This document shows, in pieces, positions 1 through 64,000 of a stretch of 64,000 nt of DNA. The stretch lies in contig NZ_MWQN01000001.1 in the NCBI RefSeq assembly GCF_002024165.1, positions 1,364,001 through 1,428,000 on the forward strand. The letters run 5' to 3'. Position 1 is the stretch's first letter. Each line of letters starts with the position of its first letter. The notes beneath the pieces are model-generated. The model was given only the letters and a program-made list of their open reading frames with translations, searched no databases and was not told where the DNA came from. The DNA comes from Embleya scabrispora. Lineage in GTDB: Bacteria > Actinomycetota > Actinomycetes > Streptomycetales > Streptomycetaceae. Made by a program: the position numbers and the translations under genes.

Positions 1-2215
1 CCAGATCGCGGTAACACTTTTCCAAGGCGAACCGCAGAGGCTTTTCCTTCAACTCGCTGCCGAGCACCCTCGCGGTTCCATCCGCCCCCCCGGCGCCCGA
101 ATTCCCCCCGTTCGCACCTGCCTTCACCCACTCCAGGGCCGTCTCCAACAACTCCACGGCGAGCCGGTCGTGCGCCTCGCCCTCCAGTCGCAGCGCACCG
201 AGCCGATCGGACGCGGTGGTCAGGTCCGGCCCCAGCGGCTCGGCGGCGGCCCGGCCGCTGATCCGGGTGCGCAACGCGGCGGTCTGCGCCGCGACATGGT
301 TGGCCGAGGTGTCCGGCACGCTCTCCAGGATGCGTACCGCGCCCGCCCGGTCGCCGGTCGCGAGCAGGCAACGGGCCAGGCCGAAGGCGGCCGAGACGTA
401 CGCGTGGTCGGTCGACCAGACGCCGCGGTACTCGGCGGCGGCCTCGGAGTGACGGCCCATCAGTTCGCGGCAGGCGCCCAGCGCGATACGCGGCGCCGGC
501 TCGCCGGGCAGCGCACCCCGCACCCCGTCGAAGAACTCGTGGGCGCGCGGGAGATCGTGCTGGGACAGCGCCGCCAGCCCCTCGAACCAGGGCAGTCGCC
601 AGTCGTCGGCGTCGATGTCGGCCAGGAACGCCCGGGCGCGCACCACGTCGCCCTGTTCGATGCACATCCGGACCAGGCGCAGCGTGCCCTCGGCCGAGGA
701 GATGCCCGCGGCGGTGAGCGCGGAGAGCAGTTCGTCGGGGTCGGTGGTGGCGACCGTGGCCAGCAGGTTGGCGGCCGGGTCGAGGGGGTCGACCCGGGGC
801 ACCGGCAGCGCGCCGGCGATGACCGAGGGGTCGGGCGCGGGCGCGAGCAGCCCGGGTTCGGTGTTGCGCGCGGCCACCTCGGCGTGCACCACCCGCGTCT
901 CCGGCCCGAACAGGCCGGACACGCCCGGGCGCGGCTCGCCGGAGCGGATCGCGACCACCTCGCGCAGCACCGCGACGCACTGCTCGGCCATGTCCGCCGC
1001 GGAGGCGAAGCGCTGTTCCGGGTCGGGGTGCGTGGCCCGCAGCAACAGGCGGTGATAGGACTCGAATTCGGTGAACAGCGGCACGTCGGCGGCGGGCGGC
1101 AGGGATGCCTTGTACTTGCGGGTGTAGCCGGCGAAGTAGAAGCTGAGCACCGCCATCGTGCGACCGATGGTGAACAGGTCCGACTCCACCGACGGTTCGG
1201 CCCGCACGGTCTCGATCTCGGGCGCCTGGTAGCCGACCGTGCCGTAGGTGAACTTGCCCGGCCGGGCCAGGTCGGTCACCGCGCCGAGGTCGATCAGCTT
1301 GAGCTGGTCCTCGGTCTGGATCACGTTGTCCGGCTTGAAGTCGCAGTAGACCAGGTTCTGTTGGTGCAGGTAGCCGAACGCGGGCAGGATGTCGATCGCG
1401 TAGGCCAGGACCTGCTCGACCGGCAGCACGGCCTTGGGGTCCACCTCGCGCATCTGCTTGAGCCGGTCCATCAGCGACAGGCCGCCGACGTACTCCATCA
1501 CCAGGTAGGTCTCGTCCTGACCGGTGAGCGGGTCGGGGTGCTGGACCACGGTCTGGATGTGCACGATGTTGGCGTGCTGGATCTGGGTGAGGATGCGCTG
1601 TTCGGCCAGGGCCGCGGCGCGCGAGTCGGGGTCGTCGCTGCCGAGCAGGCCCTTGAGGACGACCCACATGTTGTGCGCGGCGGTGTCCTGGGCGAGGTAG
1701 ACCCAGCCGAATCCGCCGCGGGCGAGGCAGCCGATGATCCGGTATTGGCCGACCATGTCGTCGCGCTGGAGCTTGGGCGCGAAGGAGAACGGCGTGCGGT
1801 CGCGCGGACAGAAGCCGTTGGCCACCCCGGGCCGGCCGCCGCGCCCGCGCCCGACGGGCTGTTCGCACTTGCGGCAAAACCGCTTCTCCTCCGGGATGAC
1901 CGGATTGCGGGCCAGCGCGCTCTCGGGGTTGCGGCGCGGCACGTTCGGCATCTCGACCAGACCGCCGCCCAGTCGCCGACTGGTCCCGGTGCTGCCGCGT
2001 CGCGAACTGCGCCCGGAGGCGCTGCGCGAGGAGGACGAACCGGCGGTACCGGCGGTACCGGCCGTGCCCGACGTGCCCGACGTCCCGGAGACCCCGGACC
2101 GCCCGGTCCTCGGGCCGGGCACGGGCGCGCCGGTCGCCAGCGGCTCGTTGCCGCAGGTGTCGCAGAAGCCGTCGTCGATCTCGCCCGGGCAAGGCGGGCG
2201 ATTGCACTTGATCAT
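1..2215 (-). CDS. pknG: PknG-type soluble Ser/Thr protein kinase (3' end outside window)
   Basis: Cytosolic Ser/Thr kinase of the PknG class, which in mycobacteria and corynebacteria controls glutamate/2-oxoglutarate metabolism. The N-terminus has a zinc-knuckle-like CxxxxC...CDTC (residues 4-21) and a low-complexity Gly/Ser/Thr stretch. A rubredoxin-like module (FCRKC...FCPRD) follows; its second knuckle has Asp in place of one Cys. The kinase domain shows the Gly loop (ARGGFGWVYLA), the catalytic Lys (VVLKG), a catalytic loop YCDFKPDN and DLG in place of DFG, both usual for PknG. A TPR-like C-terminal region runs off the window edge. The ATG overlaps the upstream stop by 4 bp (ATGA), so translation is probably coupled to the preceding gene in a glnX-glnH-x-pknG operon. 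The family call is secure; the physiological role is inferred from relatives. Confidence 0.93.
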   Translation of the reverse strand, partial: MIKCNRPPCPGEIDDGFCDTCGNEPLATGAPVPGPRTGRSGVSGTSGTSGTAGTAGTAGSSSSRSASGRSSRRGSTGTSRRLGGGLVEMPNVPRRNPESALARNPVIPEEKRFCRKCEQPVGRGRGGRPGVANGFCPRDRTPFSFAPKLQRDDMVGQYRIIGCLARGGFGWVYLAQDTAAHNMWVVLKGLLGSDDPDSRAAALAEQRILTQIQHANIVHIQTVVQHPDPLTGQDETYLVMEYVGGLSLMDRLKQMREVDPKAVLPVEQVLAYAIDILPAFGYLHQQNLVYCDFKPDNVIQTEDQLKLIDLGAVTDLARPGKFTYGTVGYQAPEIETVRAEPSVESDLFTIGRTMAVLSFYFAGYTRKYKASLPPAADVPLFTEFESYHRLLLRATHPDPEQRFASAADMAEQCVAVLREVVAIRSGEPRPGVSGLFGPETRVVHAEVAARNTEPGLLAPAPDPSVIAGALPVPRVDPLDPAANLLATVATTDPDELLSALTAAGISSAEGTLRLVRMCIEQGDVVRARAFLADIDADDWRLPWFEGLAALSQHDLPRAHEFFDGVRGALPGEPAPRIALGACRELMGRHSEAAAEYRGVWSTDHAYVSAAFGLARCLLATGDRAGAVRILESVPDTSANHVAAQTAALRTRISGRAAAEPLGPDLTTASDRLGALRLEGEAHDRLAVELLETALEWVKAGANGGNSGAGGADGTARVLGSELKEKPLRFALEKCYRDL

Positions 2216-3486
2216 CTCTGGTCCCCCTTGTCGTCCGGACGATCCTTGCGTTGCGCGGCGATGACCGCCTCCTGATAGCGGGTCACCACCCGTACCGCCA
2301 CGTCGAGTTCACACGGTGCTCGCCACAACAACTCCTTGGCGTGGTCGTAGAGCGACTCGAGCACGGCCTCCTCGCCGTGCCCGGCGCGCGCGGCCATCGC
2401 CCGGTAGGACTGCACGAGGCCGCGCAGTTCGTCCCGCCGGGCCAGTGGCGCGTCGATGTGCCCGCGTGTGGCGGCCAGTCGGTCCCGGGCACCCTGCGCG
2501 TCGTTCTCCAGGGCGCTCAACTCGCGCGAGACGCGCACCCAGTCGCCCCGGGTGCCGAGCCCGAGGACGCCGGCCATCCGTTCCCGCAGGGTGGCGGCAC
2601 GCAGCGGTACCTCCGGTACCCGCTTGTCGCTGATCCGGGTCAGTACGTGCGCCCGCCGGCGGATCGTGTCGCCCTCCTGGTAGTCCAACTCGTCCAGCAG
2701 ACCCGCGAGTCGCCGGATCCGCTCCTCGAAGCGGGCCCGGACGATGGTCAGGTGCCGCACCTCGTCGGCGACGCGGCGCAGTTCCGCGTCCAGGGCGGCG
2801 ACGTCCACGCCGCCGATGCGCCGGTCGTCGGCGGCGGTCAGCGCCAGCGGGTCGCTCGCCACCAGGGTACGGGCGGTCTCCAGCCGACGGCGGACCCCGT
2901 CCAGGGCGGCGGTCTGCTCCGGCACCGCGTCGGGGCCGCCGAGTTCGGCGATCCCGGCCTCGGCGGCGGCGATGCCGGCGTCGACCCGGTCCAGGGTGGG
3001 CACCAGGCGGGTCCAGACCGCGTCCGCGGCCTCCACGACCGCGGTCGCCTCGCTCCAGGCGGGCGCCATGTCGGCGACCAGTTCGCTCAGGCTCATCCGG
3101 TGTACGCGCAGGGCCGGGTCGAGCAGGCCGCGCTGCCCGATCGGCACGTCGCGCGCGGCGAGTTCGGCGGATTGTCCGAGCAGCAGGAAGGACAGCTCCT
3201 CCAACTCCGGCCGCTGCGGCTTGCCGCGCCGTCCGCGCAGCGTCCGGGCCCGGTCGAGGACCGCGCCGTACGCCTCGCGGTGTCCCCACAGCAGCGCGAT
3301 CGCCCGGCGGCCGACCTCCCAGCGCTCGGCGGTGCGTCCGGTCAGCGTGCCGCCTTCGAGCAGTTGCCGGCCCGGGTGGCTCTCCAACTCCATCAGGCCG
3401 GCGGTGATGCCGTCGTACTCGCCTTCGTGACGCACGATCAACTCGTCGATCTCGTCACGACCGAGCACGCGCGGGGCTCGGTTCAC
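2212..3486 (-). CDS. Uncharacterised helical protein of the PknG operon
   Basis: A 424-aa protein with no motif that I recognise. It has no signal peptide or membrane segment. It is rich in Leu, Ala, Glu and Arg, with long heptad-like stretches (for example residues 200-310 and 340-400) that suggest an extended helical or coiled-coil cytoplasmic protein. The GTG start overlaps the glnH stop (GTGA), and its own stop overlaps the pknG ATG (ATGA), so it is locked between sensor and kinase in one transcript. As I remember it, the mycobacterial operon Rv0412c-Rv0411c-Rv0410c has no gene at this position. A scaffold, adaptor or substrate of PknG is a reasonable guess from context only. Confidence 0.8.
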   Translation of the reverse strand: MNRAPRVLGRDEIDELIVRHEGEYDGITAGLMELESHPGRQLLEGGTLTGRTAERWEVGRRAIALLWGHREAYGAVLDRARTLRGRRGKPQRPELEELSFLLLGQSAELAARDVPIGQRGLLDPALRVHRMSLSELVADMAPAWSEATAVVEAADAVWTRLVPTLDRVDAGIAAAEAGIAELGGPDAVPEQTAALDGVRRRLETARTLVASDPLALTAADDRRIGGVDVAALDAELRRVADEVRHLTIVRARFEERIRRLAGLLDELDYQEGDTIRRRAHVLTRISDKRVPEVPLRAATLRERMAGVLGLGTRGDWVRVSRELSALENDAQGARDRLAATRGHIDAPLARRDELRGLVQSYRAMAARAGHGEEAVLESLYDHAKELLWRAPCELDVAVRVVTRYQEAVIAAQRKDRPDDKGDQR

Positions 3487-4496
3487 GCGGCGTCCCGATA
3501 TTCGGCCTCGGGCGGCGCGGGCGTGTCGGCCCCGAGCGAGGTGCCCAGATACTCCCGGTACAGCTCGCCCCATCGCCCGTTGCGGCGCAGTTGTTCGAGC
3601 ACCGCGTTGACGAACCGCACGAAGTCGCCGCGGTTCTTGGCGATCGCCATGCCGTACGGCTCGAAGGTGAGCTTGTCGCCGACCACGACGGTGAAGACGT
3701 GGTCCTGCGCCTGGAGCCCGGCCAGGATGGTGTCGTCGGTGGTGACCGCGTCGGCCTGCCCCTGCTGGAGCAGAACCAGACAGCCCGCCCAGGTGTCGCC
3801 CTCGATCACGTTCACCTGCGGGGCCTGTCGACGCAACATGCCGATCGAGGTGGAGCCGGGTACCGAGCACACGCGCATGCCGCGTGGCAGGGCGGCCAGT
3901 CCGCCGGAGTAGTCGGCGCGGTCCGCGGTGCCGTCCCGTTGCACCAGCAGCCGCTGGCCGGCTCGGAAGTAGACGGAGGAGAACTCGACGCTCTGCCGAC
4001 GCTCGCAGTTGATCGTCATGGTCTCCGCGACGATGTCCACGTCGCCGCGCGCGATGGCCAGCGTGCGGTCCTCGTTGCGCACCACCCGGAACTGGATGCG
4101 GTTGGGGCCGGCGTCGCCGAAGATCGCCTTGGCCACCTCGCGGAGCAGGTCGATGTCGAAGCCCCGCAGCGTGTTGGTCCTGGGGTCGACGAAGCCGAAC
4201 GGGAAGCTGCTCTGGTCGATGCCGGCGATCAGGAAGCCGCGCCTGCGCAGGGTGTCCATGGTGCTGCCGGCGGGCAGCGCGGTGGGGGCGGGCAGCGAGC
4301 CGGTCGGGCGCAGGCTGGCCAGCACGTTCGGGCACGAGGTGTCCGGTCCCGGGGCGCCCTCGGCGGGTGCGCGCGGGGCGCCGGCGGCGGGCGCGGCCGG
4401 GCGGCCGAGGGCGCGCTCGGCCGACCCTGCGCCGCACCCGGCGAGGGCCAGCGCGAGGGCGCACACCAGTGCGGGCAGGGCGATGCGGGTGTTCAT
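3483..4496 (-). CDS. glnH: GlnH-like amino-acid-binding lipoprotein
   Basis: A 337-aa extracellular solute-binding lipoprotein of the polar amino acid family (SBP_bac_3). The signal peptide ends in a lipobox L-A-G-C with the lipidated Cys at residue 21. The mature part has the family's typical FGFVDPRT...GFDIDLLREVAK and the later GDVDIVAETMTIN block. In M. tuberculosis the equivalent GlnH binds Asp/Glu/Asn and signals through GlnX to PknG; ligand identity here is inferred. There is no ABC permease or ATPase nearby, which fits a sensor rather than a transporter. The ATG overlaps the glnX stop by 4 bp, and the stop overlaps the next GTG. Confidence 0.88.
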   Translation of the reverse strand: MNTRIALPALVCALALALAGCGAGSAERALGRPAAPAAGAPRAPAEGAPGPDTSCPNVLASLRPTGSLPAPTALPAGSTMDTLRRRGFLIAGIDQSSFPFGFVDPRTNTLRGFDIDLLREVAKAIFGDAGPNRIQFRVVRNEDRTLAIARGDVDIVAETMTINCERRQSVEFSSVYFRAGQRLLVQRDGTADRADYSGGLAALPRGMRVCSVPGSTSIGMLRRQAPQVNVIEGDTWAGCLVLLQQGQADAVTTDDTILAGLQAQDHVFTVVVGDKLTFEPYGMAIAKNRGDFVRFVNAVLEQLRRNGRWGELYREYLGTSLGADTPAPPEAEYRDAA

Positions 4497-5953
4497 GGCC
4501 GGTTGTACCTCCCGACCTCGCGACGGACGCCGTCCACGGTCGCGGCGGCGGCGATCAGGGCCAGTACGCCCATGCCGACGCCGAGGCCGGCGAGCGCGTC
4601 GCGGCCCTGGCGGACCGAGCGGGCGAAGTCGCCCTGGTCCTCGGTGACCGCGGCGGCCAGCGCCTCGTCGATCCGGGTGAAGGCCGTACGCGAGGCGCCG
4701 TCGGCCTTGGTCACCTTGGCGACGGCCTGTTCGAACTGGCCGTTGCCGTAGAGCGTGATGACCTCGTCGTGGGCCTTCTTCCAGTCGGCGGCGGCGGCCC
4801 GCGCGGCCTTGACCTTGGCGAGCGTGCCGGCGTCGGAGCGGGTGACCCGCTCGGCGGTGGCCAGCATGCCGGTCACCGCGGGTCGGCCGTCGCGCGCGTC
4901 GACGCCGACGAGCCTGCCCCACACCTCGTTGAAGTCGGCCTCGTACTGGCCGTTGTCGCTGCCGCGCATGACCAGGGTCAGGCTCTCGTCGCCGTGTGCC
5001 TGCAGGGTCAAAAAGCGGGCCTGGGCGAGCGTTTCGACCGGCCCCCAGCCGTCGCTGCGGCTGCGGTCGAGGTGGTCGCGGGAGTTGCCGGAGGCCGCCC
5101 ACAACCAGCCGATCGACACCAGGGTGGCCAGACCCGCGATCAGCAGGCCGATGTTGATCCGGCGGTGGGTGCGCCGGGCGAAGAACCACAGGGCGCCGGC
5201 GCAGGCCGCGAGGGAGACCAGGAGCAGGGACAGCGGTGCCCACGGGGTCGAGGTCGCGTCGCGGTGGTCGCCCGCGAGGCGCTTCTCGGCGATGTCGTGC
5301 AGGGCGGTGGCGGCGGGCAGGATCTTGGCCCGCATCACGTTCTTGGAGGCCGAGCGCAGGTAGGCGGCACCGACGGTGTTGCCCTGTCGGGTCTCCGCCC
5401 GGGCCCGCTCGACCAGGCGCGCGTATTCGGGCAACTGCACGCCGATGACCGCGAGTTTGTCGGCCACCTCGCCGGAGGCGCCCGCGGCGGTGGCCTCGAT
5501 CAGCTTGCGCGACGCGGTCTCGATCGCCTGCTGGTAGCGCTCGCGCACGTCCGCCGATTCGACGCCGCCTTCGAGCAGTCCGGCCGCCGCGGTCGCGTCG
5601 GCGTCGGCGAGGGCCCGGTAGATGTCCTGGGTCTTGACCCCGAGCGGTTCGCTGCCGGTGGCCACCGCCTTGGCCGCGTCGGCGCGCCGGCCCACCGCGA
5701 GGACCGTGAACAGCCCGGCGAGCAGGCTGATCACGACCAGGGCCACGCCCGTGACGAGCATCAGCCCCGGGGTGGTGTTGCCGACCCTGATCAGCCGGCC
5801 CACGGATATCCGGCGGGGGCGGAACACACGGGGAGAACGGCCCGCCGCCCGTGCGGGCGTCCCCGGACCCGGTGCTTGCGAAATCGGAACGGCTGCCGCC
5901 AACGCCTTGCCTCCCCCACTGTCGCGTGTGCCCCCTGCCGGTCGACCCGACAC
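4493..5953 (-). CDS. glnX: GlnX-like membrane sensor for the PknG pathway
   Basis: A 486-aa membrane protein opening the PknG operon. Hydrophobic segments lie near residues 62-88, 220-240, 255-273 and 450-475. A roughly 130-residue extracytoplasmic helical region lies between the first two and another between the last two, the architecture of a four-helix sensor. In mycobacteria GlnX contacts GlnH outside the membrane and relays the signal to PknG inside; that role is inferred here from gene order. The start used is GTG at 5953. An internal GTG near residue 42 (VFRPRR) is an alternative, because the first 40 residues are low complexity. Confidence 0.8.
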   Translation of the reverse strand: MSGRPAGGTRDSGGGKALAAAVPISQAPGPGTPARAAGRSPRVFRPRRISVGRLIRVGNTTPGLMLVTGVALVVISLLAGLFTVLAVGRRADAAKAVATGSEPLGVKTQDIYRALADADATAAAGLLEGGVESADVRERYQQAIETASRKLIEATAAGASGEVADKLAVIGVQLPEYARLVERARAETRQGNTVGAAYLRSASKNVMRAKILPAATALHDIAEKRLAGDHRDATSTPWAPLSLLLVSLAACAGALWFFARRTHRRINIGLLIAGLATLVSIGWLWAASGNSRDHLDRSRSDGWGPVETLAQARFLTLQAHGDESLTLVMRGSDNGQYEADFNEVWGRLVGVDARDGRPAVTGMLATAERVTRSDAGTLAKVKAARAAAADWKKAHDEVITLYGNGQFEQAVAKVTKADGASRTAFTRIDEALAAAVTEDQGDFARSVRQGRDALAGLGVGMGVLALIAAAATVDGVRREVGRYNRP

Positions 5954-6301
5954 ACCCTGCCGTCTTCGTCGAACGCCGAACGCCGAGGTGCCCGGTGAAC
6001 GCCGTCACCCAGAAGTTATCGCGAGCGTGTCACGGCTCCCGATGGTCTTCCCTCGTTCTCCCCACAAGACCCCTCACAGGGCCAGGACACTACCGCTGCC
6101 GGCGGCCCGCGTGAGCGCGACGCCGGTTTCGATCGGCCGGGCGACAGGCCGGTGGATCAGTCCGCTGCCGGCGGTGCCGGCGGCGTGTGCGCGCGATGCC
6201 GGCGCCCCGGACGACGCTGGGTTCCATACGAGGCGAGCCCCGTCGATCCGTCGACGAGCGCCCGCCGCACGAGAGCGACGGACACCGACGGGGAGCAATC
6301 C
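5954..6301. promoter_or_regulatory. Divergent intergenic region, glnX/exporter
   Basis: This 348-bp gap separates the divergent glnX and exporter operons and should hold promoters for both. I see no clear -35/-10 pair or operator. A less GC-rich patch around 6005-6030 (AGAAGTTATCG) is the most likely opening site. The right part is GC-rich with short GCCGGCGG repeats. Confidence 0.35.
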
Positions 6302-7291
6302 ATGACATACGCGATCGAGACCGAGGGCTTGGTCAAGCGGTACGGCGACACCACCGCGTTGGCCGGGATCGATCTGCGGTCCGAGGCGGGCACCGTGCTG
6401 GGCCTGCTCGGCCCCAACGGCGCGGGCAAGACCACGATGGTGCGGGCGTTGGCCACGTTGATCAAGCCGGACGCGGGGATCGCCCGGGTCGGCGGGTTCG
6501 ACACGGTGCGCCAGGCGCAGGACGTACGCCGGCTGATCGGTCTGACCGGCCAGTACGCGTCGGTGGACGAGGAGATGACCGGGTTCGAGAACCTGCTGCT
6601 GCTCGGCCGACTGCTCGACCTGCCGCGTGCCGAGGCCAAGGCGCGGGCCCGCGAACTGCTCGCCCGGTTCGACCTGGCCGAGGCCGGCAACCGCAGCCCC
6701 GACACGTATTCGGGCGGTATGCGGCGCCGCCTCGACCTGGCCGCCTCGCTGGTCGGGCGCCCGGCCTTCCTCTACCTGGACGAGCCGACCACCGGTCTGG
6801 ACCCGCGCAGCCGCGGCGACGTGTGGCAGATGATCCGCGACCTGGTGCGCGACGAGGGTGTGACCGTGCTGTTGACCACGCAGTATCTGGACGAGGCCGA
6901 TCACCTGGCGAACGACATCGTGGTGATCGACCACGGCCGGGTGATCGCGAACGGCACCTCCGACGAGCTCAAGGCGCAGATCGGCGGCCGGAGCCTGGAG
7001 GTGCGCCCGGTCGACCCGGCTCGACTGCCCGATGTGGTCGAGCTGTTGCGCGAAGTCGCCGGCCGGGAGCCGTTCGTGGAGCACGAGCGCGGTCAGGTCA
7101 CCGTCGCGGTGAGCGACGAGGACGTGCTGCCGGTGGTGGTGCGTCGGCTCGACGAGGCGGGCATCCGGGTCAACGAGTTCACTTTGCAACTCCCCAGTCT
7201 GGACGAGGTGTTCCTGACCATCACCGGGCACCGCAGCCAGGACTCGGCGGAGCGGGACGACGGCGCGGACCCGAAGAGGGAGGCCGCGTGA
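6302..7291 (+). CDS. ABC exporter ATP-binding protein, DrrA type
   Basis: A 329-aa ABC ATPase that powers a drug- or lipid-type exporter with the permease encoded just downstream. Walker A is GPNGAGKTT, the Q-loop lies in TGQYASVDEEMTG, the signature is YSGGMRRRLDLA and Walker B is FLYLDEPTTGLD. The H-loop region is LLTTQYLDEAD. The C-terminal extension ends with LPSLDEVFLTITG, characteristic of the daunorubicin-resistance DrrA family. The chosen ATG follows GGGGAG about 6 nt upstream. Its stop overlaps a small GTG-initiated ORF. The substrate is not deducible; the neighbouring SARP regulator makes a secondary metabolite plausible. Confidence 0.93.
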   Translation: MTYAIETEGLVKRYGDTTALAGIDLRSEAGTVLGLLGPNGAGKTTMVRALATLIKPDAGIARVGGFDTVRQAQDVRRLIGLTGQYASVDEEMTGFENLLLLGRLLDLPRAEAKARARELLARFDLAEAGNRSPDTYSGGMRRRLDLAASLVGRPAFLYLDEPTTGLDPRSRGDVWQMIRDLVRDEGVTVLLTTQYLDEADHLANDIVVIDHGRVIANGTSDELKAQIGGRSLEVRPVDPARLPDVVELLREVAGREPFVEHERGQVTVAVSDEDVLPVVVRRLDEAGIRVNEFTLQLPSLDEVFLTITGHRSQDSAERDDGADPKREAA

Positions 7292-7392
7292 ACCGACTCC
7301 CGGATCGTTACGGCACACGCGTGATGCCGATGCTCGCCCTGCTCCTCACGATCGTCTCCCACCTGGCCCTCATCCCTGGAGCCTCCCGATGA
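7288..7392 (+). CDS. Possible 34-aa membrane peptide between exporter genes
   Basis: A GTG-initiated ORF that overlaps the ATPase stop (GTGA, 7288-7291) and whose TGA overlaps the permease ATG (ATGA, 7389-7392). The peptide has a basic N-terminus followed by a hydrophobic helix (MPMLALLLTIVSHLALI). Its precise fit by 4-bp overlaps at both ends suggests it is translated and couples the two exporter genes. It could equally be a spacer that only carries the GGAG ribosome-binding site (7378-7381) of the permease. I know no named family for it. Confidence 0.4.
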   Translation: MNRLPDRYGTRVMPMLALLLTIVSHLALIPGASR

Positions 7393-8228
7393 CCACGACC
7401 ACCGTCCGCCCGGCCGACAAGAGCGCCGCCCCGCCCCCCGCCCAACGGCCCGGGGCACACCGCAACGATCCGAGCGCCGTGGTGCGGCACACGCTCACCC
7501 TCACCTGGCGCAGCCTGGTGAAGCTGAAGAAGCAGAGCGAGCAGCTGATCGACCTGACGCTGCAGCCGATCCTGTTCACCGTGATGTTCGTGTACCTGTT
7601 CGGCGGCGCGATCGAGGGCAGCACGCACGACTATCTGCAGTTCATACTGCCCGGCATCATGGTGCAGACCGTGGTGTTCGCGTCGGTGGGCACCGGTGTC
7701 GGGTTGTGCACCGACATGTCCACGGGCGTGTTCGACCGTTTCCGCAGCCTGCCGATATCGCGTCTCGCGCCGCTCGCGGGCACCGTGCTCGGCGACGTGT
7801 TGCGCTTCCTCGTCGCCATCACGTCGGTGTTCGTGTTCGGCACCATCATCGGTTTCCGGTTCCAGACCAATGTGCTCGCGGTGGCCGCCGCGGTCGGTCT
7901 GGTCCTGGTCTTCGCGTTCGCGTTCTGCTGGGTCGTGGCACTGCTCGGGGTGAGCATGAAGCAGCCGCGCACCGTGCAGGGCGTCTCGTTCCTGATGATG
8001 TTTCCGCTGACCTTCGGCTCGAACCTGTTCGCCAAGACCTCGACCATGCCGGGCTGGTTGCAGGCGTGGGTGAAGGTCAACCCGGTCACCGCGGTCACCA
8101 ACGCCTCGCGCGGGCTGCTGACCGGGGGCCCGGTGGCGCACCACGCGATGGTGGCGCTGTTGTGGGCGCTGGGCCTGATGCTGGTGTTCATTCCGCTGAC
8201 GGTGCGTCAGTACAACCGGCGGGCCTGA
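7389..8228 (+). CDS. ABC-2 type exporter permease, DrrB type
   Basis: A 279-aa integral membrane permease partnering the ATPase. A hydrophilic N-terminal tail of about 50 residues precedes roughly six membrane helices (starting near LTLQPILFTVMFVYLFGG). The DrrB-type motif RFRSLPISRLAPLAG and the late GSNLFAKTSTMPGWLQAWVK...NPVT segment are present. The ATG is chosen for the GGAG seven bases upstream and the 4-bp overlap with the preceding small ORF. The last 41 bp overlap the 3' end of the convergent SARP gene. Confidence 0.93.
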   Translation: MTTTTVRPADKSAAPPPAQRPGAHRNDPSAVVRHTLTLTWRSLVKLKKQSEQLIDLTLQPILFTVMFVYLFGGAIEGSTHDYLQFILPGIMVQTVVFASVGTGVGLCTDMSTGVFDRFRSLPISRLAPLAGTVLGDVLRFLVAITSVFVFGTIIGFRFQTNVLAVAAAVGLVLVFAFAFCWVVALLGVSMKQPRTVQGVSFLMMFPLTFGSNLFAKTSTMPGWLQAWVKVNPVTAVTNASRGLLTGGPVAHHAMVALLWALGLMLVFIPLTVRQYNRRA

Positions 8229-11200
8229 CCCGCCGCTCCCGCGTCGTCGACCACCCGTCGCCCGACACCCACAGCGGTGGCGGCGCGACGGGCAGGTCGG
8301 CCGTGAGCAGCGCGACCACCTCGTCCCGGGTCATCGCCGTGCCGATCGCCCGGGCCCGGTCGAACTCCTCGACGCTCATCCGCTCCAGGATCCGCTCGGC
8401 CACCCGGTCCGCGTCGACGTCGCCCAGATCGGGATGGCCGCGCACCACCTGTGCCCCGCCGAGCAGGATCGCGGCCTGCTCCGGATCGCCGGAGACCAGC
8501 GCCAGCGCGGCGAATCCCTCGACACAGCCCGCCAGGATCGGCATGTCCTGGCTCTCCAGCGCGAACGGCAGCCCGGTGCGCAGGTCGGCGCGCGCCGCCG
8601 CCGCGTCGCCCCGCGCACAGTGCACGTGCGCTCGGCCGACGTACAGGCTGCAGATGAACTGCGGCGGCAACTGCGGCAGTCGCGGCGTCGGCGGCAGCGC
8701 CGCTATGACCTGGTCGTAGCGCTCCGCCGCTTCATCGAAGTCCCCGACGAAGCGCGCGAGTTCGGCCAGGCCCAAACTGGTGCCCAGGCCGGTGGTGAGC
8801 GAGGCGCCGGGTGCGCCGGGCCGGCGCGAGATGTCCTCCATCACCTGCCGGGCGAGGGCGATGTCGCCGGCCCGGGCGTGGATCATCCCGCGACGCACCA
8901 TCAGTTGCGGGATCTCGTCCTCGGCCTGGAGCGCGCCCAGCAGGTCCAGCGCCTCGTCCACGGCGGCCAGCGCCTCGTCGTAGTCGGCCGTGTACATCAG
9001 CAGTTCGGCCAGACCCGAGATCGCCGAGGCCCGGCCCCAGCGGTCCCCGATCGCGGCGAACCGATCCCGGGCGTCGGTCAGGAAGGTCACCGCCTCCTTG
9101 GGACTGCCCAGGTTGACCGCGAAGTGTCCGCGCATGAGCCGGGCCATGGCCTGGACCCACGGGTCGTCGATGTCGTCCGCGTCCTGCAGCGCGGCCCGCA
9201 GACCCGCTTGGTCGGTGCGGATGACGGACGCCAACAGGGCCATGAAGATCGGCAGTTCGGGCACCTCGCCCGGATCGAGCCGACGACTGATCAGCCGGGC
9301 CCGGGCGTAGGAGCGCAGCGCGTTGCCGCGCTCTCCCGCGGAGAAGGAGTGCAGCGCGTGGAAGGCGAGCGCGGCGGCCCGGCGGGCCTGCGGCACGGGG
9401 CCGGGCAGGGCGAGCGCCTCGTGACCCCAGGAGTACGCCTCGGCGTGGGTGCCGCGCATCGCCCAGTACCAGGAGAGCGCGTCGACCAACCGGGTCGCCA
9501 GCCAGGCGTCGGCGTGGTCGACGGCGTAGCGCAGCAGGAGGGCGAGGTTGTCGTGCTCGGCGGTGATCCGGTTGATCGCCTCGATCTGTTCCGGGCCGCG
9601 CAGCCGGGCGCCGGCCGCCTCGACGTAGTCGATGAACCAGCGCGCGTGCCGTGCCGAGGTCGCCTCCGCCTCGCCCGCCTCGGCCAGTTTCTCGCTCGCG
9701 TACGCCTGGATGGTCTCCAGCAGCCGGTAGCGGGTCTCGGTGCTGCCCACCACGTCCACCAGCGACTTGTCCACCAGTCCGGCGAGCAGGTCGAGCACGT
9801 CGGCGGGGTCGAAGTCGTCGCCGGGCAACACCGCCTCGGCGGCCTCCAAGGTGGTGCCGCCGGCGAACACCGACAACCGGCGCAGCGCGGTGCGTTCGCG
9901 CTCCTCCAGCAGGTCCCAGCTCCACTCGACCACCGCGCGCAGCGTCTGGTGGCGGGGCAGCGCGGTACGGCTGCCGCCGGTGAGCAGCCGGAAGCGGTCG
10001 TCGAGGCGGTGTGCGATCTGCGCGGGGGTGAGCGAGCGGGTGCGGGCCGCGGCCAGTTCGATGGCCAGCGGCTGGCCGTCGAGCCGGCGGCAGATCTCGC
10101 CGACCGCGCCGATCGTGTCGGCGTCGACGGCCAGGCCCGGCCGCACCGCGCGGGCCCGGTCGGCGAACAGCCGCACCGAGGCGTAGCCCAGCGCGGCCGC
10201 GGCGTCGACGCCGACCGGCGGCAGGGCGAGCGGGCCCAGCGGGTACAACATCTCGCCGTCGATGCCCAACGGCTCGCGGCTGGTGGCGAGGATCCGCAGC
10301 GACGGCGCGCGGGCGAGCAGTCGACCGGCGAAGCTCGCGGCGGCGGCGATCAGGTGCTCGCAGTTGTCCAGGATCAGCAGGCTGGGCGGGCCGGTGAACG
10401 CGTCGACGATCCGGTCGACCAGGTCGCGCGGACCGGCCAGGTGCGGATCGAGCAGGCCCACCTCGCGCCGGCCCAGCGCCCCCAGCACCGCCTGCGGCAC
10501 GTCCAACGGGTCGAGTACGGGGGCGAGTTCGACGAACCAGATGCCGCCGTCCACGCCCTCGCCGCGGGTCGCGATCCGGCTGCCGGCCTCGGTGCTCAGT
10601 CGGGTCTTGCCCGCGCCGCCGGGGCCGACGACGGTGACCAGGCGCGATTGGCCGAGAAGCCGGTCGACCCGGTCCACCTCGTCCTCGCGGCCGACGAAGG
10701 TGGTCAGCCGGGCGGGCAGATTGCCCGGGGCCGGTCGGGCGGCGACGGGCGGGGCGGGTGCGGGCGACGCGGATGCGGCGGGCGCGGGTACCGGTGCGGG
10801 CCGCGCATCGCCGCCGCGCAACACCGCCAGGTAGGCGGCCTCCAGGTCGGGCGAGGGGTCGATGCCCAGCTCGTCCGCCAGCCGCTCGCGCAGGTCCTGA
10901 TACAGCGTCAGCGCATCCGCCCGGCGGCCCTCCTCGTGCAGCGTGCGGATCAGCAGGCCGTACAGCCGCTCACGCAGCGGATGCTCGCGGGTGAGCTGCT
11001 CCAATTCGGCGGCCAACCCCTGGCTGCGGCCCAGGATCAGCTGCGCCTGGACCCGGTCCTCGATCGCGCCCAACCGCTGCTCGGCCAGCCGCGCCGCGGG
11101 TCCCAGGGCGAAACTCGCGTCGGCGGCGTCGATCAGGGCGGGCCCGCGCCACATCGCGAGCGCGCGCGTGAGCGTCTCGGCCGCACCGGCCGGGTCGCGC

Positions 11201-11535
11201 TCGTGGAGTTGCCGGCGTCCGCGCACCGCCAGTTCGGCGAACACGTGCGCGTCCAGGTCGTCGGGGCGGATGCCGAGCCGATAGCCGGCCGGCCCCGAAT
11301 CGAGCCCGACGGGCAGTTGCCGGCGCAGTCGGGAGATCAGCGACTGCAACGCGTTTCCCGCGCCGGAGGGGGGGTCCTCGCCCCACACGGCGGTGATCAA
11401 CCGGTCGGCGGAAACCGGTCTGCCGGGGTCGAGGGACAGGCGGATCAGCAGCGCGCGCAGGCGCGCGCCGCCGATCGTCACGGATCGACCGTCGTCGTCC
11501 CACGCCTGGAGCGGGCCAAGCACCGAGATGTACAC
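8188..11535 (-). CDS. AfsR/SARP-family regulator with NB-ARC and TPR regions
   Basis: A 1115-aa transcription factor. Residues 1-95 form an OmpR-like winged helix (LGPLQAW...GGARLRALL...LITAVWGE...SLISRLRRQL). A bacterial transcriptional activation domain follows to about 245. An Ala/Pro linker precedes an NTPase module with Walker A VGPGGAGKTR near residue 305 and a Walker-B-like LLILDNCEH. The C-terminal 500 residues look TPR-like. Such proteins activate antibiotic clusters; the adjacent exporter may be a target, which is inference. The GTG at 11535 begins the conserved domain and is preferred over longer options. The 3' end overlaps the convergent permease gene by 41 bp. Confidence 0.92.
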   Translation of the reverse strand: MYISVLGPLQAWDDDGRSVTIGGARLRALLIRLSLDPGRPVSADRLITAVWGEDPPSGAGNALQSLISRLRRQLPVGLDSGPAGYRLGIRPDDLDAHVFAELAVRGRRQLHERDPAGAAETLTRALAMWRGPALIDAADASFALGPAARLAEQRLGAIEDRVQAQLILGRSQGLAAELEQLTREHPLRERLYGLLIRTLHEEGRRADALTLYQDLRERLADELGIDPSPDLEAAYLAVLRGGDARPAPVPAPAASASPAPAPPVAARPAPGNLPARLTTFVGREDEVDRVDRLLGQSRLVTVVGPGGAGKTRLSTEAGSRIATRGEGVDGGIWFVELAPVLDPLDVPQAVLGALGRREVGLLDPHLAGPRDLVDRIVDAFTGPPSLLILDNCEHLIAAAASFAGRLLARAPSLRILATSREPLGIDGEMLYPLGPLALPPVGVDAAAALGYASVRLFADRARAVRPGLAVDADTIGAVGEICRRLDGQPLAIELAAARTRSLTPAQIAHRLDDRFRLLTGGSRTALPRHQTLRAVVEWSWDLLEERERTALRRLSVFAGGTTLEAAEAVLPGDDFDPADVLDLLAGLVDKSLVDVVGSTETRYRLLETIQAYASEKLAEAGEAEATSARHARWFIDYVEAAGARLRGPEQIEAINRITAEHDNLALLLRYAVDHADAWLATRLVDALSWYWAMRGTHAEAYSWGHEALALPGPVPQARRAAALAFHALHSFSAGERGNALRSYARARLISRRLDPGEVPELPIFMALLASVIRTDQAGLRAALQDADDIDDPWVQAMARLMRGHFAVNLGSPKEAVTFLTDARDRFAAIGDRWGRASAISGLAELLMYTADYDEALAAVDEALDLLGALQAEDEIPQLMVRRGMIHARAGDIALARQVMEDISRRPGAPGASLTTGLGTSLGLAELARFVGDFDEAAERYDQVIAALPPTPRLPQLPPQFICSLYVGRAHVHCARGDAAAARADLRTGLPFALESQDMPILAGCVEGFAALALVSGDPEQAAILLGGAQVVRGHPDLGDVDADRVAERILERMSVEEFDRARAIGTAMTRDEVVALLTADLPVAPPPLWVSGDGWSTTRERRVRPAGCTDAPSAE

Positions 11536-11683
11536 CCCACCACTCTTCCACCCCGACGGGTCGCCCGGGGGTGTCGGCCGGCGGCGCGCGGAGCGCGGTG
11601 GGGGTCGGCGACGGAGAGTTGCGCTTTGGGAGCGCCCCGGGGCACGGGAACCCGGGACGATCATCTGGAGAATTCACTCTTTC

Positions 11684-11700
11684 GTGGGATTAATTCCCAC
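11684..11700. promoter_or_regulatory. Palindrome upstream of the SARP gene
   Basis: Inverted repeat GTGGGA-TTAAT-TCCCAC in an AT-richer patch, about 150 bp upstream of the SARP GTG and just past the end of the DUF397 gene. Its shape suits a dimeric repressor, or a promoter element around ATTAAT. No factor can be assigned. Confidence 0.4.
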
Positions 11701-11756
11701 TCGGAGGAGTGAGCGCCCCGAACAAATCAACCGTTCGGTATCGGATCGGATCCGAC

Positions 11757-12026
11757 TCAGGCGCCGATACGACCGATAAACGTTTGCCACGCACCGGATT
11801 CCAGTTCGAGGACCGGACCGGCGGCAACTTTCGAGTCGCGCACCAGGACGGCGTCGGTGTCGGGGGCCGTCTCGACGCAATTGCTGGTGGCCCCGCTGTA
11901 GGTGCTGCGCCGCCAGGCGTAGCCGGTAGCAACCTCGTGACCTGCGACTTTCCCATCGGAGTGGGAATCGATCGCAGCCTCTTGGGAAACGAACGGGAAA
12001 TGCGATCCCTGCTTTGTGTTGCTCAA
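11757..12026 (-). CDS. DUF397 domain protein
   Basis: A small 89-aa protein whose C-terminal half is a DUF397 domain: WRRSTYSGATSNCVE, then VLVRDSK, then a terminal W-x2-FI. In Streptomyces such proteins are encoded beside WhiJ-like HTH regulators and act with them in controlling development. The first 35 residues are hydrophilic and not conserved in my recollection. The ATG overlaps the stop of the upstream HTH gene by 4 bp, so the pair is co-translated. Confidence 0.9.
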   Translation of the reverse strand: MSNTKQGSHFPFVSQEAAIDSHSDGKVAGHEVATGYAWRRSTYSGATSNCVETAPDTDAVLVRDSKVAAGPVLELESGAWQTFIGRIGA

Positions 12027-12892
12027 GACAATTCCTTTGCTGTGAGCTCGATCATGGACAAGGATTCACCGTACGACAGTGCGGCCGCGCGGATGTCCTC
12101 AAACATCCGCTCATAGACACTGACGTGTTCGGGCTCCTCGAGATAGAGGCTACTCGTATGCGTGTCGAGGACGACCACATCCAGATCGGAAAGTTCGGGG
12201 AATCCGATGATCGCGAATGAACCCTCGATCGCGGGGTGTGCGCCGGCGGCGAACGGAAGGATCTGCAACCGCACGTGCGGCCGGGCCGCGGCGGCCATCA
12301 GATGCTCCAACTGGGCCCGCATCGTCTCGCGCCCGCCCACCACCGTGCGCAGCACCGACTCGGAGATCACCACGCTGAGCCGAAACGTCGCCTCGCCCTG
12401 CGCGCCGACCCGGTCGAGCACCGCCTGTCGCTCCTGACGCACCCGCACCAGCATGTCCACCTGCTCGGCCGGCATGTCGTCGCGGACCGCCGCGATCACC
12501 GCCCGCACGTAGTCGGGCGTCTGCAACAGGCCCGGAATGAGCGAGAGTTCGAATCCGCGCATGCCCGACGACTCGGCCTCCAGGCTGAGCAGCTCGGCGT
12601 AGGAGCTGGGCAGGATCGACGAATAGCTGTGCCACCAGCCGCGCTTCTTGGCCTCGCGGGCCAGGGTGAGCAGCGAATCCCGCTCCCGCTCGTCCGCGAC
12701 CTCGTACAGGTCGAGGAGGATCCGCAGGTCCACCGGTCGTACCCCGCTGCGCCCCAACTCGATCCGACTGACCTTGGAATCCGAGCACTCCAGACGTACG
12801 GCGACGTCTTCGAGGCTCAGGCCGCGCGCTTCGCGCAACCGGCGCAGCTCGGTCCCGAGCCTGCGCTGCCGAACGGTCGGATTGGGCGCCAT
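12023..12892 (-). CDS. WhiJ-like XRE-family regulator (HTH + DUF5753)
   Basis: A 289-aa regulator. Residues 10-70 form an XRE-type helix-turn-helix (LRRLREARGLSLEDVA...CSDSKVSRIELGR). The rest is a DUF5753 ligand-sensing-like domain (ELSLIPGLLQTPDYVRA, ...FAAGAHPAIEGSFAI..., ...VVVLDTHTSSLYLEEPE). This architecture with a downstream DUF397 gene and a divergent HATPase gene is the WhiJ/AbaA-type module linked to developmental control in Streptomyces. The ATG at 12892 is preferred; a GTG two codons upstream is possible. Target promoters are unknown. Confidence 0.92.
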   Translation of the reverse strand: MAPNPTVRQRRLGTELRRLREARGLSLEDVAVRLECSDSKVSRIELGRSGVRPVDLRILLDLYEVADERERDSLLTLAREAKKRGWWHSYSSILPSSYAELLSLEAESSGMRGFELSLIPGLLQTPDYVRAVIAAVRDDMPAEQVDMLVRVRQERQAVLDRVGAQGEATFRLSVVISESVLRTVVGGRETMRAQLEHLMAAAARPHVRLQILPFAAGAHPAIEGSFAIIGFPELSDLDVVVLDTHTSSLYLEEPEHVSVYERMFEDIRAAALSYGESLSMIELTAKELS

Positions 12893-13151
12893 GGCCACGC
12901 CGCACCTCCATGTACACGCTGTTGACGCACCGAACCGGAACGTCGGCGCGTCCGATCGGGGGACAGTGTGCCCTACTGAGCGTGGAAGTGTGGTTACTAC
13001 CGGAATCTTCCCGTGCATCCAAGAGTGGGAGTTGCACACTCGTTGTCGGCCGGGCACACTCCACGCCGGCCATGACTTACTGTTGTCAACGGGTCGCTCT
13101 GGGTGCGTGTTCCGGATCGTGCGACCCCCTGCCGCACGTCCGGAGGTCGAC
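12893..13151. promoter_or_regulatory. Divergent promoter region, WhiJ-like/HATPase
   Basis: A 259-bp region between divergently transcribed regulator genes. It contains two GCACACTC direct copies (near 13032 and 13057) and a TTGTCA near 13084 that could be a -35 hexamer for the rightward gene. No convincing -10 was found. The WhiJ-like protein may autoregulate here. Confidence 0.35.
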
Positions 13152-13553
13152 ATGCCGGTGATGGCGGAGGACGTCCGTCACTATTGCGTTCAACTGGCCG
13201 CCTCGGCACCGGCGGTGGGCAGCGCCCGCCGCACCACCGGCAAGGTCCTGCACGACTGGGGCCTGGCCGCATTGGCCGACGTCGCAGAGGTGTTGCTGAC
13301 CGAACTGCTGACCAACGTGCTCGTGCACGTCGGGCCCGGCGCCTGGCACGCGCTCACCCTGCTGCACGACGGCGACCTGCTGCGGGTGGAGGTGCGCGAC
13401 TCGTCGCCGCGCATGCCGATCGCCCGGGTCGGCGACTGGGACGAGGAATCGGGCCGAGGGCTGCGGATGATCGACGCGCTGGCCCACGCGTGGGGCGCCG
13501 ACCGACTCCCGCCGGGGAAGGTGGTGTGGTTCACCCTGCCCGACGCACCGTAG
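13152..13553 (+). CDS. HATPase_c anti-sigma-like ATP-binding protein
   Basis: A 133-aa protein with the GHKL ATPase fold used by RsbW/SpoIIAB-like anti-sigma kinases. The N-box is VLLTELLTNVLVH, the G1-like box is VEVRDSSP and the glycine-rich lid is ESGRGLRMIDALA. The ATG follows an ideal GGAGG (13142-13146) five bases upstream. It is divergent from the WhiJ-like/DUF397 pair, the arrangement seen in Streptomyces developmental modules. Its partner protein is unknown. Confidence 0.9.
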   Translation: MPVMAEDVRHYCVQLAASAPAVGSARRTTGKVLHDWGLAALADVAEVLLTELLTNVLVHVGPGAWHALTLLHDGDLLRVEVRDSSPRMPIARVGDWDEESGRGLRMIDALAHAWGADRLPPGKVVWFTLPDAP

Positions 13554-13557
13554 CCGC

Positions 13558-13582
13558 GCCCGGGCCGCACACCGGCCCGGGC
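13558..13582. terminator. Hairpin between convergent genes
   Basis: A perfect 10-bp stem GCCCGGGCCG/CGGCCCGGGC with a CACAC loop sits between the HATPase gene and the convergent hydrolase gene. It has no T-run, so it is probably a GC-type bidirectional terminator. Confidence 0.6.
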
Positions 13583-13586
13583 CGGC

Positions 13587-14576
13587 TCAGCGGGCGGTCG
13601 GTCCGGCGACCGCGAGCAGGCACTCCTCGGCGAAGGCCAACACCCGCAGGTGATAGGCACGCGCGGCGTGGTGGAGGCTGATGTTGTGCCCCACGCCGCG
13701 CTGGGTGTACGTCTCCACCGCGCGCGCCCGGCGCAGCGATTCCCGTGCCAGGGCCGGTACTTCGGGCCCCGACGGGTGGGACCGCTCGAACTCGGCGACG
13801 GTCCAGTGCACCGCCGGCGTCACCCTCACGAGCACGTCCGGCAGCGTGTTCGGGCTCTCCCGCACATCCACGAACTCGGCCATCGGCACCGGCGCCACCA
13901 CCCGGCCCGCCCGGGTCAACAGCGCGGGATCGTAGGACCCCGGCGGCCCGAAGAAGGCGTCCGGGGCGGCGCCTCCGGTCGAGGGGACGAAGTCGCCGTC
14001 GGTGGGGACGGCGGCGAACTCGGCGAGTCGGGCGGGGGTGTACCGCAGCGGCACGCCCGCGACGGCCAGGCCGAGCAGATCGTGGCCGCGCTTGTCGGCG
14101 CCCATGCGCAGCGCCAGGACCGCGCCCATCGAGTGCGCGACGACGAACACGGGCGGGCGCGCCGGCTCGGCCGGCTCGACGGGTTCGACGGTGGCCGCCG
14201 GGTCGGGGTCGGCGCCGGCGGCCGGGGCCTGCCCGGGGTCCGGCGCCGCGTCGAGCGCCCCCGCCGTCGACTCCTCGATGAGGGCGAACAGGGCATCCGC
14301 CTGCGCGTCCAGCCCCTGGCGGGCCCGGTCCAGGCCCGCGGACGCGCCGTACCCGGGGCGGTCGATCGCCAGCACGGTCCAGCCGAGCGCCGCGCCGAGC
14401 AGCAGGAGCGAGCCGTCGGGGGCGCCGTCGCGATGCCAGTAGGCGGCGCGGGAGCCGCCGCCGTGGATCGCCAGGATCAGCCCGCGCGGGCGGACGCCGG
14501 CCTCGGGTCGGGCGAGCAGACCCGACAGGGTCGTACCCGCGATGTCATAGCCAACGTTCTCGACCCGGCCGGGCAT
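13587..14576 (-). CDS. Alpha/beta hydrolase
   Basis: A 329-aa alpha/beta-hydrolase fold protein. The oxyanion-hole region is LAIHGGGSRAAYW. The nucleophile elbow is VVAHSMGAVLAL with Ser as nucleophile, and a C-terminal GVGHNISLHH supplies the catalytic His. A Pro/Ala/Asp-rich insert of about 45 residues lies just before the nucleophile, where a lid would begin. The ATG is preceded by GGAGG at a good distance. No signal peptide is present, so it is cytosolic. The substrate is unknown; esterase or thioesterase-like activity is a general expectation. Confidence 0.85.
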   Translation of the reverse strand: MPGRVENVGYDIAGTTLSGLLARPEAGVRPRGLILAIHGGGSRAAYWHRDGAPDGSLLLLGAALGWTVLAIDRPGYGASAGLDRARQGLDAQADALFALIEESTAGALDAAPDPGQAPAAGADPDPAATVEPVEPAEPARPPVFVVAHSMGAVLALRMGADKRGHDLLGLAVAGVPLRYTPARLAEFAAVPTDGDFVPSTGGAAPDAFFGPPGSYDPALLTRAGRVVAPVPMAEFVDVRESPNTLPDVLVRVTPAVHWTVAEFERSHPSGPEVPALARESLRRARAVETYTQRGVGHNISLHHAARAYHLRVLAFAEECLLAVAGPTAR

Positions 14577-14746
14577 GGTGCTGACCTCCACGTGCGATTG
14601 CCCCCCGATGACACCACATCGCCTCGCCGGACATTGACGGGGTATCGCCCCCGACCAACAATGTAACGGTGTAACAGAGACGAGGTCGGAGCACGGACGC
14701 CCACCCGTCGCGGACATTCACCCCTACGGGACAACGGAGTCACCCC

Positions 14747-15913
14747 TTGAAGCACCGGGACGTGGTCGCCACCGGGCGGCGCATCATCGAGCACATCACC
14801 CACCGCACGCTCGACCTGGGCGCGGCCCCCGTCGTCCTGGACGGCTCGGCCTTCACCGATCCGGTCCGGCACGCCCGCGAGCGCGAGGTGTTGTTCCGAC
14901 GCACGCCGCAGGTGATCGGATGGGCGGGTGAGGTGGCCGAGCCGGGCGACTTCATCGCGCGCGACGTGGACGGCGTGCCGGTCCTGGTCACCCGCGACCG
15001 CGACGGTGAGCTGCACGCGTTCCTGGACGCGTGCACCCACCGGGGGATGCGGGTCAGCCGGGACGTGCCCGAACCGGAGGGGCTGTCCGGGACCGGTTGC
15101 GGCAGCGCGCAGCGGTTCCGCTGCGGCTACCACGGGTGGACGTTCGGCAACGGCGGCGAGCTGACCGGCCTGCCCTCGCGTCCGCAGTTCCCCGGCATCG
15201 ACCCGAAAGAGTTCGGTCTGCGCCGGCTGCCGGTCGCGCTGTCCGCGGGCCTGGTCGTGGTGGGCCTGCGACCGGAGGTCGAGGTGGCCGGCGCACTTGA
15301 CGAACTCGCCGACGCCTACGCCGGTTTCCCCTACGACCGGACCCGGGCGGTGGTGAGCGAGCGGTTCGAACTCGACTGCAACTGGAAGCTCACCGTCGAC
15401 GTCAACGTCGAGGCCTACCACGTACCGTTCCTGCACACCGCGACGATCGACGGCATCGTGCTCAACCACGGCATCGTCGACACGTGGGGACCGCACACCC
15501 GCTTCGCGGTGCCCATCGTCGGCTTCGAGCAGCTGGCCGAGGTGCCCGAGGAGTCCTGGCCCGCGCGGCTGCCGATGGTCAACGTCCAGACCGTGCTGCC
15601 CTCGACCGTGTTGATCGAGAGCCCGCTGAGCACCACGATGTTGCGGATCTACCCGGGCGATCGGCCGAACCGGTCGGTCGTGCACATGACCGAGGGCACC
15701 TGGGAGCCGCTCGGCGAGCAGAGCATCGCCACCGCCGGGGCCAACCACGAGACCAACAAGCGGGTGCTCGTCACCGAGGACTTCCCGGGGGCCGAGTCCT
15801 GCCAGCGCGGGTTCGACGCGGGGCTGCCGACGATGGTCGTGGGCATGGGCGAGTCGGCGGTGGCGCACTGGCACCGGGTGTGGGACGACGCGCTCGCCAC
15901 GGCGGGAGACTGA
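14747..15913 (+). CDS. Rieske-type aromatic-ring-hydroxylating oxygenase, alpha subunit
   Basis: A 388-aa oxygenase subunit. The Rieske [2Fe-2S] ligands are C96-x-H98 and C126-x2-H129 (YHGWTF follows). Residues 99-125 between the two pairs form a 27-residue loop, longer than usual. The mononuclear iron site is visible as E222-A-Y-H225-x4-H230. The start is a TTG with GGAG seven bases upstream; no ATG or GTG fits better. No reductase, ferredoxin or beta-subunit gene is adjacent, so electrons must come from elsewhere. The substrate is not predictable; relatives include carnitine, choline and phenolic oxygenases. Confidence 0.88.
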   Translation: MKHRDVVATGRRIIEHITHRTLDLGAAPVVLDGSAFTDPVRHAREREVLFRRTPQVIGWAGEVAEPGDFIARDVDGVPVLVTRDRDGELHAFLDACTHRGMRVSRDVPEPEGLSGTGCGSAQRFRCGYHGWTFGNGGELTGLPSRPQFPGIDPKEFGLRRLPVALSAGLVVVGLRPEVEVAGALDELADAYAGFPYDRTRAVVSERFELDCNWKLTVDVNVEAYHVPFLHTATIDGIVLNHGIVDTWGPHTRFAVPIVGFEQLAEVPEESWPARLPMVNVQTVLPSTVLIESPLSTTMLRIYPGDRPNRSVVHMTEGTWEPLGEQSIATAGANHETNKRVLVTEDFPGAESCQRGFDAGLPTMVVGMGESAVAHWHRVWDDALATAGD

Positions 15914-16254
15914 CGGGTCAAGGCGGAGCGACGGGCGGAGCACCGGACAGGGCAGGCGGGCGGGGCGGTGGGCGGGGCGGGACTTCGGGCGCCGTCGGGT
16001 TATGATCGTGCCGCTCGCGAAACGCTGTGCGGTTCGCGAAGGAGGCGCCTTTGGCCGGGCGCCTCCTTTTCTTTTGCCCGAATCCCGGTTACCCGCCCGA
16101 AACCGGCACCGTCCCGAGACCGCGCGGTGGGTGTGCGCGCGGCGGGTGCGCGAACCGTTTCCGGATCGTTTTTCCCCGCTCTACCCGTGCCGTGCCGCAG
16201 GTCCTACTCTGCTCTCCAGCAAGCACGTCGACGGGTCCCGAAGGGGCGTGGGCG
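15914..16254. other. 341-bp intergenic region with structured element
   Basis: This gap holds a G-rich stretch (15935-15990), a TATGAT box (16001-16006), a small stem-loop, a strong intrinsic terminator (16039-16075), and then about 180 bp of ordinary GC-rich leader before the kinase-propeller gene. I see no additional coding region. Confidence 0.5.
16001..16075 (+). terminator. Intrinsic terminator, possibly ending a short RNA
   Basis: A TATGAT box is followed by hairpin 1 (TCGCGAA 16015-16021 with TTCGCGA 16033-16039). Hairpin 2 is a 9-bp stem (GGAGGCGCC 16041-16049 with GGCGCCTCC 16058-16066, extendable by two A-T pairs). A T-rich tail TTTTCTTTT follows. A true U-tract terminator is rare in this GC-rich genome. 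It may terminate the Rieske transcript, attenuate the next gene, or end a 60-70 nt RNA starting after TATGAT. Confidence 0.7.
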
Positions 16255-17784
16255 ATGCCCGGGGTGCGCACGCTCGAAGAAGTGCTCGACCACGACGGCC
16301 CACTCGCCGAGGGGCCGTTACGCGAGGTCGCGGCGGGTATCGCCGACGCGTTGGCCCGGGTGCACGCGATCGGCCTCGTGCACGGCAGGCTCCGTGCGGA
16401 CCAGGTCCTGCTCACCCCGTACGGCCCGCGCGTGACCGGGTTCGCCGGCCGCGCCGACACGGACGACGGCGGCGATCCGTCGGAGGACGTGTACGCCTTC
16501 GGCACACTGATCACCCTGGCCGGGGGCGGGGCGTCCTGCGGCGAACTGGGTCCGCTGCTGCGCCGCTGCCTCGACCCCGATCCCGGGCGGCGCCCGACGG
16601 CGGTCGACGTGGACCGGGTGCTCACCCCGAGGCCGGCCGTGCTGACGGTGCCCGCGGGCGTGGACGACAGCGCCGACGTACCGCAGGAGGCACGCGCCGA
16701 GGACCCGCCGACCGGGCGCGGGCTGACCCGTCGGCGTCTGCTCGTCGGGGGCGGTTTCGCGCTCACCGCGGCCACCGTGACCTCCGCCGGCGTCGCCTTC
16801 GCACGCTATGCCGGCGACGGTCGCTCGGGGCCCGGGGTCCGGTGGCGGCGCTCGGTCGAGGGCCGGGTGACCACCCTTCAGGTCTTCGACAACGTCGCCT
16901 ACTGCACCACGACGGACAACGTGGTGATGGCCGTCGGCACCGAGACCGGGGTCGCGCTGTGGACGGCGCGGACCGAGTCGATGGTGTGGTCCCAGCCGGT
17001 GGTCTCCGGCACCGCGATGTTCCTGGCCTGTGTGGCCGGGCAGGTCACCGCGCTCGATCCGAGCAGCGGCGAGCGGTTGTGGCAGCAGCACGCCGGCGAC
17101 CGGATCCTCGGCGCACCGGTGTTGTACGGCTCGTCCCTGGTGGTCGGCACCCGGGACGACCGGGTGGTGGGCATCGACATGACGCAGGGCGCGCAGAGTT
17201 GGCAGTGGAGCGCGGGGACACCGCACGGCGGGGTGATGCCGGCCGTCTCGGAGACCGGCGGCGATCTGCTGTACCTGACCCACAGCGACGGCACGGTCGG
17301 CGCGATCCGCGACGATCGCGGGGAGCCGAGGTGGTCGACCCGGCTCGACGCGCCGATCGCCCGCCCGGCGCGCGCGATGGGCGATCTGGTCTACGTGGTG
17401 TCGGGCTTCACGCTGGTGGCGCTGAGCGTGTCGACCGGCGAGGTGCGGTGGCGTTTCCAGGGCGCCCCGGACATGACCGTCCCGGTGGTGACCGAGAACC
17501 TCGTCTACACCACCGACGTCGGCGCGCTGTACGCGCTCGACGCGCGTACCGGTCGGGAGCGCTGGCGGCAGCCCGTCGGCGCGCGGGTGCCCAGTCCGGT
17601 GGCCCTGGTGGACGGGACCGCCTATGCCGGCGGCACCGACACGCTGTACGCGTTCGACCCGGTCACCGGCGGACGGCACTGGCGGCACGGGCTGCCGACC
17701 TACCTGACCGCCGCCCCGGCGGGGGCCGGCAAGGTGCTGCTCCTCGGTACGGCCGGGTCCGAACTGGTCGCGCTCGAGACCTGA
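16255..17784 (+). CDS. Degenerate kinase-lobe / PQQ-type beta-propeller membrane protein
   Basis: A 509-aa protein. Residues 7-125 match only the C-lobe of an actinobacterial Ser/Thr kinase. The N-lobe with Gly loop and Lys is missing, the catalytic HRD is HGR (43-45), and DFG reads GFA (62-64). Catalysis is therefore unlikely. A twin-Arg-like TRRRLL followed by a hydrophobic segment (about 155-180) anchors or exports the rest. Residues 190-509 carry repeated A-L-D-x-x-T/S-G-x-x-x-W blades of a PQQ-like propeller. The ATG has GAAGGGG eight bases upstream. Codon 22 is TTA, suggesting bldA dependence. Its last 85 bp overlap the convergent ureD. Confidence 0.85.
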   Translation: MPGVRTLEEVLDHDGPLAEGPLREVAAGIADALARVHAIGLVHGRLRADQVLLTPYGPRVTGFAGRADTDDGGDPSEDVYAFGTLITLAGGGASCGELGPLLRRCLDPDPGRRPTAVDVDRVLTPRPAVLTVPAGVDDSADVPQEARAEDPPTGRGLTRRRLLVGGGFALTAATVTSAGVAFARYAGDGRSGPGVRWRRSVEGRVTTLQVFDNVAYCTTTDNVVMAVGTETGVALWTARTESMVWSQPVVSGTAMFLACVAGQVTALDPSSGERLWQQHAGDRILGAPVLYGSSLVVGTRDDRVVGIDMTQGAQSWQWSAGTPHGGVMPAVSETGGDLLYLTHSDGTVGAIRDDRGEPRWSTRLDAPIARPARAMGDLVYVVSGFTLVALSVSTGEVRWRFQGAPDMTVPVVTENLVYTTDVGALYALDARTGRERWRQPVGARVPSPVALVDGTAYAGGTDTLYAFDPVTGGRHWRHGLPTYLTAAPAGAGKVLLLGTAGSELVALET

Positions 17785-18503
17785 TCCGCCCGGGCCGCGG
17801 CGGCGGCGAGCGTGGCGTGGGCGGCCGGCGCGTCGGCCGCGGTCACCGTGATCAGTCGGCCGCCCCCGGCCAACGCGCACACCGCGCGTCCGGGGGCGCT
17901 CGACGCCGGTTCGGCCGGTGCGGGCAGGGTCAGCCGGGTGCCGACCACGGTCCCGCCGGCGGTGCCGGCCGGTCCCCGCCACCCCGGCGGCGCGGCGGGG
18001 CCGTACACGCTCTGCTGACGCAGCACCGGCTGCCCGGCCACCACCGCGTCCCACCGCGAGAGCACGTCGCCGCAGGGTTCGCCGGACCGGCCCAGGATCA
18101 GCGTCTCCCGGGCGAACAGCCGCGCTCCATCGTCGAGTTCGGCGTGCACGACGGCGTGGAACGTGGCCCGCGCGGCGACCACGACCGGCTCGGGCGACCA
18201 GTCGAGGACACCGCCGGCGGCGATCACCAGGTCGACCCGCTGCCGGGCCGGGGTGCCGTCGCCGATCAGCACCACCGCGGCGGCGGCGGTCCGGATCCGC
18301 AGTCGGGCGCCCGGGCCCACCTCGACCCGCACCGCCAGGTCGTCGCCGCCGATCGGGCCGGCCGCGCCGCCGACGAGGACCACCTCGGGGATCGGCCCGG
18401 GGACGGACACCTCGCGCGGCGCCAGTGGCACCTGTCCCAGCAGCCGGGTTACCACCGAGCGGCCGTGTCGAACCTCCGCCCGGATCAGGGCGGTCGCCCT
18501 CAC
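17700..18503 (-). CDS. ureD: Urease accessory protein UreD
   Basis: A 267-aa scaffold protein that binds apo-urease and, with UreF and UreG, delivers nickel. UreD-type patterns include [21 protein letters not shown] near the start, [23 protein letters not shown] in the middle and [21 protein letters not shown]. The GTG overlaps the ureG stop (GTGA), and it is the last gene of the urease operon. The final 28 codons lie antisense to the end of the kinase-propeller gene. Confidence 0.9.
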
Positions 18504-19207
18504 CCGCCTGCCCGGACCGCGGGGACGGGGGTGCCGGCCCGCCAGGCGGCGAGTCGGTCGAGCACCCACGCGGTGACCACGTCCGCGTCCGGGGTCTCGC
18601 GCAGCGACAGGAAGGCCACGGGGGTGCCGGGGCGCATCCGGGCCGCGTCCCGGTCCATCACCGCCAGGTCGGCGCCGATCTGCGGGGCGATGTCGGTCTT
18701 GTTGATCACCAGCAGGTCGGAACGGCTCACTCCGGGGCCGCCCTTGCGCGGGACCTTGTCGCCGCCGGACACGTCGATGACGAACATCTGCACGTCGGCC
18801 AGTCCGCGACTGAAGGTCATGGTCAGGTTGTCCCCGCCGGATTCGATCAGCACCAGGTCCAGGTCCGGATGCGCGGCCTCCAGGTCCTCGACCGCGTCCA
18901 GGTTGCCGCTGATGTCGTCGCGCACCGCGGTGTGCGGGCAACAGCCGGTCTGTACCGCGGCGATCCGGTCCGCCGCCAACACCCCGGCCGCGCGCAGGAA
19001 GTCGGCGTCCTCGGTGGTGTAGATGTCGTTGGTGACGACGGCGAGCGAGAACCGCCCCGCGAGGACCCGGCACAGCGCGGCGACCAGCGCCGTCTTGCCG
19101 GATCCCACGGGACCGCCGACGCCGATCCGCAACGCGCGCGAGCCGGGCGCCGAGGGCTGCGGACGCGCCGACGGCCCACCGTTGCCGGGTGTGTGGTCAC
19201 GATGCAA
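18500..19207 (-). CDS. ureG: Urease accessory GTPase UreG
   Basis: A 235-aa SIMIBI GTPase that drives nickel insertion into urease. Walker A is [14 protein letters not shown], the metal-binding CPH lies in [13 protein letters not shown], and the ESGGDNL and NKTD motifs are present. The first 25 residues are a His/Pro/Ser-rich extension. The TTG at 19207 is chosen because GAGGAGG in the end of ureF lies nine bases upstream; this makes ureG overlap ureF by 11 bp. Confidence 0.95.
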
Positions 19208-19886
19208 AGTGCACGACCTCCTCTTGGACGTGCAGTTCGTGGCAGACGTCCAGGCCCACGGCGGACCAGCAGGGCAGCCGGTCCCAGTCGCCGTCGGCGG
19301 ACACGGTGCGGGCGGCGTCGGCCGCCTCCTCGGCCACCTGGTCGCAGTGCCCGGCCATCTCGGCGAGCACGACGGTGACCGAGATCGGGTCGAGGGAGAG
19401 CAGTTTCACCGCGGCGGAGGCGGGCCCGTTGACCACGTTGGTGGCGGCCAGCACGGCCGCCTCGCGCGCGTCCAGCCGGGCCCGGGTGGCCGCGGCGCCG
19501 AGCACGATCGCGTGGTGCGGGGACACCCCGAGCGCGGTCCACGGCTCGGTGGGCCAGGCGGCCTTGACCACCCGGCGCAACGACCGGCCCTGCGCGCGCG
19601 AGGCGGCCCGGGCGGGCGCGGACGCGGTCCGGGCATCGAGTTCGGCGTCGAGTTCGGCCCAGGGCCCGTGTTCGGGCAGCGTGTAGGGCCCCGCGGTCAG
19701 CGCGGCGACGGCGGCGAAGGCCGCCTGTACCGCGCCGGTGGAATAGAGCTTGCCGAGCAGGAACTCGGTGAGCGTGTCGAGGTCGTGCACCTCGCCGCGC
19801 AGGACCGCGTTCTCCAGACCGCCGGAGTGCGCGTAGCCGCCGGCGGGCAGTCGTGAATCCCCGAGCAGGAGCAGTCCAGCACCCAT
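19197..19886 (-). CDS. ureF: Urease accessory protein UreF
   Basis: A 229-aa helical accessory protein that, with UreD, regulates the UreG GTPase. Typical features are [21 protein letters not shown] at the N-terminus and the late [24 protein letters not shown] block. The ATG at 19886 has AGAGG about eight bases upstream; the GTG nine bases further upstream is too close to that site. A 126-bp gap with a hairpin separates it from ureC. Confidence 0.93.
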
Positions 19887-19960
19887 GAGTACCACCTCTT
19901 ACTGGTCGTAACGTGTCGATGTCGGTCCCGGCCGGTCACCGCAGTCACAGCTCGCTGCCC

Positions 19961-19994
19961 TGACGGTGAGTCAGCTTTCCCTGACCCTCCGTCA
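19961..19994. other. Two-part stem-loop between ureC and ureF
   Basis: TGACGG (19961-19966) pairs with CCGTCA (19989-19994), and inside it GTCAG pairs with CTGAC around a 6-nt loop. It lies in the only sizeable gap of the urease operon, so it may adjust accessory-gene expression or protect the ureABC message. Confidence 0.4.
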
Positions 19995-20012
19995 AGAAGC
20001 AAGCACAAGCAA

Positions 20013-21730
<1,718 letters not shown>

Positions 21731-21734
<4 letters not shown>

Positions 21735-22090
21735 CGCGAGCCCTCCCGGTCCAACTCGCCCCCGCGCCCGACCCGCAGCCCCGGCACCACGCGCGCCCCC
21801 GCGAGCGGCACCAACTCCACCTCGCGCCCGACGCCCGGCTCGAACCGCACCGCCGTCCCGGCCGGCACATGCAATCGATGCCCCCAGGCCGCGTCCCGAT
21901 CGAACTCCAACGCGTCGTTGGCCGCCGGGAAATGCAAATGCGACCCCACCTGCACGGGCCGGTCCCCGGTGTTCAACACCCGCACCACCACCACGGCCCG
22001 CCCGGGATTGAGCACGATCGGCTCCGCCCCCAACAACACCTCACCGGGCACCACGGGCACCAACGACCGCCGAGGCCGCCCCCCACTCAC
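21731..22090 (-). CDS. ureB: Urease beta subunit
   Basis: A 119-aa structural subunit. It shows the family pattern [17 protein letters not shown] and the conserved [18 protein letters not shown]...[14 protein letters not shown]. The GTG overlaps the ureA stop and the TGA overlaps the ureC GTG, so ureA, ureB and ureC are translationally coupled. The C-terminus carries a short charged tail. Confidence 0.96.
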
Positions 22091-22389
22091 GGAATCGGCC
22101 GATGCACGGTGACCAACTTCGTCCCATCCGGAAAGGTCGCCTCCACCTGCACCTCGGCGACCAACTCCGGCACCCCGTCCATCACATCGTCCCGCCCCAG
22201 CACATGCCGCCCGGCCTCCTGAAGGTCCGCCACGGACCGCCCGTCCCGAGCCCCTTCGAGCACGAACGAGGCCAACACCGCAGTAGCCTCGGGACAGTTC
22301 AACCGCAGCCCCCGAGCCCGCCGCCGCTCCGCCAGGTCGGCCGCATACGAAACCATCAACCGCTCCCGCTCCCGCGGCGTCAACAACAC
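22087..22389 (-). CDS. ureA: Urease gamma subunit
   Basis: The 100-aa small subunit and first gene of the operon. The start [20 protein letters not shown], the LNCPEATA block and [18 protein letters not shown] are diagnostic. The GTG start has GGAGGG six bases upstream. Order ureA-B-C-F-G-D without ureE is normal in streptomycetes. Confidence 0.97.
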
Positions 22390-22677
22390 GCGACACCCTC
22401 CTCCGAAACCACCCCGGCCCGTCCACCCAGCCTGACCACCGCGTGTTTCCCACCGAAGCAGGGCACGTTAACGCAAGGTATCCAAACTCTCACGCAGGGT
22501 ACCTGTAGGCGTCCGCTCCGAATCCCGAGCGGAACATGCGGTCCCGGGACACCCCCGCCGAACGGTGGTGCGGCTGCGGCGCCGGGCAGCCCGTGGCCGG
22601 CGGCCACGGGCCACGCGGGCCGCCGACGAACCGCGGCACGCGGTGCGCGGTTCGGCGGCGGCCGTTCGGCCCGGAGG
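22390..22677. promoter_or_regulatory. ureA upstream region with 21-bp-spaced direct repeat; downstream hairpins
   Basis: Two copies of ACGCARGGTAYC (22471-22482 and 22492-22503) start 21 bp apart, two helical turns, 80-115 bp upstream of ureA. They suit a dimeric activator or repressor. The right half (22589-22653) holds two strong hairpins belonging to the end of the peptidase gene. I could not fit the GlnR consensus convincingly. Confidence 0.4.
22589..22653 (-). terminator. Tandem hairpins downstream of the S9 peptidase gene
   Basis: GCCCGTGGCC (22589-22598) pairs with GGCCACGGGC (22102-offset, 22602-22611) with a 3-nt loop. GAACCGCG (22628-22635) pairs with CGCGGTTC (22646-22653), extended by GCCGCC/GGCGGC. 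They lie just past the peptidase stop and probably insulate the urease promoter. Confidence 0.5.
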
Positions 22678-24687
22678 TCAGAAGCCGCCGCCCGGCGGGG
22701 CCTCGATCGGGTCGGCCGGGACGAATTCGAACACCTTTCCGTAGAACCAGAGTTCGGCCTCCAACGCGCGGATGATGTTCTCCGCCCGGCGGAAGCCGTG
22801 TTGTTCGCCCTCGAACGCCAGGTAGACGTAGGGGAGTTTCTTCTCCTTCAGGGCCGCCACGATCATCTCGGCCTGGGCCGGCGGTACCACCTCGTCCTCC
22901 AGCCCCTGGAACACCGCCAGCGGGCTGGACAGGGCGTCGGTGTGGTTGATCGGCGAGCGGGCCCGGTACACCGCCTCGGCCTGCGGATACGGGCCGACCA
23001 GGCGGTCCAGGTAGCGCGACTCGAACTTGTGCGTGTGCCGGGCCAGGGCCGCGATGTCGGCGACGCCGAAGTGGCTGGCGCCGGCGGTGAAGACGTCGTT
23101 GCCCACGAGTGCGGCCAGCGTGGTGTAGCCGCCCGCCGAACCACCGCGGATGGCCAGCTTCGTACCGTCCACGACACCGGTGTCGGCCAGGTGCCGGGCC
23201 ACCGCCGTGCAGTCCTCCACGTCGACGATGCCCCACGAGTCGTACAGCAGGTTGCGGTACTCCCGGCCGTATCCCGTGCTGCCGCCGTAGTTCACGTCGG
23301 CCACCGCGAAGCCGCGGCTGGTCCAGTACTGGATCCGCAGATTGAGCACCGCCGGCGCCTGCGCGGTCGGACCGCCGTGGATGGAGACGATCAGCGGCGG
23401 CAGCGCGCCGGCGGGCGCCTGCGCGTGCGGGTTCTTCGGCAGGTACAACAGCGCGTGCGCGGTCCGCCCGGCCGCCGAGTCGAACTCGATCGGCCGCGGC
23501 GGGCTGAACCACCGGGCGTCGAAGTCGAAGTCCCGCGCCGGACGCAGCCGTTCGATCTGCAGCGCGGTGCCTCCGGTGGGCGCGAGCCGAACCCGGCGCG
23601 GCGCGTCCTCGTCGTCCGGACCGCCCCCGATCACCAGCACCCCGCCGGGCACCGCGGCCAGGTCGGACAACCAGGTCAGCCCGGTCTCCACCCGCGTCGG
23701 CGGCTCCTCCGGGCGGGTCGGGTCGAGCACGCCCAGGTGCACGAAGCCGCCCGTGTTGACCGTGCAGGCGATCCGGCCGTCGTCGAGGAAGGCGTAGTAC
23801 CGCTCACCGAACACCCACTGCGGGCCGCCGATCTCGGCCTCGACCGGCGCCACCGCCTCCACCTGACCACCCGCGCCGACCCGGTACAGGTTCCACCACC
23901 CGGTGCGGTCCGAGGCGAACCACAACGCCCCGTCGGGTCCCCACTCGGGCTGCACCACCGACTCGCGCCCCCCGCCCGCGACCGCCTGCGCGCCGGTCGT
24001 GCGCGGTCCCGCCTCGATCGCGGCGACCATCAACTCCGCCGCGTCCCACGGCATGTCCGGATGCGACCACTGGGTCCAGGCCAGCGCCGAGCCGTCGGCG
24101 GCCGGTCGCGGCGAGGACACGAAGTCCGGCCCGGTGACCAGGACCCGGGCCGGCTGCGTACCGTCCAGCGGCAGGGCGACGATCTCGTTGATCGCCTCTC
24201 CGTGCGCCTCGACCGCGGCCGGCTCGTGGCTCTCGCGCACCGCGACCAGCCACTCCCCCGCCCCCCACTGCCCCGCGGGCACGAGGGTGAGGTCCGCGTA
24301 GCGCAGCCCCGCCGTCTCCCGCGGCTCTTCGGTGATCGCCACCGGCGCGTCGTCGTCGGGCCCCAGCCGGTACAACCGCTGGTCGGTCCAGTTCGCGAAG
24401 ACCAGCACGCCGGCCCGCACCGTCCAGGCCGCGCCGCCGTACTCGTGCACCCGGGTCCGCGCCGAGAACCCCTCCGGCAGCACGTCCTCCGGCGCCCCGC
24501 CCGGACGCAGGCGCACCAATTGGATGCGCCCACCCTCCGTCGGCCGCGCCTCGGCCCACCACACCTCTTCCCCGTCGGCCCGGATCTCCCCGGGACTCGC
24601 CGCCCCCTCCACCAACCGCTCGGCCGTGATCGGCGAGGGCCAGGAACCGTATGCCTGCGTCTGTTCCGCGTTCATGTCGGCACTCAT
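22678..24687 (-). CDS. Prolyl oligopeptidase family (S9) serine peptidase
   Basis: A 669-aa cytosolic peptidase. The N-terminal 400 residues form a beta-propeller-like region with repeated W/F-x-x-D blades. The C-terminal hydrolase domain starts near LPPLIVSIHGGPTAQ. The nucleophile is in IRGGSAGGYT, the Asp in GLEDEVVPP and the His in EGEQHGFR, a complete triad. It is of the dipeptidyl-peptidase or acylaminoacyl-peptidase type, acting on short peptides. The ATG at 24687 is used; a second ATG lies four codons downstream. Confidence 0.92.
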   Translation of the reverse strand: MSADMNAEQTQAYGSWPSPITAERLVEGAASPGEIRADGEEVWWAEARPTEGGRIQLVRLRPGGAPEDVLPEGFSARTRVHEYGGAAWTVRAGVLVFANWTDQRLYRLGPDDDAPVAITEEPRETAGLRYADLTLVPAGQWGAGEWLVAVRESHEPAAVEAHGEAINEIVALPLDGTQPARVLVTGPDFVSSPRPAADGSALAWTQWSHPDMPWDAAELMVAAIEAGPRTTGAQAVAGGGRESVVQPEWGPDGALWFASDRTGWWNLYRVGAGGQVEAVAPVEAEIGGPQWVFGERYYAFLDDGRIACTVNTGGFVHLGVLDPTRPEEPPTRVETGLTWLSDLAAVPGGVLVIGGGPDDEDAPRRVRLAPTGGTALQIERLRPARDFDFDARWFSPPRPIEFDSAAGRTAHALLYLPKNPHAQAPAGALPPLIVSIHGGPTAQAPAVLNLRIQYWTSRGFAVADVNYGGSTGYGREYRNLLYDSWGIVDVEDCTAVARHLADTGVVDGTKLAIRGGSAGGYTTLAALVGNDVFTAGASHFGVADIAALARHTHKFESRYLDRLVGPYPQAEAVYRARSPINHTDALSSPLAVFQGLEDEVVPPAQAEMIVAALKEKKLPYVYLAFEGEQHGFRRAENIIRALEAELWFYGKVFEFVPADPIEAPPGGGF

Positions 24688-24792
24688 CCCACGATCCTCG
24701 CCGTCCCGCGCCGGGAAAGCATCCGGCGGCCCCCGGGAAAACCCCGAAAAACCCGGTCGCCCCCGACCGGGTCCACGCGGGATCATGTGCGT

Positions 24793-25215
24793 ATGACGAC
24801 AGATCTCGACATTCGCGGCGTGGCGATACCCGCCGCCGAGCTGTCGTGGCGGTTCTCCCGTTCCTCCGGCCCCGGCGGACAGTCGGTGAACACCACGGAC
24901 AGCCGCGCCGAGGTGTCCTTCGACCTGGGCGCCACCACCGCGCTGCCCGACGTGCTCAAGCAGCGCGCGCTGCGCCGGCTGGAGGGGCGTCTGGTCGACG
25001 GCGTGCTCACCGTGGCCTCGTCCGAGCAGCGCTCGCAACTGATGAACCGACAAACCGCCGCCCGGCGCCTGGCCGACATCCTGGTCGAGGCCACGGCCCC
25101 ACCCCCGCCGCCCCGGCGACCGACCAAACCCACGCGCGGCATGCGCGAGCGCCGGCTGCGCAACAAGCACCACCGCAGTGAGATCAAACGACTGCGCCGC
25201 TCGACCGGAGACTGA
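24793..25215 (+). CDS. arfB: ArfB/YaeJ-like peptidyl-tRNA hydrolase for ribosome rescue
   Basis: A 140-aa class-I release-factor-like protein that frees ribosomes stalled on mRNAs lacking a stop codon. The catalytic loop SSGPGGQSVN has GGQ at residues 28-30. The basic C-terminal tail (GMRERRLRNKHHRSEIKRLR) matches the part that enters the empty mRNA channel in ArfB. There is no codon-recognition domain, as expected. It is divergent from the S9 peptidase, with a 105-bp gap. Confidence 0.93.
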   Translation: MTTDLDIRGVAIPAAELSWRFSRSSGPGGQSVNTTDSRAEVSFDLGATTALPDVLKQRALRRLEGRLVDGVLTVASSEQRSQLMNRQTAARRLADILVEATAPPPPPRRPTKPTRGMRERRLRNKHHRSEIKRLRRSTGD

Positions 25216-25463
25216 TCCCGGGTCCGAACAGGTTCCGAAGCGAACCCAAAGTCGAGATGAAGCGTCGCTTACCGAAGCATTACGGATCACACCCGGAAAA
25301 CCGGCGCATGAGCACGATTCGCCATCGCAGACTGCGAACGCCGGCCAGTGCCGCGTACCGCAGCGAACGAAGCGAAGGACTCCGGGATGCCCTCCCCCGC
25401 ACGTGCGCCACACCCACCGCGACCCACGCTCCCCCCCGTCGTGTACCACTCGTGGAGTCATCC

Positions 25464-25967
25464 GTGACCGCCGTCGGGCGGGCCCGTGCCCGCGCTCGGC
25501 ACGAGCGGCGCGGCTCGACGAACCACCACCGCGAACCCGATCCCGAACACCCGCCCGGCCCGGTGTTCGTGCGCTGGACCATCGCACCCACCGTCGCGGG
25601 CGTACCGGAGGTCCGGCACCGCCTGCGCGACCTGTTACACGGCTGGGGGATCGCCGAGGAACTGGTCGACACACTGCTCCTGATCGCCACCGAACTGACG
25701 TCCAACGCGGTCCGTCACGCGGCGATCCGCACCGACCGGGTCCGGATCACCGCGGCGCACGGCGGCGCCGAGATCCGCCTCGAGGTCGCCGACGGACACC
25801 CCTTCCGCCCGCACGCGCTCCTGGAGACGGGGCCGGAGTCCGAGGACGGGCGCGGTCTGATGATCGTGAAACTGATGGTGGCCGAACTCGGCGGCCGGAT
25901 CGACGTGCTGCCCAGCGGCCCCGGCAAGAGCATCCGGGTCACCCTGGACCCGGACGCGCACGCCTAG
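25464..25967 (+). CDS. HATPase_c anti-sigma-like protein with a TTA codon
   Basis: A 167-aa GHKL ATPase of the RsbW type. The N-box is LLIATELTSNAVRHA, the G1 region is LEVADGHP, and GRGLMIVKLMVAELGG forms the ATP lid. A TTA leucine codon (25635-25637, codon 58) makes translation likely to depend on the bldA tRNA. The GTG at 25464 has GGAG seven bases upstream. A longer start at ATG 25257 would add 69 atypical Arg/Thr/Pro-rich residues and a second TTA codon. The partner sigma factor or anti-anti-sigma factor is unknown. Confidence 0.8.
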   Translation: MTAVGRARARARHERRGSTNHHREPDPEHPPGPVFVRWTIAPTVAGVPEVRHRLRDLLHGWGIAEELVDTLLLIATELTSNAVRHAAIRTDRVRITAAHGGAEIRLEVADGHPFRPHALLETGPESEDGRGLMIVKLMVAELGGRIDVLPSGPGKSIRVTLDPDAHA

Positions 25968-25974
25968 CAGCCCC

Positions 25975-25992
25975 GGCGCGAGCGCACGCGCC
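25975..25992. terminator. Short hairpin between convergent genes
   Basis: GGCGCG pairs with CGCGCC around AGCGCA, in the 28-bp gap between the HATPase gene and the convergent dehydrogenase gene. Confidence 0.4.
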
Positions 25993-25995
25993 CGC

Positions 25996-27177
25996 TCAGT
26001 GGAAGGCGTCCAGACCGGTCAGCGCCTTGCCGATCACCAGCGTGTGCATCTCGGAGGTGCCCTCGTAGGTCAACACCGATTCCAAGTTGTTCATGTGCCG
26101 GATGACCGGATACTCCAGCGAGATGCCGTTCGCGCCCAGGATGGTGCGCGCGCTGCGGGCGATCCCGATCGCCTCGCGGACGTTGTTGAGCTTGCCGAAG
26201 CTGATCTGCTCCGGCCGCACCCCGCCCGCGTCCTTGCGCCGCCCCAGGTGCAGCGCGAGCAACTGCGCCTTGCCGATCTCCACCGCCATGTCGGCCAACT
26301 TGGCCTGGGTCAACTGGAACGCGCCGATCGGCCGGCCGAACTGCTCCCGGGTGCGGGCGTAGTCCAGCGCCGACTCGAAGCAGGAGCGCGCCGCGCCGAC
26401 CGATCCCCACACGATGCCGTAGCGGGCCTCGCCCAGACAGCTCAGCGGACCGCGCAGGCCCACCACGTCGGGCAACACCGCGTCGGCCGGCAACCGCACG
26501 TCGTCCAGCGTCAACTCGCTGGTGATCGAGGCCCGCAGGGACATCTTGTGCCGGATGTCGACGGCCGCGAACCCGGGGGTGTCGGTGGGCACCACAAAAC
26601 CGCGCACGCCCTCCTCGGTGCGCGCCCAGATCACCGCGACCTCGGCCACCGAGCCGTTGGTGATCCACATCTTGCGCCCGTTGAGCACCCAGTCGTCGCC
26701 GTCCCGCTTGGCGTGGGTACGCATCGACGCCGGGTCCGAGCCGTGGTCGGGCTCGGTCAGGCCGAAGCAGCCGAGCACCTCGCCGGCGGCCATCCGGGGC
26801 AGCCAGGTCTGCCGGTGCTCCTCGCTCCCGAAGCGGTGGATGGCGTACATCGCCAGCGATCCCTGCACCGACACCAGCGAACGCAGCCCCGAGTCGCACG
26901 CCTCCAATTCCAGGCAGGCCAGGCCGTACTGCACGGCACTGGTCCCGGCACAGCCGTAGCCGTCCAGGGTCATCCCGAGCACCCCGATCCCGCCGAGGCC
27001 GCGCGCGAGTTCGCGCACCGAGGGCAGTTCGCCGCGCTCGAACCAGTCCGCCACGTAGGGCGTGACATGGTCGGCGCAGAACCGCCGCACGGTGTCCCGG
27101 ATCGCCCGATCCTCGGCATCGAGCAGGTCGTCGATGCCGAGCGGGTCGGCCGGGTCGAACGCGGGTGCCTTGGCCAT
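25996..27177 (-). CDS. Acyl-CoA dehydrogenase, glutaryl-CoA dehydrogenase-like
   Basis: A 393-aa FAD enzyme. It has GCFGLTEPDHGSDPASM and WVLNGRKMWITNGS for flavin/substrate binding, and a C-terminal TYEGTSEMHTLVIGKALTG with the catalytic Glu position. Length and the pattern EYPVIRHMNNLESVLTYEG resemble glutaryl-CoA dehydrogenases (lysine/tryptophan degradation). Neighbouring genes give no pathway support. The ATG has AGGAGG nine bases upstream. An electron-transfer flavoprotein must be encoded elsewhere. Confidence 0.9.
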   Translation of the reverse strand: MAKAPAFDPADPLGIDDLLDAEDRAIRDTVRRFCADHVTPYVADWFERGELPSVRELARGLGGIGVLGMTLDGYGCAGTSAVQYGLACLELEACDSGLRSLVSVQGSLAMYAIHRFGSEEHRQTWLPRMAAGEVLGCFGLTEPDHGSDPASMRTHAKRDGDDWVLNGRKMWITNGSVAEVAVIWARTEEGVRGFVVPTDTPGFAAVDIRHKMSLRASITSELTLDDVRLPADAVLPDVVGLRGPLSCLGEARYGIVWGSVGAARSCFESALDYARTREQFGRPIGAFQLTQAKLADMAVEIGKAQLLALHLGRRKDAGGVRPEQISFGKLNNVREAIGIARSARTILGANGISLEYPVIRHMNNLESVLTYEGTSEMHTLVIGKALTGLDAFH

Positions 27178-27278
27178 GCCTGGTGCCTCCTGGGTGCCGT
27201 TCGACAGACCCGAGCGGTGTCGAACGGGTCCCGATAGATTGCCCCGAACATAGATCCGGAACACGGGGGAGCACCACC

Positions 27279-27959
27279 ATGACCCAGCCGCCGCCCGAAC
27301 CGCATCCCCTCTTCGCGGGGGCGACGGGCCCGAGCGACGAGACGCCCGAGGAGCGCCGTCGCCGCCTCGAACAGGAGGAGGAGGCCCGCCGCCGGCGCGA
27401 GCGGCGCGAGGACCTCGCCGAGGGCGCCGGCGAGAGCCTGGGCGACCTGCCCGGGGGCGGCGGCGGAGGCGACGGCGCAGGCGGCTCCGGTGGAGGTGGC
27501 GGCGGCGGGGGCGGCGGCGGGGGCGGCGGCTGCTTCGGCGGAGGTGGCGGTGGCGGAGGAGGAGGAGGAGGAGGAGGAGGAGGCGGCGGCCGCGGCGGAG
27601 GTGGCGGTCGCGGCGGCAGCGGTGGAGGCGACGGCTGCGGCTGCGACCCCTGCCTGCTCAACCTGCTCTCGCTCCGCCTGATGTGGATCACGCTCACGAG
27701 CCTGCTCCGCCCGCGCGCCGGCTCGCCCGCCCGCCGCCTCGGTGCCGCCGTCGACCGCTACCGCGCCGAGATCAGCCCGAAGACCGCGCCGTGTTGTACC
27801 TTCACGCCCACCTGTTCGACCTACGGCAAACGGGCGCTGCACCGCCACGGCGCGCTCCGCGGTACATACCTGACCGCTCGCCGACTGCTGCGCTGCCGGC
27901 CCGGCAACGGCGGCTACGACCCGGTACCGGCCGCGCGGCCTGCTCGGCGACCGCGCTGA
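27279..27959 (+). CDS. YidD-like domain behind a long polyglycine region
   Basis: A 226-aa protein. Residues 1-55 are charged (Glu/Arg-rich helix). Residues 59-117 are almost pure glycine, including runs of 14 and 18 glycines. CGCDPC (120-125) and a hydrophobic segment follow. Residues 155-217 form a YidD-type domain: TFTPTCSTYGKRALHRHG, then LLRCRPGNGGYDPVP. YidD aids the YidC membrane insertase and is normally only 70-120 aa. It is not near rnpA/yidC, so this is a second, unusual member. The polyglycine DNA includes a (GGA)n run near 27556-27583. Confidence 0.85.
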   Translation: MTQPPPEPHPLFAGATGPSDETPEERRRRLEQEEEARRRRERREDLAEGAGESLGDLPGGGGGGDGAGGSGGGGGGGGGGGGGGCFGGGGGGGGGGGGGGGGGGRGGGGGRGGSGGGDGCGCDPCLLNLLSLRLMWITLTSLLRPRAGSPARRLGAAVDRYRAEISPKTAPCCTFTPTCSTYGKRALHRHGALRGTYLTARRLLRCRPGNGGYDPVPAARPARRPR

Positions 27960-27964
27960 CCGGC

Positions 27965-27994
27965 GGTCGGGGCGGGCCCGCGCCCGCCCCGACC
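27965..27994. terminator. Bidirectional hairpin terminator
   Basis: A perfect 13-bp stem GGTCGGGGCGGGC/GCCCGCCCCGACC with a CCGC loop lies between the YidD-like gene and the convergent rsgA. No T-run is present. Confidence 0.65.
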
Positions 27995-27999
27995 CGGGG

Positions 28000-29085
28000 T
28001 CACTTCTTCGGCGACGGCGAGCGGCGCATCTCCTTGTGGATCATCTTCCACTCCCGGGCGCGTTCGGCCCGGATGCGGTGGTCCTCGCGCGAGGCCATCC
28101 ACCGGGCCTCCCGAAGCAGCTTGCGATAGCTGTCCAGACGGCGCTGCGGGAGTTCGCCCGCCTCGATCGCGGCGAGCACGGCGCAGCCCGGTTCGCTGTC
28201 GTGCGTGCAGTCGGCGAACCGGCAGTCGGCCACCAGTGCGTCGATGTCGGAGAAGGTGCGGTCCAGCCCCTCGCCGACGTCGTACATGCCCACCCCGCGC
28301 ATCCCCGGGGTGTCCACGAGCACACCGCCGTTGGGCAGCGGCACCAACTCGCGCCAAGTGGTGGTGTGTCGGCCCTTGCCGTCGCCGCGCACCGCCTGGA
28401 CCGCGGTCACCTCGGTGCCCGCGAGCGCGTTGGCGAGGGTGGACTTGCCCGCGCCGGAGGTGCCGATCAGGGCGACCGTCCGCCCGGCGGTGTACGCGTC
28501 CAGGACGTCCAGGCCCGCACCGGTGACGGTGCTGGCGACGACCACGTCGACGCCCATCGCGACCGCCTCGACGTCCGCGCGCAGATCGTCGGCGTCGGCC
28601 GCGAGGTCGGCCTTGGTGAGGATGACCAGCGGCCGGGCGCCGCTCTCCCACGCGAGGGTGAGCAACCGCTCCAGCCGGCCGAGGTCGGGCGGCGTGTCCA
28701 GCGGGACGACGGCGCCGATCAGGTCGACGTTGACCGCGAGGACCTGACCCGCCGAGCGCCCGGACGCCTGCGAGCGCACCAGGGACGTACGCCGGGTCAA
28801 CAGCGCGGCGACGAACGGTTCGCGACCGTCGTCGGGGATGTCCAGGACCGCCCAGTCGCCGGTGCAGGGCAGGTCGCCGCCGCCGTGCGCGGCACGCACG
28901 GTGCCGTCGGCGGTGACCACCTCGCACAACGAGCGGTCCACCCGGGCGATCCGGCCGGGGATCAGGCCGTGCCCGAGGTAGGGGGCGAATTCACTGTCCC
29001 GCTCCGCGTCCCAGCCATAGGCGGCGAGCACGTCGGAGGTCGGGAGGGAAGAAGAGGAGGAACGGGTGTGCTTTTGGGAAGACAA
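28000..29085 (-). CDS. rsgA: Ribosome small-subunit-dependent GTPase A
   Basis: A 361-aa circularly permuted GTPase that checks late 30S maturation. The G-motifs appear in the permuted order: G4 TKAD, then G1 GTSGAGKSTL, then G3 DTPGMRG. The zinc finger is ADCRFADCTHDSEPGC with the CxxxxCxHxxxxxC pattern. An OB-like N-terminal region precedes them. The start is TTG at 29085, because no ATG/GTG in frame precedes the conserved part; GAAGGG lies about ten bases upstream. The first 17 residues are Ser-rich. Confidence 0.93.
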   Translation of the reverse strand: MSSQKHTRSSSSSLPTSDVLAAYGWDAERDSEFAPYLGHGLIPGRIARVDRSLCEVVTADGTVRAAHGGGDLPCTGDWAVLDIPDDGREPFVAALLTRRTSLVRSQASGRSAGQVLAVNVDLIGAVVPLDTPPDLGRLERLLTLAWESGARPLVILTKADLAADADDLRADVEAVAMGVDVVVASTVTGAGLDVLDAYTAGRTVALIGTSGAGKSTLANALAGTEVTAVQAVRGDGKGRHTTTWRELVPLPNGGVLVDTPGMRGVGMYDVGEGLDRTFSDIDALVADCRFADCTHDSEPGCAVLAAIEAGELPQRRLDSYRKLLREARWMASREDHRIRAERAREWKMIHKEMRRSPSPKK

Positions 29086-29151
29086 GCCGGTGGCCCTTCG
29101 AGGGGCGGATCCGCCGACCTGCGCGCCGTCACGACGAACGACGTGGTGCGG

Positions 29152-29232
29152 CTACGCGGTGCGGGTCCTGGGAATGGGGGTGGGATATGAGGTCCAGCCC
29201 GTCCGGGCGACCGTCATCAAGGTCGTGGTCAC
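29152..29232 (-). CDS. Possible 26-aa upstream ORF of rsgA
   Basis: A GTG-initiated ORF with GGGAGG eight bases upstream, ending about 66 bp before the rsgA start. The peptide is Thr- and Pro-rich with no membrane segment. The strong ribosome site is the main support. It may act as a leader controlling rsgA, or be a chance ORF. Confidence 0.3.
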   Translation of the reverse strand: MTTTLMTVARTGWTSYPTPIPRTRTA

Positions 29233-29291
29233 GACATCCACCTCCCACCTGTCTCGTGCGGCTCTGGGCCGCGCTCCGGGCACCGCTTGCC

Positions 29292-29307
29292 GCGGCCCGT
29301 GGGCCGC
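29292..29307. other. Small GC stem-loop downstream of the YihY gene
   Basis: GCGGCC-CGTG-GGCCGC just past the YihY stop, on the side of the 240-bp gap to rsgA. It could act as a weak terminator; it has no T-run. Confidence 0.35.
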
Positions 29308-29325
29308 TCGGAAAATCCTAGGCCA

Positions 29326-30753
29326 TCACGGACGCTCGCGTCGAGCGTGTTCCTGCTCGCCGACCACCGGTCGGGTCGGGCGCGGCGGCCACGCGGTGTC
29401 GTCCAGCGGCAGGCCGGGCAACTCCTGGCCCGCGGGCATGTGCAGGCCGGGCGGCTGGCCGTTGGTGGGCGGCGGCCCCGGCGGGCGCGGCGGCCGGGAC
29501 GGCATGCGGTTCTGCGGCTCGCCCGCCCGCCGGGCGCCGTTGGCCCGGCCGTTGACCGTGCCCGCGTCGCCGCGTTTGGCGTCGCGCGCGTGGATCGCCC
29601 AGCGCTCGGGGAACTCCGACGGCGGCTCGCCGAGGTCGGGGAGTTCGCCGTGGATGACGGTGTCCTCCATCTCGTCGTGCTCGCCCGCGGGCGTCCAGTC
29701 GCCGGGAGTGCCCCGGTGCCGCCCCGAGCGCAGGTGCTCCATCGCGGCGGCGATCTCCTCGGCGGCCTTCTCCTTGTCCCGCTCCGCGCGGGCCTGTGCG
29801 GTCTCCTGGCTCGGCCACACCTGGTCGATCGCGGCGTTGACGGCGGCGCCGATCAACACCGCCATGGCCGCGAAGTACATCCACACCATCACCGCGACCG
29901 GGGCCGCGAGCGAGCCGTAGACGGTGGGCCCGTCGATGGTGGTGGCCAGGTATACCCGGAGCAGGAAGCTGCCCACGATGCACAGCAGCAGCGCGACCAG
30001 CGCCCCCGGTATGTCCTCGCGCCACGGCGTTCGCACCGGTACCGACACGTGGTAGAGCGAGGTCAGGAAGCAGACCGAGAGCACCACCAGGACGGGCCAA
30101 TAGAGGATGTGCACCGTTCCCTCGAAGTGCGGGAACGCCTTGACCACCAGCTCCGGGCCGGCCACCAGCAGCGGGATCAGGAACATGCCGAGCAGCAGCC
30201 CGACCACGTACAACGTGAAGGACAACAGGCGGGTGCGCACGATGCCGCGCTTGCCGGACAGGCCGTACATGATCGTGATGGTGTCGACGTAGACGTTGAG
30301 CGCCCGCGAGCCGGACCACAGCGCGATCAGGAAGCCGGCCGAGACGATGTCCGCGCGGCCGGCGTCGAAGACGTCGTTGACCAGCGGGACGACCACCTGG
30401 TCGATGCTCTTGTCGGAGAGCACCGAACCGGAGGCCTTGATGATGTCGGCCTTGAGGTCGTTGACGGTACTGCCGCCGATCAGACCGTGCAGGTAGCCGA
30501 CGGTGCCGGCCAGGCCGAGCAGCAGCGGGGGCAGGGACAGCAGCATGAAGAACCCGGCCTCGGCGGCGAGGCCGGTCACCCGGTGGTTGAAGCAGGAGAT
30601 CACCGTTTCGCGGAGTATCCGCCACAGTGCGCTCCGCAACCGGATGCGACCGGCCCCTCGCAGGCGAGGTCGTTGTTGGTAGTCCGCTGCCACCCCTTTA
30701 AGGTATCCGGCCGAAGGCCCGCCATTCGCCAAGTCGTCGTCCGGGTGTGACAC
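29326..30753 (-). CDS. YihY/BrkB-family membrane protein with Pro-rich tail
   Basis: A 475-aa inner-membrane protein. About six to seven helices occupy residues 60-330 (for example GLAAEAGFFMLLSLPPLLLG and VMVWMYFAAMAVLIGAAVNA), the pattern of the YihY/UPF0761 family. The last 140 residues are hydrophilic: a Glu/Lys/Ala helix, then a long Pro/Gly/Arg stretch, likely cytoplasmic. Function in the family is unsettled; the name ribonuclease BN is historical. The GTG start lies 51 bp from the MarR-like gene, with a hairpin between them. Confidence 0.88.
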   Translation of the reverse strand: MSHPDDDLANGGPSAGYLKGVAADYQQRPRLRGAGRIRLRSALWRILRETVISCFNHRVTGLAAEAGFFMLLSLPPLLLGLAGTVGYLHGLIGGSTVNDLKADIIKASGSVLSDKSIDQVVVPLVNDVFDAGRADIVSAGFLIALWSGSRALNVYVDTITIMYGLSGKRGIVRTRLLSFTLYVVGLLLGMFLIPLLVAGPELVVKAFPHFEGTVHILYWPVLVVLSVCFLTSLYHVSVPVRTPWREDIPGALVALLLCIVGSFLLRVYLATTIDGPTVYGSLAAPVAVMVWMYFAAMAVLIGAAVNAAIDQVWPSQETAQARAERDKEKAAEEIAAAMEHLRSGRHRGTPGDWTPAGEHDEMEDTVIHGELPDLGEPPSEFPERWAIHARDAKRGDAGTVNGRANGARRAGEPQNRMPSRPPRPPGPPPTNGQPPGLHMPAGQELPGLPLDDTAWPPRPTRPVVGEQEHARRERP

Positions 30754-30774
30754 CCTCGGCGCGCGGTGCCGCGC

Positions 30775-30798
30775 CGGACCGCTGCGCGGAGCGGTCCG
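30775..30798 (-). other. Hairpin between MarR-like and YihY genes
   Basis: A 9-bp stem CGGACCGCT/AGCGGTCCG with a 6-nt loop fills most of the 51-bp gap. It could attenuate read-through from the regulator gene into the membrane protein gene. Confidence 0.4.
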
Positions 30799-30804
30799 CG
30801 CTGG

Positions 30805-31341
30805 TCAGCGGCTCGGGATCAGCACCCCGGAAAGCCGGCTGAGCACCCTGGCCGCGGTCCGCAGTTCCTCGGCCGGAAGGTCGGCGAAAGCGCTCTCCCA
30901 GCTCTCCCGGAACAGCGCGTCGAGCCGGTACAGCTCGCGCCGCCCGGCGGGGGTGAGCCGAGCCACCGAGCCGCCCCGCCCGCGCCCGGCCCGCACCGCC
31001 TCGACCAGGCCCTCGCGCCCGTGTACGTCGAGCAGGTCGCGCACCGCGGCCGGGGGCAGCCCGAGCACCCGGCCCAGCCGGTCGTTGTCCAGGTCGAGTT
31101 CGTCGGCGAGCGTCGCGAGCAGGCGGTAGCGGGCGGCGTCGGCATCGGCGTCGATCGAACCGGCCCGCCCGGCGCGGTCGGCGCGGATCGCGGACAGGAA
31201 GCCGTTGAGCGCGTAGCGCAGCGTCTCGACCGCCTCCTCGCGCCGCGGCTCGGGCCGCTCGGCGGGGGGCGCGGCGCCGGCCTCGACCACACAAACGGAG
31301 CGCGTTCTGCGCCGAGGCACACCCAGAACCTCGCCTGGCAT
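30805..31341 (-). CDS. MarR-like winged-helix regulator
   Basis: A 178-aa protein with a probable winged helix: LLATLADELDLDNDRLGRVLGLPPAAVRDLLDVHGREGLVEAVRAGRGRG-type layout, then a beta-wing SVARLTPAGRRELYRLD and a C-terminal dimer helix. The wing phrase LTPAGRREL is typical of MarR-like proteins. The ATG at 31341 has GAGGAG about ten bases upstream; a GTG seven codons earlier is an alternative. It is divergent from the cysteine operon and upstream of the YihY gene, either of which might be its target. Confidence 0.65.
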   Translation of the reverse strand: MPGEVLGVPRRRTRSVCVVEAGAAPPAERPEPRREEAVETLRYALNGFLSAIRADRAGRAGSIDADADAARYRLLATLADELDLDNDRLGRVLGLPPAAVRDLLDVHGREGLVEAVRAGRGRGGSVARLTPAGRRELYRLDALFRESWESAFADLPAEELRTAARVLSRLSGVLIPSR

Positions 31342-31469
31342 ACCGATCAGCTCCTCGTCCACTGTGGTGCGTGGGTCGTGATACCGCCCGGGGGTGCGGA
31401 ATCCGACCACCCGTACCGTAACCAACCGCGGCGACGATCCATGCCGCGGCCGACCGCGAAAGATCACCC

Positions 31470-31509
31470 CATCCCATATGCTGGGCAGAGGCGTTCATCA
31501 TATGAGATG
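31470..31509. promoter_or_regulatory. Inverted repeat between the MarR-like gene and the sulfur operon
   Basis: CATCCCATATG (31470-31480) and CATATGAGATG (31499-31509) form an inverted repeat with 10 of 11 positions matching around an 18-nt spacer. It lies 60 bp upstream of the leader peptide in an AT-richer patch. It is a good operator candidate for the MarR-like protein or a sulfur regulator. Confidence 0.45.
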
Positions 31510-31568
31510 GCTGTTCGCATCCCGGACACCGATGGACGGCTATCTGGCTCCATGTCAATCTTTGCGAC

Positions 31569-31652
31569 ATGTCTCGCGCCGGTATTGCCCTCGTAGGTCG
31601 ACTCCACGTCGACCTCGGACGCATGTCCAGCGCCGTCTGTTCGCCGGTCTGA
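31569..31652 (+). CDS. Cysteine-type leader peptide of the sulfate assimilation operon
   Basis: A 27-codon ORF starting MSRAGIAL and containing HVDLGRMSSAVC near its end, with the single Cys codon at position 24. I recognise the R-x-HVDLGRMSSA-x-C pattern from short leader peptides placed before sulfur genes in many actinobacteria. It lies 133 bp upstream of sulfite reductase on the same strand. Stalling at the Cys codon when cysteinyl-tRNA is scarce would regulate the operon. The Shine-Dalgarno sequence is weak, so a near-leaderless start is possible. Confidence 0.75.
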   Translation: MSRAGIALVGRLHVDLGRMSSAVCSPV

Positions 31653-31785
31653 CGACCCGCCCGCCGCATCAGCCTGCCGGGCGCGCGGTCGCACCGGCAC
31701 CACGACTCTCACGGCCGGTCCGGCGAGGGTGCGGCCGGATGCCCCACCGTGCGTCCCCCACCGATCCGCCCGGAGGACGCTCCCC

Positions 31786-33483
31786 ATGGCCGCCACTACC
31801 GACACCGCCGGCAGCGGTCCCCGCGCCCGCAAGACCGCTCGCCATCGCGGCGAGGGTCAGTGGGCCCTCGGCCATCGTGAACCGCTCAACGGCAACGAGC
31901 AGTTCAAGAAGGACGACGACGGTCTCAATGTGCGCGCCCGCATCGAGAACGTCTACGCCCACCGCGGCTTCGCCTCCATCGACCCCAACGACCTGCGCGG
32001 ACGCATGCGGTGGTGGGGCCTGTACACGCAGCGCAAGCCCGGGATCGACGGCGGCAAGACCGGCGTGCTGGAGCCCCACGAGCTGGACGACGAATACTTC
32101 ATGCTGCGCGTGCGGATCGACGGCGGCCGGCTGAACCTGGCCCAACTGCGCGCCGTCGCCGAGGTCTCCGAGCGGTTCGCGCGCGGCACGGCCGACATCA
32201 CCGACCGGCAGAACGTGCAGTTCCACTGGATCCGGATCGAGGACGTCCCGCAGATCTGGCGCATCCTGGAGGGCGTGGGCCTGTCCACGACCGAGGCGTG
32301 CGGCGACACCCCGCGCGTGGTGCTCGGCTCCCCGGTGGCCGGCATCGCCGAGGAAGAGATCATCGACGGCACCTGGGCCATCGACGAGATCAACCGGCTC
32401 TACATCGGCAAGCCCGAATACTCCAACCTGCCGCGCAAGTTCAAGACCGCCATCTCCGGGTCGCCGCTGCTCGACGTCGCGCACGAGATCAACGACGTCT
32501 CCTTCGTGGGTGTCGTGCACCCCGAGTTCGGTCCGGGCTTCGACGTCTGGGTCGGCGGGGGGCTGTCCACCAACCCCAAGCTCGCGGTGCGACTGGGCGC
32601 CTGGGTGCCGCTGGAGGAGGTGCCGCAGGTCTGGGAGGGCGTCATCTCGATCTTCCGCGACTACGGCTACCGCCGGCTGCGCAACCGCGCGCGGCTGAAG
32701 TTCCTGGTCGCCGACTGGGGGCCGGAGCGCTTCCGCGAGGTGCTGGAGAGCGAATACCTGGAGCGCAAGCTGATCGACGGCCCCGCGCCGGACGCGCCCG
32801 CGCAGGTGTGGCGCGACCACGTCGGCGTGCGTCCGCAAAAGGGCGGCGGCTTCTACGTCGGCTTCGCCCCGCGTGTGGGCCGGGTGGACGGAGCCACGCT
32901 GGGCAAGATCGCCGACCTGGCCGAGCGGCACGGGTCGGACCGGGTGCGCACCACGGTCGAGCAGAAGATGCTCATCCTGGACGTCGCCGAGGACAAGGTG
33001 GCCTCGCTCAAGGAGGGTCTGGAGGCGCTGGGCCTGCGGGTGGACCCGAGCCCCTTCCGGCGCGGCACGATGGCCTGCACCGGCATCGAGTTCTGCAAGC
33101 TGGCGATCGTGGAGACCAAGGGCCGCGGGATCACGCTGATCGACGAACTGGAGCAGCGGCTCCCGGAGTTCGACCAGCCCATCACCATCAACATCAACGG
33201 CTGCCCGAACGCCTGCGCGCGCATCCAGGTCGCCGACTTCGGCCTCAAGGGCCAGTTGGTCCTGGACGAGAACGGCGAGCAGGTCGAGGGCTACCAGGTG
33301 CACCTGGGCGGCGGCCTGGGCCTGGACCCCGGCTTCGGCCGCAAGATCCGCGGCCTCAAGGTGACCTCGGCCGAACTGGCCGACTACATCGAGCGGGTGC
33401 TGCGTCGTTTCGAGGAACAGCGCGGCGAGGGCGAGCGCTTCGCCCAGTGGGCCCTGCGCGCGACCGACACGGACCTGTCGTGA
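31786..33483 (+). CDS. Ferredoxin-dependent sulfite (nitrite/sulfite) reductase
   Basis: A 565-aa siroheme/[4Fe-4S] enzyme reducing sulfite to sulfide. The cluster ligands are in ACTGIEFCKLAI (C-x5-C) and NINGCPNACAR (C-x3-C) near residue 470. RARIENVYAHRGF and TDRQNVQFHWI are typical N-terminal blocks. The downstream cysHDN and a sirohydrochlorin chelatase support sulfite rather than nitrite as substrate. The ATG has GGAGG nine bases upstream. It is the first structural gene of the operon and probably takes electrons from ferredoxin. Confidence 0.94.
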   Translation: MAATTDTAGSGPRARKTARHRGEGQWALGHREPLNGNEQFKKDDDGLNVRARIENVYAHRGFASIDPNDLRGRMRWWGLYTQRKPGIDGGKTGVLEPHELDDEYFMLRVRIDGGRLNLAQLRAVAEVSERFARGTADITDRQNVQFHWIRIEDVPQIWRILEGVGLSTTEACGDTPRVVLGSPVAGIAEEEIIDGTWAIDEINRLYIGKPEYSNLPRKFKTAISGSPLLDVAHEINDVSFVGVVHPEFGPGFDVWVGGGLSTNPKLAVRLGAWVPLEEVPQVWEGVISIFRDYGYRRLRNRARLKFLVADWGPERFREVLESEYLERKLIDGPAPDAPAQVWRDHVGVRPQKGGGFYVGFAPRVGRVDGATLGKIADLAERHGSDRVRTTVEQKMLILDVAEDKVASLKEGLEALGLRVDPSPFRRGTMACTGIEFCKLAIVETKGRGITLIDELEQRLPEFDQPITININGCPNACARIQVADFGLKGQLVLDENGEQVEGYQVHLGGGLGLDPGFGRKIRGLKVTSAELADYIERVLRRFEEQRGEGERFAQWALRATDTDLS

Positions 33484-33761
33484 GCGCCGCCGGCGGTGCC
33501 GAGCCGGGCCAACGGGCCGTGCCGTTCTACTGCCCCTTCTGCGGCGACGAGGACCTGCGCCCGCACGAGGAGGGTCACGGGACCTGGTTGTGCTCGGCCT
33601 GCCGGCGGGCGTTCTCGCTGAAGTTCCTCGGCCTGGTCTTCCCGACCCGGCACAGCCCCGAGAAGCATGGCGGCGACGGGACGCAGAGCCCCGCCGGGCC
33701 CGGCACCGAGCCGCTCGCCACCCACACGCACCAGTCGATCGCACACGAGGAGGGCCGATGA
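33480..33761 (+). CDS. Small zinc-ribbon protein of the sulfur operon
   Basis: A 93-aa protein. The N-terminal half has CPFCGDEDLRPHEEGHGTWLC-type spacing with C-x2-C and a second C-x2-C (LCSAC), a probable zinc ribbon. LKFLGLVFP follows, then a hydrophilic Gly/His tail. Its GTG overlaps the reductase stop and its stop overlaps the cysH ATG, so it is translated with both. Similar small proteins occupy this place in other streptomycetes. The role is unknown; an electron-transfer or assembly partner is possible. Confidence 0.85.
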   Translation: MSAAGGAEPGQRAVPFYCPFCGDEDLRPHEEGHGTWLCSACRRAFSLKFLGLVFPTRHSPEKHGGDGTQSPAGPGTEPLATHTHQSIAHEEGR

Positions 33762-34456
33762 CCGTCACCGAGAGCACCGACCTCGAAGCGCTCGCCGGCC
33801 GGGCGGCGCTCGAACTGGAGGACGCGACCGCGTCCGAGATCCTGGCCTGGACGCACGAGCAGTTCGGCCCGGCCTGGTGCGTGACCTCCTCGATGGAGGA
33901 CGCCGTGGTGGCGCATCTGGCCTCGAAGGTCGCCCCCGGGGTGGACGTGGTCTTCCTCGACACGGGCTACCACTTCCCGGAGACGATCGGCACGCGCGAC
34001 GCGGTCGAGGCGGTCTACGACGTGAACGTGATCACCGTGCACCCGGAGCTGACCGTCGTCGAGCAGGACGCGAAGTACGGCCCCGCGCTGCACGATCGCG
34101 ACCCCGACGCGTGTTGCGCGATGCGCAAGGTGGCGCCGCTGGAGCGGGCCCTGACCGACTACCGCGCGTGGGCCACGGGCCTGCGCCGGGACGACTCGCC
34201 GAGCCGGGCGAACACCCCGGTCGTCTCCTGGGACGCGCGTCGGCGCAAGGTCAAGATCGCCCCGATCGCGCGCTGGACCCAGGACGACGTGGAGGCCTAC
34301 ATCGCCGAGCACGGCGTGCTGACCAACCCGCTCCTGATGGACGGCTACGCCTCGATCGGCTGCGCGCCCTGCACCCGCAGGGTCGCCCCCGGCGAGGACG
34401 CCCGCGCCGGCCGCTGGGCGGGCCTGGGCAAGACCGAGTGCGGGATCCACGCATGA
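33758..34456 (+). CDS. cysH: Adenylylsulfate (APS) reductase, [4Fe-4S] type
   Basis: A 232-aa reductase converting APS to sulfite with thioredoxin. The cluster cysteines C119-C120 and C202-x2-C205 mark the APS type rather than the PAPS type. The C-terminal ECGIH holds the catalytic Cys228. SSMEDAVV is the PP-loop-like nucleotide site. This specificity removes the need for APS kinase, which is indeed not in the operon. The ATG overlaps the preceding stop (ATGA). Confidence 0.95.
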   Translation: MTVTESTDLEALAGRAALELEDATASEILAWTHEQFGPAWCVTSSMEDAVVAHLASKVAPGVDVVFLDTGYHFPETIGTRDAVEAVYDVNVITVHPELTVVEQDAKYGPALHDRDPDACCAMRKVAPLERALTDYRAWATGLRRDDSPSRANTPVVSWDARRRKVKIAPIARWTQDDVEAYIAEHGVLTNPLLMDGYASIGCAPCTRRVAPGEDARAGRWAGLGKTECGIHA

Positions 34457-34515
34457 CCGGCCCGATACGCACCACGGCACCGTGCTCGACGAAGACGAAG
34501 GAGGGGTTGGCGTGA
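34453..34515 (+). pseudogene. 20-codon ORF in the usual cysC position, possible deletion scar
   Basis: An ORF starting at the cysH stop (ATGA) and ending on the cysD GTG (GTGA). In other streptomycetes, as I recall, cysC (APS kinase) lies between cysH and cysD. The peptide starts MTGPIRTT and ends EGLA; I recall CysC proteins ending similarly, which would fit an internal deletion keeping both ends. It also carries the AAGGAGG site for cysD, so it may survive only as a coupling spacer. Confidence 0.4.
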
Positions 34516-35438
34516 CCACGACGATCGACAAGGGCACCGCACCCGGAGCCCTGACCCACCTGGACGCGTTGGAAGCCGAGTCCGTGCACATCTTCCGCGA
34601 GGTGGCGGGCGAGTTCGAGAAGCCGGTCATCCTGTTCTCCGGCGGCAAGGACTCGATCGTCATGCTGCACCTGGCGCGCAAGGCCTTCTGGCCGGCGCAG
34701 GTGCCCTTCGCGCTCCTGCACGTCGATACCGGGCACAACTTCCCCGAGGTCATCGAATACCGCGACAACGTGGTCGCCGAGCACCACCTGCGGCTGCACG
34801 TGGCGAACGTGCAGGAGTTCATCGACAACGGCCGGCTGCGCGAGCGCCCCGACGGCACCCGCAACCCGCTGCAGACGGTGCCGCTCCTGGAGGCGATCGA
34901 GTCGCACCGCTTCGACGCGGTGTTCGGCGGCGGCCGGCGCGACGAGGAGAAGGCCCGGGCCAAGGAGCGGGTGTTCTCGCTGCGCGACGAGTTCGGCGCG
35001 TGGGACCCGCGGCGCCAGCGGCCCGAGTTGTGGCAGCTGTACAACGGCCGGCACCGCGTCGGCGAGCACGTGCGGGTGTTCCCGATCTCGAACTGGACCG
35101 AGCTGGACGTGTGGCAGTACATCGAGCGGGAGAAGATCGCGCTGCCGCGGATCTACTTCTCGCACGAGCGCGAGGTCTTCGAGCGCAACGGCATGTGGCT
35201 CTCCCCCGGCGAGTGGGGCGGACCCCGGGCCGACGAGGCGGTCGTGCGGCGCGTGGTGCGCTACCGCACGGTCGGCGACATGAGCTGTACCGGTGCCGTC
35301 GACTCCCCCGCCGCCACGGTGGCGGACGTCATCGCCGAGATCGCGGTGAGCAGGCTGACCGAACGAGGTGCCACGCGCGCGGACGACAAGATGTCCGAGG
35401 CCGCGATGGAGGACCGCAAGCGCGAGGGGTACTTCTAG
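34512..35438 (+). CDS. cysD: Sulfate adenylyltransferase subunit 2
   Basis: The 308-aa catalytic subunit of ATP sulfurylase, forming APS from sulfate and ATP. The PP-loop is FSGGKDSIVMLHLA. AVFGGGRRDEEKARAKER and ISNWTELDVWQYIEREKI are diagnostic. The GTG has AAGGAGG seven bases upstream. cysN starts two bases after its stop. Confidence 0.96.
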   Translation: MTTTIDKGTAPGALTHLDALEAESVHIFREVAGEFEKPVILFSGGKDSIVMLHLARKAFWPAQVPFALLHVDTGHNFPEVIEYRDNVVAEHHLRLHVANVQEFIDNGRLRERPDGTRNPLQTVPLLEAIESHRFDAVFGGGRRDEEKARAKERVFSLRDEFGAWDPRRQRPELWQLYNGRHRVGEHVRVFPISNWTELDVWQYIEREKIALPRIYFSHEREVFERNGMWLSPGEWGGPRADEAVVRRVVRYRTVGDMSCTGAVDSPAATVADVIAEIAVSRLTERGATRADDKMSEAAMEDRKREGYF

Positions 35439-35440
35439 TC

Positions 35441-36787
35441 ATGAGTGGGACGTCCGAGATTTCCCCGACGGCCGGCGCGGCCGTCGACGATCGTGTGGGC
35501 CTGCTCCGACTGGCCACCGCGGGCTCCGTCGACGACGGCAAGTCGACCCTGGTGGGCCGGCTGCTGCACGACTCGAAGTCGGTGCTGAGCGACCAGTTGG
35601 AGGCGGTGACCCGGGTCAGCAACGAGCGCGGCCAGGAGGAGGCCGACCTCGCGCTGCTCACCGACGGCCTGCGGGCGGAGCGCGAGCAGGGCATCACCAT
35701 CGACGTCGCCTACCGCTACTTCGCCACCGCCCGGCGCCGGTTCATCCTCGCCGACACCCCGGGGCACGTGCAGTACACGCGCAACATGGTCACCGGCGCC
35801 TCCACGGCGGAGCTGGCCGTGGTGCTGGTCGACGCGCGCAACGGCGTCGTCGAACAGACCCGGCGGCACGCGGCGGTGGCGGCGCTGCTGCGGGTGCCGC
35901 ACGTGGTGCTCGCGGTCAACAAGATGGACCTGGTCGACTACAGCGAGGAGCGCTTCGCCGAGGTCGCCAACACCTTCACCGCATACGCGAAGGCGCTCGG
36001 GGTGCCGGACGTGCGCTCGATCCCGGTGTCCGCGCTGCGCGGGGACAACGTGGTGGACCCCAGTTCGCACATGGACTGGTTCTCCGGGCCGACGCTGCTG
36101 GAATACCTGGAGACGGTGCCGGTCGAGACCGACCCGACGCAGGAGCCCGCGCGCTTTCCCGTGCAGTACGTGCTGCGGCCCCAGTCCGACGACGAGTACC
36201 GCGACTACCGGGGCTACGCCGGGCAGATCGCCTCCGGCGTGTTCCACGAGGACGACGAGGTGGTGGTGCTGCCGTCGGGGCAGCGCACCACGATCGCCGG
36301 CATCGACCGGCTCGGCGTCCCGGTCCGGCAGGCCCGGCAGGGCGAGTCGGTCACCCTGCGGCTCGCCGACGACGTGGACGTCTCGCGCGGGGACCTGATC
36401 GCGCCGATCGACGAGGCGCCCACCCCGACCCAGGACGTGGAGGCGACCGTGTGCCACGTCGCCGACCGGCCGCTGCGCACCGGCGACCGGGTGCTGCTCA
36501 AGCACACCACCCGCACGGTCAAGGCGATCGTCAAGGACATCGCCTACCGGCTCGACCTGGACGCGCCGATCGACGGCGAACTCGGCCACGAGCAGCACCC
36601 GACCGAACTGCGCGCCAACGACATCGCGCGCGTGGTCCTGCGCACCGCCCAGCCGCTCGCGCTCGACGACTACGCCGTCGGCCGCCGTACCGGTTCCTTC
36701 CTGCTGATCGACGAGGCCGACGGCTCGACGCTCACCGCCGGCATGGCCGGCGCCGCGTTCGCCGCGCCGGGTCGATGTTCCGGCTGA
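35441..36787 (+). CDS. cysN: Sulfate adenylyltransferase subunit 1 (GTPase)
   Basis: A 448-aa elongation-factor-like GTPase that couples GTP hydrolysis to APS synthesis by CysD. G1 is GSVDDGKSTL, the switch region is EREQGITIDVAYRYF, G3 is DTPGH and G4 is NKMD. EF-Tu-like beta domains follow. It stops near residue 448, so no CysC kinase domain is fused at its C-terminus. It ends the cys part of the operon. Confidence 0.96.
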   Translation: MSGTSEISPTAGAAVDDRVGLLRLATAGSVDDGKSTLVGRLLHDSKSVLSDQLEAVTRVSNERGQEEADLALLTDGLRAEREQGITIDVAYRYFATARRRFILADTPGHVQYTRNMVTGASTAELAVVLVDARNGVVEQTRRHAAVAALLRVPHVVLAVNKMDLVDYSEERFAEVANTFTAYAKALGVPDVRSIPVSALRGDNVVDPSSHMDWFSGPTLLEYLETVPVETDPTQEPARFPVQYVLRPQSDDEYRDYRGYAGQIASGVFHEDDEVVVLPSGQRTTIAGIDRLGVPVRQARQGESVTLRLADDVDVSRGDLIAPIDEAPTPTQDVEATVCHVADRPLRTGDRVLLKHTTRTVKAIVKDIAYRLDLDAPIDGELGHEQHPTELRANDIARVVLRTAQPLALDDYAVGRRTGSFLLIDEADGSTLTAGMAGAAFAAPGRCSG

Positions 36788-36873
36788 TCCGAACGCGGGT
36801 GTGACCACCCGCTTTTGACGCTCCGTCAGCCCTGTTTCCGGCATCGCCCGTCGCCCATTACATACGTCATCCC

Positions 36874-36897
36874 GGCCCGCGCCCGACGGCGCGGGCC
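36874..36897 (+). other. Strong hairpin before the sulfonate-type binding protein gene
   Basis: A 10-bp stem GGCCCGCGCC/GGCGCGGGCC with a CGAC loop ends 17 bp before the next ATG. It may terminate the cysN message, or protect the 5' end of the transporter message. No T-run. Confidence 0.5.
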
Positions 36898-36914
36898 CGA
36901 GGGAAGGTCCCCGC

Positions 36915-38069
36915 ATGTCCGTTTTCGGGACGCATTTCGGCCAATACCGCCGCAGATCCATTCGTACCGGCTTCGCCGCCGCCCTCCTTCTGCCGCTGCT
37001 CGCCATGTCCGCGTGCGGCTACGGCTCGGACAAGAAGGACGACAAGAAGAACACGCCGGCCGCGGGCGCGGGTCCGGCGACGGCGGGCGGCGCCAAGGCG
37101 GGTACGTCGGCCTCGCAGATCCGACTCGGCTTCTTCGCCAACGTCACCCACGCGACGCCCCTGATCGGGCTGAACGAGGGCTTCTTCGCGAAGGAGTTGG
37201 GCACCACCGAGATCAAGCCGCAGGTGTTCAACGCCGGTCCGGCCGCGATCGAGGCGCTCAAGGGCGGTTCGATCGACGCGACCTACATCGGCCCGAACCC
37301 CTCGATCTCCGGGTTCACCAGCACCAACGGCGAACTTTTGCGGATCGTCGCGGGCGCCACCTCGGGCGGCGCGTCCCTGGTGGTCAAGCCGAACATCAAC
37401 GGGCCCGCCGACCTCAAGGGCAAGAAGATCGCCTCGCCGCAACTCGGCGGCACCCAGGACGTCGCCCTGCGCGCGTGGCTGACCAAGAACGGCTACAGCG
37501 TGGACACCTCGGGCAAGGGCGACGTCAGCGTGGTGCCGACCGACAACGCGCAGACCCTCGCCGCGTTCCAAAAGGGCGACCTGGACGGCGCCTGGCTGCC
37601 CGAGCCGTGGGCCACCCGCCTGGTGCTCGAGGCCAACGCCAAGGTGCTCGTGGACGAGCGCACGCTGTGGCCGGAGGGCAAGTTCGTCACCACGGACCTG
37701 ATCGTGTCCACCAAGTTCCTCAAGGAGCACCCGGACACCGTCGAGGCCCTGATCAAGGGTCAGGTCGCCGCGAACGACTGGGCGGTCGCCAACCAGGACA
37801 AGGCCAAGGCCGCGGTCAACGCCAAGATCACCGAGTTCGCGGGCAAGCCACTCGCGCAGAACGTGCTCGACGCGGCGTGGCCGAACATCGCCATCACCAA
37901 CGACCCGCTCGCCGCGTCGCTGGTGAAGCTCTCCGAGGACGGCGTCGCGGTCGGCGTGACCAAGAAGCTCGACATCCACGGCATCTACGACCTGACCATC
38001 TTGAACAAGGTCCTCGCCGCCGCCGGCAAGCCCGCGGTCGCCGACGCCGGACTGGGCCCGAAGAAGTAG
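36915..38069 (+). CDS. SsuA-like sulfonate/nitrate/taurine-type binding lipoprotein
   Basis: A 384-aa ABC substrate-binding lipoprotein. The signal peptide ends in AMSAC with the lipidated Cys at residue 34, followed by a Lys/Gly/Ala linker. The mature domain starts IRLGFFANVTHATPLIGL and includes SIDATYIGPNPSI and DLDGAWLPEPWATRLV, typical of the SsuA/NrtA/TauA group. Placement after cysN favours a sulfur compound as ligand. The TCCACGCC-type periplasmic sites cannot be judged from sequence. Confidence 0.88.
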   Translation: MSVFGTHFGQYRRRSIRTGFAAALLLPLLAMSACGYGSDKKDDKKNTPAAGAGPATAGGAKAGTSASQIRLGFFANVTHATPLIGLNEGFFAKELGTTEIKPQVFNAGPAAIEALKGGSIDATYIGPNPSISGFTSTNGELLRIVAGATSGGASLVVKPNINGPADLKGKKIASPQLGGTQDVALRAWLTKNGYSVDTSGKGDVSVVPTDNAQTLAAFQKGDLDGAWLPEPWATRLVLEANAKVLVDERTLWPEGKFVTTDLIVSTKFLKEHPDTVEALIKGQVAANDWAVANQDKAKAAVNAKITEFAGKPLAQNVLDAAWPNIAITNDPLAASLVKLSEDGVAVGVTKKLDIHGIYDLTILNKVLAAAGKPAVADAGLGPKK

Positions 38070-38085
38070 CCCGCCCGTTGTTCTC

Positions 38086-38107
38086 CCCCGGGCCCCCGTG
38101 CCCGGGG
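38086..38107 (+). other. Stem-loop after the binding-protein gene
   Basis: An 8-bp stem CCCCGGGC/GCCCGGGG lies 17 bp past the stop. Such hairpins often stabilise the highly expressed binding-protein message and reduce read-through into the ATPase gene. Confidence 0.5.
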
Positions 38108-38150
38108 CGCACTTCCCGCCCGACGCGCCACCGAGAGAGGTGATCCGGAC

Positions 38151-38948
38151 ATGACCCAGACCATCAGCGAGGCCACGCCCACGGCCACGACCCCTGTCGA
38201 CACCGGCTTCGCGGTCCGCCTTGACCAGGTCACCAAGGTCTTCGGCCGACGCGGCGGCACCCCGGTCCTGGACGGCATCGACCTGACCGTCGCCCCGGGC
38301 GAGTTCGTCTGCCTCCTGGGCGCGTCGGGCTGCGGGAAGTCCACCCTGCTCAACCTGATCGCCGACCTGGACCGGCCCACCTCGGGCACCATCGAGGTCT
38401 CCGGCGACCGCCCCGCGCTGATGTTCCAGGACCACGCGCTGTTCCCGTGGCTGACCGCGGGCAAGAACATCGAACTGGCCCTGAAGCTGCGCGGAGTGCC
38501 GCGCGAGCAGCGCCGCGCCGAGGCCGACGCACTGCTGGAGTTGGTCCGACTCGGCGGCGCGTACGGCAAGCGGGTGCACGAGTTGTCCGGCGGCATGCGC
38601 CAGCGGGTGGCGCTGGCCCGGGCCCTGGCCCAGGCCGGCGACCTGCTGCTGATGGACGAGCCGTTCGCCGCCCTCGACGCGATCACCCGCGACGTGCTGC
38701 ACGACGAACTGGCCCGGATCTGGGCGGAGACCGGCCGCTCGGTGGTGTTCGTGACGCACAACGTGCGCGAGGCCGTGCGCCTCGCCCAGCGGGTCGTACT
38801 GATGTCTTCGCGCCCGGGTCGGATCGCCCGGGAGTGGACCATCGACATCCCGCAGCCGCGCCGGATCGAATCGGCCGGCGTATCGGATCTGTCCGTCGAG
38901 ATCACCGACCACCTGCGAGGGGAGATCCGCCGCCATGGCCGCGCCTGA
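38151..38948 (+). CDS. ABC transporter ATP-binding protein, SsuB/TauB type
   Basis: A 265-aa ATPase. Walker A is GASGCGKSTL, the Q-loop is MFQDHALFPWLT, the signature is LSGGMRQRVALARAL, Walker B is LLLMDEPFAALD and the H-loop is VFVTHNVREA. The MFQDHALFPW form is typical of nitrate/sulfonate/taurine importers. It overlaps the permease start by 14 bp. Confidence 0.93.
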   Translation: MTQTISEATPTATTPVDTGFAVRLDQVTKVFGRRGGTPVLDGIDLTVAPGEFVCLLGASGCGKSTLLNLIADLDRPTSGTIEVSGDRPALMFQDHALFPWLTAGKNIELALKLRGVPREQRRAEADALLELVRLGGAYGKRVHELSGGMRQRVALARALAQAGDLLLMDEPFAALDAITRDVLHDELARIWAETGRSVVFVTHNVREAVRLAQRVVLMSSRPGRIAREWTIDIPQPRRIESAGVSDLSVEITDHLRGEIRRHGRA

Positions 38949-39852
38949 TCTGACCAAGCCCGCCCCAGGGGCGGACACCGCCCCGGAGACCGACGCGGAC
39001 GACCTCGCCGGGCTCGAAGCCGGCCTGGACGCGCTGGAGACCTACGACAAGGAGCGCAAGCCCCTGCACCGGGTGCTCCTGGAGAAGGTGCTGCCGCCGG
39101 TCGTCGCGATCGTGCTGGTGCTGGCCGCCTGGCAGATCGCCTACTCCATGGAGATCAAGCCCCGCTACGCGCTGCCCAGCCCCGCCGACGTGTGGGACGC
39201 GTTCATGGTGCAGTGGAAGAAGGGCACCGTCTTCGACATCCTGTGGACCAGCCTCTCCCGGGGCATCCTGGGCTTTTTGATCGCGGTCGCCATCGGCACC
39301 CCGCTGGGCCTGATCGTGGCCCGGGTGAACTGGATCCGGGCGGCGATCGGGCCGATCCTGTCCGGGTTGCAGTCGTTGCCCTCGGTCGCGTGGGTGCCGC
39401 CGGCGGTGATCTGGTTCGGCCTCAACAACAGCGCGATCTACGCGGTGGTGCTGCTCGGCGCGGTGCCCTCGATCGCGAACGGCCTGGTGGCCGGCATCGA
39501 CCAGATCCCGCCGCTGTACCTGCGCGCGGGTCGGGTGCTCGGCGCGCGCGGGCTCAACAGCGTGTGGCACGTGATGCTGCCCGCGTCGCTGCCCGGCTAC
39601 ATCGCCGGCCTCAAGCAGGGCTGGGCGTTCTCCTGGCGCTCGCTGATGGCCGCCGAGCTGATCGCGGCCGGGCCGGAACTGGGCTCGGGCCTGGGCCAGT
39701 TGATGGACCAGGGGCGTGACCTGGGCGACATGCCGATGATGTTGACCGCGGTGTTCATGATCCTGATCGTGGGCATCGGCATCGAGATGCTGGTGTTCAC
39801 CCCGATCGAGCGTCTGGTGCTGCGGCAGCGCGGCCTGGTCGCGGGCCGGTAG
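38935..39852 (+). CDS. ABC transporter permease, SsuC/TauC type
   Basis: A 305-aa permease with a hydrophilic N-terminal 50 residues and about six helices. The coupling-helix EAA-like motif is near RAGRVLGARGLNSVWHVMLP with ASLPGYIAGLKQG. PSPADVWDAF is typical of the sulfonate/nitrate family. The ATG follows GAGGGGAG. It completes a binding protein-ATPase-permease set. Confidence 0.93.
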   Translation: MAAPDLTKPAPGADTAPETDADDLAGLEAGLDALETYDKERKPLHRVLLEKVLPPVVAIVLVLAAWQIAYSMEIKPRYALPSPADVWDAFMVQWKKGTVFDILWTSLSRGILGFLIAVAIGTPLGLIVARVNWIRAAIGPILSGLQSLPSVAWVPPAVIWFGLNNSAIYAVVLLGAVPSIANGLVAGIDQIPPLYLRAGRVLGARGLNSVWHVMLPASLPGYIAGLKQGWAFSWRSLMAAELIAAGPELGSGLGQLMDQGRDLGDMPMMLTAVFMILIVGIGIEMLVFTPIERLVLRQRGLVAGR

Positions 39853-39862
39853 GAAAGCGGCC

Positions 39863-40600
39863 ATGAACCTCGCCCCCCCGCTCCTGGCCGTCGCGCACGG
39901 CAGCCGCGATCCCCGGCATGCCGCGGCGATGGCCGCCCTGGCCGCGCGGGTGCGCGCGCTGCGGCCCGGGCTGCGGGTGGAGATCGGCTATCTGGACCAC
40001 TGCGGGCCGCGGGTGCCGGAGCGGTTGGCCGAGTTGGCCGAGGCCGGAGCGGACACCGCGGTCGCGGTGCCGCTGCTGTTCACCCCGGCCTTCCACGCCA
40101 AGCAGGACGTGCCGAACGTACTGCGCCGGCGCGGATTGACGGTGCATCAGACGGCCACGCTGGCTCCGTCCCCGCTGTTGCTCGACGCTTTGAACCTGCG
40201 CATGCACGAGGCCGGGGTACGGCCGGGAGACGCCCGTTACGGCGTCGTCCTGGCCACCGCGGGCTCCACCGATCCGGAGGCGAACGCGGTGACCACCATC
40301 GTCGCGCGGGAGTGGCGGCGTACCGGTTGGTGCGCCGTGGTCCCCGCGTTCGCCTCCGTCCACCGGGGCTCCACGGTCGCCGCCGCGGTCGAGGGGTTGC
40401 GCGCCCTGGGGGCCGAGCGGATCGCGGTGGCGTCGTGCATGCTGGCGCCCGGGATCCTGCCGGACCGCATCGTCGAACAGGCGCTGGCGGCCGGTGCCGA
40501 GTCGGTCACCGAACCGGTCGCGGACACCGCCGAGATCGCCCGGTTGGTCCTCGACCGCTACGACGCGGCGCTGCCGGCGAGATCGGGGCTCTCGGCCTGA
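39863..40600 (+). CDS. Sirohydrochlorin chelatase (CbiX/SirB-like)
   Basis: A 245-aa two-lobed chelatase. The metal-binding His residues are visible in AVAHGSRDPRH and in FTPAFHAKQDVPNVL. It would insert iron into sirohydrochlorin to give siroheme for the sulfite reductase encoded 8 kb upstream in the same sulfur block; cobalt chelation for cobalamin is the alternative. It starts 10 bp after the permease gene. Confidence 0.87.
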   Translation: MNLAPPLLAVAHGSRDPRHAAAMAALAARVRALRPGLRVEIGYLDHCGPRVPERLAELAEAGADTAVAVPLLFTPAFHAKQDVPNVLRRRGLTVHQTATLAPSPLLLDALNLRMHEAGVRPGDARYGVVLATAGSTDPEANAVTTIVAREWRRTGWCAVVPAFASVHRGSTVAAAVEGLRALGAERIAVASCMLAPGILPDRIVEQALAAGAESVTEPVADTAEIARLVLDRYDAALPARSGLSA

Positions 40601-40624
40601 GCCCGGACCGGTACCATCACCGGC

Positions 40625-41512
40625 GTGATCGACTCGGTGGCCGGCGAACGTTCGGTGCTCGTGCGCGCGTGTGCGGAGGTCGGAGTATCGTCCGCCGACG
40701 CGACGTTGCTCTCCTTCGGCGAGAACGCGGTGTTCGCGCTGCCCGGGCCCGGTCTGGTCGCGCGGGTGGCCCGAGGGGCGCACATGGCCGAGCGCGCGCG
40801 GCGCGAGATCGCGGTCGCGTGCTGGCTGGCCGAACAGGACTTCCCGGCGGTGCGACCGGCGGCCGGGATCGAGGCCGCGCCGGTGCTGGTCGACAAACGC
40901 CCCGTCACCTTCTGGGAGTTGCTGCCGCCGGCCGAGCGTGAGCCGAACGTGGCCGACCTGGCCCGGCTGTTGCGCACACTGCACGCGCTGCCCGCGCCGC
41001 CGTTCGCGCTGCCCGCGCGGCATCCGCTGGCGCTGGTGGAGACCTGGCTGGACTCGGCCGAGGCGGCGGTCGGGCTGGCCGATCGACGCTACCTGTCGAC
41101 CCGCCGCGAGGAGTTGGAGGCGGCCTGCCGCGAGCTGACCCCGGCGCTGCCGGCCGGCCTGATCCACGGCGACGCGCTGCTGCGCAACGTGGGCGTACAC
41201 GGCGGCCGGGCGCTGCTGCTGGACTGGGAGACGGTCGCGCACGACCTGCGCGAGTTCGACCTGGTGCTCACTCCGATGGCCGCCGCCCGCTACGGCCTGC
41301 CCGACGGCGCGCAGCGCCGGTTCGCCCGCGCGTACGGCTTCGACGTGACCGAGTGGGCCGGCTACCGGGTGCTGCGCGAGACCCGGGAGTTGGCCGCCAC
41401 CGCGTGGGTGGCCCAGCACGTGCCGGGCAACCCGGCGGCGGAGGAGGAGTTCCACCACCGGGTCCGCACCCTGCGCACCGGCGACACCGAGGCGCGCTGG
41501 CACGCGTTCTGA
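40625..41512 (+). CDS. Aminoglycoside-phosphotransferase-like kinase
   Basis: A 295-aa kinase-fold protein of the APH family. The catalytic loop is LIHGDALLRNV (H-G-D-x4-N), and the metal-binding segment is LLLDWETVAHDLREFDL with D-W-E in place of DFG, common in APH-like enzymes. The GTG start is 24 bp after the chelatase gene. The substrate is unknown; nothing indicates antibiotic resistance specifically. Confidence 0.85.
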   Translation: MIDSVAGERSVLVRACAEVGVSSADATLLSFGENAVFALPGPGLVARVARGAHMAERARREIAVACWLAEQDFPAVRPAAGIEAAPVLVDKRPVTFWELLPPAEREPNVADLARLLRTLHALPAPPFALPARHPLALVETWLDSAEAAVGLADRRYLSTRREELEAACRELTPALPAGLIHGDALLRNVGVHGGRALLLDWETVAHDLREFDLVLTPMAAARYGLPDGAQRRFARAYGFDVTEWAGYRVLRETRELAATAWVAQHVPGNPAAEEEFHHRVRTLRTGDTEARWHAF

Positions 41513-41527
41513 CCGGCGTCCCGGTCC

Positions 41528-42946
41528 TCACGAGGTGCGCTTGCCCGCCACCCACAGCTGCTCGAACTCCTCCTGGAACAGCGGGTAGAGCCCGCGTACG
41601 GAGCCGCCCGCCGCGTCGGCGCGCAAGACGAACGCGGGCGACTCGACGCCGCGCGCGTGCCGCAGATACGGCTGGATCAGCCCCACGTCCCCGTCCACCA
41701 GGTAGGCCCCGAAGCGCGGCGCCTCGTCGTAGAGCCGGATCTCGATCCGGCGCGGCTCGCGCAGCTTCGCCCGGACGCGGCGCATGTGCAGGATGTTGAG
41801 CGTGGTCATCCGGGACAGCAGTCCCTTCTTGATGCCCTCGTCGCGCTCGCGCTGCTTCATCGCGTCGCCCGCCGGGTTGAGGAAGAGCAGCCGCATGTCG
41901 CACCCGCCGGCGCCCAGTCGGGCCAGATCGCGGCCCGAATAGTTCTGGCACAGCAGGTTGAGCGAGACGCCCATCGCGTCGATCCCGCGCGCGCCGTCGA
42001 CCAGGTCGGCGAAGGGCAACCGGCGCTGCAGCGCGGCGCGGTCCTGGAAGACGCCCACCACGTCGGCGTAGCGCCCGGCGAACAACTCCTCGACCGCGTC
42101 CAGGGCGAGGCGCCGGTCGCCCTGGTCGGCGAGCGGCCCGTCCAGCATGGCCAGCACGCGCAGGCACGCGCGTTCCACCTGGGCGAGCACGTCGGGCGAG
42201 AGCACCCGGTTGCGGGCCACGATGTGCCGGCCGATCTCGACCTCCTCCAGCGCGCGTTCCAGCTTGCGCCGGTCCGGCAGGAAGGGCTCGAAGCACCACC
42301 AGTTGCGCACCATCAGCTCGCGCAGTTGCGGGAGGGTCAAAAAGGCGATCAGCTCGTCGTCGGCGGGGTCCACGATGTAGCCGCGTCGGCGACTCATCTC
42401 CCGTACCGCCTCGGCTCGTTCCACCCATTCGTTCTGCGCGTTTCCGGCCGCGGCCAGCACCCAGGCGCCGTCGTCGTGCGGGTGCTCGCCGGGTCCGTAG
42501 ACGGGGACGAGCACCGCGCTGATCACCGCGCGCAGCCGCTGCTCGATCAGGTTCAGGTACACGTACGCCCGGCCCGCCCGGCGGCCGCGCAGCAGGGCGG
42601 CGGCCCAGTCGTCCTCGGTCCACGCGAGCGTCGCGGGGTCTATCCCCGGCATCGGGTCGGGCGGCCCGGAGCCGTCCAGGACGGCGGTGCCGGCGGCCGC
42701 GTGGCGGGGACCGGGCAGTGCGCCCGCGTCGAGGGCGAAGGAGCCGGTGTCGGGAAATCCGACGGTGCCCGGGACACCGGTGGTGCCGCCCGGGGGGTCG
42801 CCGTCGGGACAGGGGGCGTACGGGTCCGGGAAGGTGTCGCCGCCCGAGCCGAATCCGGTCGTGCCGTCGAGACCGGTCGTACTCGTCCCCGCCGCGGGAT
42901 CCTCGTCGGTTGTCGAGGGTGGCGGGTTGGACTCCCGATCGGCCAT
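41528..42946 (-). CDS. SAV2148-family HEPN-domain protein
   Basis: A 472-aa protein. Residues 1-100 are a disordered Pro/Gly/Asp/Thr stretch. The middle (ALLRGRRAGRAYVYLNLIEQRLRAVIS-type helix) matches what I recall as the SAV2148 family with a HEPN fold. The C-terminal part (MRLLFLNPAGDAMKQRERDE, ...EIRLYDEAPRFGAYLVDG) resembles DUF5919-like sensing domains. HEPN proteins are often RNases or RNA-binding partners, but I cannot see a clear R-x4-H catalytic pair. It converges on the phosphotransferase gene. Confidence 0.75.
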   Translation of the reverse strand: MADRESNPPPSTTDEDPAAGTSTTGLDGTTGFGSGGDTFPDPYAPCPDGDPPGGTTGVPGTVGFPDTGSFALDAGALPGPRHAAAGTAVLDGSGPPDPMPGIDPATLAWTEDDWAAALLRGRRAGRAYVYLNLIEQRLRAVISAVLVPVYGPGEHPHDDGAWVLAAAGNAQNEWVERAEAVREMSRRRGYIVDPADDELIAFLTLPQLRELMVRNWWCFEPFLPDRRKLERALEEVEIGRHIVARNRVLSPDVLAQVERACLRVLAMLDGPLADQGDRRLALDAVEELFAGRYADVVGVFQDRAALQRRLPFADLVDGARGIDAMGVSLNLLCQNYSGRDLARLGAGGCDMRLLFLNPAGDAMKQRERDEGIKKGLLSRMTTLNILHMRRVRAKLREPRRIEIRLYDEAPRFGAYLVDGDVGLIQPYLRHARGVESPAFVLRADAAGGSVRGLYPLFQEEFEQLWVAGKRTS

Positions 42947-43255
42947 CGCGTCCCATCCGTTCGTCGTCGAGCCGGAACCGAACGAGCGTATAGCGAAACC
43001 CGGCGGCCTCGGGGGGCCCGCGCGGGCCGGTCGGCGTGCCCCGTTCGGGTGACGAATCCGCCCGCGTTACCCGGATGGCGTAAGGCGATTGGGGGGACTC
43101 GACGCGCTCTGGCAACTTCTGCCGAGCAGCGCCATGTCATGGCGAAACAATTGCCGGATGGGAGAGGGTCTTCCCTCCTCCTGGTCCGGGGCGCAACCGA
43201 GTCGGATCGACGATCCGTCTCATCCGGCAGGAACCGTGGCACCCAGGAGGTCGTC
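42947..43255. promoter_or_regulatory. Divergent intergenic region
   Basis: A 309-bp gap between the HEPN gene and a small gene on the other strand. It holds several short TTACC/GGTAA-like and CATGTCATGG motifs but no convincing promoter pair. I see no further gene. Confidence 0.3.
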
Positions 43256-43459
43256 ATGTTGGCCACGAACAGCAGGATCCCGGCGGTATACAGCGGCGCC
43301 GAGGACGATTTCGCCCGGTATCGCGATGTGGTCGCGGAGATCTTCGCGCACCATCGGCGCACCGCGACCCCCGGCACCGACGGCGCGGCGTGCTCGTGCG
43401 GCGGCGCCTGGCCCTGCCGCGAGGAAGTGCTCGCCGCCGAACTGCTCGACTGGATCTGA
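43256..43459 (+). CDS. Small Cys-containing protein (67 aa)
   Basis: A short protein preceded by an ideal AGGAGG (43245-43250) five bases upstream. The centre has ACSCGGAWPCREE (C-x-C-G-x3-P-C), resembling small streptomycete proteins with a single Cys motif that might bind a metal. The rest is helical. No family name can be given. It stands alone between the HEPN gene and glgX. Confidence 0.7.
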   Translation: MLATNSRIPAVYSGAEDDFARYRDVVAEIFAHHRRTATPGTDGAACSCGGAWPCREEVLAAELLDWI

Positions 43460-43644
43460 CCGTTCTGACCACAAATGATCGGCAACGATCGCTTCGATCG
43501 ACCGTTCGACGCCCGGCGCAGGCATGAAATCCACTCGACCGGGGGACGCCTGGGTGGATTGCACCCCCGGATCGGGTCCGGTACGGGAGACTGCAAGCTG
43601 CCGAAATGCTGCCGAAGCACGATCCGCGACAAAGCAGGTTGCTC

Positions 43645-45759
<2,115 letters not shown>

Positions 45760-45765
45760 CCCGAT

Positions 45766-45801
45766 CACCCGCCGGCGTGGCTTTTCCCACCCCGGCGGGT
45801 G
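45766..45801 (+). terminator. Long hairpin between glgX and treY
   Basis: CACCCGCCGG (45766-45775) pairs with CCGGCGGGTG (45792-45801), with an inner GTGG/CCAC stem and a loop containing TTTT. It lies 7 bp past the glgX stop and 33 bp before treY, so it may limit read-through. Confidence 0.55.
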
Positions 45802-45834
45802 GTAGGTCGCGGATGTCCGGGGAAGCTTGTCGGC

Positions 45835-48126
45835 ATGACCTCGTCGCCTTCTCGTGTTCCGACCGGCACCTATCGGCTCCAGCTGCAACCCGCGTTCACC
45901 TTCGCCGACGCCGCCGCCGCCGTGCCCCACCTCGCCTCGCTCGGGGTGAGCCACCTGCACCTGTCGCCGATCCTGCAGGCCGTCCCCGGATCCACCCACG
46001 GCTACGACGTGGTCGACCACTCGCGCGTGTCCGCCGACCTCGGCGGCGAGGACGGGCTGCGCGAGCTGGCGGCGGCCGCCGCCGGGCACGGGCTCGGGCT
46101 CGTGGTGGACATCGTGCCCAACCACATGGCGGTGCCCACCCCCGAGTCGCTGAACCGGCCACTGTGGGAGACGCTGCGCGAGGGGGTCGACTCGCCCTTC
46201 GCCCGCTGGTTCGACATCGACTGGACCCGGCACGACGGGCGCGTCCTGCTGCCCGTACTCGGCGGCCCGGTCGAGGAGGTCACCGACGAGCTGATCGTGG
46301 ACGGCCACGTGCTGCGCTATCACGACCACGAGTTCCCGCTCCGGCCCGGCACCGAAAAACTCGCGCTCGACGAGCTGCTCGCCGCCCAGCACTACGAACT
46401 CGCGCACTGGCGACGCGCCGACAGCGAGCTGAACTACCGCCGCTTCTTCACCATCGCCGGGCTCATCGCCCTGCGCCAGGAGGACGACGAGGTCTTCGCG
46501 GCCACCCACGCCACCATCTTGCGGCTGCTGAACGAGGGCCTGATCTCCGGACTGCGGATCGACCACCCCGACGGCCTGGCCGACCCGCGCGCCTATCTGG
46601 AGCGGCTGCGCGCCGCCGCGCCGAACGCGTGGATCGTGGTGGAGAAGATCCTCTCCGACGAGGAGACGCTGCCCGCCGACTGGGCCTGCGACGGCACCAC
46701 CGGCTACGACGCGCTGCGCCGGGTGGACAACCTCTTCCTGGACCCCGAGGGCGCCGACCCGCTGCGCGCGCTGCACCGCGAACAAACCGGGGTGCGCGAA
46801 GGCTTCGACTACCTCGCGCAACAGGCCAGGGCCGAGGTCCTCGCCGACGGCCTGGCCACCGAGTTCGCCCGGCTGCGCCGCACCCTGGACCGGCTGGAGC
46901 CGGTGGCCGGCGCCGGCGACGTCGGCCGGGCCCTGCCCCCGCTGCTGACCGCGTTCCCCACCTACCGCCCCTACCCCGGCGCCGGTCCCGGCTCGATCGC
47001 CGCGATGGCCCGCGCGCTCACCGCAGTCCCGGGACAGGTCTCCGAGGCGGCCCGCGAGATCGCCGAACTGGCGCTCGCCGACGGGGAGTTCGGTATCCGC
47101 TTCGGCCAGGTCGCGGCGGCGCTCGCGGCCAAGGGCGTGGAGGACCGCGCCTTCTACCGCTGGTACGCCCTGAGTTCGCTGAACGAGGTCGGCGGCGCGC
47201 CCGACACGTTCGGCCCGGACATCGCCGGGTTCCACGCCGCCTGCCGGCGCATGTCCCCGACCACGATGACCACGCTGAGCACGCACGACACCAAGCGCAG
47301 CGAGGACGTCCGGGCCCGCCTGTCGGTGCTCGCCGAGATCCCCGAGGACTGGGCGCGGCGGGTGCACGCCTGGAACGAGCGGTCCCGACCGCACCGATCC
47401 GAGTTCCGCTTCGGCCCGGACGGCTACGACACCTACCTGCTGTGGCAGACCCTGGTCGGCGCCTGGCCGCTCACCCCGGACCGGGCGGTGGCCTACCTGC
47501 GCAAGGCGATGCGCGAGGCGGCCCGGGAAACCACCTGGGCCGACCCGAACCCGGACTACGAGGCGGCGAGCGAGGCTTTCGTCCGCGCCGTCCTCGCCGA
47601 CGACGAACTCACCGCCGACCTCGCCGACTTCGTCACCACGGTGGACCGCGCCGCACACGCCGTCTCGCTCGGCGCCAAATTGGTCCAGCTGACCATGCCG
47701 GGCGTACCGGACGTGTACCAGGGCGGCGAACTGGCGCTGTACACCCTGGTCGACCCGGACAACCGGGCCCCCGTCGACTTCGGGCGCGAACACGGCCCGC
47801 TGGACACCCTCAAGCTCCGGATCACCTCCGCCGCGCTGCGGCTGCGCCGCGCACATCCCGACTGGTTCGCCGGCGCCTACACGCCGCTGCGTGCCCGCGG
47901 CAAGGAAGCCGACCATGCCGTCGCCTTCATTCGCGGCGGCGAGGCGATCACGGTGGCGACCCGGCTGCCGGCCAATCTCGCCGCCAAGGGCCACTGGGGC
48001 GGCGCGCTGCTTCCGCTGCCCGAGGGCCGCTGGGTCGACGCGCTGACCGGCGGCACGTACACGGGCCAGGCCCGCCTGCGGCACATCCTGGAGGACCTGC
48101 CCGTCGCCCTGCTCACCCGGGGCTGA
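45835..48126 (+). CDS. treY: Maltooligosyltrehalose synthase
   Basis: A 763-aa GH13 enzyme that converts the reducing-end alpha-1,4 bond of maltodextrins to the alpha,alpha-1,1 bond of trehalose. Signature blocks are GTYRLQLQPAFTF, SPILQAVPGSTHGYDVVD, the catalytic GLRIDHPDGLADP, VVEKIL and TMTTLSTHDTKRSEDVR. Length is normal. With TreZ it gives the TreY-TreZ route from glycogen to trehalose. Confidence 0.96.
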   Translation: MTSSPSRVPTGTYRLQLQPAFTFADAAAAVPHLASLGVSHLHLSPILQAVPGSTHGYDVVDHSRVSADLGGEDGLRELAAAAAGHGLGLVVDIVPNHMAVPTPESLNRPLWETLREGVDSPFARWFDIDWTRHDGRVLLPVLGGPVEEVTDELIVDGHVLRYHDHEFPLRPGTEKLALDELLAAQHYELAHWRRADSELNYRRFFTIAGLIALRQEDDEVFAATHATILRLLNEGLISGLRIDHPDGLADPRAYLERLRAAAPNAWIVVEKILSDEETLPADWACDGTTGYDALRRVDNLFLDPEGADPLRALHREQTGVREGFDYLAQQARAEVLADGLATEFARLRRTLDRLEPVAGAGDVGRALPPLLTAFPTYRPYPGAGPGSIAAMARALTAVPGQVSEAAREIAELALADGEFGIRFGQVAAALAAKGVEDRAFYRWYALSSLNEVGGAPDTFGPDIAGFHAACRRMSPTTMTTLSTHDTKRSEDVRARLSVLAEIPEDWARRVHAWNERSRPHRSEFRFGPDGYDTYLLWQTLVGAWPLTPDRAVAYLRKAMREAARETTWADPNPDYEAASEAFVRAVLADDELTADLADFVTTVDRAAHAVSLGAKLVQLTMPGVPDVYQGGELALYTLVDPDNRAPVDFGREHGPLDTLKLRITSAALRLRRAHPDWFAGAYTPLRARGKEADHAVAFIRGGEAITVATRLPANLAAKGHWGGALLPLPEGRWVDALTGGTYTGQARLRHILEDLPVALLTRG

Positions 48127-48155
48127 TCCGGCCGGGCCGGGCCGGCGCCCGGCCG

Positions 48156-48245
48156 TTCCCATCCGCTCCCATTGGCTCCCATCCGTTCCGAGCCGTTCGC
48201 ACCTGTTCCGAACTGTTCGCACCCGTTCGCACCCGTTCCCGGAAG
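48156..48245. repeat. 10-bp periodic repeat array between treY and treZ
   Basis: Eight consecutive 10-bp units fit TTCSSANCNG or CTCCCATYSG, for example TTCCCATCCG, TTCCGAGCCG, TTCGCACCTG, TTCGCACCCG, TTCGCACCCG, with a ninth partial unit running into the treZ ribosome site. The period is close to one helical turn. It is pyrimidine-rich on the coding strand. Confidence 0.75.
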
Positions 48246-48257
48246 GACACAACCATC

Positions 48258-50018
48258 GTGGTCAGGTTCGAGGTCTGGGCTCCGAAAGCGTCGTCCCTGG
48301 AGGTCGTCGTCGACGGCCGACGCAAGCCGATGCGCGACGCGAACCGGCCGGGGTGGTGGCAGGCGGACGTGCCCACGGCGGTACACGGCAGCGACTACGC
48401 GTTCGCCATCGACGGCAACGACCCGCTGCCCGACCCACGTTCGCGGTGGCAGCCCACCGGCCCCGACGGCCCGAGCCGCGTGGTCGACCACGCGGCGTAC
48501 GCGTGGGGCGACGGGGCCTGGACCGGCCGACCGCTCCCGGGCGCGGTCGTCTACGAGTTGCACATCGGCACGTTCACCACCGAGGGCACGTTCGCCGCGG
48601 CCGTCGAGCGGCTCGACCACCTGGTCGACCTCGGCGTCACCCACGTCGAGGTGATGCCGGTGTCCGCGTTCCCGGGCCGGCACGGGTGGGGCTACGACGG
48701 CGTGTGCCCGTGGGCCGTGCACGAGCCCTACGGCGGCCCGGACGGCCTCAAGCGGTTCGTGGACGCCTGCCACACGCACGGCCTGGGCGTGATCCTGGAC
48801 GTCGTCCACAACCACCTGGGCCCGTCCGGGAACCACCTGCCCGCCTTCGGCCCCTACTTCACCGACCGCTACCGCACCCCGTGGGGCTCGGCGGTGAACC
48901 TGGACGGCCCGGGCTCCGACGAGGTCCGCGCCTACCTGGTCGGCAGCGCGCTGATGTGGCTGCGCGACTACCACGTGGACGGACTGCGCCTGGACGCGGT
49001 GCACGCGCTCGCGGACAACCGCGCGGTGCCGTTCCTGGAGGAGTTGTCCGAGGCGGTGGACAAGCTCGCCGCCGCCACCGGCCGACCGCTGTTCCTGATC
49101 GCCGAGTCGGACCTGAACGACCCCCGCGTGGTCACCCCGCGCGAAAGCGGCGGCATGGGCGTGCAGGCCCAGTGGAGCGACGACTTCCACCACGCGCTGC
49201 ACGCCCTGCTCACCGGCGAACGCCAGGGCTACTACGGCGACTTCGGCTCGATGGGCACCCTCGCCAAGACGCTCACCCGGGTCTGGCTGCACGACGGCAC
49301 CTGGTCCTCGTTCCGCGAGCGCACACACGGCCGCCCGGTGCCCGTCTCGCGGATGCCCGCGTACCGTTTCCTGGGCTACCTCCAGACCCACGACCAGGTC
49401 GGCAACCGGGCCACCGGCGACCGGATCTCGGCGACCCTGCCGCCGGCGCTGCTCGCGGCGGGCGCCGCGCTCGTGCTCACCGCCCCGTTCACCCCGATGT
49501 TGTTCATGGGCGAGGAGTGGGGCGCGTCCACGCCCTGGCAATACTTCACCGACCACACCGACCCGGAGCTGGCCGAGGCGGTACGCAACGGCCGCCGCGC
49601 CGAGTTCGCCTCGCACGGGTGGGACGCGGCGCAGATTCCCGACCCGCAGTCGGCGCAGACCGTGCGCGACTCGTGCCTGGACTGGAAGGAGCCCGCCCGC
49701 GCCCCGCACGCGGCCCTGCTGGCCTGGTACCGGCGGCTGATCGCGCTGCGCCGGGAATGGGACAACCTGACCGACCCGGACCTGACCCGGGTCCAGGTCA
49801 GCTTCGAGGAGACGGCCGGCTGGCTGATGGTGCACCGGGGCGCGTTCCGTACCGCGGTCAACCTGGCCGAGCAGCCCGCGACGCTGCCGATGGGCACCGG
49901 GGCGGCGGAGATCGTCGCGGCCTGGGACGACCGCGCGGAGATCCGCCGGGGCCTGGTCGGCACCACGCTGCGGCTGCCCGCGACGTCGGTCGCGGTGGTC
50001 CGGATCGGCACCCGCTAG
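48258..50018 (+). CDS. treZ: Maltooligosyltrehalose trehalohydrolase
   Basis: A 586-aa GH13 enzyme releasing trehalose from maltooligosyltrehalose. The N-terminal CBM48-like domain starts RFEVWAPKASSLEVVVDG. YELHIGTFTTEGTF, the catalytic GLRLDAVHALAD, FLIAESDLNDPR and LQTHDQVGNRATGDR are diagnostic. The GTG at 48258 follows GGAAGGA about 11 bases upstream. A repeat array occupies the gap from treY. Confidence 0.95.
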   Translation: MVRFEVWAPKASSLEVVVDGRRKPMRDANRPGWWQADVPTAVHGSDYAFAIDGNDPLPDPRSRWQPTGPDGPSRVVDHAAYAWGDGAWTGRPLPGAVVYELHIGTFTTEGTFAAAVERLDHLVDLGVTHVEVMPVSAFPGRHGWGYDGVCPWAVHEPYGGPDGLKRFVDACHTHGLGVILDVVHNHLGPSGNHLPAFGPYFTDRYRTPWGSAVNLDGPGSDEVRAYLVGSALMWLRDYHVDGLRLDAVHALADNRAVPFLEELSEAVDKLAAATGRPLFLIAESDLNDPRVVTPRESGGMGVQAQWSDDFHHALHALLTGERQGYYGDFGSMGTLAKTLTRVWLHDGTWSSFRERTHGRPVPVSRMPAYRFLGYLQTHDQVGNRATGDRISATLPPALLAAGAALVLTAPFTPMLFMGEEWGASTPWQYFTDHTDPELAEAVRNGRRAEFASHGWDAAQIPDPQSAQTVRDSCLDWKEPARAPHAALLAWYRRLIALRREWDNLTDPDLTRVQVSFEETAGWLMVHRGAFRTAVNLAEQPATLPMGTGAAEIVAAWDDRAEIRRGLVGTTLRLPATSVAVVRIGTR

Positions 50019-50067
50019 GAGGTGCCGCCCGGTCGACCGCGACCGCCGTCCTCGGCCGGCGGGACGC

Positions 50068-51771
50068 TCAGGCGTCGAGCAGGCGCTTCCGCTGGGCCTC
50101 GACGTCGAAGTCGCCGGCCGGGTAGCGGGGGTCCAACTCGGTCAGGTGCTCCAGGAGCAGCCGGCTGATCGCCCAGTTGCGGTACCACTTGCGGTCGGCC
50201 GGCACCACGTACCAGGGCGCCGCGTCGCCGTCGCACTTCTCCAACGCGGCCTCGTAGGCGGTGCGGTAGTCGGGCCACACGGAACGCTCGTCGATGTCGG
50301 CCGGGTTGAACTTCCAGTGCTTGTCCGGGTTGTCGAGCCGGGCCAGCAGGCGTTCCTTCTGCTCCTCGGGCGAGATGTGCAGGAAGACCTTGACGACGGT
50401 CACCTCGTCCTTCGCCAGGCCCTGCTCGAAGCGGTTGATCGTGGCGTAGCGGCGCGACCAGACCTGACGCGGGACCAGGTTGCGCACCCGGGCGATCAGT
50501 ACGTCCTCGTAGTGCGAGCGGTCGAACACGCCGATCAGACCGGGTCCGGGCACCTGGGCGCGGACCCGCCACAGGAACGGGTGGGCGAGTTCGTCCTCGG
50601 TCGGCGCCTTGAACGCGTGGATGTGGCAGCCCGACGGGTTGAACTGGCCGATCACGTGCTTGACCGTACCGCCCTTGCCGGAGGTGTCCATGCCCTGGAC
50701 CACCAGGAGCACCCGGCGGCGGGCGCCGCCGGCCACGGCCTGCGCGTACAGCCGCTCCTGGAGTTCGGCCAGCCGGGGCCCCATCGCGCCGATGTCGGCG
50801 AGCGCGTCGGCCTTGTCGCCCGCGAAGCTCGGCGTGGCGCGCGGATCGATCGCGGCCAGGTCCACGGGGCCGCCCGGCAGCCGCAACGCGGCCCGTACGG
50901 ACGGCACATCGGCCGGGGGCGTGTACGTGTCGGCGGGCGCCTCGACGAGCACCCGGAGCCGGGGCGGGGCGGGCTCGGGTCGCAACTCGGCCGGGCCCGG
51001 GGCGACGGCGGGCGGGGCGCTGGGGTCGACGGCGGGCTCGGCGGCGGGGTCCGGATCGCCCGCGTCGGCGACCAAGTGCACGGCCCGCCCGACGGGCGGC
51101 TCCGGGTCCGCGGCCGGCGCCTCGGCGATCGCGCGCTCGGCCTCGGTCTGCTTCGCGAGTGCCCTCGCCGCCTTCGCGGCCTCGGCGGCGACCCGCTCGG
51201 CCGCGGCCTCCAGCGCCTCGGCGGCCTTGCGGTCCGCCTTCTTCGCGGCCTTCTTCGCGGCCTTGGCGAGGTCGGCCTGCGCCTCGCGCTCCGCCTTGAG
51301 CACCTTGGCCGCCTTCTTCGCGGCCTTCTTGGCGGCCTTGGCGGCCTCGTCGACCCGATCCGCCTTCGCGGCGCGGGCGGCCTTGTCGGGACCGGTGGCC
51401 TTGGCGGGCTTGCCGAGCTTCGTGGGCTTGGCGGTCTTGTCACCCTTGGCGGCCTTCGCAGGCTTGGCGGCCTTGTCGAGGTCGGCGGACTTCGCGGGCT
51501 TTGCGGGCTTCGCGGGCTTTGCGGGCTTTGCGGGTTTCGCCGCCTTCGCGGGTTTGGCGGGTTTTGCCGCCTTCGCGGGTTCGGTGGCCTTGTCGCCCTT
51601 CGCGAGCTTGTCGAACTTGGCGGGCTTCTCGGGCTTGCCGGCCTTCTTCGTGGCCGTCGCCCCCTTCACGACCGCCTCGGCGTCCGGGGCCTCGCCCAGG
51701 CCCACCGGCGTCGACCCCTTCGTGCCCCGGTCGGCCCTGCCTGCACTCCTGCCGTCGGCCTTCTTCGCCAT
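50068..51771 (-). CDS. ppk2: Polyphosphate kinase 2 with a histone-H1-like Lys/Ala/Pro tail
   Basis: A 567-aa protein. Residues 295-567 form a normal PPK2: Walker A VVQGMDTSGKGG (358-369), Walker B-like GVFDRSHYEDVL and the lid SRRYATINRFEQ. It transfers phosphate between polyphosphate and nucleotides. Residues 1-215 are a highly basic, low-complexity tail built from PAK, AAK and AKKA repeats, most regular at 66-96 and 143-182. Residues 220-290 are an acidic Pro/Ala linker. PPK2 proteins usually have about 260-300 residues. The tail could bind polyphosphate or DNA. The ATG at 51771 is the natural start. Confidence 0.92.
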   Translation of the reverse strand: MAKKADGRSAGRADRGTKGSTPVGLGEAPDAEAVVKGATATKKAGKPEKPAKFDKLAKGDKATEPAKAAKPAKPAKAAKPAKPAKPAKPAKPAKSADLDKAAKPAKAAKGDKTAKPTKLGKPAKATGPDKAARAAKADRVDEAAKAAKKAAKKAAKVLKAEREAQADLAKAAKKAAKKADRKAAEALEAAAERVAAEAAKAARALAKQTEAERAIAEAPAADPEPPVGRAVHLVADAGDPDPAAEPAVDPSAPPAVAPGPAELRPEPAPPRLRVLVEAPADTYTPPADVPSVRAALRLPGGPVDLAAIDPRATPSFAGDKADALADIGAMGPRLAELQERLYAQAVAGGARRRVLLVVQGMDTSGKGGTVKHVIGQFNPSGCHIHAFKAPTEDELAHPFLWRVRAQVPGPGLIGVFDRSHYEDVLIARVRNLVPRQVWSRRYATINRFEQGLAKDEVTVVKVFLHISPEEQKERLLARLDNPDKHWKFNPADIDERSVWPDYRTAYEAALEKCDGDAAPWYVVPADRKWYRNWAISRLLLEHLTELDPRYPAGDFDVEAQRKRLLDA

Positions 51772-51861
51772 GCCGCTGCCTCCGCGTCGTCGGGACCCGG
51801 GTCCGATGATGCCGCACCGACCCGCCGATCGCCCACGGGCGCCGCCCGGGCGGCGGTGGGA

Positions 51862-52902
51862 TCAGCGGGGCGCGGGGACGCGCTCGGCGCCGTCGCGGGC
51901 CATCGACACCAGGCGCGAGATCGCGCGCAGGTACTTCTTGCGGTAGCCGCCGCCGAGCAGTTCCTCGGTGAACAGTTCGTCGAACGGCACGCCCGAGGCC
52001 ACCACCGGCAGTTCGCGGTCGTACATCCGGTCCGCGAGCACCACCAGGCGTAGCGCGGTGCCCTGGTCCTCGACCGGGCGCACCCCGCGCCAGAAGACGC
52101 CGGTGATCCCGTCGAGCATCGCGCCGTAGCGGCTGGGGTGCACGGTGGCCAGGTGCGCGAGCAGCGCGGGGAAGTCGTCCAGCGCGGCGCCGTCGGGCGC
52201 GGCCTCGGCGGCGGCGGCGACCATGTCCTCGGCCACCGGCGCGGGCGCCGCCGGCAGGCCCCGGTGCCGGTAGTCCTCGCCGTCGATGCGCAACGCCTCG
52301 AAACGCGAGGACAACCCCTGTATCTCGCGCATGAAGTCCTGCGCGGCGAACCGCCCCTCGCCGAGCTTGTCCGGCAACGTGTTCGAGGTCGCGGCGAGCT
52401 TGACGCCCGCGTCGGCGAGCTTGCCCAGGAGGGTGGACACCAGGACGGTGTCGCCCGGGTCGTCGAGTTCGAACTCGTCGATGCACAGCAGCCGGTGGCC
52501 GGACAGCGCCTCGACGGTCCGCCGGAACCCGAGCGCGCCGACCAGGTTGGTCAGTTCGACGAAGGTGCACAGCGACTTCGGGCCGGGTGAGGCGTGCCAC
52601 AGCGAGGCCAGCAGGTGGGTCTTGCCGACGCCGTAGCCGCCGTCGAGGTAGATCCCGCTCGGCCCGGCCGCCTGCTCCCGGCGGAACCAGCGGCGCTTGG
52701 TGCCGTCCCCGTTCAACTCCGCCGCGAACCGCTCCAGCCGCACCACGGCCGCGGCCTGCCCGGGTTGGTTCGGGTCGGGAATGTACGTGTCGAAACGCAC
52801 GTCGCCGAACCGCGGCGGCGGAACCATCTCGGCGACGAGGCGGTCGGCGGGGACGCTGGGGTGGCGCGTGGTCAACGACACGGGAGCTACGGACACGATC
52901 AT
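51862..52902 (-). CDS. zapE: ZapE/AFG1-like cell division ATPase
   Basis: A 346-aa AAA ATPase. Walker A is YLDGGYGVGKTHLLA, Walker B is HRLLCIDEFELDDPGDT, and the sensor region is LAATSNTLPDKLGEGRF. These blocks are typical of ZapE, linked to Z-ring constriction in E. coli, and of AFG1. The ATG giving MIVSVAPVSL is chosen because conserved homology begins right after it. It is divergent from the reductase gene with only 31 bp between starts. Confidence 0.9.
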   Translation of the reverse strand: MIVSVAPVSLTTRHPSVPADRLVAEMVPPPRFGDVRFDTYIPDPNQPGQAAAVVRLERFAAELNGDGTKRRWFRREQAAGPSGIYLDGGYGVGKTHLLASLWHASPGPKSLCTFVELTNLVGALGFRRTVEALSGHRLLCIDEFELDDPGDTVLVSTLLGKLADAGVKLAATSNTLPDKLGEGRFAAQDFMREIQGLSSRFEALRIDGEDYRHRGLPAAPAPVAEDMVAAAAEAAPDGAALDDFPALLAHLATVHPSRYGAMLDGITGVFWRGVRPVEDQGTALRLVVLADRMYDRELPVVASGVPFDELFTEELLGGGYRKKYLRAISRLVSMARDGAERVPAPR

Positions 52903-52933
52903 CAAGCCTACGACGCGTGCGAAACTCGATCGC

Positions 52934-53674
52934 ATGCGCCGTCTCCTTCCCGTGCCCTCAACCCCCGACGAACCCGAGGTCGACCTGGTCGAGGCCTATG
53001 CCTATCCCCCCGACCGCACCTGGCTGCGGGCGAACATGGTGGCGAGCCTGGACGGCGCCGCGCAGGCCCCCGACGGCCTGTCCGCCGGACTGTCCTCGCC
53101 GGCGGACAAGCGCGTCTTCGGCGTGCTGCGCGGCCTGGCCGACGTGATCGTCGTGGGCGCGGCCACCGTGCGCCAGGAGGGCTACCGGCCGCCGCGGCCC
53201 AGGCCCGCCTACGCCGCCGCCCGCGCCGCCGCCGGACAGTTGCCCGCGCCGGTGATCGCGATCGTCTCGCGCAGCCTCGCCATCGACTTCACCACGCCGC
53301 TGTTCACCGAGGCGGTCACCCCCACCATCGTGATCACCTGCGAGGAGGCCCAGCCCAAGGGCCTGGCCGCGGCGGCGGAGTACGGCGACGTGCTCCTGGC
53401 CGGGCGCGACCGGGTCGACCTGGGCGTGGCCCTCGACGCGCTGGCGGCCCGCGGGCTGACCCGGCAGCTCACCGAGGGCGGCCCGCACGTCCTGGCGCAG
53501 ATCGCCGCGTGCGGCCGGCTGGACGAGCTTTGCCTGACCGTGAGCCCGCTGCTGACCTCGGGACCCGCCCACCGGCTCCTGGCCGGCCCCACGCTCGCCG
53601 AGGCACAGGCGATGCGCCCGATCTCGATCCTCGAGGAGGACGGCGCGCTGTTCTCCCGCTACGTCCGCGCGTAG
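52934..53674 (+). CDS. RibD C-terminal/pyrimidine-reductase-like NADPH reductase
   Basis: A 246-aa protein of the dihydrofolate-reductase-like RibD_C family. LRANMVASLDGAAQ, DVIVVGAATVRQEGY and LTEGGPHVLAQ (NADPH site, G-G-P) are the signature blocks. There is no deaminase domain and no riboflavin gene nearby, so the substrate is not certain. The ATG lies in the 31-bp divergent gap with zapE. Confidence 0.85.
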   Translation: MRRLLPVPSTPDEPEVDLVEAYAYPPDRTWLRANMVASLDGAAQAPDGLSAGLSSPADKRVFGVLRGLADVIVVGAATVRQEGYRPPRPRPAYAAARAAAGQLPAPVIAIVSRSLAIDFTTPLFTEAVTPTIVITCEEAQPKGLAAAAEYGDVLLAGRDRVDLGVALDALAARGLTRQLTEGGPHVLAQIAACGRLDELCLTVSPLLTSGPAHRLLAGPTLAEAQAMRPISILEEDGALFSRYVRA

Positions 53675-53678
53675 CCAG

Positions 53679-53708
53679 CGGCCGGGGCCGCTTCGGCGGC
53701 CCCGGCCG
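53679..53708 (+). terminator. UUCG-capped hairpin after the reductase gene
   Basis: A 13-bp stem CGGCCGGGGCCGC/GCGGCCCCGGCCG closed by a TTCG tetraloop, five bases past the stop. No T-run, but the structure is very stable. Confidence 0.65.
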
Positions 53709-53798
53709 GCGCCCGCCGGTCCGCGGGAGTGGGAGGGTGAACTCCCGGGCAGACGGGGCACAGACACCCGGCTCGGCCGATGGATCAAGGAGTTTTGC

Positions 53799-54275
53799 GT
53801 GTACACGATCGTGCTGCTCGTCGAAAAGGTCCTGAACGAGGCGGACGTCGCGTTCGTGACCGGCCTGCACGAGGGCGTCGAGACGTCGTTCGTGGTGGTC
53901 CTGCCCGGCAAGGCCGACCATCGCAAGCTGCTCCAGGCGCTGGACGACGTGGCCCTGGTGCGCCTGGACGAGGCGGCCGAGGACCTCGAGGAGCGGCCCG
54001 GCCCCGACGACGGCGCGGAGGCGGCCCGGCGCACCCTGGAGGCGAGCGTGGCGGCACTGCGCGCGAGCGGGGCCACCGCCGTCGGCGAGACCACCCCCGG
54101 CCGGGACCCGCTGGACACCCTCAAGCAGATCGTCGACCGGCACCACGCCGACGAGGTGATCGTGCTCACCGACCCGCACTTCATCGAAGAGGTCTTCCAC
54201 CGCGACTGGGCCTCGCGGGCCCGACAGAACGTCGGCGTGCCGGTGCTCAAGCTCTTCGCACACGACGTGAGCTGA
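53799..54275 (+). CDS. Small Rossmann/USP-like protein, often labelled indole-3-glycerol-phosphate synthase
   Basis: A 158-aa protein with alternating beta-alpha pattern (YTIVLLVEKVLNEADVAFV, ...HADEVIVLTDPHFIEEVF). It is too short for IGP synthase and lacks that barrel, so that common label looks wrong. A universal-stress-like fold is possible. The GTG start has AAGGAG six bases upstream. It lies 59 bp upstream of murC and may be co-transcribed with it. Confidence 0.7.
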   Translation: MYTIVLLVEKVLNEADVAFVTGLHEGVETSFVVVLPGKADHRKLLQALDDVALVRLDEAAEDLEERPGPDDGAEAARRTLEASVAALRASGATAVGETTPGRDPLDTLKQIVDRHHADEVIVLTDPHFIEEVFHRDWASRARQNVGVPVLKLFAHDVS

Positions 54276-54334
54276 CACAATCGCGGGGAGCCCGCGCCGA
54301 ACGCGGGTCCACCCCATTCGAAGGAGCCCGCTTC

Positions 54335-55759
54335 ATGGCACCCCCCGCCGAGCCCGTCGACCTCGGCAGCCCGTTCTTCGTCGGCATCGGTGGCGCCGGC
54401 ATGTCGGGGCTCGCCAAGATCCTCGCGATCCGCGGCGCGAGGGTCTCCGGCAGCGACGCCAAGGACTCCACCCAGGTGCTGGCGCTGCGCCGGCTCGGCT
54501 GCACGGTGCACGTGGGCCACGATCGAGCGAACGTCGCCGAGGACGTCTCCTGCGTGGTCGTCTCCTCGGCGATCCGGGAGGACAACCCCGAACTGGTCGT
54601 CGCGCGCGAGCGGGGCATCCCGATCGTGCACCGCGCCGACGCGCTCGCCCGGCTGATGGACGGCCGGCGCTCGGTGGCCGTCGCGGGCACGCACGGCAAG
54701 ACCACCACGACGAGCATGCTCGCGGTCGGCCTGACCTCACTCGGCCTGGACCCCTCCTTCGCGATCGGCGCCGACCTCAACGAGGCGGGCAGCAACGCCC
54801 ACCACGGCCTGGGCGACATCTTCGTGGCCGAGGCGGACGAAAGCGACCGCAGCTTCCACAAGTACGCGCCCGAGGTGGCGGTGGTGCTGAACGTGGAGCT
54901 GGACCACCACGCCAACTACGGCTCACTCGACGATGTGCTCGACGCGTTCGAGGTTTTCGCCGGCCGGATCGTGCCCGGCGGCACGCTGGTGCTCTCCGCC
55001 GACGACGCGGGCGCCGGCGCCCTGCGCGAGCGGCTGGCGGTCTCGGCGCCGACGCTGAACGTGGTCACCGTCGGCGAACACGAGGGCGCGGACCTGCGCC
55101 TGGCGCAGATCGAGGCGTCGGGCCTGAGCAGCCGGGTCACCGTGCACGGCAAGGCCGTGGGCGGCGAGTTGGTGCTCGCCGTCGCGGTGCCGGGGCGGCA
55201 CAACGCCTCCAACGCGGTGATGGCGCTCGCGGTGGGCCTGGCGCTCGGCGTCGAGCCGCGGCGCATGGCCGACGGGCTGGCCAACTACCAGGGCGTGCGC
55301 CGGCGGTTCCAGCTCAAGGGCGAGGAGAGCGGCATCCGGGTCGTCGACTCGTACGCGCACCACCCCACCGAGATCACCGCCGACCTGGCCACCGCCCGCG
55401 GCGCGGTGGGCGCGGGCCGGGTGATCGCGGTGTACCAGCCGCACCTGTTCAGCCGCACCCAGCAGCTCGGGGTGGAGATGGGCCGCGCGCTCGCCGCGGC
55501 CGACATCGCCGTGGTGATGGACATCTACGCTGCCCGGGAGGACCCGCAGCCCGGCGTGACCAGCAACATCATCGCGCACGCCGCGCTGGACAACGGCGGC
55601 CTGGTGCGCACCGAGCACAGCTGGTCCGACGTGGCCGGCTCGGTGGCCGCGCTGGCCCGTCCCGGTGACCTGGTCCTGACCATGGGCGCGGGCGACGTGA
55701 CCCTGCTCGGCCCGGAGATCCTGGACGCGATCCGCGCCCGCAGCACCGCCACCCGCTGA
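54335..55759 (+). CDS. murC: UDP-N-acetylmuramate-L-alanine ligase
   Basis: A 474-aa Mur ligase adding L-alanine to UDP-MurNAc in peptidoglycan precursor synthesis. The N-terminal FFVGIGGAGMSGLAKIL nucleotide site, the P-loop VAGTHGKTTTTSM, EADESDRSF and DSYAHHPTEI are diagnostic. The ATG has AAGGAG nine bases upstream. It sits outside the division and cell wall cluster, which is usual in Streptomyces. Confidence 0.97.
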   Translation: MAPPAEPVDLGSPFFVGIGGAGMSGLAKILAIRGARVSGSDAKDSTQVLALRRLGCTVHVGHDRANVAEDVSCVVVSSAIREDNPELVVARERGIPIVHRADALARLMDGRRSVAVAGTHGKTTTTSMLAVGLTSLGLDPSFAIGADLNEAGSNAHHGLGDIFVAEADESDRSFHKYAPEVAVVLNVELDHHANYGSLDDVLDAFEVFAGRIVPGGTLVLSADDAGAGALRERLAVSAPTLNVVTVGEHEGADLRLAQIEASGLSSRVTVHGKAVGGELVLAVAVPGRHNASNAVMALAVGLALGVEPRRMADGLANYQGVRRRFQLKGEESGIRVVDSYAHHPTEITADLATARGAVGAGRVIAVYQPHLFSRTQQLGVEMGRALAAADIAVVMDIYAAREDPQPGVTSNIIAHAALDNGGLVRTEHSWSDVAGSVAALARPGDLVLTMGAGDVTLLGPEILDAIRARSTATR

Positions 55760-55829
55760 GTCCACTCCCGCCGGCGCCGTGCCGTCCCCTCGGGGAACGT
55801 CGCGGCGCCGTTGCGTGTTGGATGTGGAC

Positions 55830-56240
55830 ATGGCCTACGAAATCGAGAAGACCGACGACCAGTGGCGGGCCGAGCTGACCCCGGACGAGTTCCGGGTGCT
55901 GCGTCGGGCGGGCACCGAGCGTGCCTGGACGGGTGAGTACACCGAGACCAAGACGACCGGCGTCTACCGCTGTCGGGCGTGCAAGGCGGAGCTGTTCCGC
56001 TCCGACACCAAGTTCGACAGCCACTGCGGCTGGCCGTCGTTCTACGCGCCGCTGGCCGAGGACCGGGTCGAATACATCGAGGACGACTCGATGGGCATGA
56101 CCCGGGTCGAGGTGCGCTGCGGGACCTGCGGCTCGCACCTGGGCCACGTGTTCGAAGGCGAGGGCTACGGGACGCCCACCGACCAGCGCTACTGCATCAA
56201 CTCCATCTCGCTGACCCTGGAGCCGGACCCGCAGGGCTGA
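55830..56240 (+). CDS. msrB: Peptide-methionine (R)-S-oxide reductase
   Basis: A 136-aa enzyme repairing methionine-R-sulfoxide. The zinc cysteines are in YRCRACKAELF and RCGTCGSHLGHVF. The catalytic Cys is in DQRYCINSISL. CGWPSFY is also conserved. It is complete and cytosolic. It follows murC by 70 bp and is closed by a very strong hairpin. Confidence 0.96.
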   Translation: MAYEIEKTDDQWRAELTPDEFRVLRRAGTERAWTGEYTETKTTGVYRCRACKAELFRSDTKFDSHCGWPSFYAPLAEDRVEYIEDDSMGMTRVEVRCGTCGSHLGHVFEGEGYGTPTDQRYCINSISLTLEPDPQG

Positions 56241-56248
56241 CCCGAGAC

Positions 56249-56290
56249 ACGGGCGGCGCCGCTCGGGCCGGCCCGGGCGGCGCCGCCCGT
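56249..56290 (+). terminator. Near-perfect 21-bp hairpin after msrB
   Basis: ACGGGCGGCGCC (56249-56260) pairs with GGCGCCGCCCGT (56279-56290), and the enclosed GCTCGGGCC/GGCCCGGGC continues the stem with one G-T pair. It separates msrB from the next operon. Confidence 0.75.
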
Positions 56291-56369
56291 TCAAACATCG
56301 GTACCGGCGGTGCGGCAAAACTCACATCGAGCCCGCGTGCGGCGGGCGCGTCCGCTATGCCTGGGGACC

Positions 56370-57245
56370 ATGAATCCCTGGCTGCCACCCCTCGCGTACT
56401 CGGCCTGGACGGCGCTCGTACTCGGCGTCGCCATCGGGTCCGCCCGGCGCGGCGGCCGACGGGCGGACCGGGCGCGCCTGGCGGAACTGGACGCGGCCGA
56501 GTACGCGTTCGTCGGCGGCGGTGCGGCCCGCGCGGCCGACGTGTCCATCCTGGCCCTGCTCGGCGCGGGCGCGCTGCACCTGAACCGCGACGGGCAGGTG
56601 GTCGCGGCCCGGGCGCCGGCGGCCGACGCGGCGGGCGACGCGCCGCTGCGGATCCTGGACCGGGAGTACGGCGGCCTGCCGCTGCGCGACCTACGCACCC
56701 GGGTGGCCGCGGCGCCGGAGATCCAGGGCATCGGCGCCGACCTGTTCGCCGCCGGCCTGATCGCCCGCCCGGACGCGGGCCCGCGTCGGCTGCCCCGCTG
56801 GGCACTGTTCGCCACCCTCCCCCTGGGCCCGGCCACCGCGATCGCGGGCTTCGTCCGCGCCGACGACGCGACCTCCGGCGCGCTGCCGTGGGTGGGCCTG
56901 CTGCTCGCGGTCATCGGCAGCCAGGCGTGTGTCGCGGGCCTGCTGCTCCTGGGCGTGTTCGGCGAGCGGGTGGTGCCCACCGCGCCGACCATGCGCCGGC
57001 TGATCCGGCTGCGCCGCGACGAGACGGCCGTGGCCGCGCTCGGCGCCGACGGCCTGGGCACGGTCGCCCTGTGGGGCCTGGACCGCTTCCCCGACCCGGT
57101 GGTCAAGGAGATCTTCCGCCGCAACGCGCCCACCCCCGCCGGCCGCCCCCCGCAGTCCGCCTGGTGCGGCGGCGCCTCCTGCGCCTCCCCCCAGGGCGCC
57201 CGGGCAGGCTCCTGCGGCGGCACCGCCGACGGTTGCGGCACCTGA
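56370..57245 (+). CDS. TIGR04222-type membrane protein with Cys-rich C-terminus
   Basis: A 291-aa protein. An N-terminal helix (WLPPLAYSAWTALVLGVAIG) precedes a domain with AEYAFVGGG and SILALLGAGALHLNRDGQV, which I recognise as the TIGR04222 family. Two more helices lie near residues 150-167 and 180-205. The tail from 250 is low complexity with C266, C271, C282 and C289 among Gly/Ala/Ser. The stop lies 87 bp upstream of the MNIO gene on the same strand. The Cys tail could be a substrate of that enzyme. Biological role is unknown. Confidence 0.8.
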   Translation: MNPWLPPLAYSAWTALVLGVAIGSARRGGRRADRARLAELDAAEYAFVGGGAARAADVSILALLGAGALHLNRDGQVVAARAPAADAAGDAPLRILDREYGGLPLRDLRTRVAAAPEIQGIGADLFAAGLIARPDAGPRRLPRWALFATLPLGPATAIAGFVRADDATSGALPWVGLLLAVIGSQACVAGLLLLGVFGERVVPTAPTMRRLIRLRRDETAVAALGADGLGTVALWGLDRFPDPVVKEIFRRNAPTPAGRPPQSAWCGGASCASPQGARAGSCGGTADGCGT

Positions 57246-57332
57246 CCGACCGCGCCCGCGGCGCGCTCGGGGCGGGCGAACCGAGGGAACTCCGCCTGGT
57301 TCGGTCCGGGACGGACCCGCCATGCTGGACGC

Positions 57333-58145
57333 ATGCGGACAGCGGTGGGAATCGGATGGCGGCCGGAGATCGATCTGACCGTCGAGCGCCTGGCCGGCGT
57401 CGACTTCGTCGAGGTCGTCGCCGAGAACGTATGCGTCGGACACCTGCCCGAGTCACTGCGCGTGTTGTGCGAGCGCGGCGTCGAGGTCATCCCGCACGGC
57501 GTCGGCCTCGGCCTGGCCGGCGCCGACCGCCCCGACCCCGCACGCCTGGCCCGGCTGGCCGAGGTCGCCGGCGCCCTCGGCTCGCCGGTGGTCAGCGAAC
57601 ACCTGGCGTTCGTCCGGGCCGGCGGTATGGAGGCCGGTCACCTGCTGCCCACACCGATGACGTGGGACGCGCTCGACGTGGTCGCGGAAAACGTCCGCAT
57701 CGCCCAGGACGCGCTGCCGGTCCCGCTCGCCCTGGAGAACCCGGCGACGCTGCTGACCTGGCCCGACAACGAGATGAGCGAGGCCCGCTTCCTGACCGAA
57801 CTGGTCGAGCGCACCGGCGTGCGGCTGCTGATCGACGTGGCCAACCTGCACACCCAGCGGATCAACCACGGCGTCGACCCGGCCGCCGCACTGGCCGAAC
57901 TCCCGCTGGAGGCGGTGGAGTACGTACACGTCGCCGGCGGCGTCGAACGCGACGGCCTGTGGCACGACACCCACGCGCACCCGGTGACCGAGCCGATCCT
58001 GGAGGTGCTGGCCACGCTGTGCGCGCTGCGCCCGCCGCCGCGCGTACTGCTCGAACGCGACGGCGACTTCCCGACGGCGGGCGAGATCGCCGCCGAGTTG
58101 GCCGCGATCCGCGCCGTGGTGGACCGCACGGCGGTGCGCCGGTGA
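57333..58145 (+). CDS. DUF692/MNIO-family multinuclear iron oxygenase
   Basis: A 270-aa TIM-barrel protein of the DUF692 family, now called MNIO (MbnB, TglH and bufferin enzymes), which oxidise cysteine or other residues in RiPP precursors. Candidate iron ligands line up with the family: H55 (PHGVG), H90 (SEHLAF), E135 (LENP), D168 and N171 with H173 (DVANLH), H199 (YVHVAGG), D212/H214/H216 (DTHAHP) and E241 (LLERDGDFP). Length is normal. Its stop overlaps the partner gene's GTG. Neighbouring Cys-rich proteins are likely substrates; product chemistry is not known. Confidence 0.92.
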
Positions 58146-58537
58146 ACGCGCGCGAGCGGCTGGCCGCACAGCAGAGCGCGCTGCTCGCGGCACTGGTCGC
58201 CGGCGGGCCGACACCGCCGGGCTTCGACCCGGACCGGGTACGCGTCCAGGCCCGCGCGCTGGCCGCCAAGCGGCGCGACTCGGCGCTGCGCGCGGTGCCG
58301 GAGTTGGCGACGACGCTGGGCCCGCGCTGGCCGGGCGAGTTCATGACCTGGGCCCTGGTCCACCCGAAGCCCGCCGAGGGCGGCACCCGCGCCGACGTAC
58401 ACGCCTTCGCGGCCCATCTGTGGGAACGGGACGCGCTGCCGAAGGCGCTGGCCGAGGTGTTCGTCGAACGAAAGCCGTCCCGATGGACCCGGCTGCGCTC
58501 ACGACTCGCATCCCGTGCGCCGGCCGGCCACGGGTAG
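58142..58537 (+). CDS. Small MNIO partner protein
   Basis: A 131-aa helical protein starting at a GTG that overlaps the MNIO stop (GTGA). [17 protein letters not shown] and [20 protein letters not shown] form the conserved N-terminal part. I recall the same sequence type as a C-terminal domain in some streptomycete DUF692 proteins (SCO6045-like), so here it is a split form. By analogy with MbnC and TglI it may present the precursor to the oxygenase. The C-terminus is strongly basic. Confidence 0.75.
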
Positions 58538-58563
58538 GTACTCCACGCACGGGGGTCGACACC

Positions 58564-58983
58564 ATGTTCTTGCCGCTGCTCGTTGCGGGGGTGGTCCTCG
58601 CCGCCGCCGTACCGGTCGTCATCGTCGTCCTGGCCCACCGCGCGGCCCGACGCAGGCTCCGCCACGCCTTCGGCCGACCGGCCGGCCCGCCCTTCGGGCG
58701 CGCACCGGGCACCGGCGTACCGTATGGCGGCGGGCCCGGCCCGTGGCCACCCGGCCCGCAGGGACACCAGGGGTACGACGCGCACGACCACCATCACCAT
58801 CACCACTGGCGCGGCCACCACACCTCGTGCGGCACCGGCTGGTCCTGCGGCGGAGGCGGGGGCAGAGGCGGCAACTCGTCGTGTTCGAGCGGATCGTCGT
58901 GTTCGAGCGGGTCATCGTGTTCGAGCGGATCGTCCTGCGGGTCGTCGTGTTCGAGCGGGTCGTCCTGTTCGAGTTCGACCTAG
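58564..58983 (+). CDS. Membrane-anchored His6/Cys-repeat protein, candidate MNIO substrate
   Basis: A 139-aa protein. Residues 2-24 form a single membrane helix, followed by a basic cluster (AHRAARRRLRHAF), so the rest is probably cytoplasmic. A Gly/Pro linker (37-70) leads to a His-rich block with six consecutive histidines (76-81) plus H74, H85 and H86. Eight cysteines follow at 89, 95, 107, 113, 119, 125, 129 and 135, mostly as C-S-S-G-S-S-C repeats. It starts 26 bp after the partner gene. Metal binding and modification by the MNIO are inferred. Coding DNA shows 18-bp tandem repeats. Confidence 0.75.
   Translation: MFLPLLVAGVVLAAAVPVVIVVLAHRAARRRLRHAFGRPAGPPFGRAPGTGVPYGGGPGPWPPGPQGHQGYDAHDHHHHHHWRGHHTSCGTGWSCGGGGGRGGNSSCSSGSSCSSGSSCSSGSSCGSSCSSGSSCSSST
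58887..58980. repeat. 18-bp tandem repeats encoding the C-S-S-G-S-S tail
   Basis: Units of the form TGTTCGAGCGGRTCRTCG recur in frame about five times, with one shortened unit, at the end of the Cys-rich gene. The copies differ mainly at third codon positions, so the peptide repeat is kept while DNA varies. Confidence 0.7.
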
Positions 58984-59004
58984 ATTCGACCCGACACCGC
59001 GCCT

Positions 59005-59047
59005 CCGGTCGGTCGGAGCGATCGATCGCAGCCCGCCGACCGACCGG
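59005..59047. terminator. Bidirectional hairpin between the Cys-rich gene and hemQ
   Basis: CCGGTCGGTCGG (59005-59016) pairs with CCGACCGACCGG (59036-59047). Its loop contains a second palindrome, GCGATCGATCGC (59018-59029). It separates two convergent operons. Confidence 0.7.
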
Positions 59048-59056
59048 GGCGAAGGC

Positions 59057-59854
59057 TCAGGCCAGGCCGGCGAGCAGTTCGGCGACCGGGTGCCGGCGAC
59101 CGGTGTAGAACGGCACCTCCTCGCGCACGTGGCGGCGCGTCTCCGAACCGCGCAGGTGCCGCATCAGGTCGACGATGCGGTGCAGCTCGTCCGCCTCGAA
59201 GGCGAGGATCCACTCGTAGTCGCCCAGCGCGAACGACGGCACCGTGTTGGCCCGCACGTCCGGGTAGCCGCGCGCCATCCGCCCGTGCTCGGCGAGCAGC
59301 CGGCGGCGCTCGTCGTCCTCCAGCAGATACCACTCGTACGAGCGCACGAACGGATACACCGCGACGTAGTCGCGCGGGGTCTCCTCGGCCAGGAAGGCCG
59401 GGATGTGGCTCTTGTTGAACTCGGCCGGACGGTGCAGGGCCATGTTCGACCACACCGGCTCGAGCAGCCGGCCCAGGCCGGTGCGCCGGAAGCGGTTGTA
59501 CGCCTCCTGGAGCGCGTCCGAGTCCTCCGCGTGCCACCAGATCATCAGGTCCGCGTCGGCACGCAGGCCGGAGACGTCGTAGGTGCCGCGCACCACCACG
59601 TCCTTGTCGAGCAGCTGCTCGAACAGCTGCTCCACCTCGCCCGCCAACTCGGCCCGCGCACCCGGCAGCGGCTCACGGAGTCGGAACACCGACCACATCG
59701 TGTACCTGATCACCTGGTTGAGGTCGCGGGCCTTGCGCCGGGCCGGCGCGGGTTCGCCCGCGGACTCCGGGCCGTCGGCGTTGAGGGCGGCGTCGATTCC
59801 CGCGGCGGCGGCGTCGACCGGTTCCGGGGTGTTTCCCGCGGTGCTTTGCGTCAT
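59057..59854 (-). CDS. hemQ: Coproheme decarboxylase (HemQ/ChdC)
   Basis: A 265-aa chlorite-dismutase-family protein that decarboxylates coproheme to heme b in the coproporphyrin-dependent pathway of actinobacteria. The N-terminal 45 residues are a low-complexity Ala/Glu/Pro extension. [48 protein letters not shown] and [24 protein letters not shown] are typical. It follows hemY by 30 bp on the same strand. Confidence 0.94.
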
Positions 59855-59884
59855 GGTCCGATTCTGCCTGGCTCGCCCCCGCGC

Positions 59885-61321
59885 TCAGTGCACGGGGCGC
59901 GCGTACGGCCCGGCGAGCTGCGCCAGCACCTCGGTCGCGGCCCTGGTCGCGCTCGCCACACACGCCGGGATGCCGACGCCCTCGTACACCGCGCCGCACA
60001 CCGCCAGGCGCGGCAACCGCTCGACCGCGTCGCGCACGCAGGCGATCCGACCGAGGTGGCCGACCGCGTACTGGGGCAGCCCGCCGCCCCAGCGGGTGAC
60101 GCGGGTGTCGATCGGCTCGGCGGCCAGTCCGACCGCCTCGCGCAGGTCGTCGAGCGAGTCGGCGACCAGATCGGCGTCCTCGCGCTGGAGCACCGCCTCC
60201 TCGCCGGCCCGGCCGAGCGAGGTGCGCAGCACGAACAGGTCCGGATCCGACTCGGCGAGCCAGCCCCACTTGTTCGACGCGAACGTGCTCGCCTTGATCC
60301 GCCGGCCGTCCACCGGCGGCACCAAAAATCCGGTGCCGGCGGGCATCGACGCCAGGTCGGCGCGCCGAAACGCGAGGGTCACCAGCGCCATGCCCGCGTA
60401 TTCGATCGAGGACAGCTCGACCGCCGCGACCGTCGAGTGCGGGCGCAGGAGGCGGGCCGCGGGTGCGGCCGGTACCGCGAGCACCACCGCGTCCGCCTCG
60501 ATCGGGACGGGGGCGTTGGTCGGCCCGGTGATCAGCCGCCAGCCGGTCGGCGTGCGCTCCAACTCGCGCACCGTGGTCCGGGTCCGGATGCTGCCGCGCC
60601 CACCGGCCACCACGGCGCCGGCGACCGCGAGCGGCAACCGCCCGACACCGCCGCGCACCCCCATGAACACCGGCCCCGCAGGCCGCTCGGCGGCGCCGTC
60701 GAGCAGGTGGCGCACCCCCGCCACCAGCGAGCCGCCGGAGCGGGCGATCGGCAACAGCTGCGGAACGGCGGCGGCGAGCGAGATGTCGTAGGCGTTGCCC
60801 GCGTACACCCCGCCGAGCAGCGGCTCGACGAGCCGGTCCACCACCTCGTGGCCGAGCCGTTCGGAGACGTAGCGGCCGACCGAGACGTCGTCCTCGTAGC
60901 GGTGCGGCGCCAGCGCGTGGTCCAGCGGGATCCGGGCCAGGCCCGCGGGCGACAGCACTCCGCTCGCGGCCAGCGGCTCCAGGTCGCCCGGCACGCCCAT
61001 CACATGACCGCGCGGCATCGGCCGCAACGCGCCACGCGTCCACAACGACGCGCCCGCGGTGGCCGGCGGCTGGAGATCGTCGCCCAACCCGACCTCACGG
61101 GCCAGGTCGATCGCCTCGGAGCGCCGAGCCAACATCGACTCCGCACCCTCGTCGACCGCAACCCCGGCGATGCTCCCGGCATGCAACTTCCCCCCCACCC
61201 GGGAAGCCCCTTCGAGCACGGTGACGGTGAGCCCGGGATCCCCATCGCGCAGCAAAACCCAAGCAGCCGTCAACCCGGCGATCCCACCCCCCACCACAAC
61301 CACATGCCGCCCGCCGCCCAT
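59885..61321 (-). CDS. hemY: Coproporphyrinogen III oxidase (HemY/CgoX)
   Basis: A 478-aa FAD oxidase of the protoporphyrinogen-oxidase fold. The N-terminal dinucleotide motif is VVVVGGGIAGLTAAW, followed by VTVLEGASRVGGKL. GVAVDEGAESMLARR and the C-terminal YEGVGIPACVASATRAA FAD-contact region are present. In this pathway it oxidises coproporphyrinogen III. The ATG at 61321 places the Rossmann motif at the N-terminus; an upstream GTG would add 13 Cys/Gly residues. Confidence 0.94.
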   Translation of the reverse strand: MGGGRHVVVVGGGIAGLTAAWVLLRDGDPGLTVTVLEGASRVGGKLHAGSIAGVAVDEGAESMLARRSEAIDLAREVGLGDDLQPPATAGASLWTRGALRPMPRGHVMGVPGDLEPLAASGVLSPAGLARIPLDHALAPHRYEDDVSVGRYVSERLGHEVVDRLVEPLLGGVYAGNAYDISLAAAVPQLLPIARSGGSLVAGVRHLLDGAAERPAGPVFMGVRGGVGRLPLAVAGAVVAGGRGSIRTRTTVRELERTPTGWRLITGPTNAPVPIEADAVVLAVPAAPAARLLRPHSTVAAVELSSIEYAGMALVTLAFRRADLASMPAGTGFLVPPVDGRRIKASTFASNKWGWLAESDPDLFVLRTSLGRAGEEAVLQREDADLVADSLDDLREAVGLAAEPIDTRVTRWGGGLPQYAVGHLGRIACVRDAVERLPRLAVCGAVYEGVGIPACVASATRAATEVLAQLAGPYARPVH

Positions 61322-61960
61322 CACCGAACCACCCACGTCACACCCTCTCCCACAATCCACCCCAACCCAACCCCCGAACCCAAACCCCCCAAAAGCCCAC
61401 CAACAACCAAAACCACCCCAATGCCGCGGAACTAACCCTCAACCAACCCAATCAAACCCAGCCGCCCCCTGCCCCCACCCAGGCCAATCCACCCCACCCC
61501 GACCCAACCAAGCCGACTGGCCCCCAAACCAGCCGACCAAGCCGGCCAAGTCAGCCCGATCAGCGCTTGAGGCCACCCCAACCCGACCAAATCCCACCGC
61601 CACCCCAACCACAAACCACATCAGCCCAGCCGGCGCTCAAGGCCAAACCGCCCACCTCACCGCAACCAATCCAGCCCGGCCGGCGCTTGAGGCCACCCCA
61701 ACCCGACCGAACCCCAACGCCGGCGCGACCACAAACCACATTCAGCCCGGCCGGCCCTCAAGACCAAGCCACCCACCTCACCGCAACCAATCCAGCCCGG
61801 CCGGCGCTTGAGGCCACCCCAACCCGACCGAACCCCAACGCCGGCCCAACCACAAACCACATTCAGCCCGGCCGGCGCATGAGGCCAAAGCCGCTCTCCC
61901 CCAACCCCAGCCGAACCACAAACCCCCAGCCCGGCCGGCGCATGAGGCCAAAAAGCCGAC
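61322..61960. repeat. Seven REP-like cores in a 121-bp tandem array between hemE and hemY
   Basis: Seven 23-bp cores like CAGCCCGGCCGGCGCTTGAG begin at 61552, 61622, 61672, 61743, 61793, 61864 and 61927. Cores one, three and five are 120-121 bp apart, as are two, four and six, so the array is a roughly 121-bp tandem duplication with two cores per unit. The left part (61336-61550) is A+C-rich on this strand with few G or T. I see no gene in it. The core resembles a REP-type element common in streptomycete intergenic DNA. Confidence 0.85.
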
Positions 61961-63025
61961 CTACCGGGCGCTAGCCGAGTGCACATGCGCCACCAGGCGC
62001 GTGAGCACCTCGGGATCCGTATTCGGCAACACCCCATGCCCCAAATTGAAGATGTGCCCCTCCGCACCACGCCCCGCCACCAACACCTCGTCGGCCTTGG
62101 CCCGAACCGCCTCCCACGGCGCGAACACCACCGCCGAGTCCAGGTTCCCCTGCAACGCCCGCCCCGGCCCCACCCGCCGCGCCGCCTCGTCCAGCGGGAT
62201 GCGCCAGTCGACGCCCACCACGTCCGCCCCGGCCTCGCCGAACATGCGCAGCAACTCGCCGGTGCCCACCCCGAAGTGGATCCGCGGCACGCCGTAGTGC
62301 TCGACCGACGCCAACACCTTCGTGCTCGCCGGCAGCACCGACGCCCGGTAGTCCGCCGCGGACAGCGCCCCGGCCCACGAGTCGAACAGCTGGATCGCCG
62401 ACGCGCCCGCCTCGATCTGTACCTTCAAAAACGCCGACGTGATCTCCGCGAGCCGGTCCACCAGATCGGCCCACAGCCGCGGGTCGCCGTACATCAGCGC
62501 CTTGGTGCGCTCGTGGTTCTTCGACGGCCCGCCCTCGACCAGGTAGCTCGCGAGGGTGAACGGCGCACCGGCGAAGCCGATCAGCGGCGTGGCACCCAGC
62601 TCGCCGACGAGTTGGCCGACCGCCTCGGTGATGTACGGCACGTCGTCGGGCGTGAGGTCGCGCAACTGCGCGAGGTCGTCGCGCGAGCGGATCGGATTCG
62701 CCACCACCGGACCGACGCCCGGCTTGATGTCGAGATCGATTCCGATCGCCTTGAGCGGGACCACGATGTCGCTGAAGAAGATCGCCGCGTCCACCCCGTG
62801 CCGCCGCACCGGCTGGAGCGTGATCTCGGTGACCAGGTCCGGCCGCATGCACGAGTCGAGCATCGCGGTGCCCTCGCGCAGCTTGCGGTACTCGGGCAGC
62901 GAACGGCCCGCCTGACGCATGAACCACACCGGGGTGTGCGGGACGGGTTCGCGCCGGCAGGCGCGCAGGAAGGCCGAGTCGCGGACGGTGGCGTGCGGAA
63001 GGCTCGTTTCGGTCACGTCCGCCAT
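61961..63025 (-). CDS. hemE: Uroporphyrinogen III decarboxylase
   Basis: A 354-aa enzyme converting uroporphyrinogen III to coproporphyrinogen [65 protein letters not shown] and [13 protein letters not shown] are conserved blocks, including the catalytic Asp in FSDI. The ATG is followed by 15 non-conserved residues. It is divergent from the DUF3000 gene and upstream of hemY, separated by the REP array. Confidence 0.97.
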
Positions 63026-63117
63026 CGTCCCAGACGCACGCGGGCGGCCCAGACGGAGCACCCCGCCCGGCGCGTCGCCCGGGCCCGACCCCCCCGACGC
63101 GGCCTAGGCTGCCAGGC

Positions 63118-63714
63118 ATGGCAGGAGTCGGCGAGACCGAGGAGCCCGAGGAGTTCCGGCAGGCACTGGCCGGATGGCGGGCCGCGGTCCTGCGTCCGGA
63201 GATCGTGCTGGAGGAGATGGCCCGGCCGCGCGGCCTGGCGCCCTACTCCGCCGCGTTCACCGCCGAGGTGGCACTCGGCGAGGACGAGGACGAACTCGCC
63301 GGCGGCCGGATCGTGCTGCTGCACGACCCGGCGGGCCACGAGGCGTGGGAGGGCACGTTCCGCGTGGTCACCATGACCCGCGCCGAACTCGAACCCGAAC
63401 TGGCGATGGACCCGCTGCTGCCCGAGGTCGGCTGGACCTGGCTGACCGAGTCGCTGTACGCGGTCGGCGCGACCTATCGCGCCCCCAGCGGCACGGTCAG
63501 CCGCAGCACCTCGCAGGGCTTCGGCGGCCTGTCCGGACAGATCGCCCGCACCGAGATCGAGATCAGGGCGTCGTGGACTCCGGCCGACGACGAGTTGTCG
63601 CCGCATCTGCTGGCGTGGACCGAACTGCTGTGCACCTGTGCCGGTTTGCCGCCGGTGACAGCCGGGGAGGGCGTCGTCGCCATACCGCGCCGGCCCTCGC
63701 GACCCGGTTCCTGA
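63118..63714 (+). CDS. DUF3000-domain protein
   Basis: A 198-aa protein of the actinobacterial DUF3000 family, typically encoded next to hemE. RGLAPYSAAFTAEVAL, AWEGTFRVVTMTRAELEPE and PLLPEVGWTWLTESL are the blocks I recognise. Soluble, with no known activity. It starts with ATG 92 bp from the divergent hemE start. Confidence 0.88.
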   Translation: MAGVGETEEPEEFRQALAGWRAAVLRPEIVLEEMARPRGLAPYSAAFTAEVALGEDEDELAGGRIVLLHDPAGHEAWEGTFRVVTMTRAELEPELAMDPLLPEVGWTWLTESLYAVGATYRAPSGTVSRSTSQGFGGLSGQIARTEIEIRASWTPADDELSPHLLAWTELLCTCAGLPPVTAGEGVVAIPRRPSRPGS

Positions 63715-63893
63715 CACGCCGGATCACCGTCGCGATACCCCTCGGTCACACATCCGGGTCAACGTCGCATAACGGATTTGGATCTTCCTCTAAAGCCCGG
63801 CGCCATATGTGCCGAAGGACAGGGTGACCACCCCGAAGGAGTAGCTGGTCGGGCCGCTTCTTCGGGAATCGCGATCACTGCGCAGGAGGCCCG

Positions 63894-64000
63894 GTGTCGG
63901 TACTTCTCGATCACCCTGCAAACCTGCTTGCCTATCGTCCTTCCAAGCCCACGGCGATGGTCGTCGTCGCGGACCCCCGGGTTCGCGACGCCGTCATCCG
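63894..64000 (+). CDS. LuxR-type response regulator (5' end only)
   Basis: The first 35 codons start MSVLLDHPANLLAYRPSKPT and continue AMVVVADPRVRDAVI, which I recognise as the N-terminus of a conserved streptomycete response-regulator-like transcription factor with a C-terminal LuxR helix-turn-helix. Only the beginning of the receiver domain is present. The GTG has AGGAGG (63884-63889) just upstream. A promoter probably lies in the AT-richer 63760-63800 patch. Confidence 0.7.
   Translation, partial: MSVLLDHPANLLAYRPSKPTAMVVVADPRVRDAVI

Follow-up and report, generated by a model that had tools for sequence, protein, structure and literature searches.

Organization of the locus

The cassette lies in a window of 64,000 nucleotides (positions 1,364,001 to 1,428,000 of contig NZ_MWQN01000001.1) of Embleya scabrispora, a soil actinobacterium. 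Between positions 56370 and 58983 of this window, four open reading frames (ORFs) follow each other on the same strand. They code for a TIGR04222 membrane protein (P0001), a DUF692 iron oxygenase (MNIO, P0002), its small partner (P0003) and a membrane-anchored His6/Cys protein (P0004), and all four were found where the original prediction had placed them. The features, in window coordinates, are:

56249–56290, unstranded: inverted repeat with 21-nt arms, just after msrB
56309–56359, + strand: conserved upstream blocks GGTGCGGC, ACTCACATC and a CGTCC-CTA block, from an alignment of four Embleya-clade loci
56370–57245, + strand: P0001, TIGR04222 membrane protein, 291 aa (TIGR04222, 62.8 bits, cut-off 43)
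57162–57242, + strand: C-terminal tail of P0001, 27 residues starting with WCGG, 4 Cys; candidate MNIO substrate
57333–58145, + strand: P0002, MNIO (DUF692, PF05114), 270 aa (266.6 bits, E 2.6e-79)
58142–58537, + strand: P0003, MNIO partner, 131 aa, GTG start; all-alpha model
58564–58983, + strand: P0004, His6/Cys single-pass membrane protein, 139 aa; Embleya-clade ORF
58789–58806, + strand: His6 stretch of P0004
58828–58968, + strand: Cys/Ser/Gly repeat tail of P0004, 8 Cys
59005–59047, unstranded: inverted repeat with 12-nt arms, between the convergent P0004 and hemQ genes

The genes of P0001 and the MNIO are separated by 87 nt, the GTG start of P0003 overlaps the MNIO stop by 4 nt, and 26 nt lie between P0003 and P0004. 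As predicted, the four genes include neither an exporter nor a separate leader-peptide gene; nor was a precursor peptide gene recognised among them.

The inverted repeats, which had been described as bracketing the set, do exist, but one follows msrB and the other occupies the gap between P0004 and hemQ; therefore they do not delimit the cassette, and a search around it for T-run terminators found none. The first repeat probably marks where the msrB transcript ends and would then not belong to the cassette; the second is a probable two-way transcript end. The blocks at 56309–56359 are the presumed cassette promoter, judging from their conservation. Simple pattern searches upstream of the cassette detected no SigR-, Zur- or sigma-70-like sites. 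A conserved upstream element of Streptomyces resembles an ECF promoter (GGAAC, then CGTC); because several copies lack the CGTC, we withheld this assignment. The main text of a paper on the sigma-E regulon (PMC6767563) names no SCO603x or SCO604x gene.

The neighbouring msrB and heme genes had been read as a pointer to metal or redox stress, which the comparison of 81 Streptomycetaceae loci does not bear out. As msrB occurs within about 6 kb in only 12 of them, a functional linkage was rejected. In 70 of the 81 loci hemQ/hemG are found on the opposite strand, so that an operon with the cassette was rejected as well; this neighbourhood is chromosomal synteny and therefore says little on function by itself.

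The MNIO and its partner

P0002 belongs to PF05114, its score of 266.6 bits comparing with a curated cut-off of 25, and it matches TglH with an E-value of 4.5e-21. Its residues H55, H90, E135, D168, N171, H199, D212, H214 and E241 align with the nine residues that PMC10880893 gives as Fe ligands of TglH, and all nine positions are invariant in an alignment of 26 MNIOs; the full set of candidate iron ligands claimed for this enzyme is thus confirmed. An MNIO match was found in 246 of 297 Streptomycetaceae species genomes, at a conserved chromosomal position. SCO6045, which by gene order is the probable MNIO of S. coelicolor, is up 3-fold under H2O2, alongside cysteine-synthesis genes (PMC4991794).

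In 80 of the 81 loci the MNIO occurs together with the partner: in 59 both are parts of one ORF, in 21 the partner has its own ORF, which adjoins or overlaps that of the MNIO. A set of 40 stretches retrieved through TIGR04222 contained 21 MNIO loci, and the partner was present in 19 of these. The model of P0003 is all-alpha, and the protein matches no Pfam family, including PF09836 (DUF2063); two of 27 partners match PF09836 at an E-value of 2e-4, which is below the curated cut-off. Comparing profiles gave a P-value of 8e-4 for the wider partner alignment versus DUF2063; with a narrower alignment the value was 0.045, and two unrelated families scored 0.26 and 0.36. Sequence searches of solved structures with the partner profiles gave nothing convincing (best E-values 1.2 and 0.85). 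Taken together, these comparisons weakly suggest a DUF2063-like family (PME-type 2).

Cys tails and their association with the MNIO

The AlphaFold model of P0001 contains three long helices; we took helices 5–27, 143–164 and 172–198 as membrane-spanning and residues 34–132 as a folded core. The tail is modeled with low pLDDT and no secondary structure, and its sequence is nearly invariant across the Embleya clade. Whereas it comprises 27 residues and 4 Cys in this clade, TIGR04222 tails elsewhere have a median of 67 residues and 9 Cys; over 72 tails, Ser, Gly and Cys make up 90% of the composition. A Cys-tailed TIGR04222 protein (at least 4 Cys within the last 100 residues) was found in 73 of the 81 loci. 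Three loci (L086, L092, L108) gave no TIGR04222 match, and the sole match in another (L101) is Cys-less. Close to this MNIO type, the dipeptide Trp-Cys heads the tail in 71 of the 75 Cys-tailed copies and in none of the Cys-less ones; its frequency was 8 of 13 Cys tails in a wider Streptomycetaceae sample and 0 of 36 outside the family.

The occurrence of Cys tails tracks that of the MNIO. In Streptomycetaceae, Cys-tailed TIGR04222 proteins were found in 13 of 20 MNIO-bearing versus 0 of 20 MNIO-lacking genomes, and outside the family in 18 of 19 with an MNIO versus 4 of 14 without; these counts are raw, uncorrected for shared ancestry. The association has exceptions. Some of the sampled MNIO-positive genomes lack a nearby Cys-tailed copy: two (G005, G026) have only Cys-less TIGR04222 copies, one (G010) has a TIGR04222 protein with few Cys and with His, three (G009, G021, G051) have none in the stretch examined, and the search of one (G012) gave no match. 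Conversely, the Embleya genome has two further Cys-tailed copies without an adjoining MNIO.

The fourth gene

Besides the His6 stretch and the repeat tail, P0004 has a Pro/Gly linker and a single membrane pass. The ORF looks coding: changes relative to E. hyalina are in excess at third positions (31 of 65, binomial p 0.011), and the reading frame is retained in the remaining Embleya-clade loci. It evolves fast. P0004 adjoins the cassette in 4/4 Embleya genomes, and a search of the other 146 Streptomycetaceae genomes gave two weak matches, both with internal stops. Conserved linkage in relatives thus holds strongly for the first three genes, but for the fourth it is limited, among the genomes searched, to one genus. 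P0004 occurs exactly where the TIGR04222 tail is of the short, 27-residue type. A scan for other ORFs with Cys/Ser/Gly/His tails, confined to this tail type and covering 44 further stretches besides the 81 loci, returned only the P0004 type and a short ORF in one locus (L195). P0004 is an Embleya-clade candidate for a second substrate; the substrate seems to be split in Embleya, the Cys-rich tail having been transferred to a separate small anchor protein.

Membrane topology of the tails

A first charge measure assigned a cytosolic tail (tail-in) to 33 of 37 TIGR04222 proteins in the set from outside Streptomycetaceae, although two of the 37 are Embleya's own other copies; as the shortness of the N-terminal segment biased this measure to tail-in, topology was recounted per residue. 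By residue density, 67 of 73 Streptomycetaceae proteins are tail-in (5 tail-out, 1 tie), and so are 26 of 35 outside the family (8 tail-out). Embleya's two other copies differ, one being tail-in and one tail-out by charge, and P0001 has few charges beyond the third helix. The averaged Streptomycetaceae profile contains three hydrophobic segments with almost no charge ahead of the first; a moderately hydrophobic stretch past the third segment, potentially a fourth helix, is present in 15 of 73 Streptomycetaceae and 7 of 38 other tails. In all four distinct P0004 homologues, no Lys or Arg precedes the helix and an Arg run follows it. As read from sequence, the N-terminal helices of both P0001 and P0004 lack a charged n-region. 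This charge bias favours cytosolic tails, contrary to the published periplasmic placement.

Comparison with known systems

The available text of an in silico study (Antoine et al. 2025, PMC12452194) reports that membrane proteins of the TIGR04222 family, with Ser/Gly/Cys tails, are encoded beside MNIOs, some sets with PME-type 2 partners and many without a partner; tail modification by the MNIO is a proposal there, and the tails are placed in the periplasm from predicted topology. The Embleya locus resembles this TIGR04222-MNIO-PME2 class in having the three families in one cluster, Ser/Gly/Cys tails at the C-terminus and no DUF2063 proper; the class is found mostly in Actinomycetota. With 4 tail Cys in a TIGR04222 protein beside an MNIO, P0001 falls into it. 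The original prediction's term "undescribed" is therefore unsupported for the first three genes. Compared with what that text describes, Embleya adds a separate fourth His6/Cys anchor protein, the partner is present here in nearly all MNIO loci and is frequently fused to the MNIO in a single ORF, and the tails are predicted to be cytosolic; the Trp-Cys motif and the co-loss of tails are additions of the present analysis.

Bufferins (Buf1/Buf2; BufB) likewise combine an MNIO and a DUF2063-like partner acting on Cys, and a role in metal stress is presumed for Embleya. However, as far as the consulted descriptions go, bufferin precursors carry a Sec signal peptide and their partner is a full DUF2063-RRE protein, whereas the Embleya candidates P0001 and P0004 are membrane-anchored and P0003 is a short helical domain. 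P0002 scores 192.2 with the BufB equivalog model (cut-off 310) and 38.2 with the MbnB model TIGR04159 (cut-off 325); both scores stay under the cut-off, and an assignment to bufferins was rejected. TglHI (3-thiaglutamate) and MbnBC (methanobactin) are also enzyme-partner pairs, and TglH shares all nine Fe ligands; the substrates of these systems are precursor peptides (TglA, to whose C-terminus a Cys is added, and MbnA), of which the Embleya cassette has no recognised counterpart.

Proposed function and alternative explanations

The locus may represent, in Embleya, an actinobacterial module that is passed on vertically, and the prediction of an MNIO module whose candidate substrates are tethered and Cys-rich is supported. 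A cytosolic MNIO and its DUF2063-like partner would modify Cys in disordered Cys/Ser/Gly tails that membrane-anchored proteins carry; both anchors, TIGR04222 and the small His6/Cys protein, would present their tails at the inner face of the membrane, where the MNIO would therefore meet them directly and need neither a leader peptide nor export nor proteolysis. The Trp-Cys heading the TIGR04222 tail could be a recognition or first target site, and in Embleya the repetitive tail would have been relocated to the fourth protein. The product would probably be a buffer for soft metals or redox state, tethered to the membrane and modified by oxidation. We assign a probability of about 0.5 to this reading, in which Cys residues in tethered tails facing the cytosol would be oxidised by the MNIO to give such a buffer, with a putative chemistry and function. 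Rather doubtful is the more general proposal that actinobacterial MNIOs modify full membrane proteins instead of exported peptides, on the cytosolic face, yielding a membrane-bound polymeric Cys-derived metal/redox buffer, and that in Embleya the substrate is divided between a TIGR04222 scaffold, whose short tail bears the Trp-Cys, and a detached Cys-repeat carrier, which bears His and is modified in trans.

The same enzyme-substrate pair could operate if modification took place in the cytosol and the tails were afterwards displayed outside the membrane, in a bufferin-like manner. The charge counts in Streptomycetaceae, the three-segment profile and the Arg run of P0004 argue against such exposure, which we regard as possible, if somewhat unlikely, given the published periplasmic placement, the site of action that available descriptions give for bufferins (outside the cytosol), the potential fourth helix and the less clear charge pattern outside the family. 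A different question is whether the tails are modified at all. Low-complexity Cys/Ser/Gly/His tails could bind metal as unmodified, metallothionein-like thiol ligands while the MNIO acts on another substrate, and MNIO-partner genes are retained even at loci for which the search detected no Cys-tailed TIGR04222 nearby; since Cys tails go with the MNIO in both samples, and the ORF scan for such tails offered only the P0004 type and the short L195 ORF instead, we consider this quite improbable. Finally, the fourth gene could be an unrelated Embleya neighbour, with the three-gene core alone constituting the system. Its fast evolution and restriction to Embleya fit this idea; its strand, its start 26 nt past the partner, its place beside the cassette in all four genomes, the Cys/Ser/Gly units it shares with TIGR04222 tails and its occurrence with the short tail make it unlikely.

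Returning to the reading with modified cytosolic tails, the three-gene core is common to most Streptomyces-like relatives of Embleya. In the literature found, there is no report of a modified TIGR04222 protein and no demonstrated function for the class, though the MNIO is common in Streptomycetaceae. The co-loss of tails, the naturally occurring fusion of MNIO and partner, and the Trp-Cys motif offer simple entry points for biochemistry. Should the tails prove to be both modified and cytosolic, laboratory streptomycetes probably already carry the system, and MNIO chemistry would reach beyond exported peptides to resident membrane proteins.

The four genes and their enzyme

The four same-strand genes of the original prediction, including a partner gene overlapping the MNIO stop, were all found at window positions 56370-58983, on one strand and in this order:

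P0001, TIGR04222 membrane protein; 62.8 bits against a cut-off of 43
P0002, MNIO (DUF692); PF05114 with E 2.6e-79
P0003, partner, 131 amino acids; GTG start overlapping the MNIO stop, without family match
P0004, His6/Cys protein, 139 amino acids; a single hydrophobic helix at the N-terminus, then a Pro/Gly linker, six His and a repeat of Cys/Ser/Gly, with eight Cys in total

The end of P0003 and the start of P0004 are separated by 26 nt. Among named relatives, E. hyalina is the closest that was found; its MNIO is 98% identical. Between the two P0004 genes, 31 of 65 changes fall at third positions (excess p 0.011), and the reading frame is retained across the Embleya clade; these sequence comparisons indicate that P0004 is coding, though fast-evolving. 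The window also contains a tandem array between hemG and hemE (61552-61952; 2.7 copies of a 121-bp unit matching at 91%, together with related 63-bp units) and degenerate 9- and 18-bp tandem repeats at 51362-51645, where long ORFs overlap; the latter repeats probably encode a low-complexity protein tail on the minus strand.

The nine iron ligands of TglH, the MNIO of the 3-thiaglutamate pathway, as listed in the available part of PMC10880893, align with H55, H90, E135, D168, N171, H199, D212, H214 and E241 of P0002, in accordance with the full set of candidate ligands proposed for it. All nine are invariant in 26 aligned MNIOs (of 81 available), and judged by its sequence the enzyme looks complete.

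Linkage in relatives

We analyzed 81 loci, namely the window and the 80 best named of 367 loci found, which were ranked by similarity to P0002 and are therefore near relatives (L039 and L040 are contigs of one assembly). The expected linkage of four genes held for MNIO and partner (80 of 81 loci) and for a Cys-tailed TIGR04222 protein with at least four Cys within its last 100 residues (73 of 81), but the fourth gene was, in the genomes searched, confined to the Embleya clade. The sole locus without partner, L072, stops at a contig border. MNIO and partner form one ORF in 59 loci, the partner being C-terminal behind a linker whose length varies; in a further 21 loci the partner is a separate ORF, and two of these (L089, L095), which overlap the MNIO frame by 200-300 nt, may be frameshifted fusions. 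Among the eight loci lacking a Cys-tailed TIGR04222 protein, four reach contig ends (L059, L072, L088, L105), three have no TIGR04222 match (L086, L092, L108) and one has a Cys-less copy only (L101).

The TIGR04222 gene lies upstream of the MNIO gene in the Embleya clade and, by its place, in Yinghuangia; it lies downstream in 72 loci by tally. In 70 of the 81 loci, hemQ and hemG are nearby on the opposite strand; because the locus mostly keeps this one chromosomal place, its gene order suggests vertical inheritance. An MNIO matching P0002 occurs in 246 of 297 Streptomycetaceae genomes, where nine matches weaker than 1e-60 probably belong to other MNIO subfamilies. Of 296 sampled genomes of the phylum, 12 matched the partner profile, eight of them within Streptomycetaceae. 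A further 47 TIGR04222 matches in the locus set have fewer than four Cys and are mostly second copies adjoining the first. Such a Cys-less gene follows the first in many Streptomycetaceae loci (e.g. L055:8450-9271) and persists in genomes lacking MNIO; this paralogue likely has a separate role.

Upstream of the MNIO gene in Streptomyces stands a conserved element, AACCTCAAAT-N4-CTCTGAACG, which was seen in 49 of 78 named loci read (also in L277 near 4453, L275 and L276). Its near form gave 12 matches in 10 of 12 Streptomycetaceae genomes, the reversed control none. Nine of these lie by the MNIO locus (G059 judged solely by a nearby TIGR04222 gene), one, in G079, is just upstream of another TIGR04222 gene, and two, in G009 and G051, have no obvious gene behind them.

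Cys tails and the presence of MNIO

Within the family, 20 MNIO-positive genomes chosen across genera from the 246 were compared with the first 20 listed of 51 MNIO-negative ones, in which genus g3 is heavily represented. The per-genome searches score a limited number of candidates, so that single genomes may be misjudged. A TIGR04222 match was found in 16 positive and 11 negative genomes, and a Cys tail in 13 of 20 versus 0 of 20 (Fisher p 1.3e-5, kinship ignored), the negatives having 0-2 Cys in the last 100 residues. Of the positives without Cys tail, G005 and G026 have Cys-less copies only, G010 has few Cys, accompanied by His, and G009, G012, G021 and G051 gave no TIGR04222 match (G012 by search only). 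Outside the family we used 37 of 40 stretches, leaving out three that belong to the Embleya genome, and defined a tail by at least three Cys in the last 60 residues; four stretches had no TIGR04222 match with the profile used. Here, 18 of 19 TIGR04222 loci with MNIO possess a Cys tail, versus 4 of 14 without (p 1e-4, kinship ignored). The anticipated co-occurrence of DUF692 with Cys-tailed TIGR04222 proteins was thus recovered in both samples, and the Cys tails appear to follow MNIO and to be lost together with it.

Two more Cys-tailed TIGR04222 genes of the Embleya genome (L171 on contig C3, L172 on C1) have no MNIO in their 12-kb stretches. Besides a weak partial match, the genome contains a single full-length MNIO match, so this one enzyme might serve these proteins in trans. 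At L249 (G010), the TIGR04222 tail contains both His and Cys; it stands beside a one-ORF MNIO-partner and recalls the His6/Cys mixture in P0004.

Identity of the partner

In the available part of the in silico study by Antoine et al. (PMC12452194), many TIGR04222-MNIO clusters seem to be without partner genes, and at least 10% encode the partner PME-type 2. In contrast, we found the partner in nearly every MNIO locus: 19 of 21 MNIO loci among 40 stretches fetched by TIGR04222 match it, and four further loci, fetched by partner match, also have both. Fusion to MNIO offers one simple explanation of how it may be overlooked. The partner family resembles a shortened version of DUF2063 and is a candidate PME-type 2. 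Two of 27 diverse partners match PF09836 at E 2e-4 and 22 bits, below the 27.2-bit cut-off. Compared with eight DUF2063-type proteins of plasmid MNIO operons, the profile of a wide partner alignment gave a collinear match of the N-terminal domain (P 8e-4); a narrower alignment, the only one compared with two unrelated control families, gave P 0.045 for the DUF2063-type proteins and 0.26 and 0.36 for the controls. The AlphaFold model of P0003 is all-helical (mean pLDDT 86).

Anatomy of the tails

The tails, candidate MNIO substrates, consist of 41% Ser, 36% Gly and 13% Cys (72 tails), and three of 73 have at least three His. In near relatives Trp-Cys, mostly followed by Gly or Ala, heads 71 of 75 Cys tails and occurs in none of the Cys-less proteins. 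As it was found in 8 of 13 Cys tails of a wider family sample and in 0 of 36 outside the family, Trp-Cys marks a subgroup. The TIGR04222 tail of the Embleya clade is 27 residues long with 4 Cys (5 proteins); elsewhere the medians are 67 residues and 9 Cys (64 proteins). The P0004-type protein sits exactly in the loci with the short tail. Its profile matched all four genomes of the genus; in the 146 further genomes of the family that were searched, it gave two weak matches with internal stops. Scanning the 81 loci and 44 other stretches for further non-TIGR04222 ORFs with such tails turned up a single short one, at L195. We read P0004 as the repetitive tail, split off onto its own anchor in the Embleya clade.

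Sidedness and function

Whereas the tails are probably periplasmic according to the available text of Antoine et al., charge distribution makes us lean towards the cytosol. Averaged over 70 proteins, the profile shows three hydrophobic segments. Lys/Arg are absent ahead of the first and sparse between the second and the third, but numerous behind the first, ahead of the second and behind the third. A first per-protein charge count assigned tail-in to 71 of the 73 near relatives and to 33 of the 37 others, two of the latter being Embleya's own other copies, but the shortness of the N-terminal segment biases this count towards tail-in. A second count, per residue and at the flanks of helices two and three only, gave tail-in for 67 of 73 near relatives (5 tail-out, 1 tie) and, outside the family, for 26 of 35 proteins (8 tail-out, 1 tie); the two other copies of Embleya were split. 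A moderately hydrophobic stretch past the third helix, present in 15 of 73 proteins, would suit tails on the other side of the membrane. P0001 itself is charged before helix two, not after helix three. Because its AlphaFold model has three long helices at the places of the hydrophobic segments, its folded core (34-132; by eye, two winged-helix-like units) and tail would lie on one side. In four of four distinct homologues, P0004 lacks Lys/Arg ahead of its helix and carries an Arg-rich stretch behind it.

SCO6045, a gene annotated UPF0276, should be the S. coelicolor MNIO. That identification is based on conserved gene order, hemG and hemQ being SCO6041 and SCO6042 in the available part of PMC5069765; for SCO6043, SCO6044 and SCO6046 no literature mention was found. 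According to the accessible part of PMC4991794, SCO6045 is among 28 genes deregulated in an hbpS-senS-senR mutant, and its level increases 3-fold under H2O2, alongside genes for cysteine biosynthesis and methionine uptake, which would fit a possible thiol or redox role. From the Cys/His composition and by analogy with other MNIO systems, we infer possible metal binding.

The term TIGR04222 is very rare in the literature searched. Antoine et al. are among its users, and what is available of their paper already describes the TIGR04222-MNIO class from sequence, so that the system cannot be called undescribed as originally predicted. As far as the literature searched goes, the following are new: the fourth protein as a split-off tail, the fusion of MNIO with its partner, the Trp-Cys motif, the loss of Cys tails along with MNIO, and the cytosolic reading; some of these could appear elsewhere in Antoine et al. 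If the tail is indeed cytosolic, the absence of a leader peptide and an exporter would no longer be puzzling.
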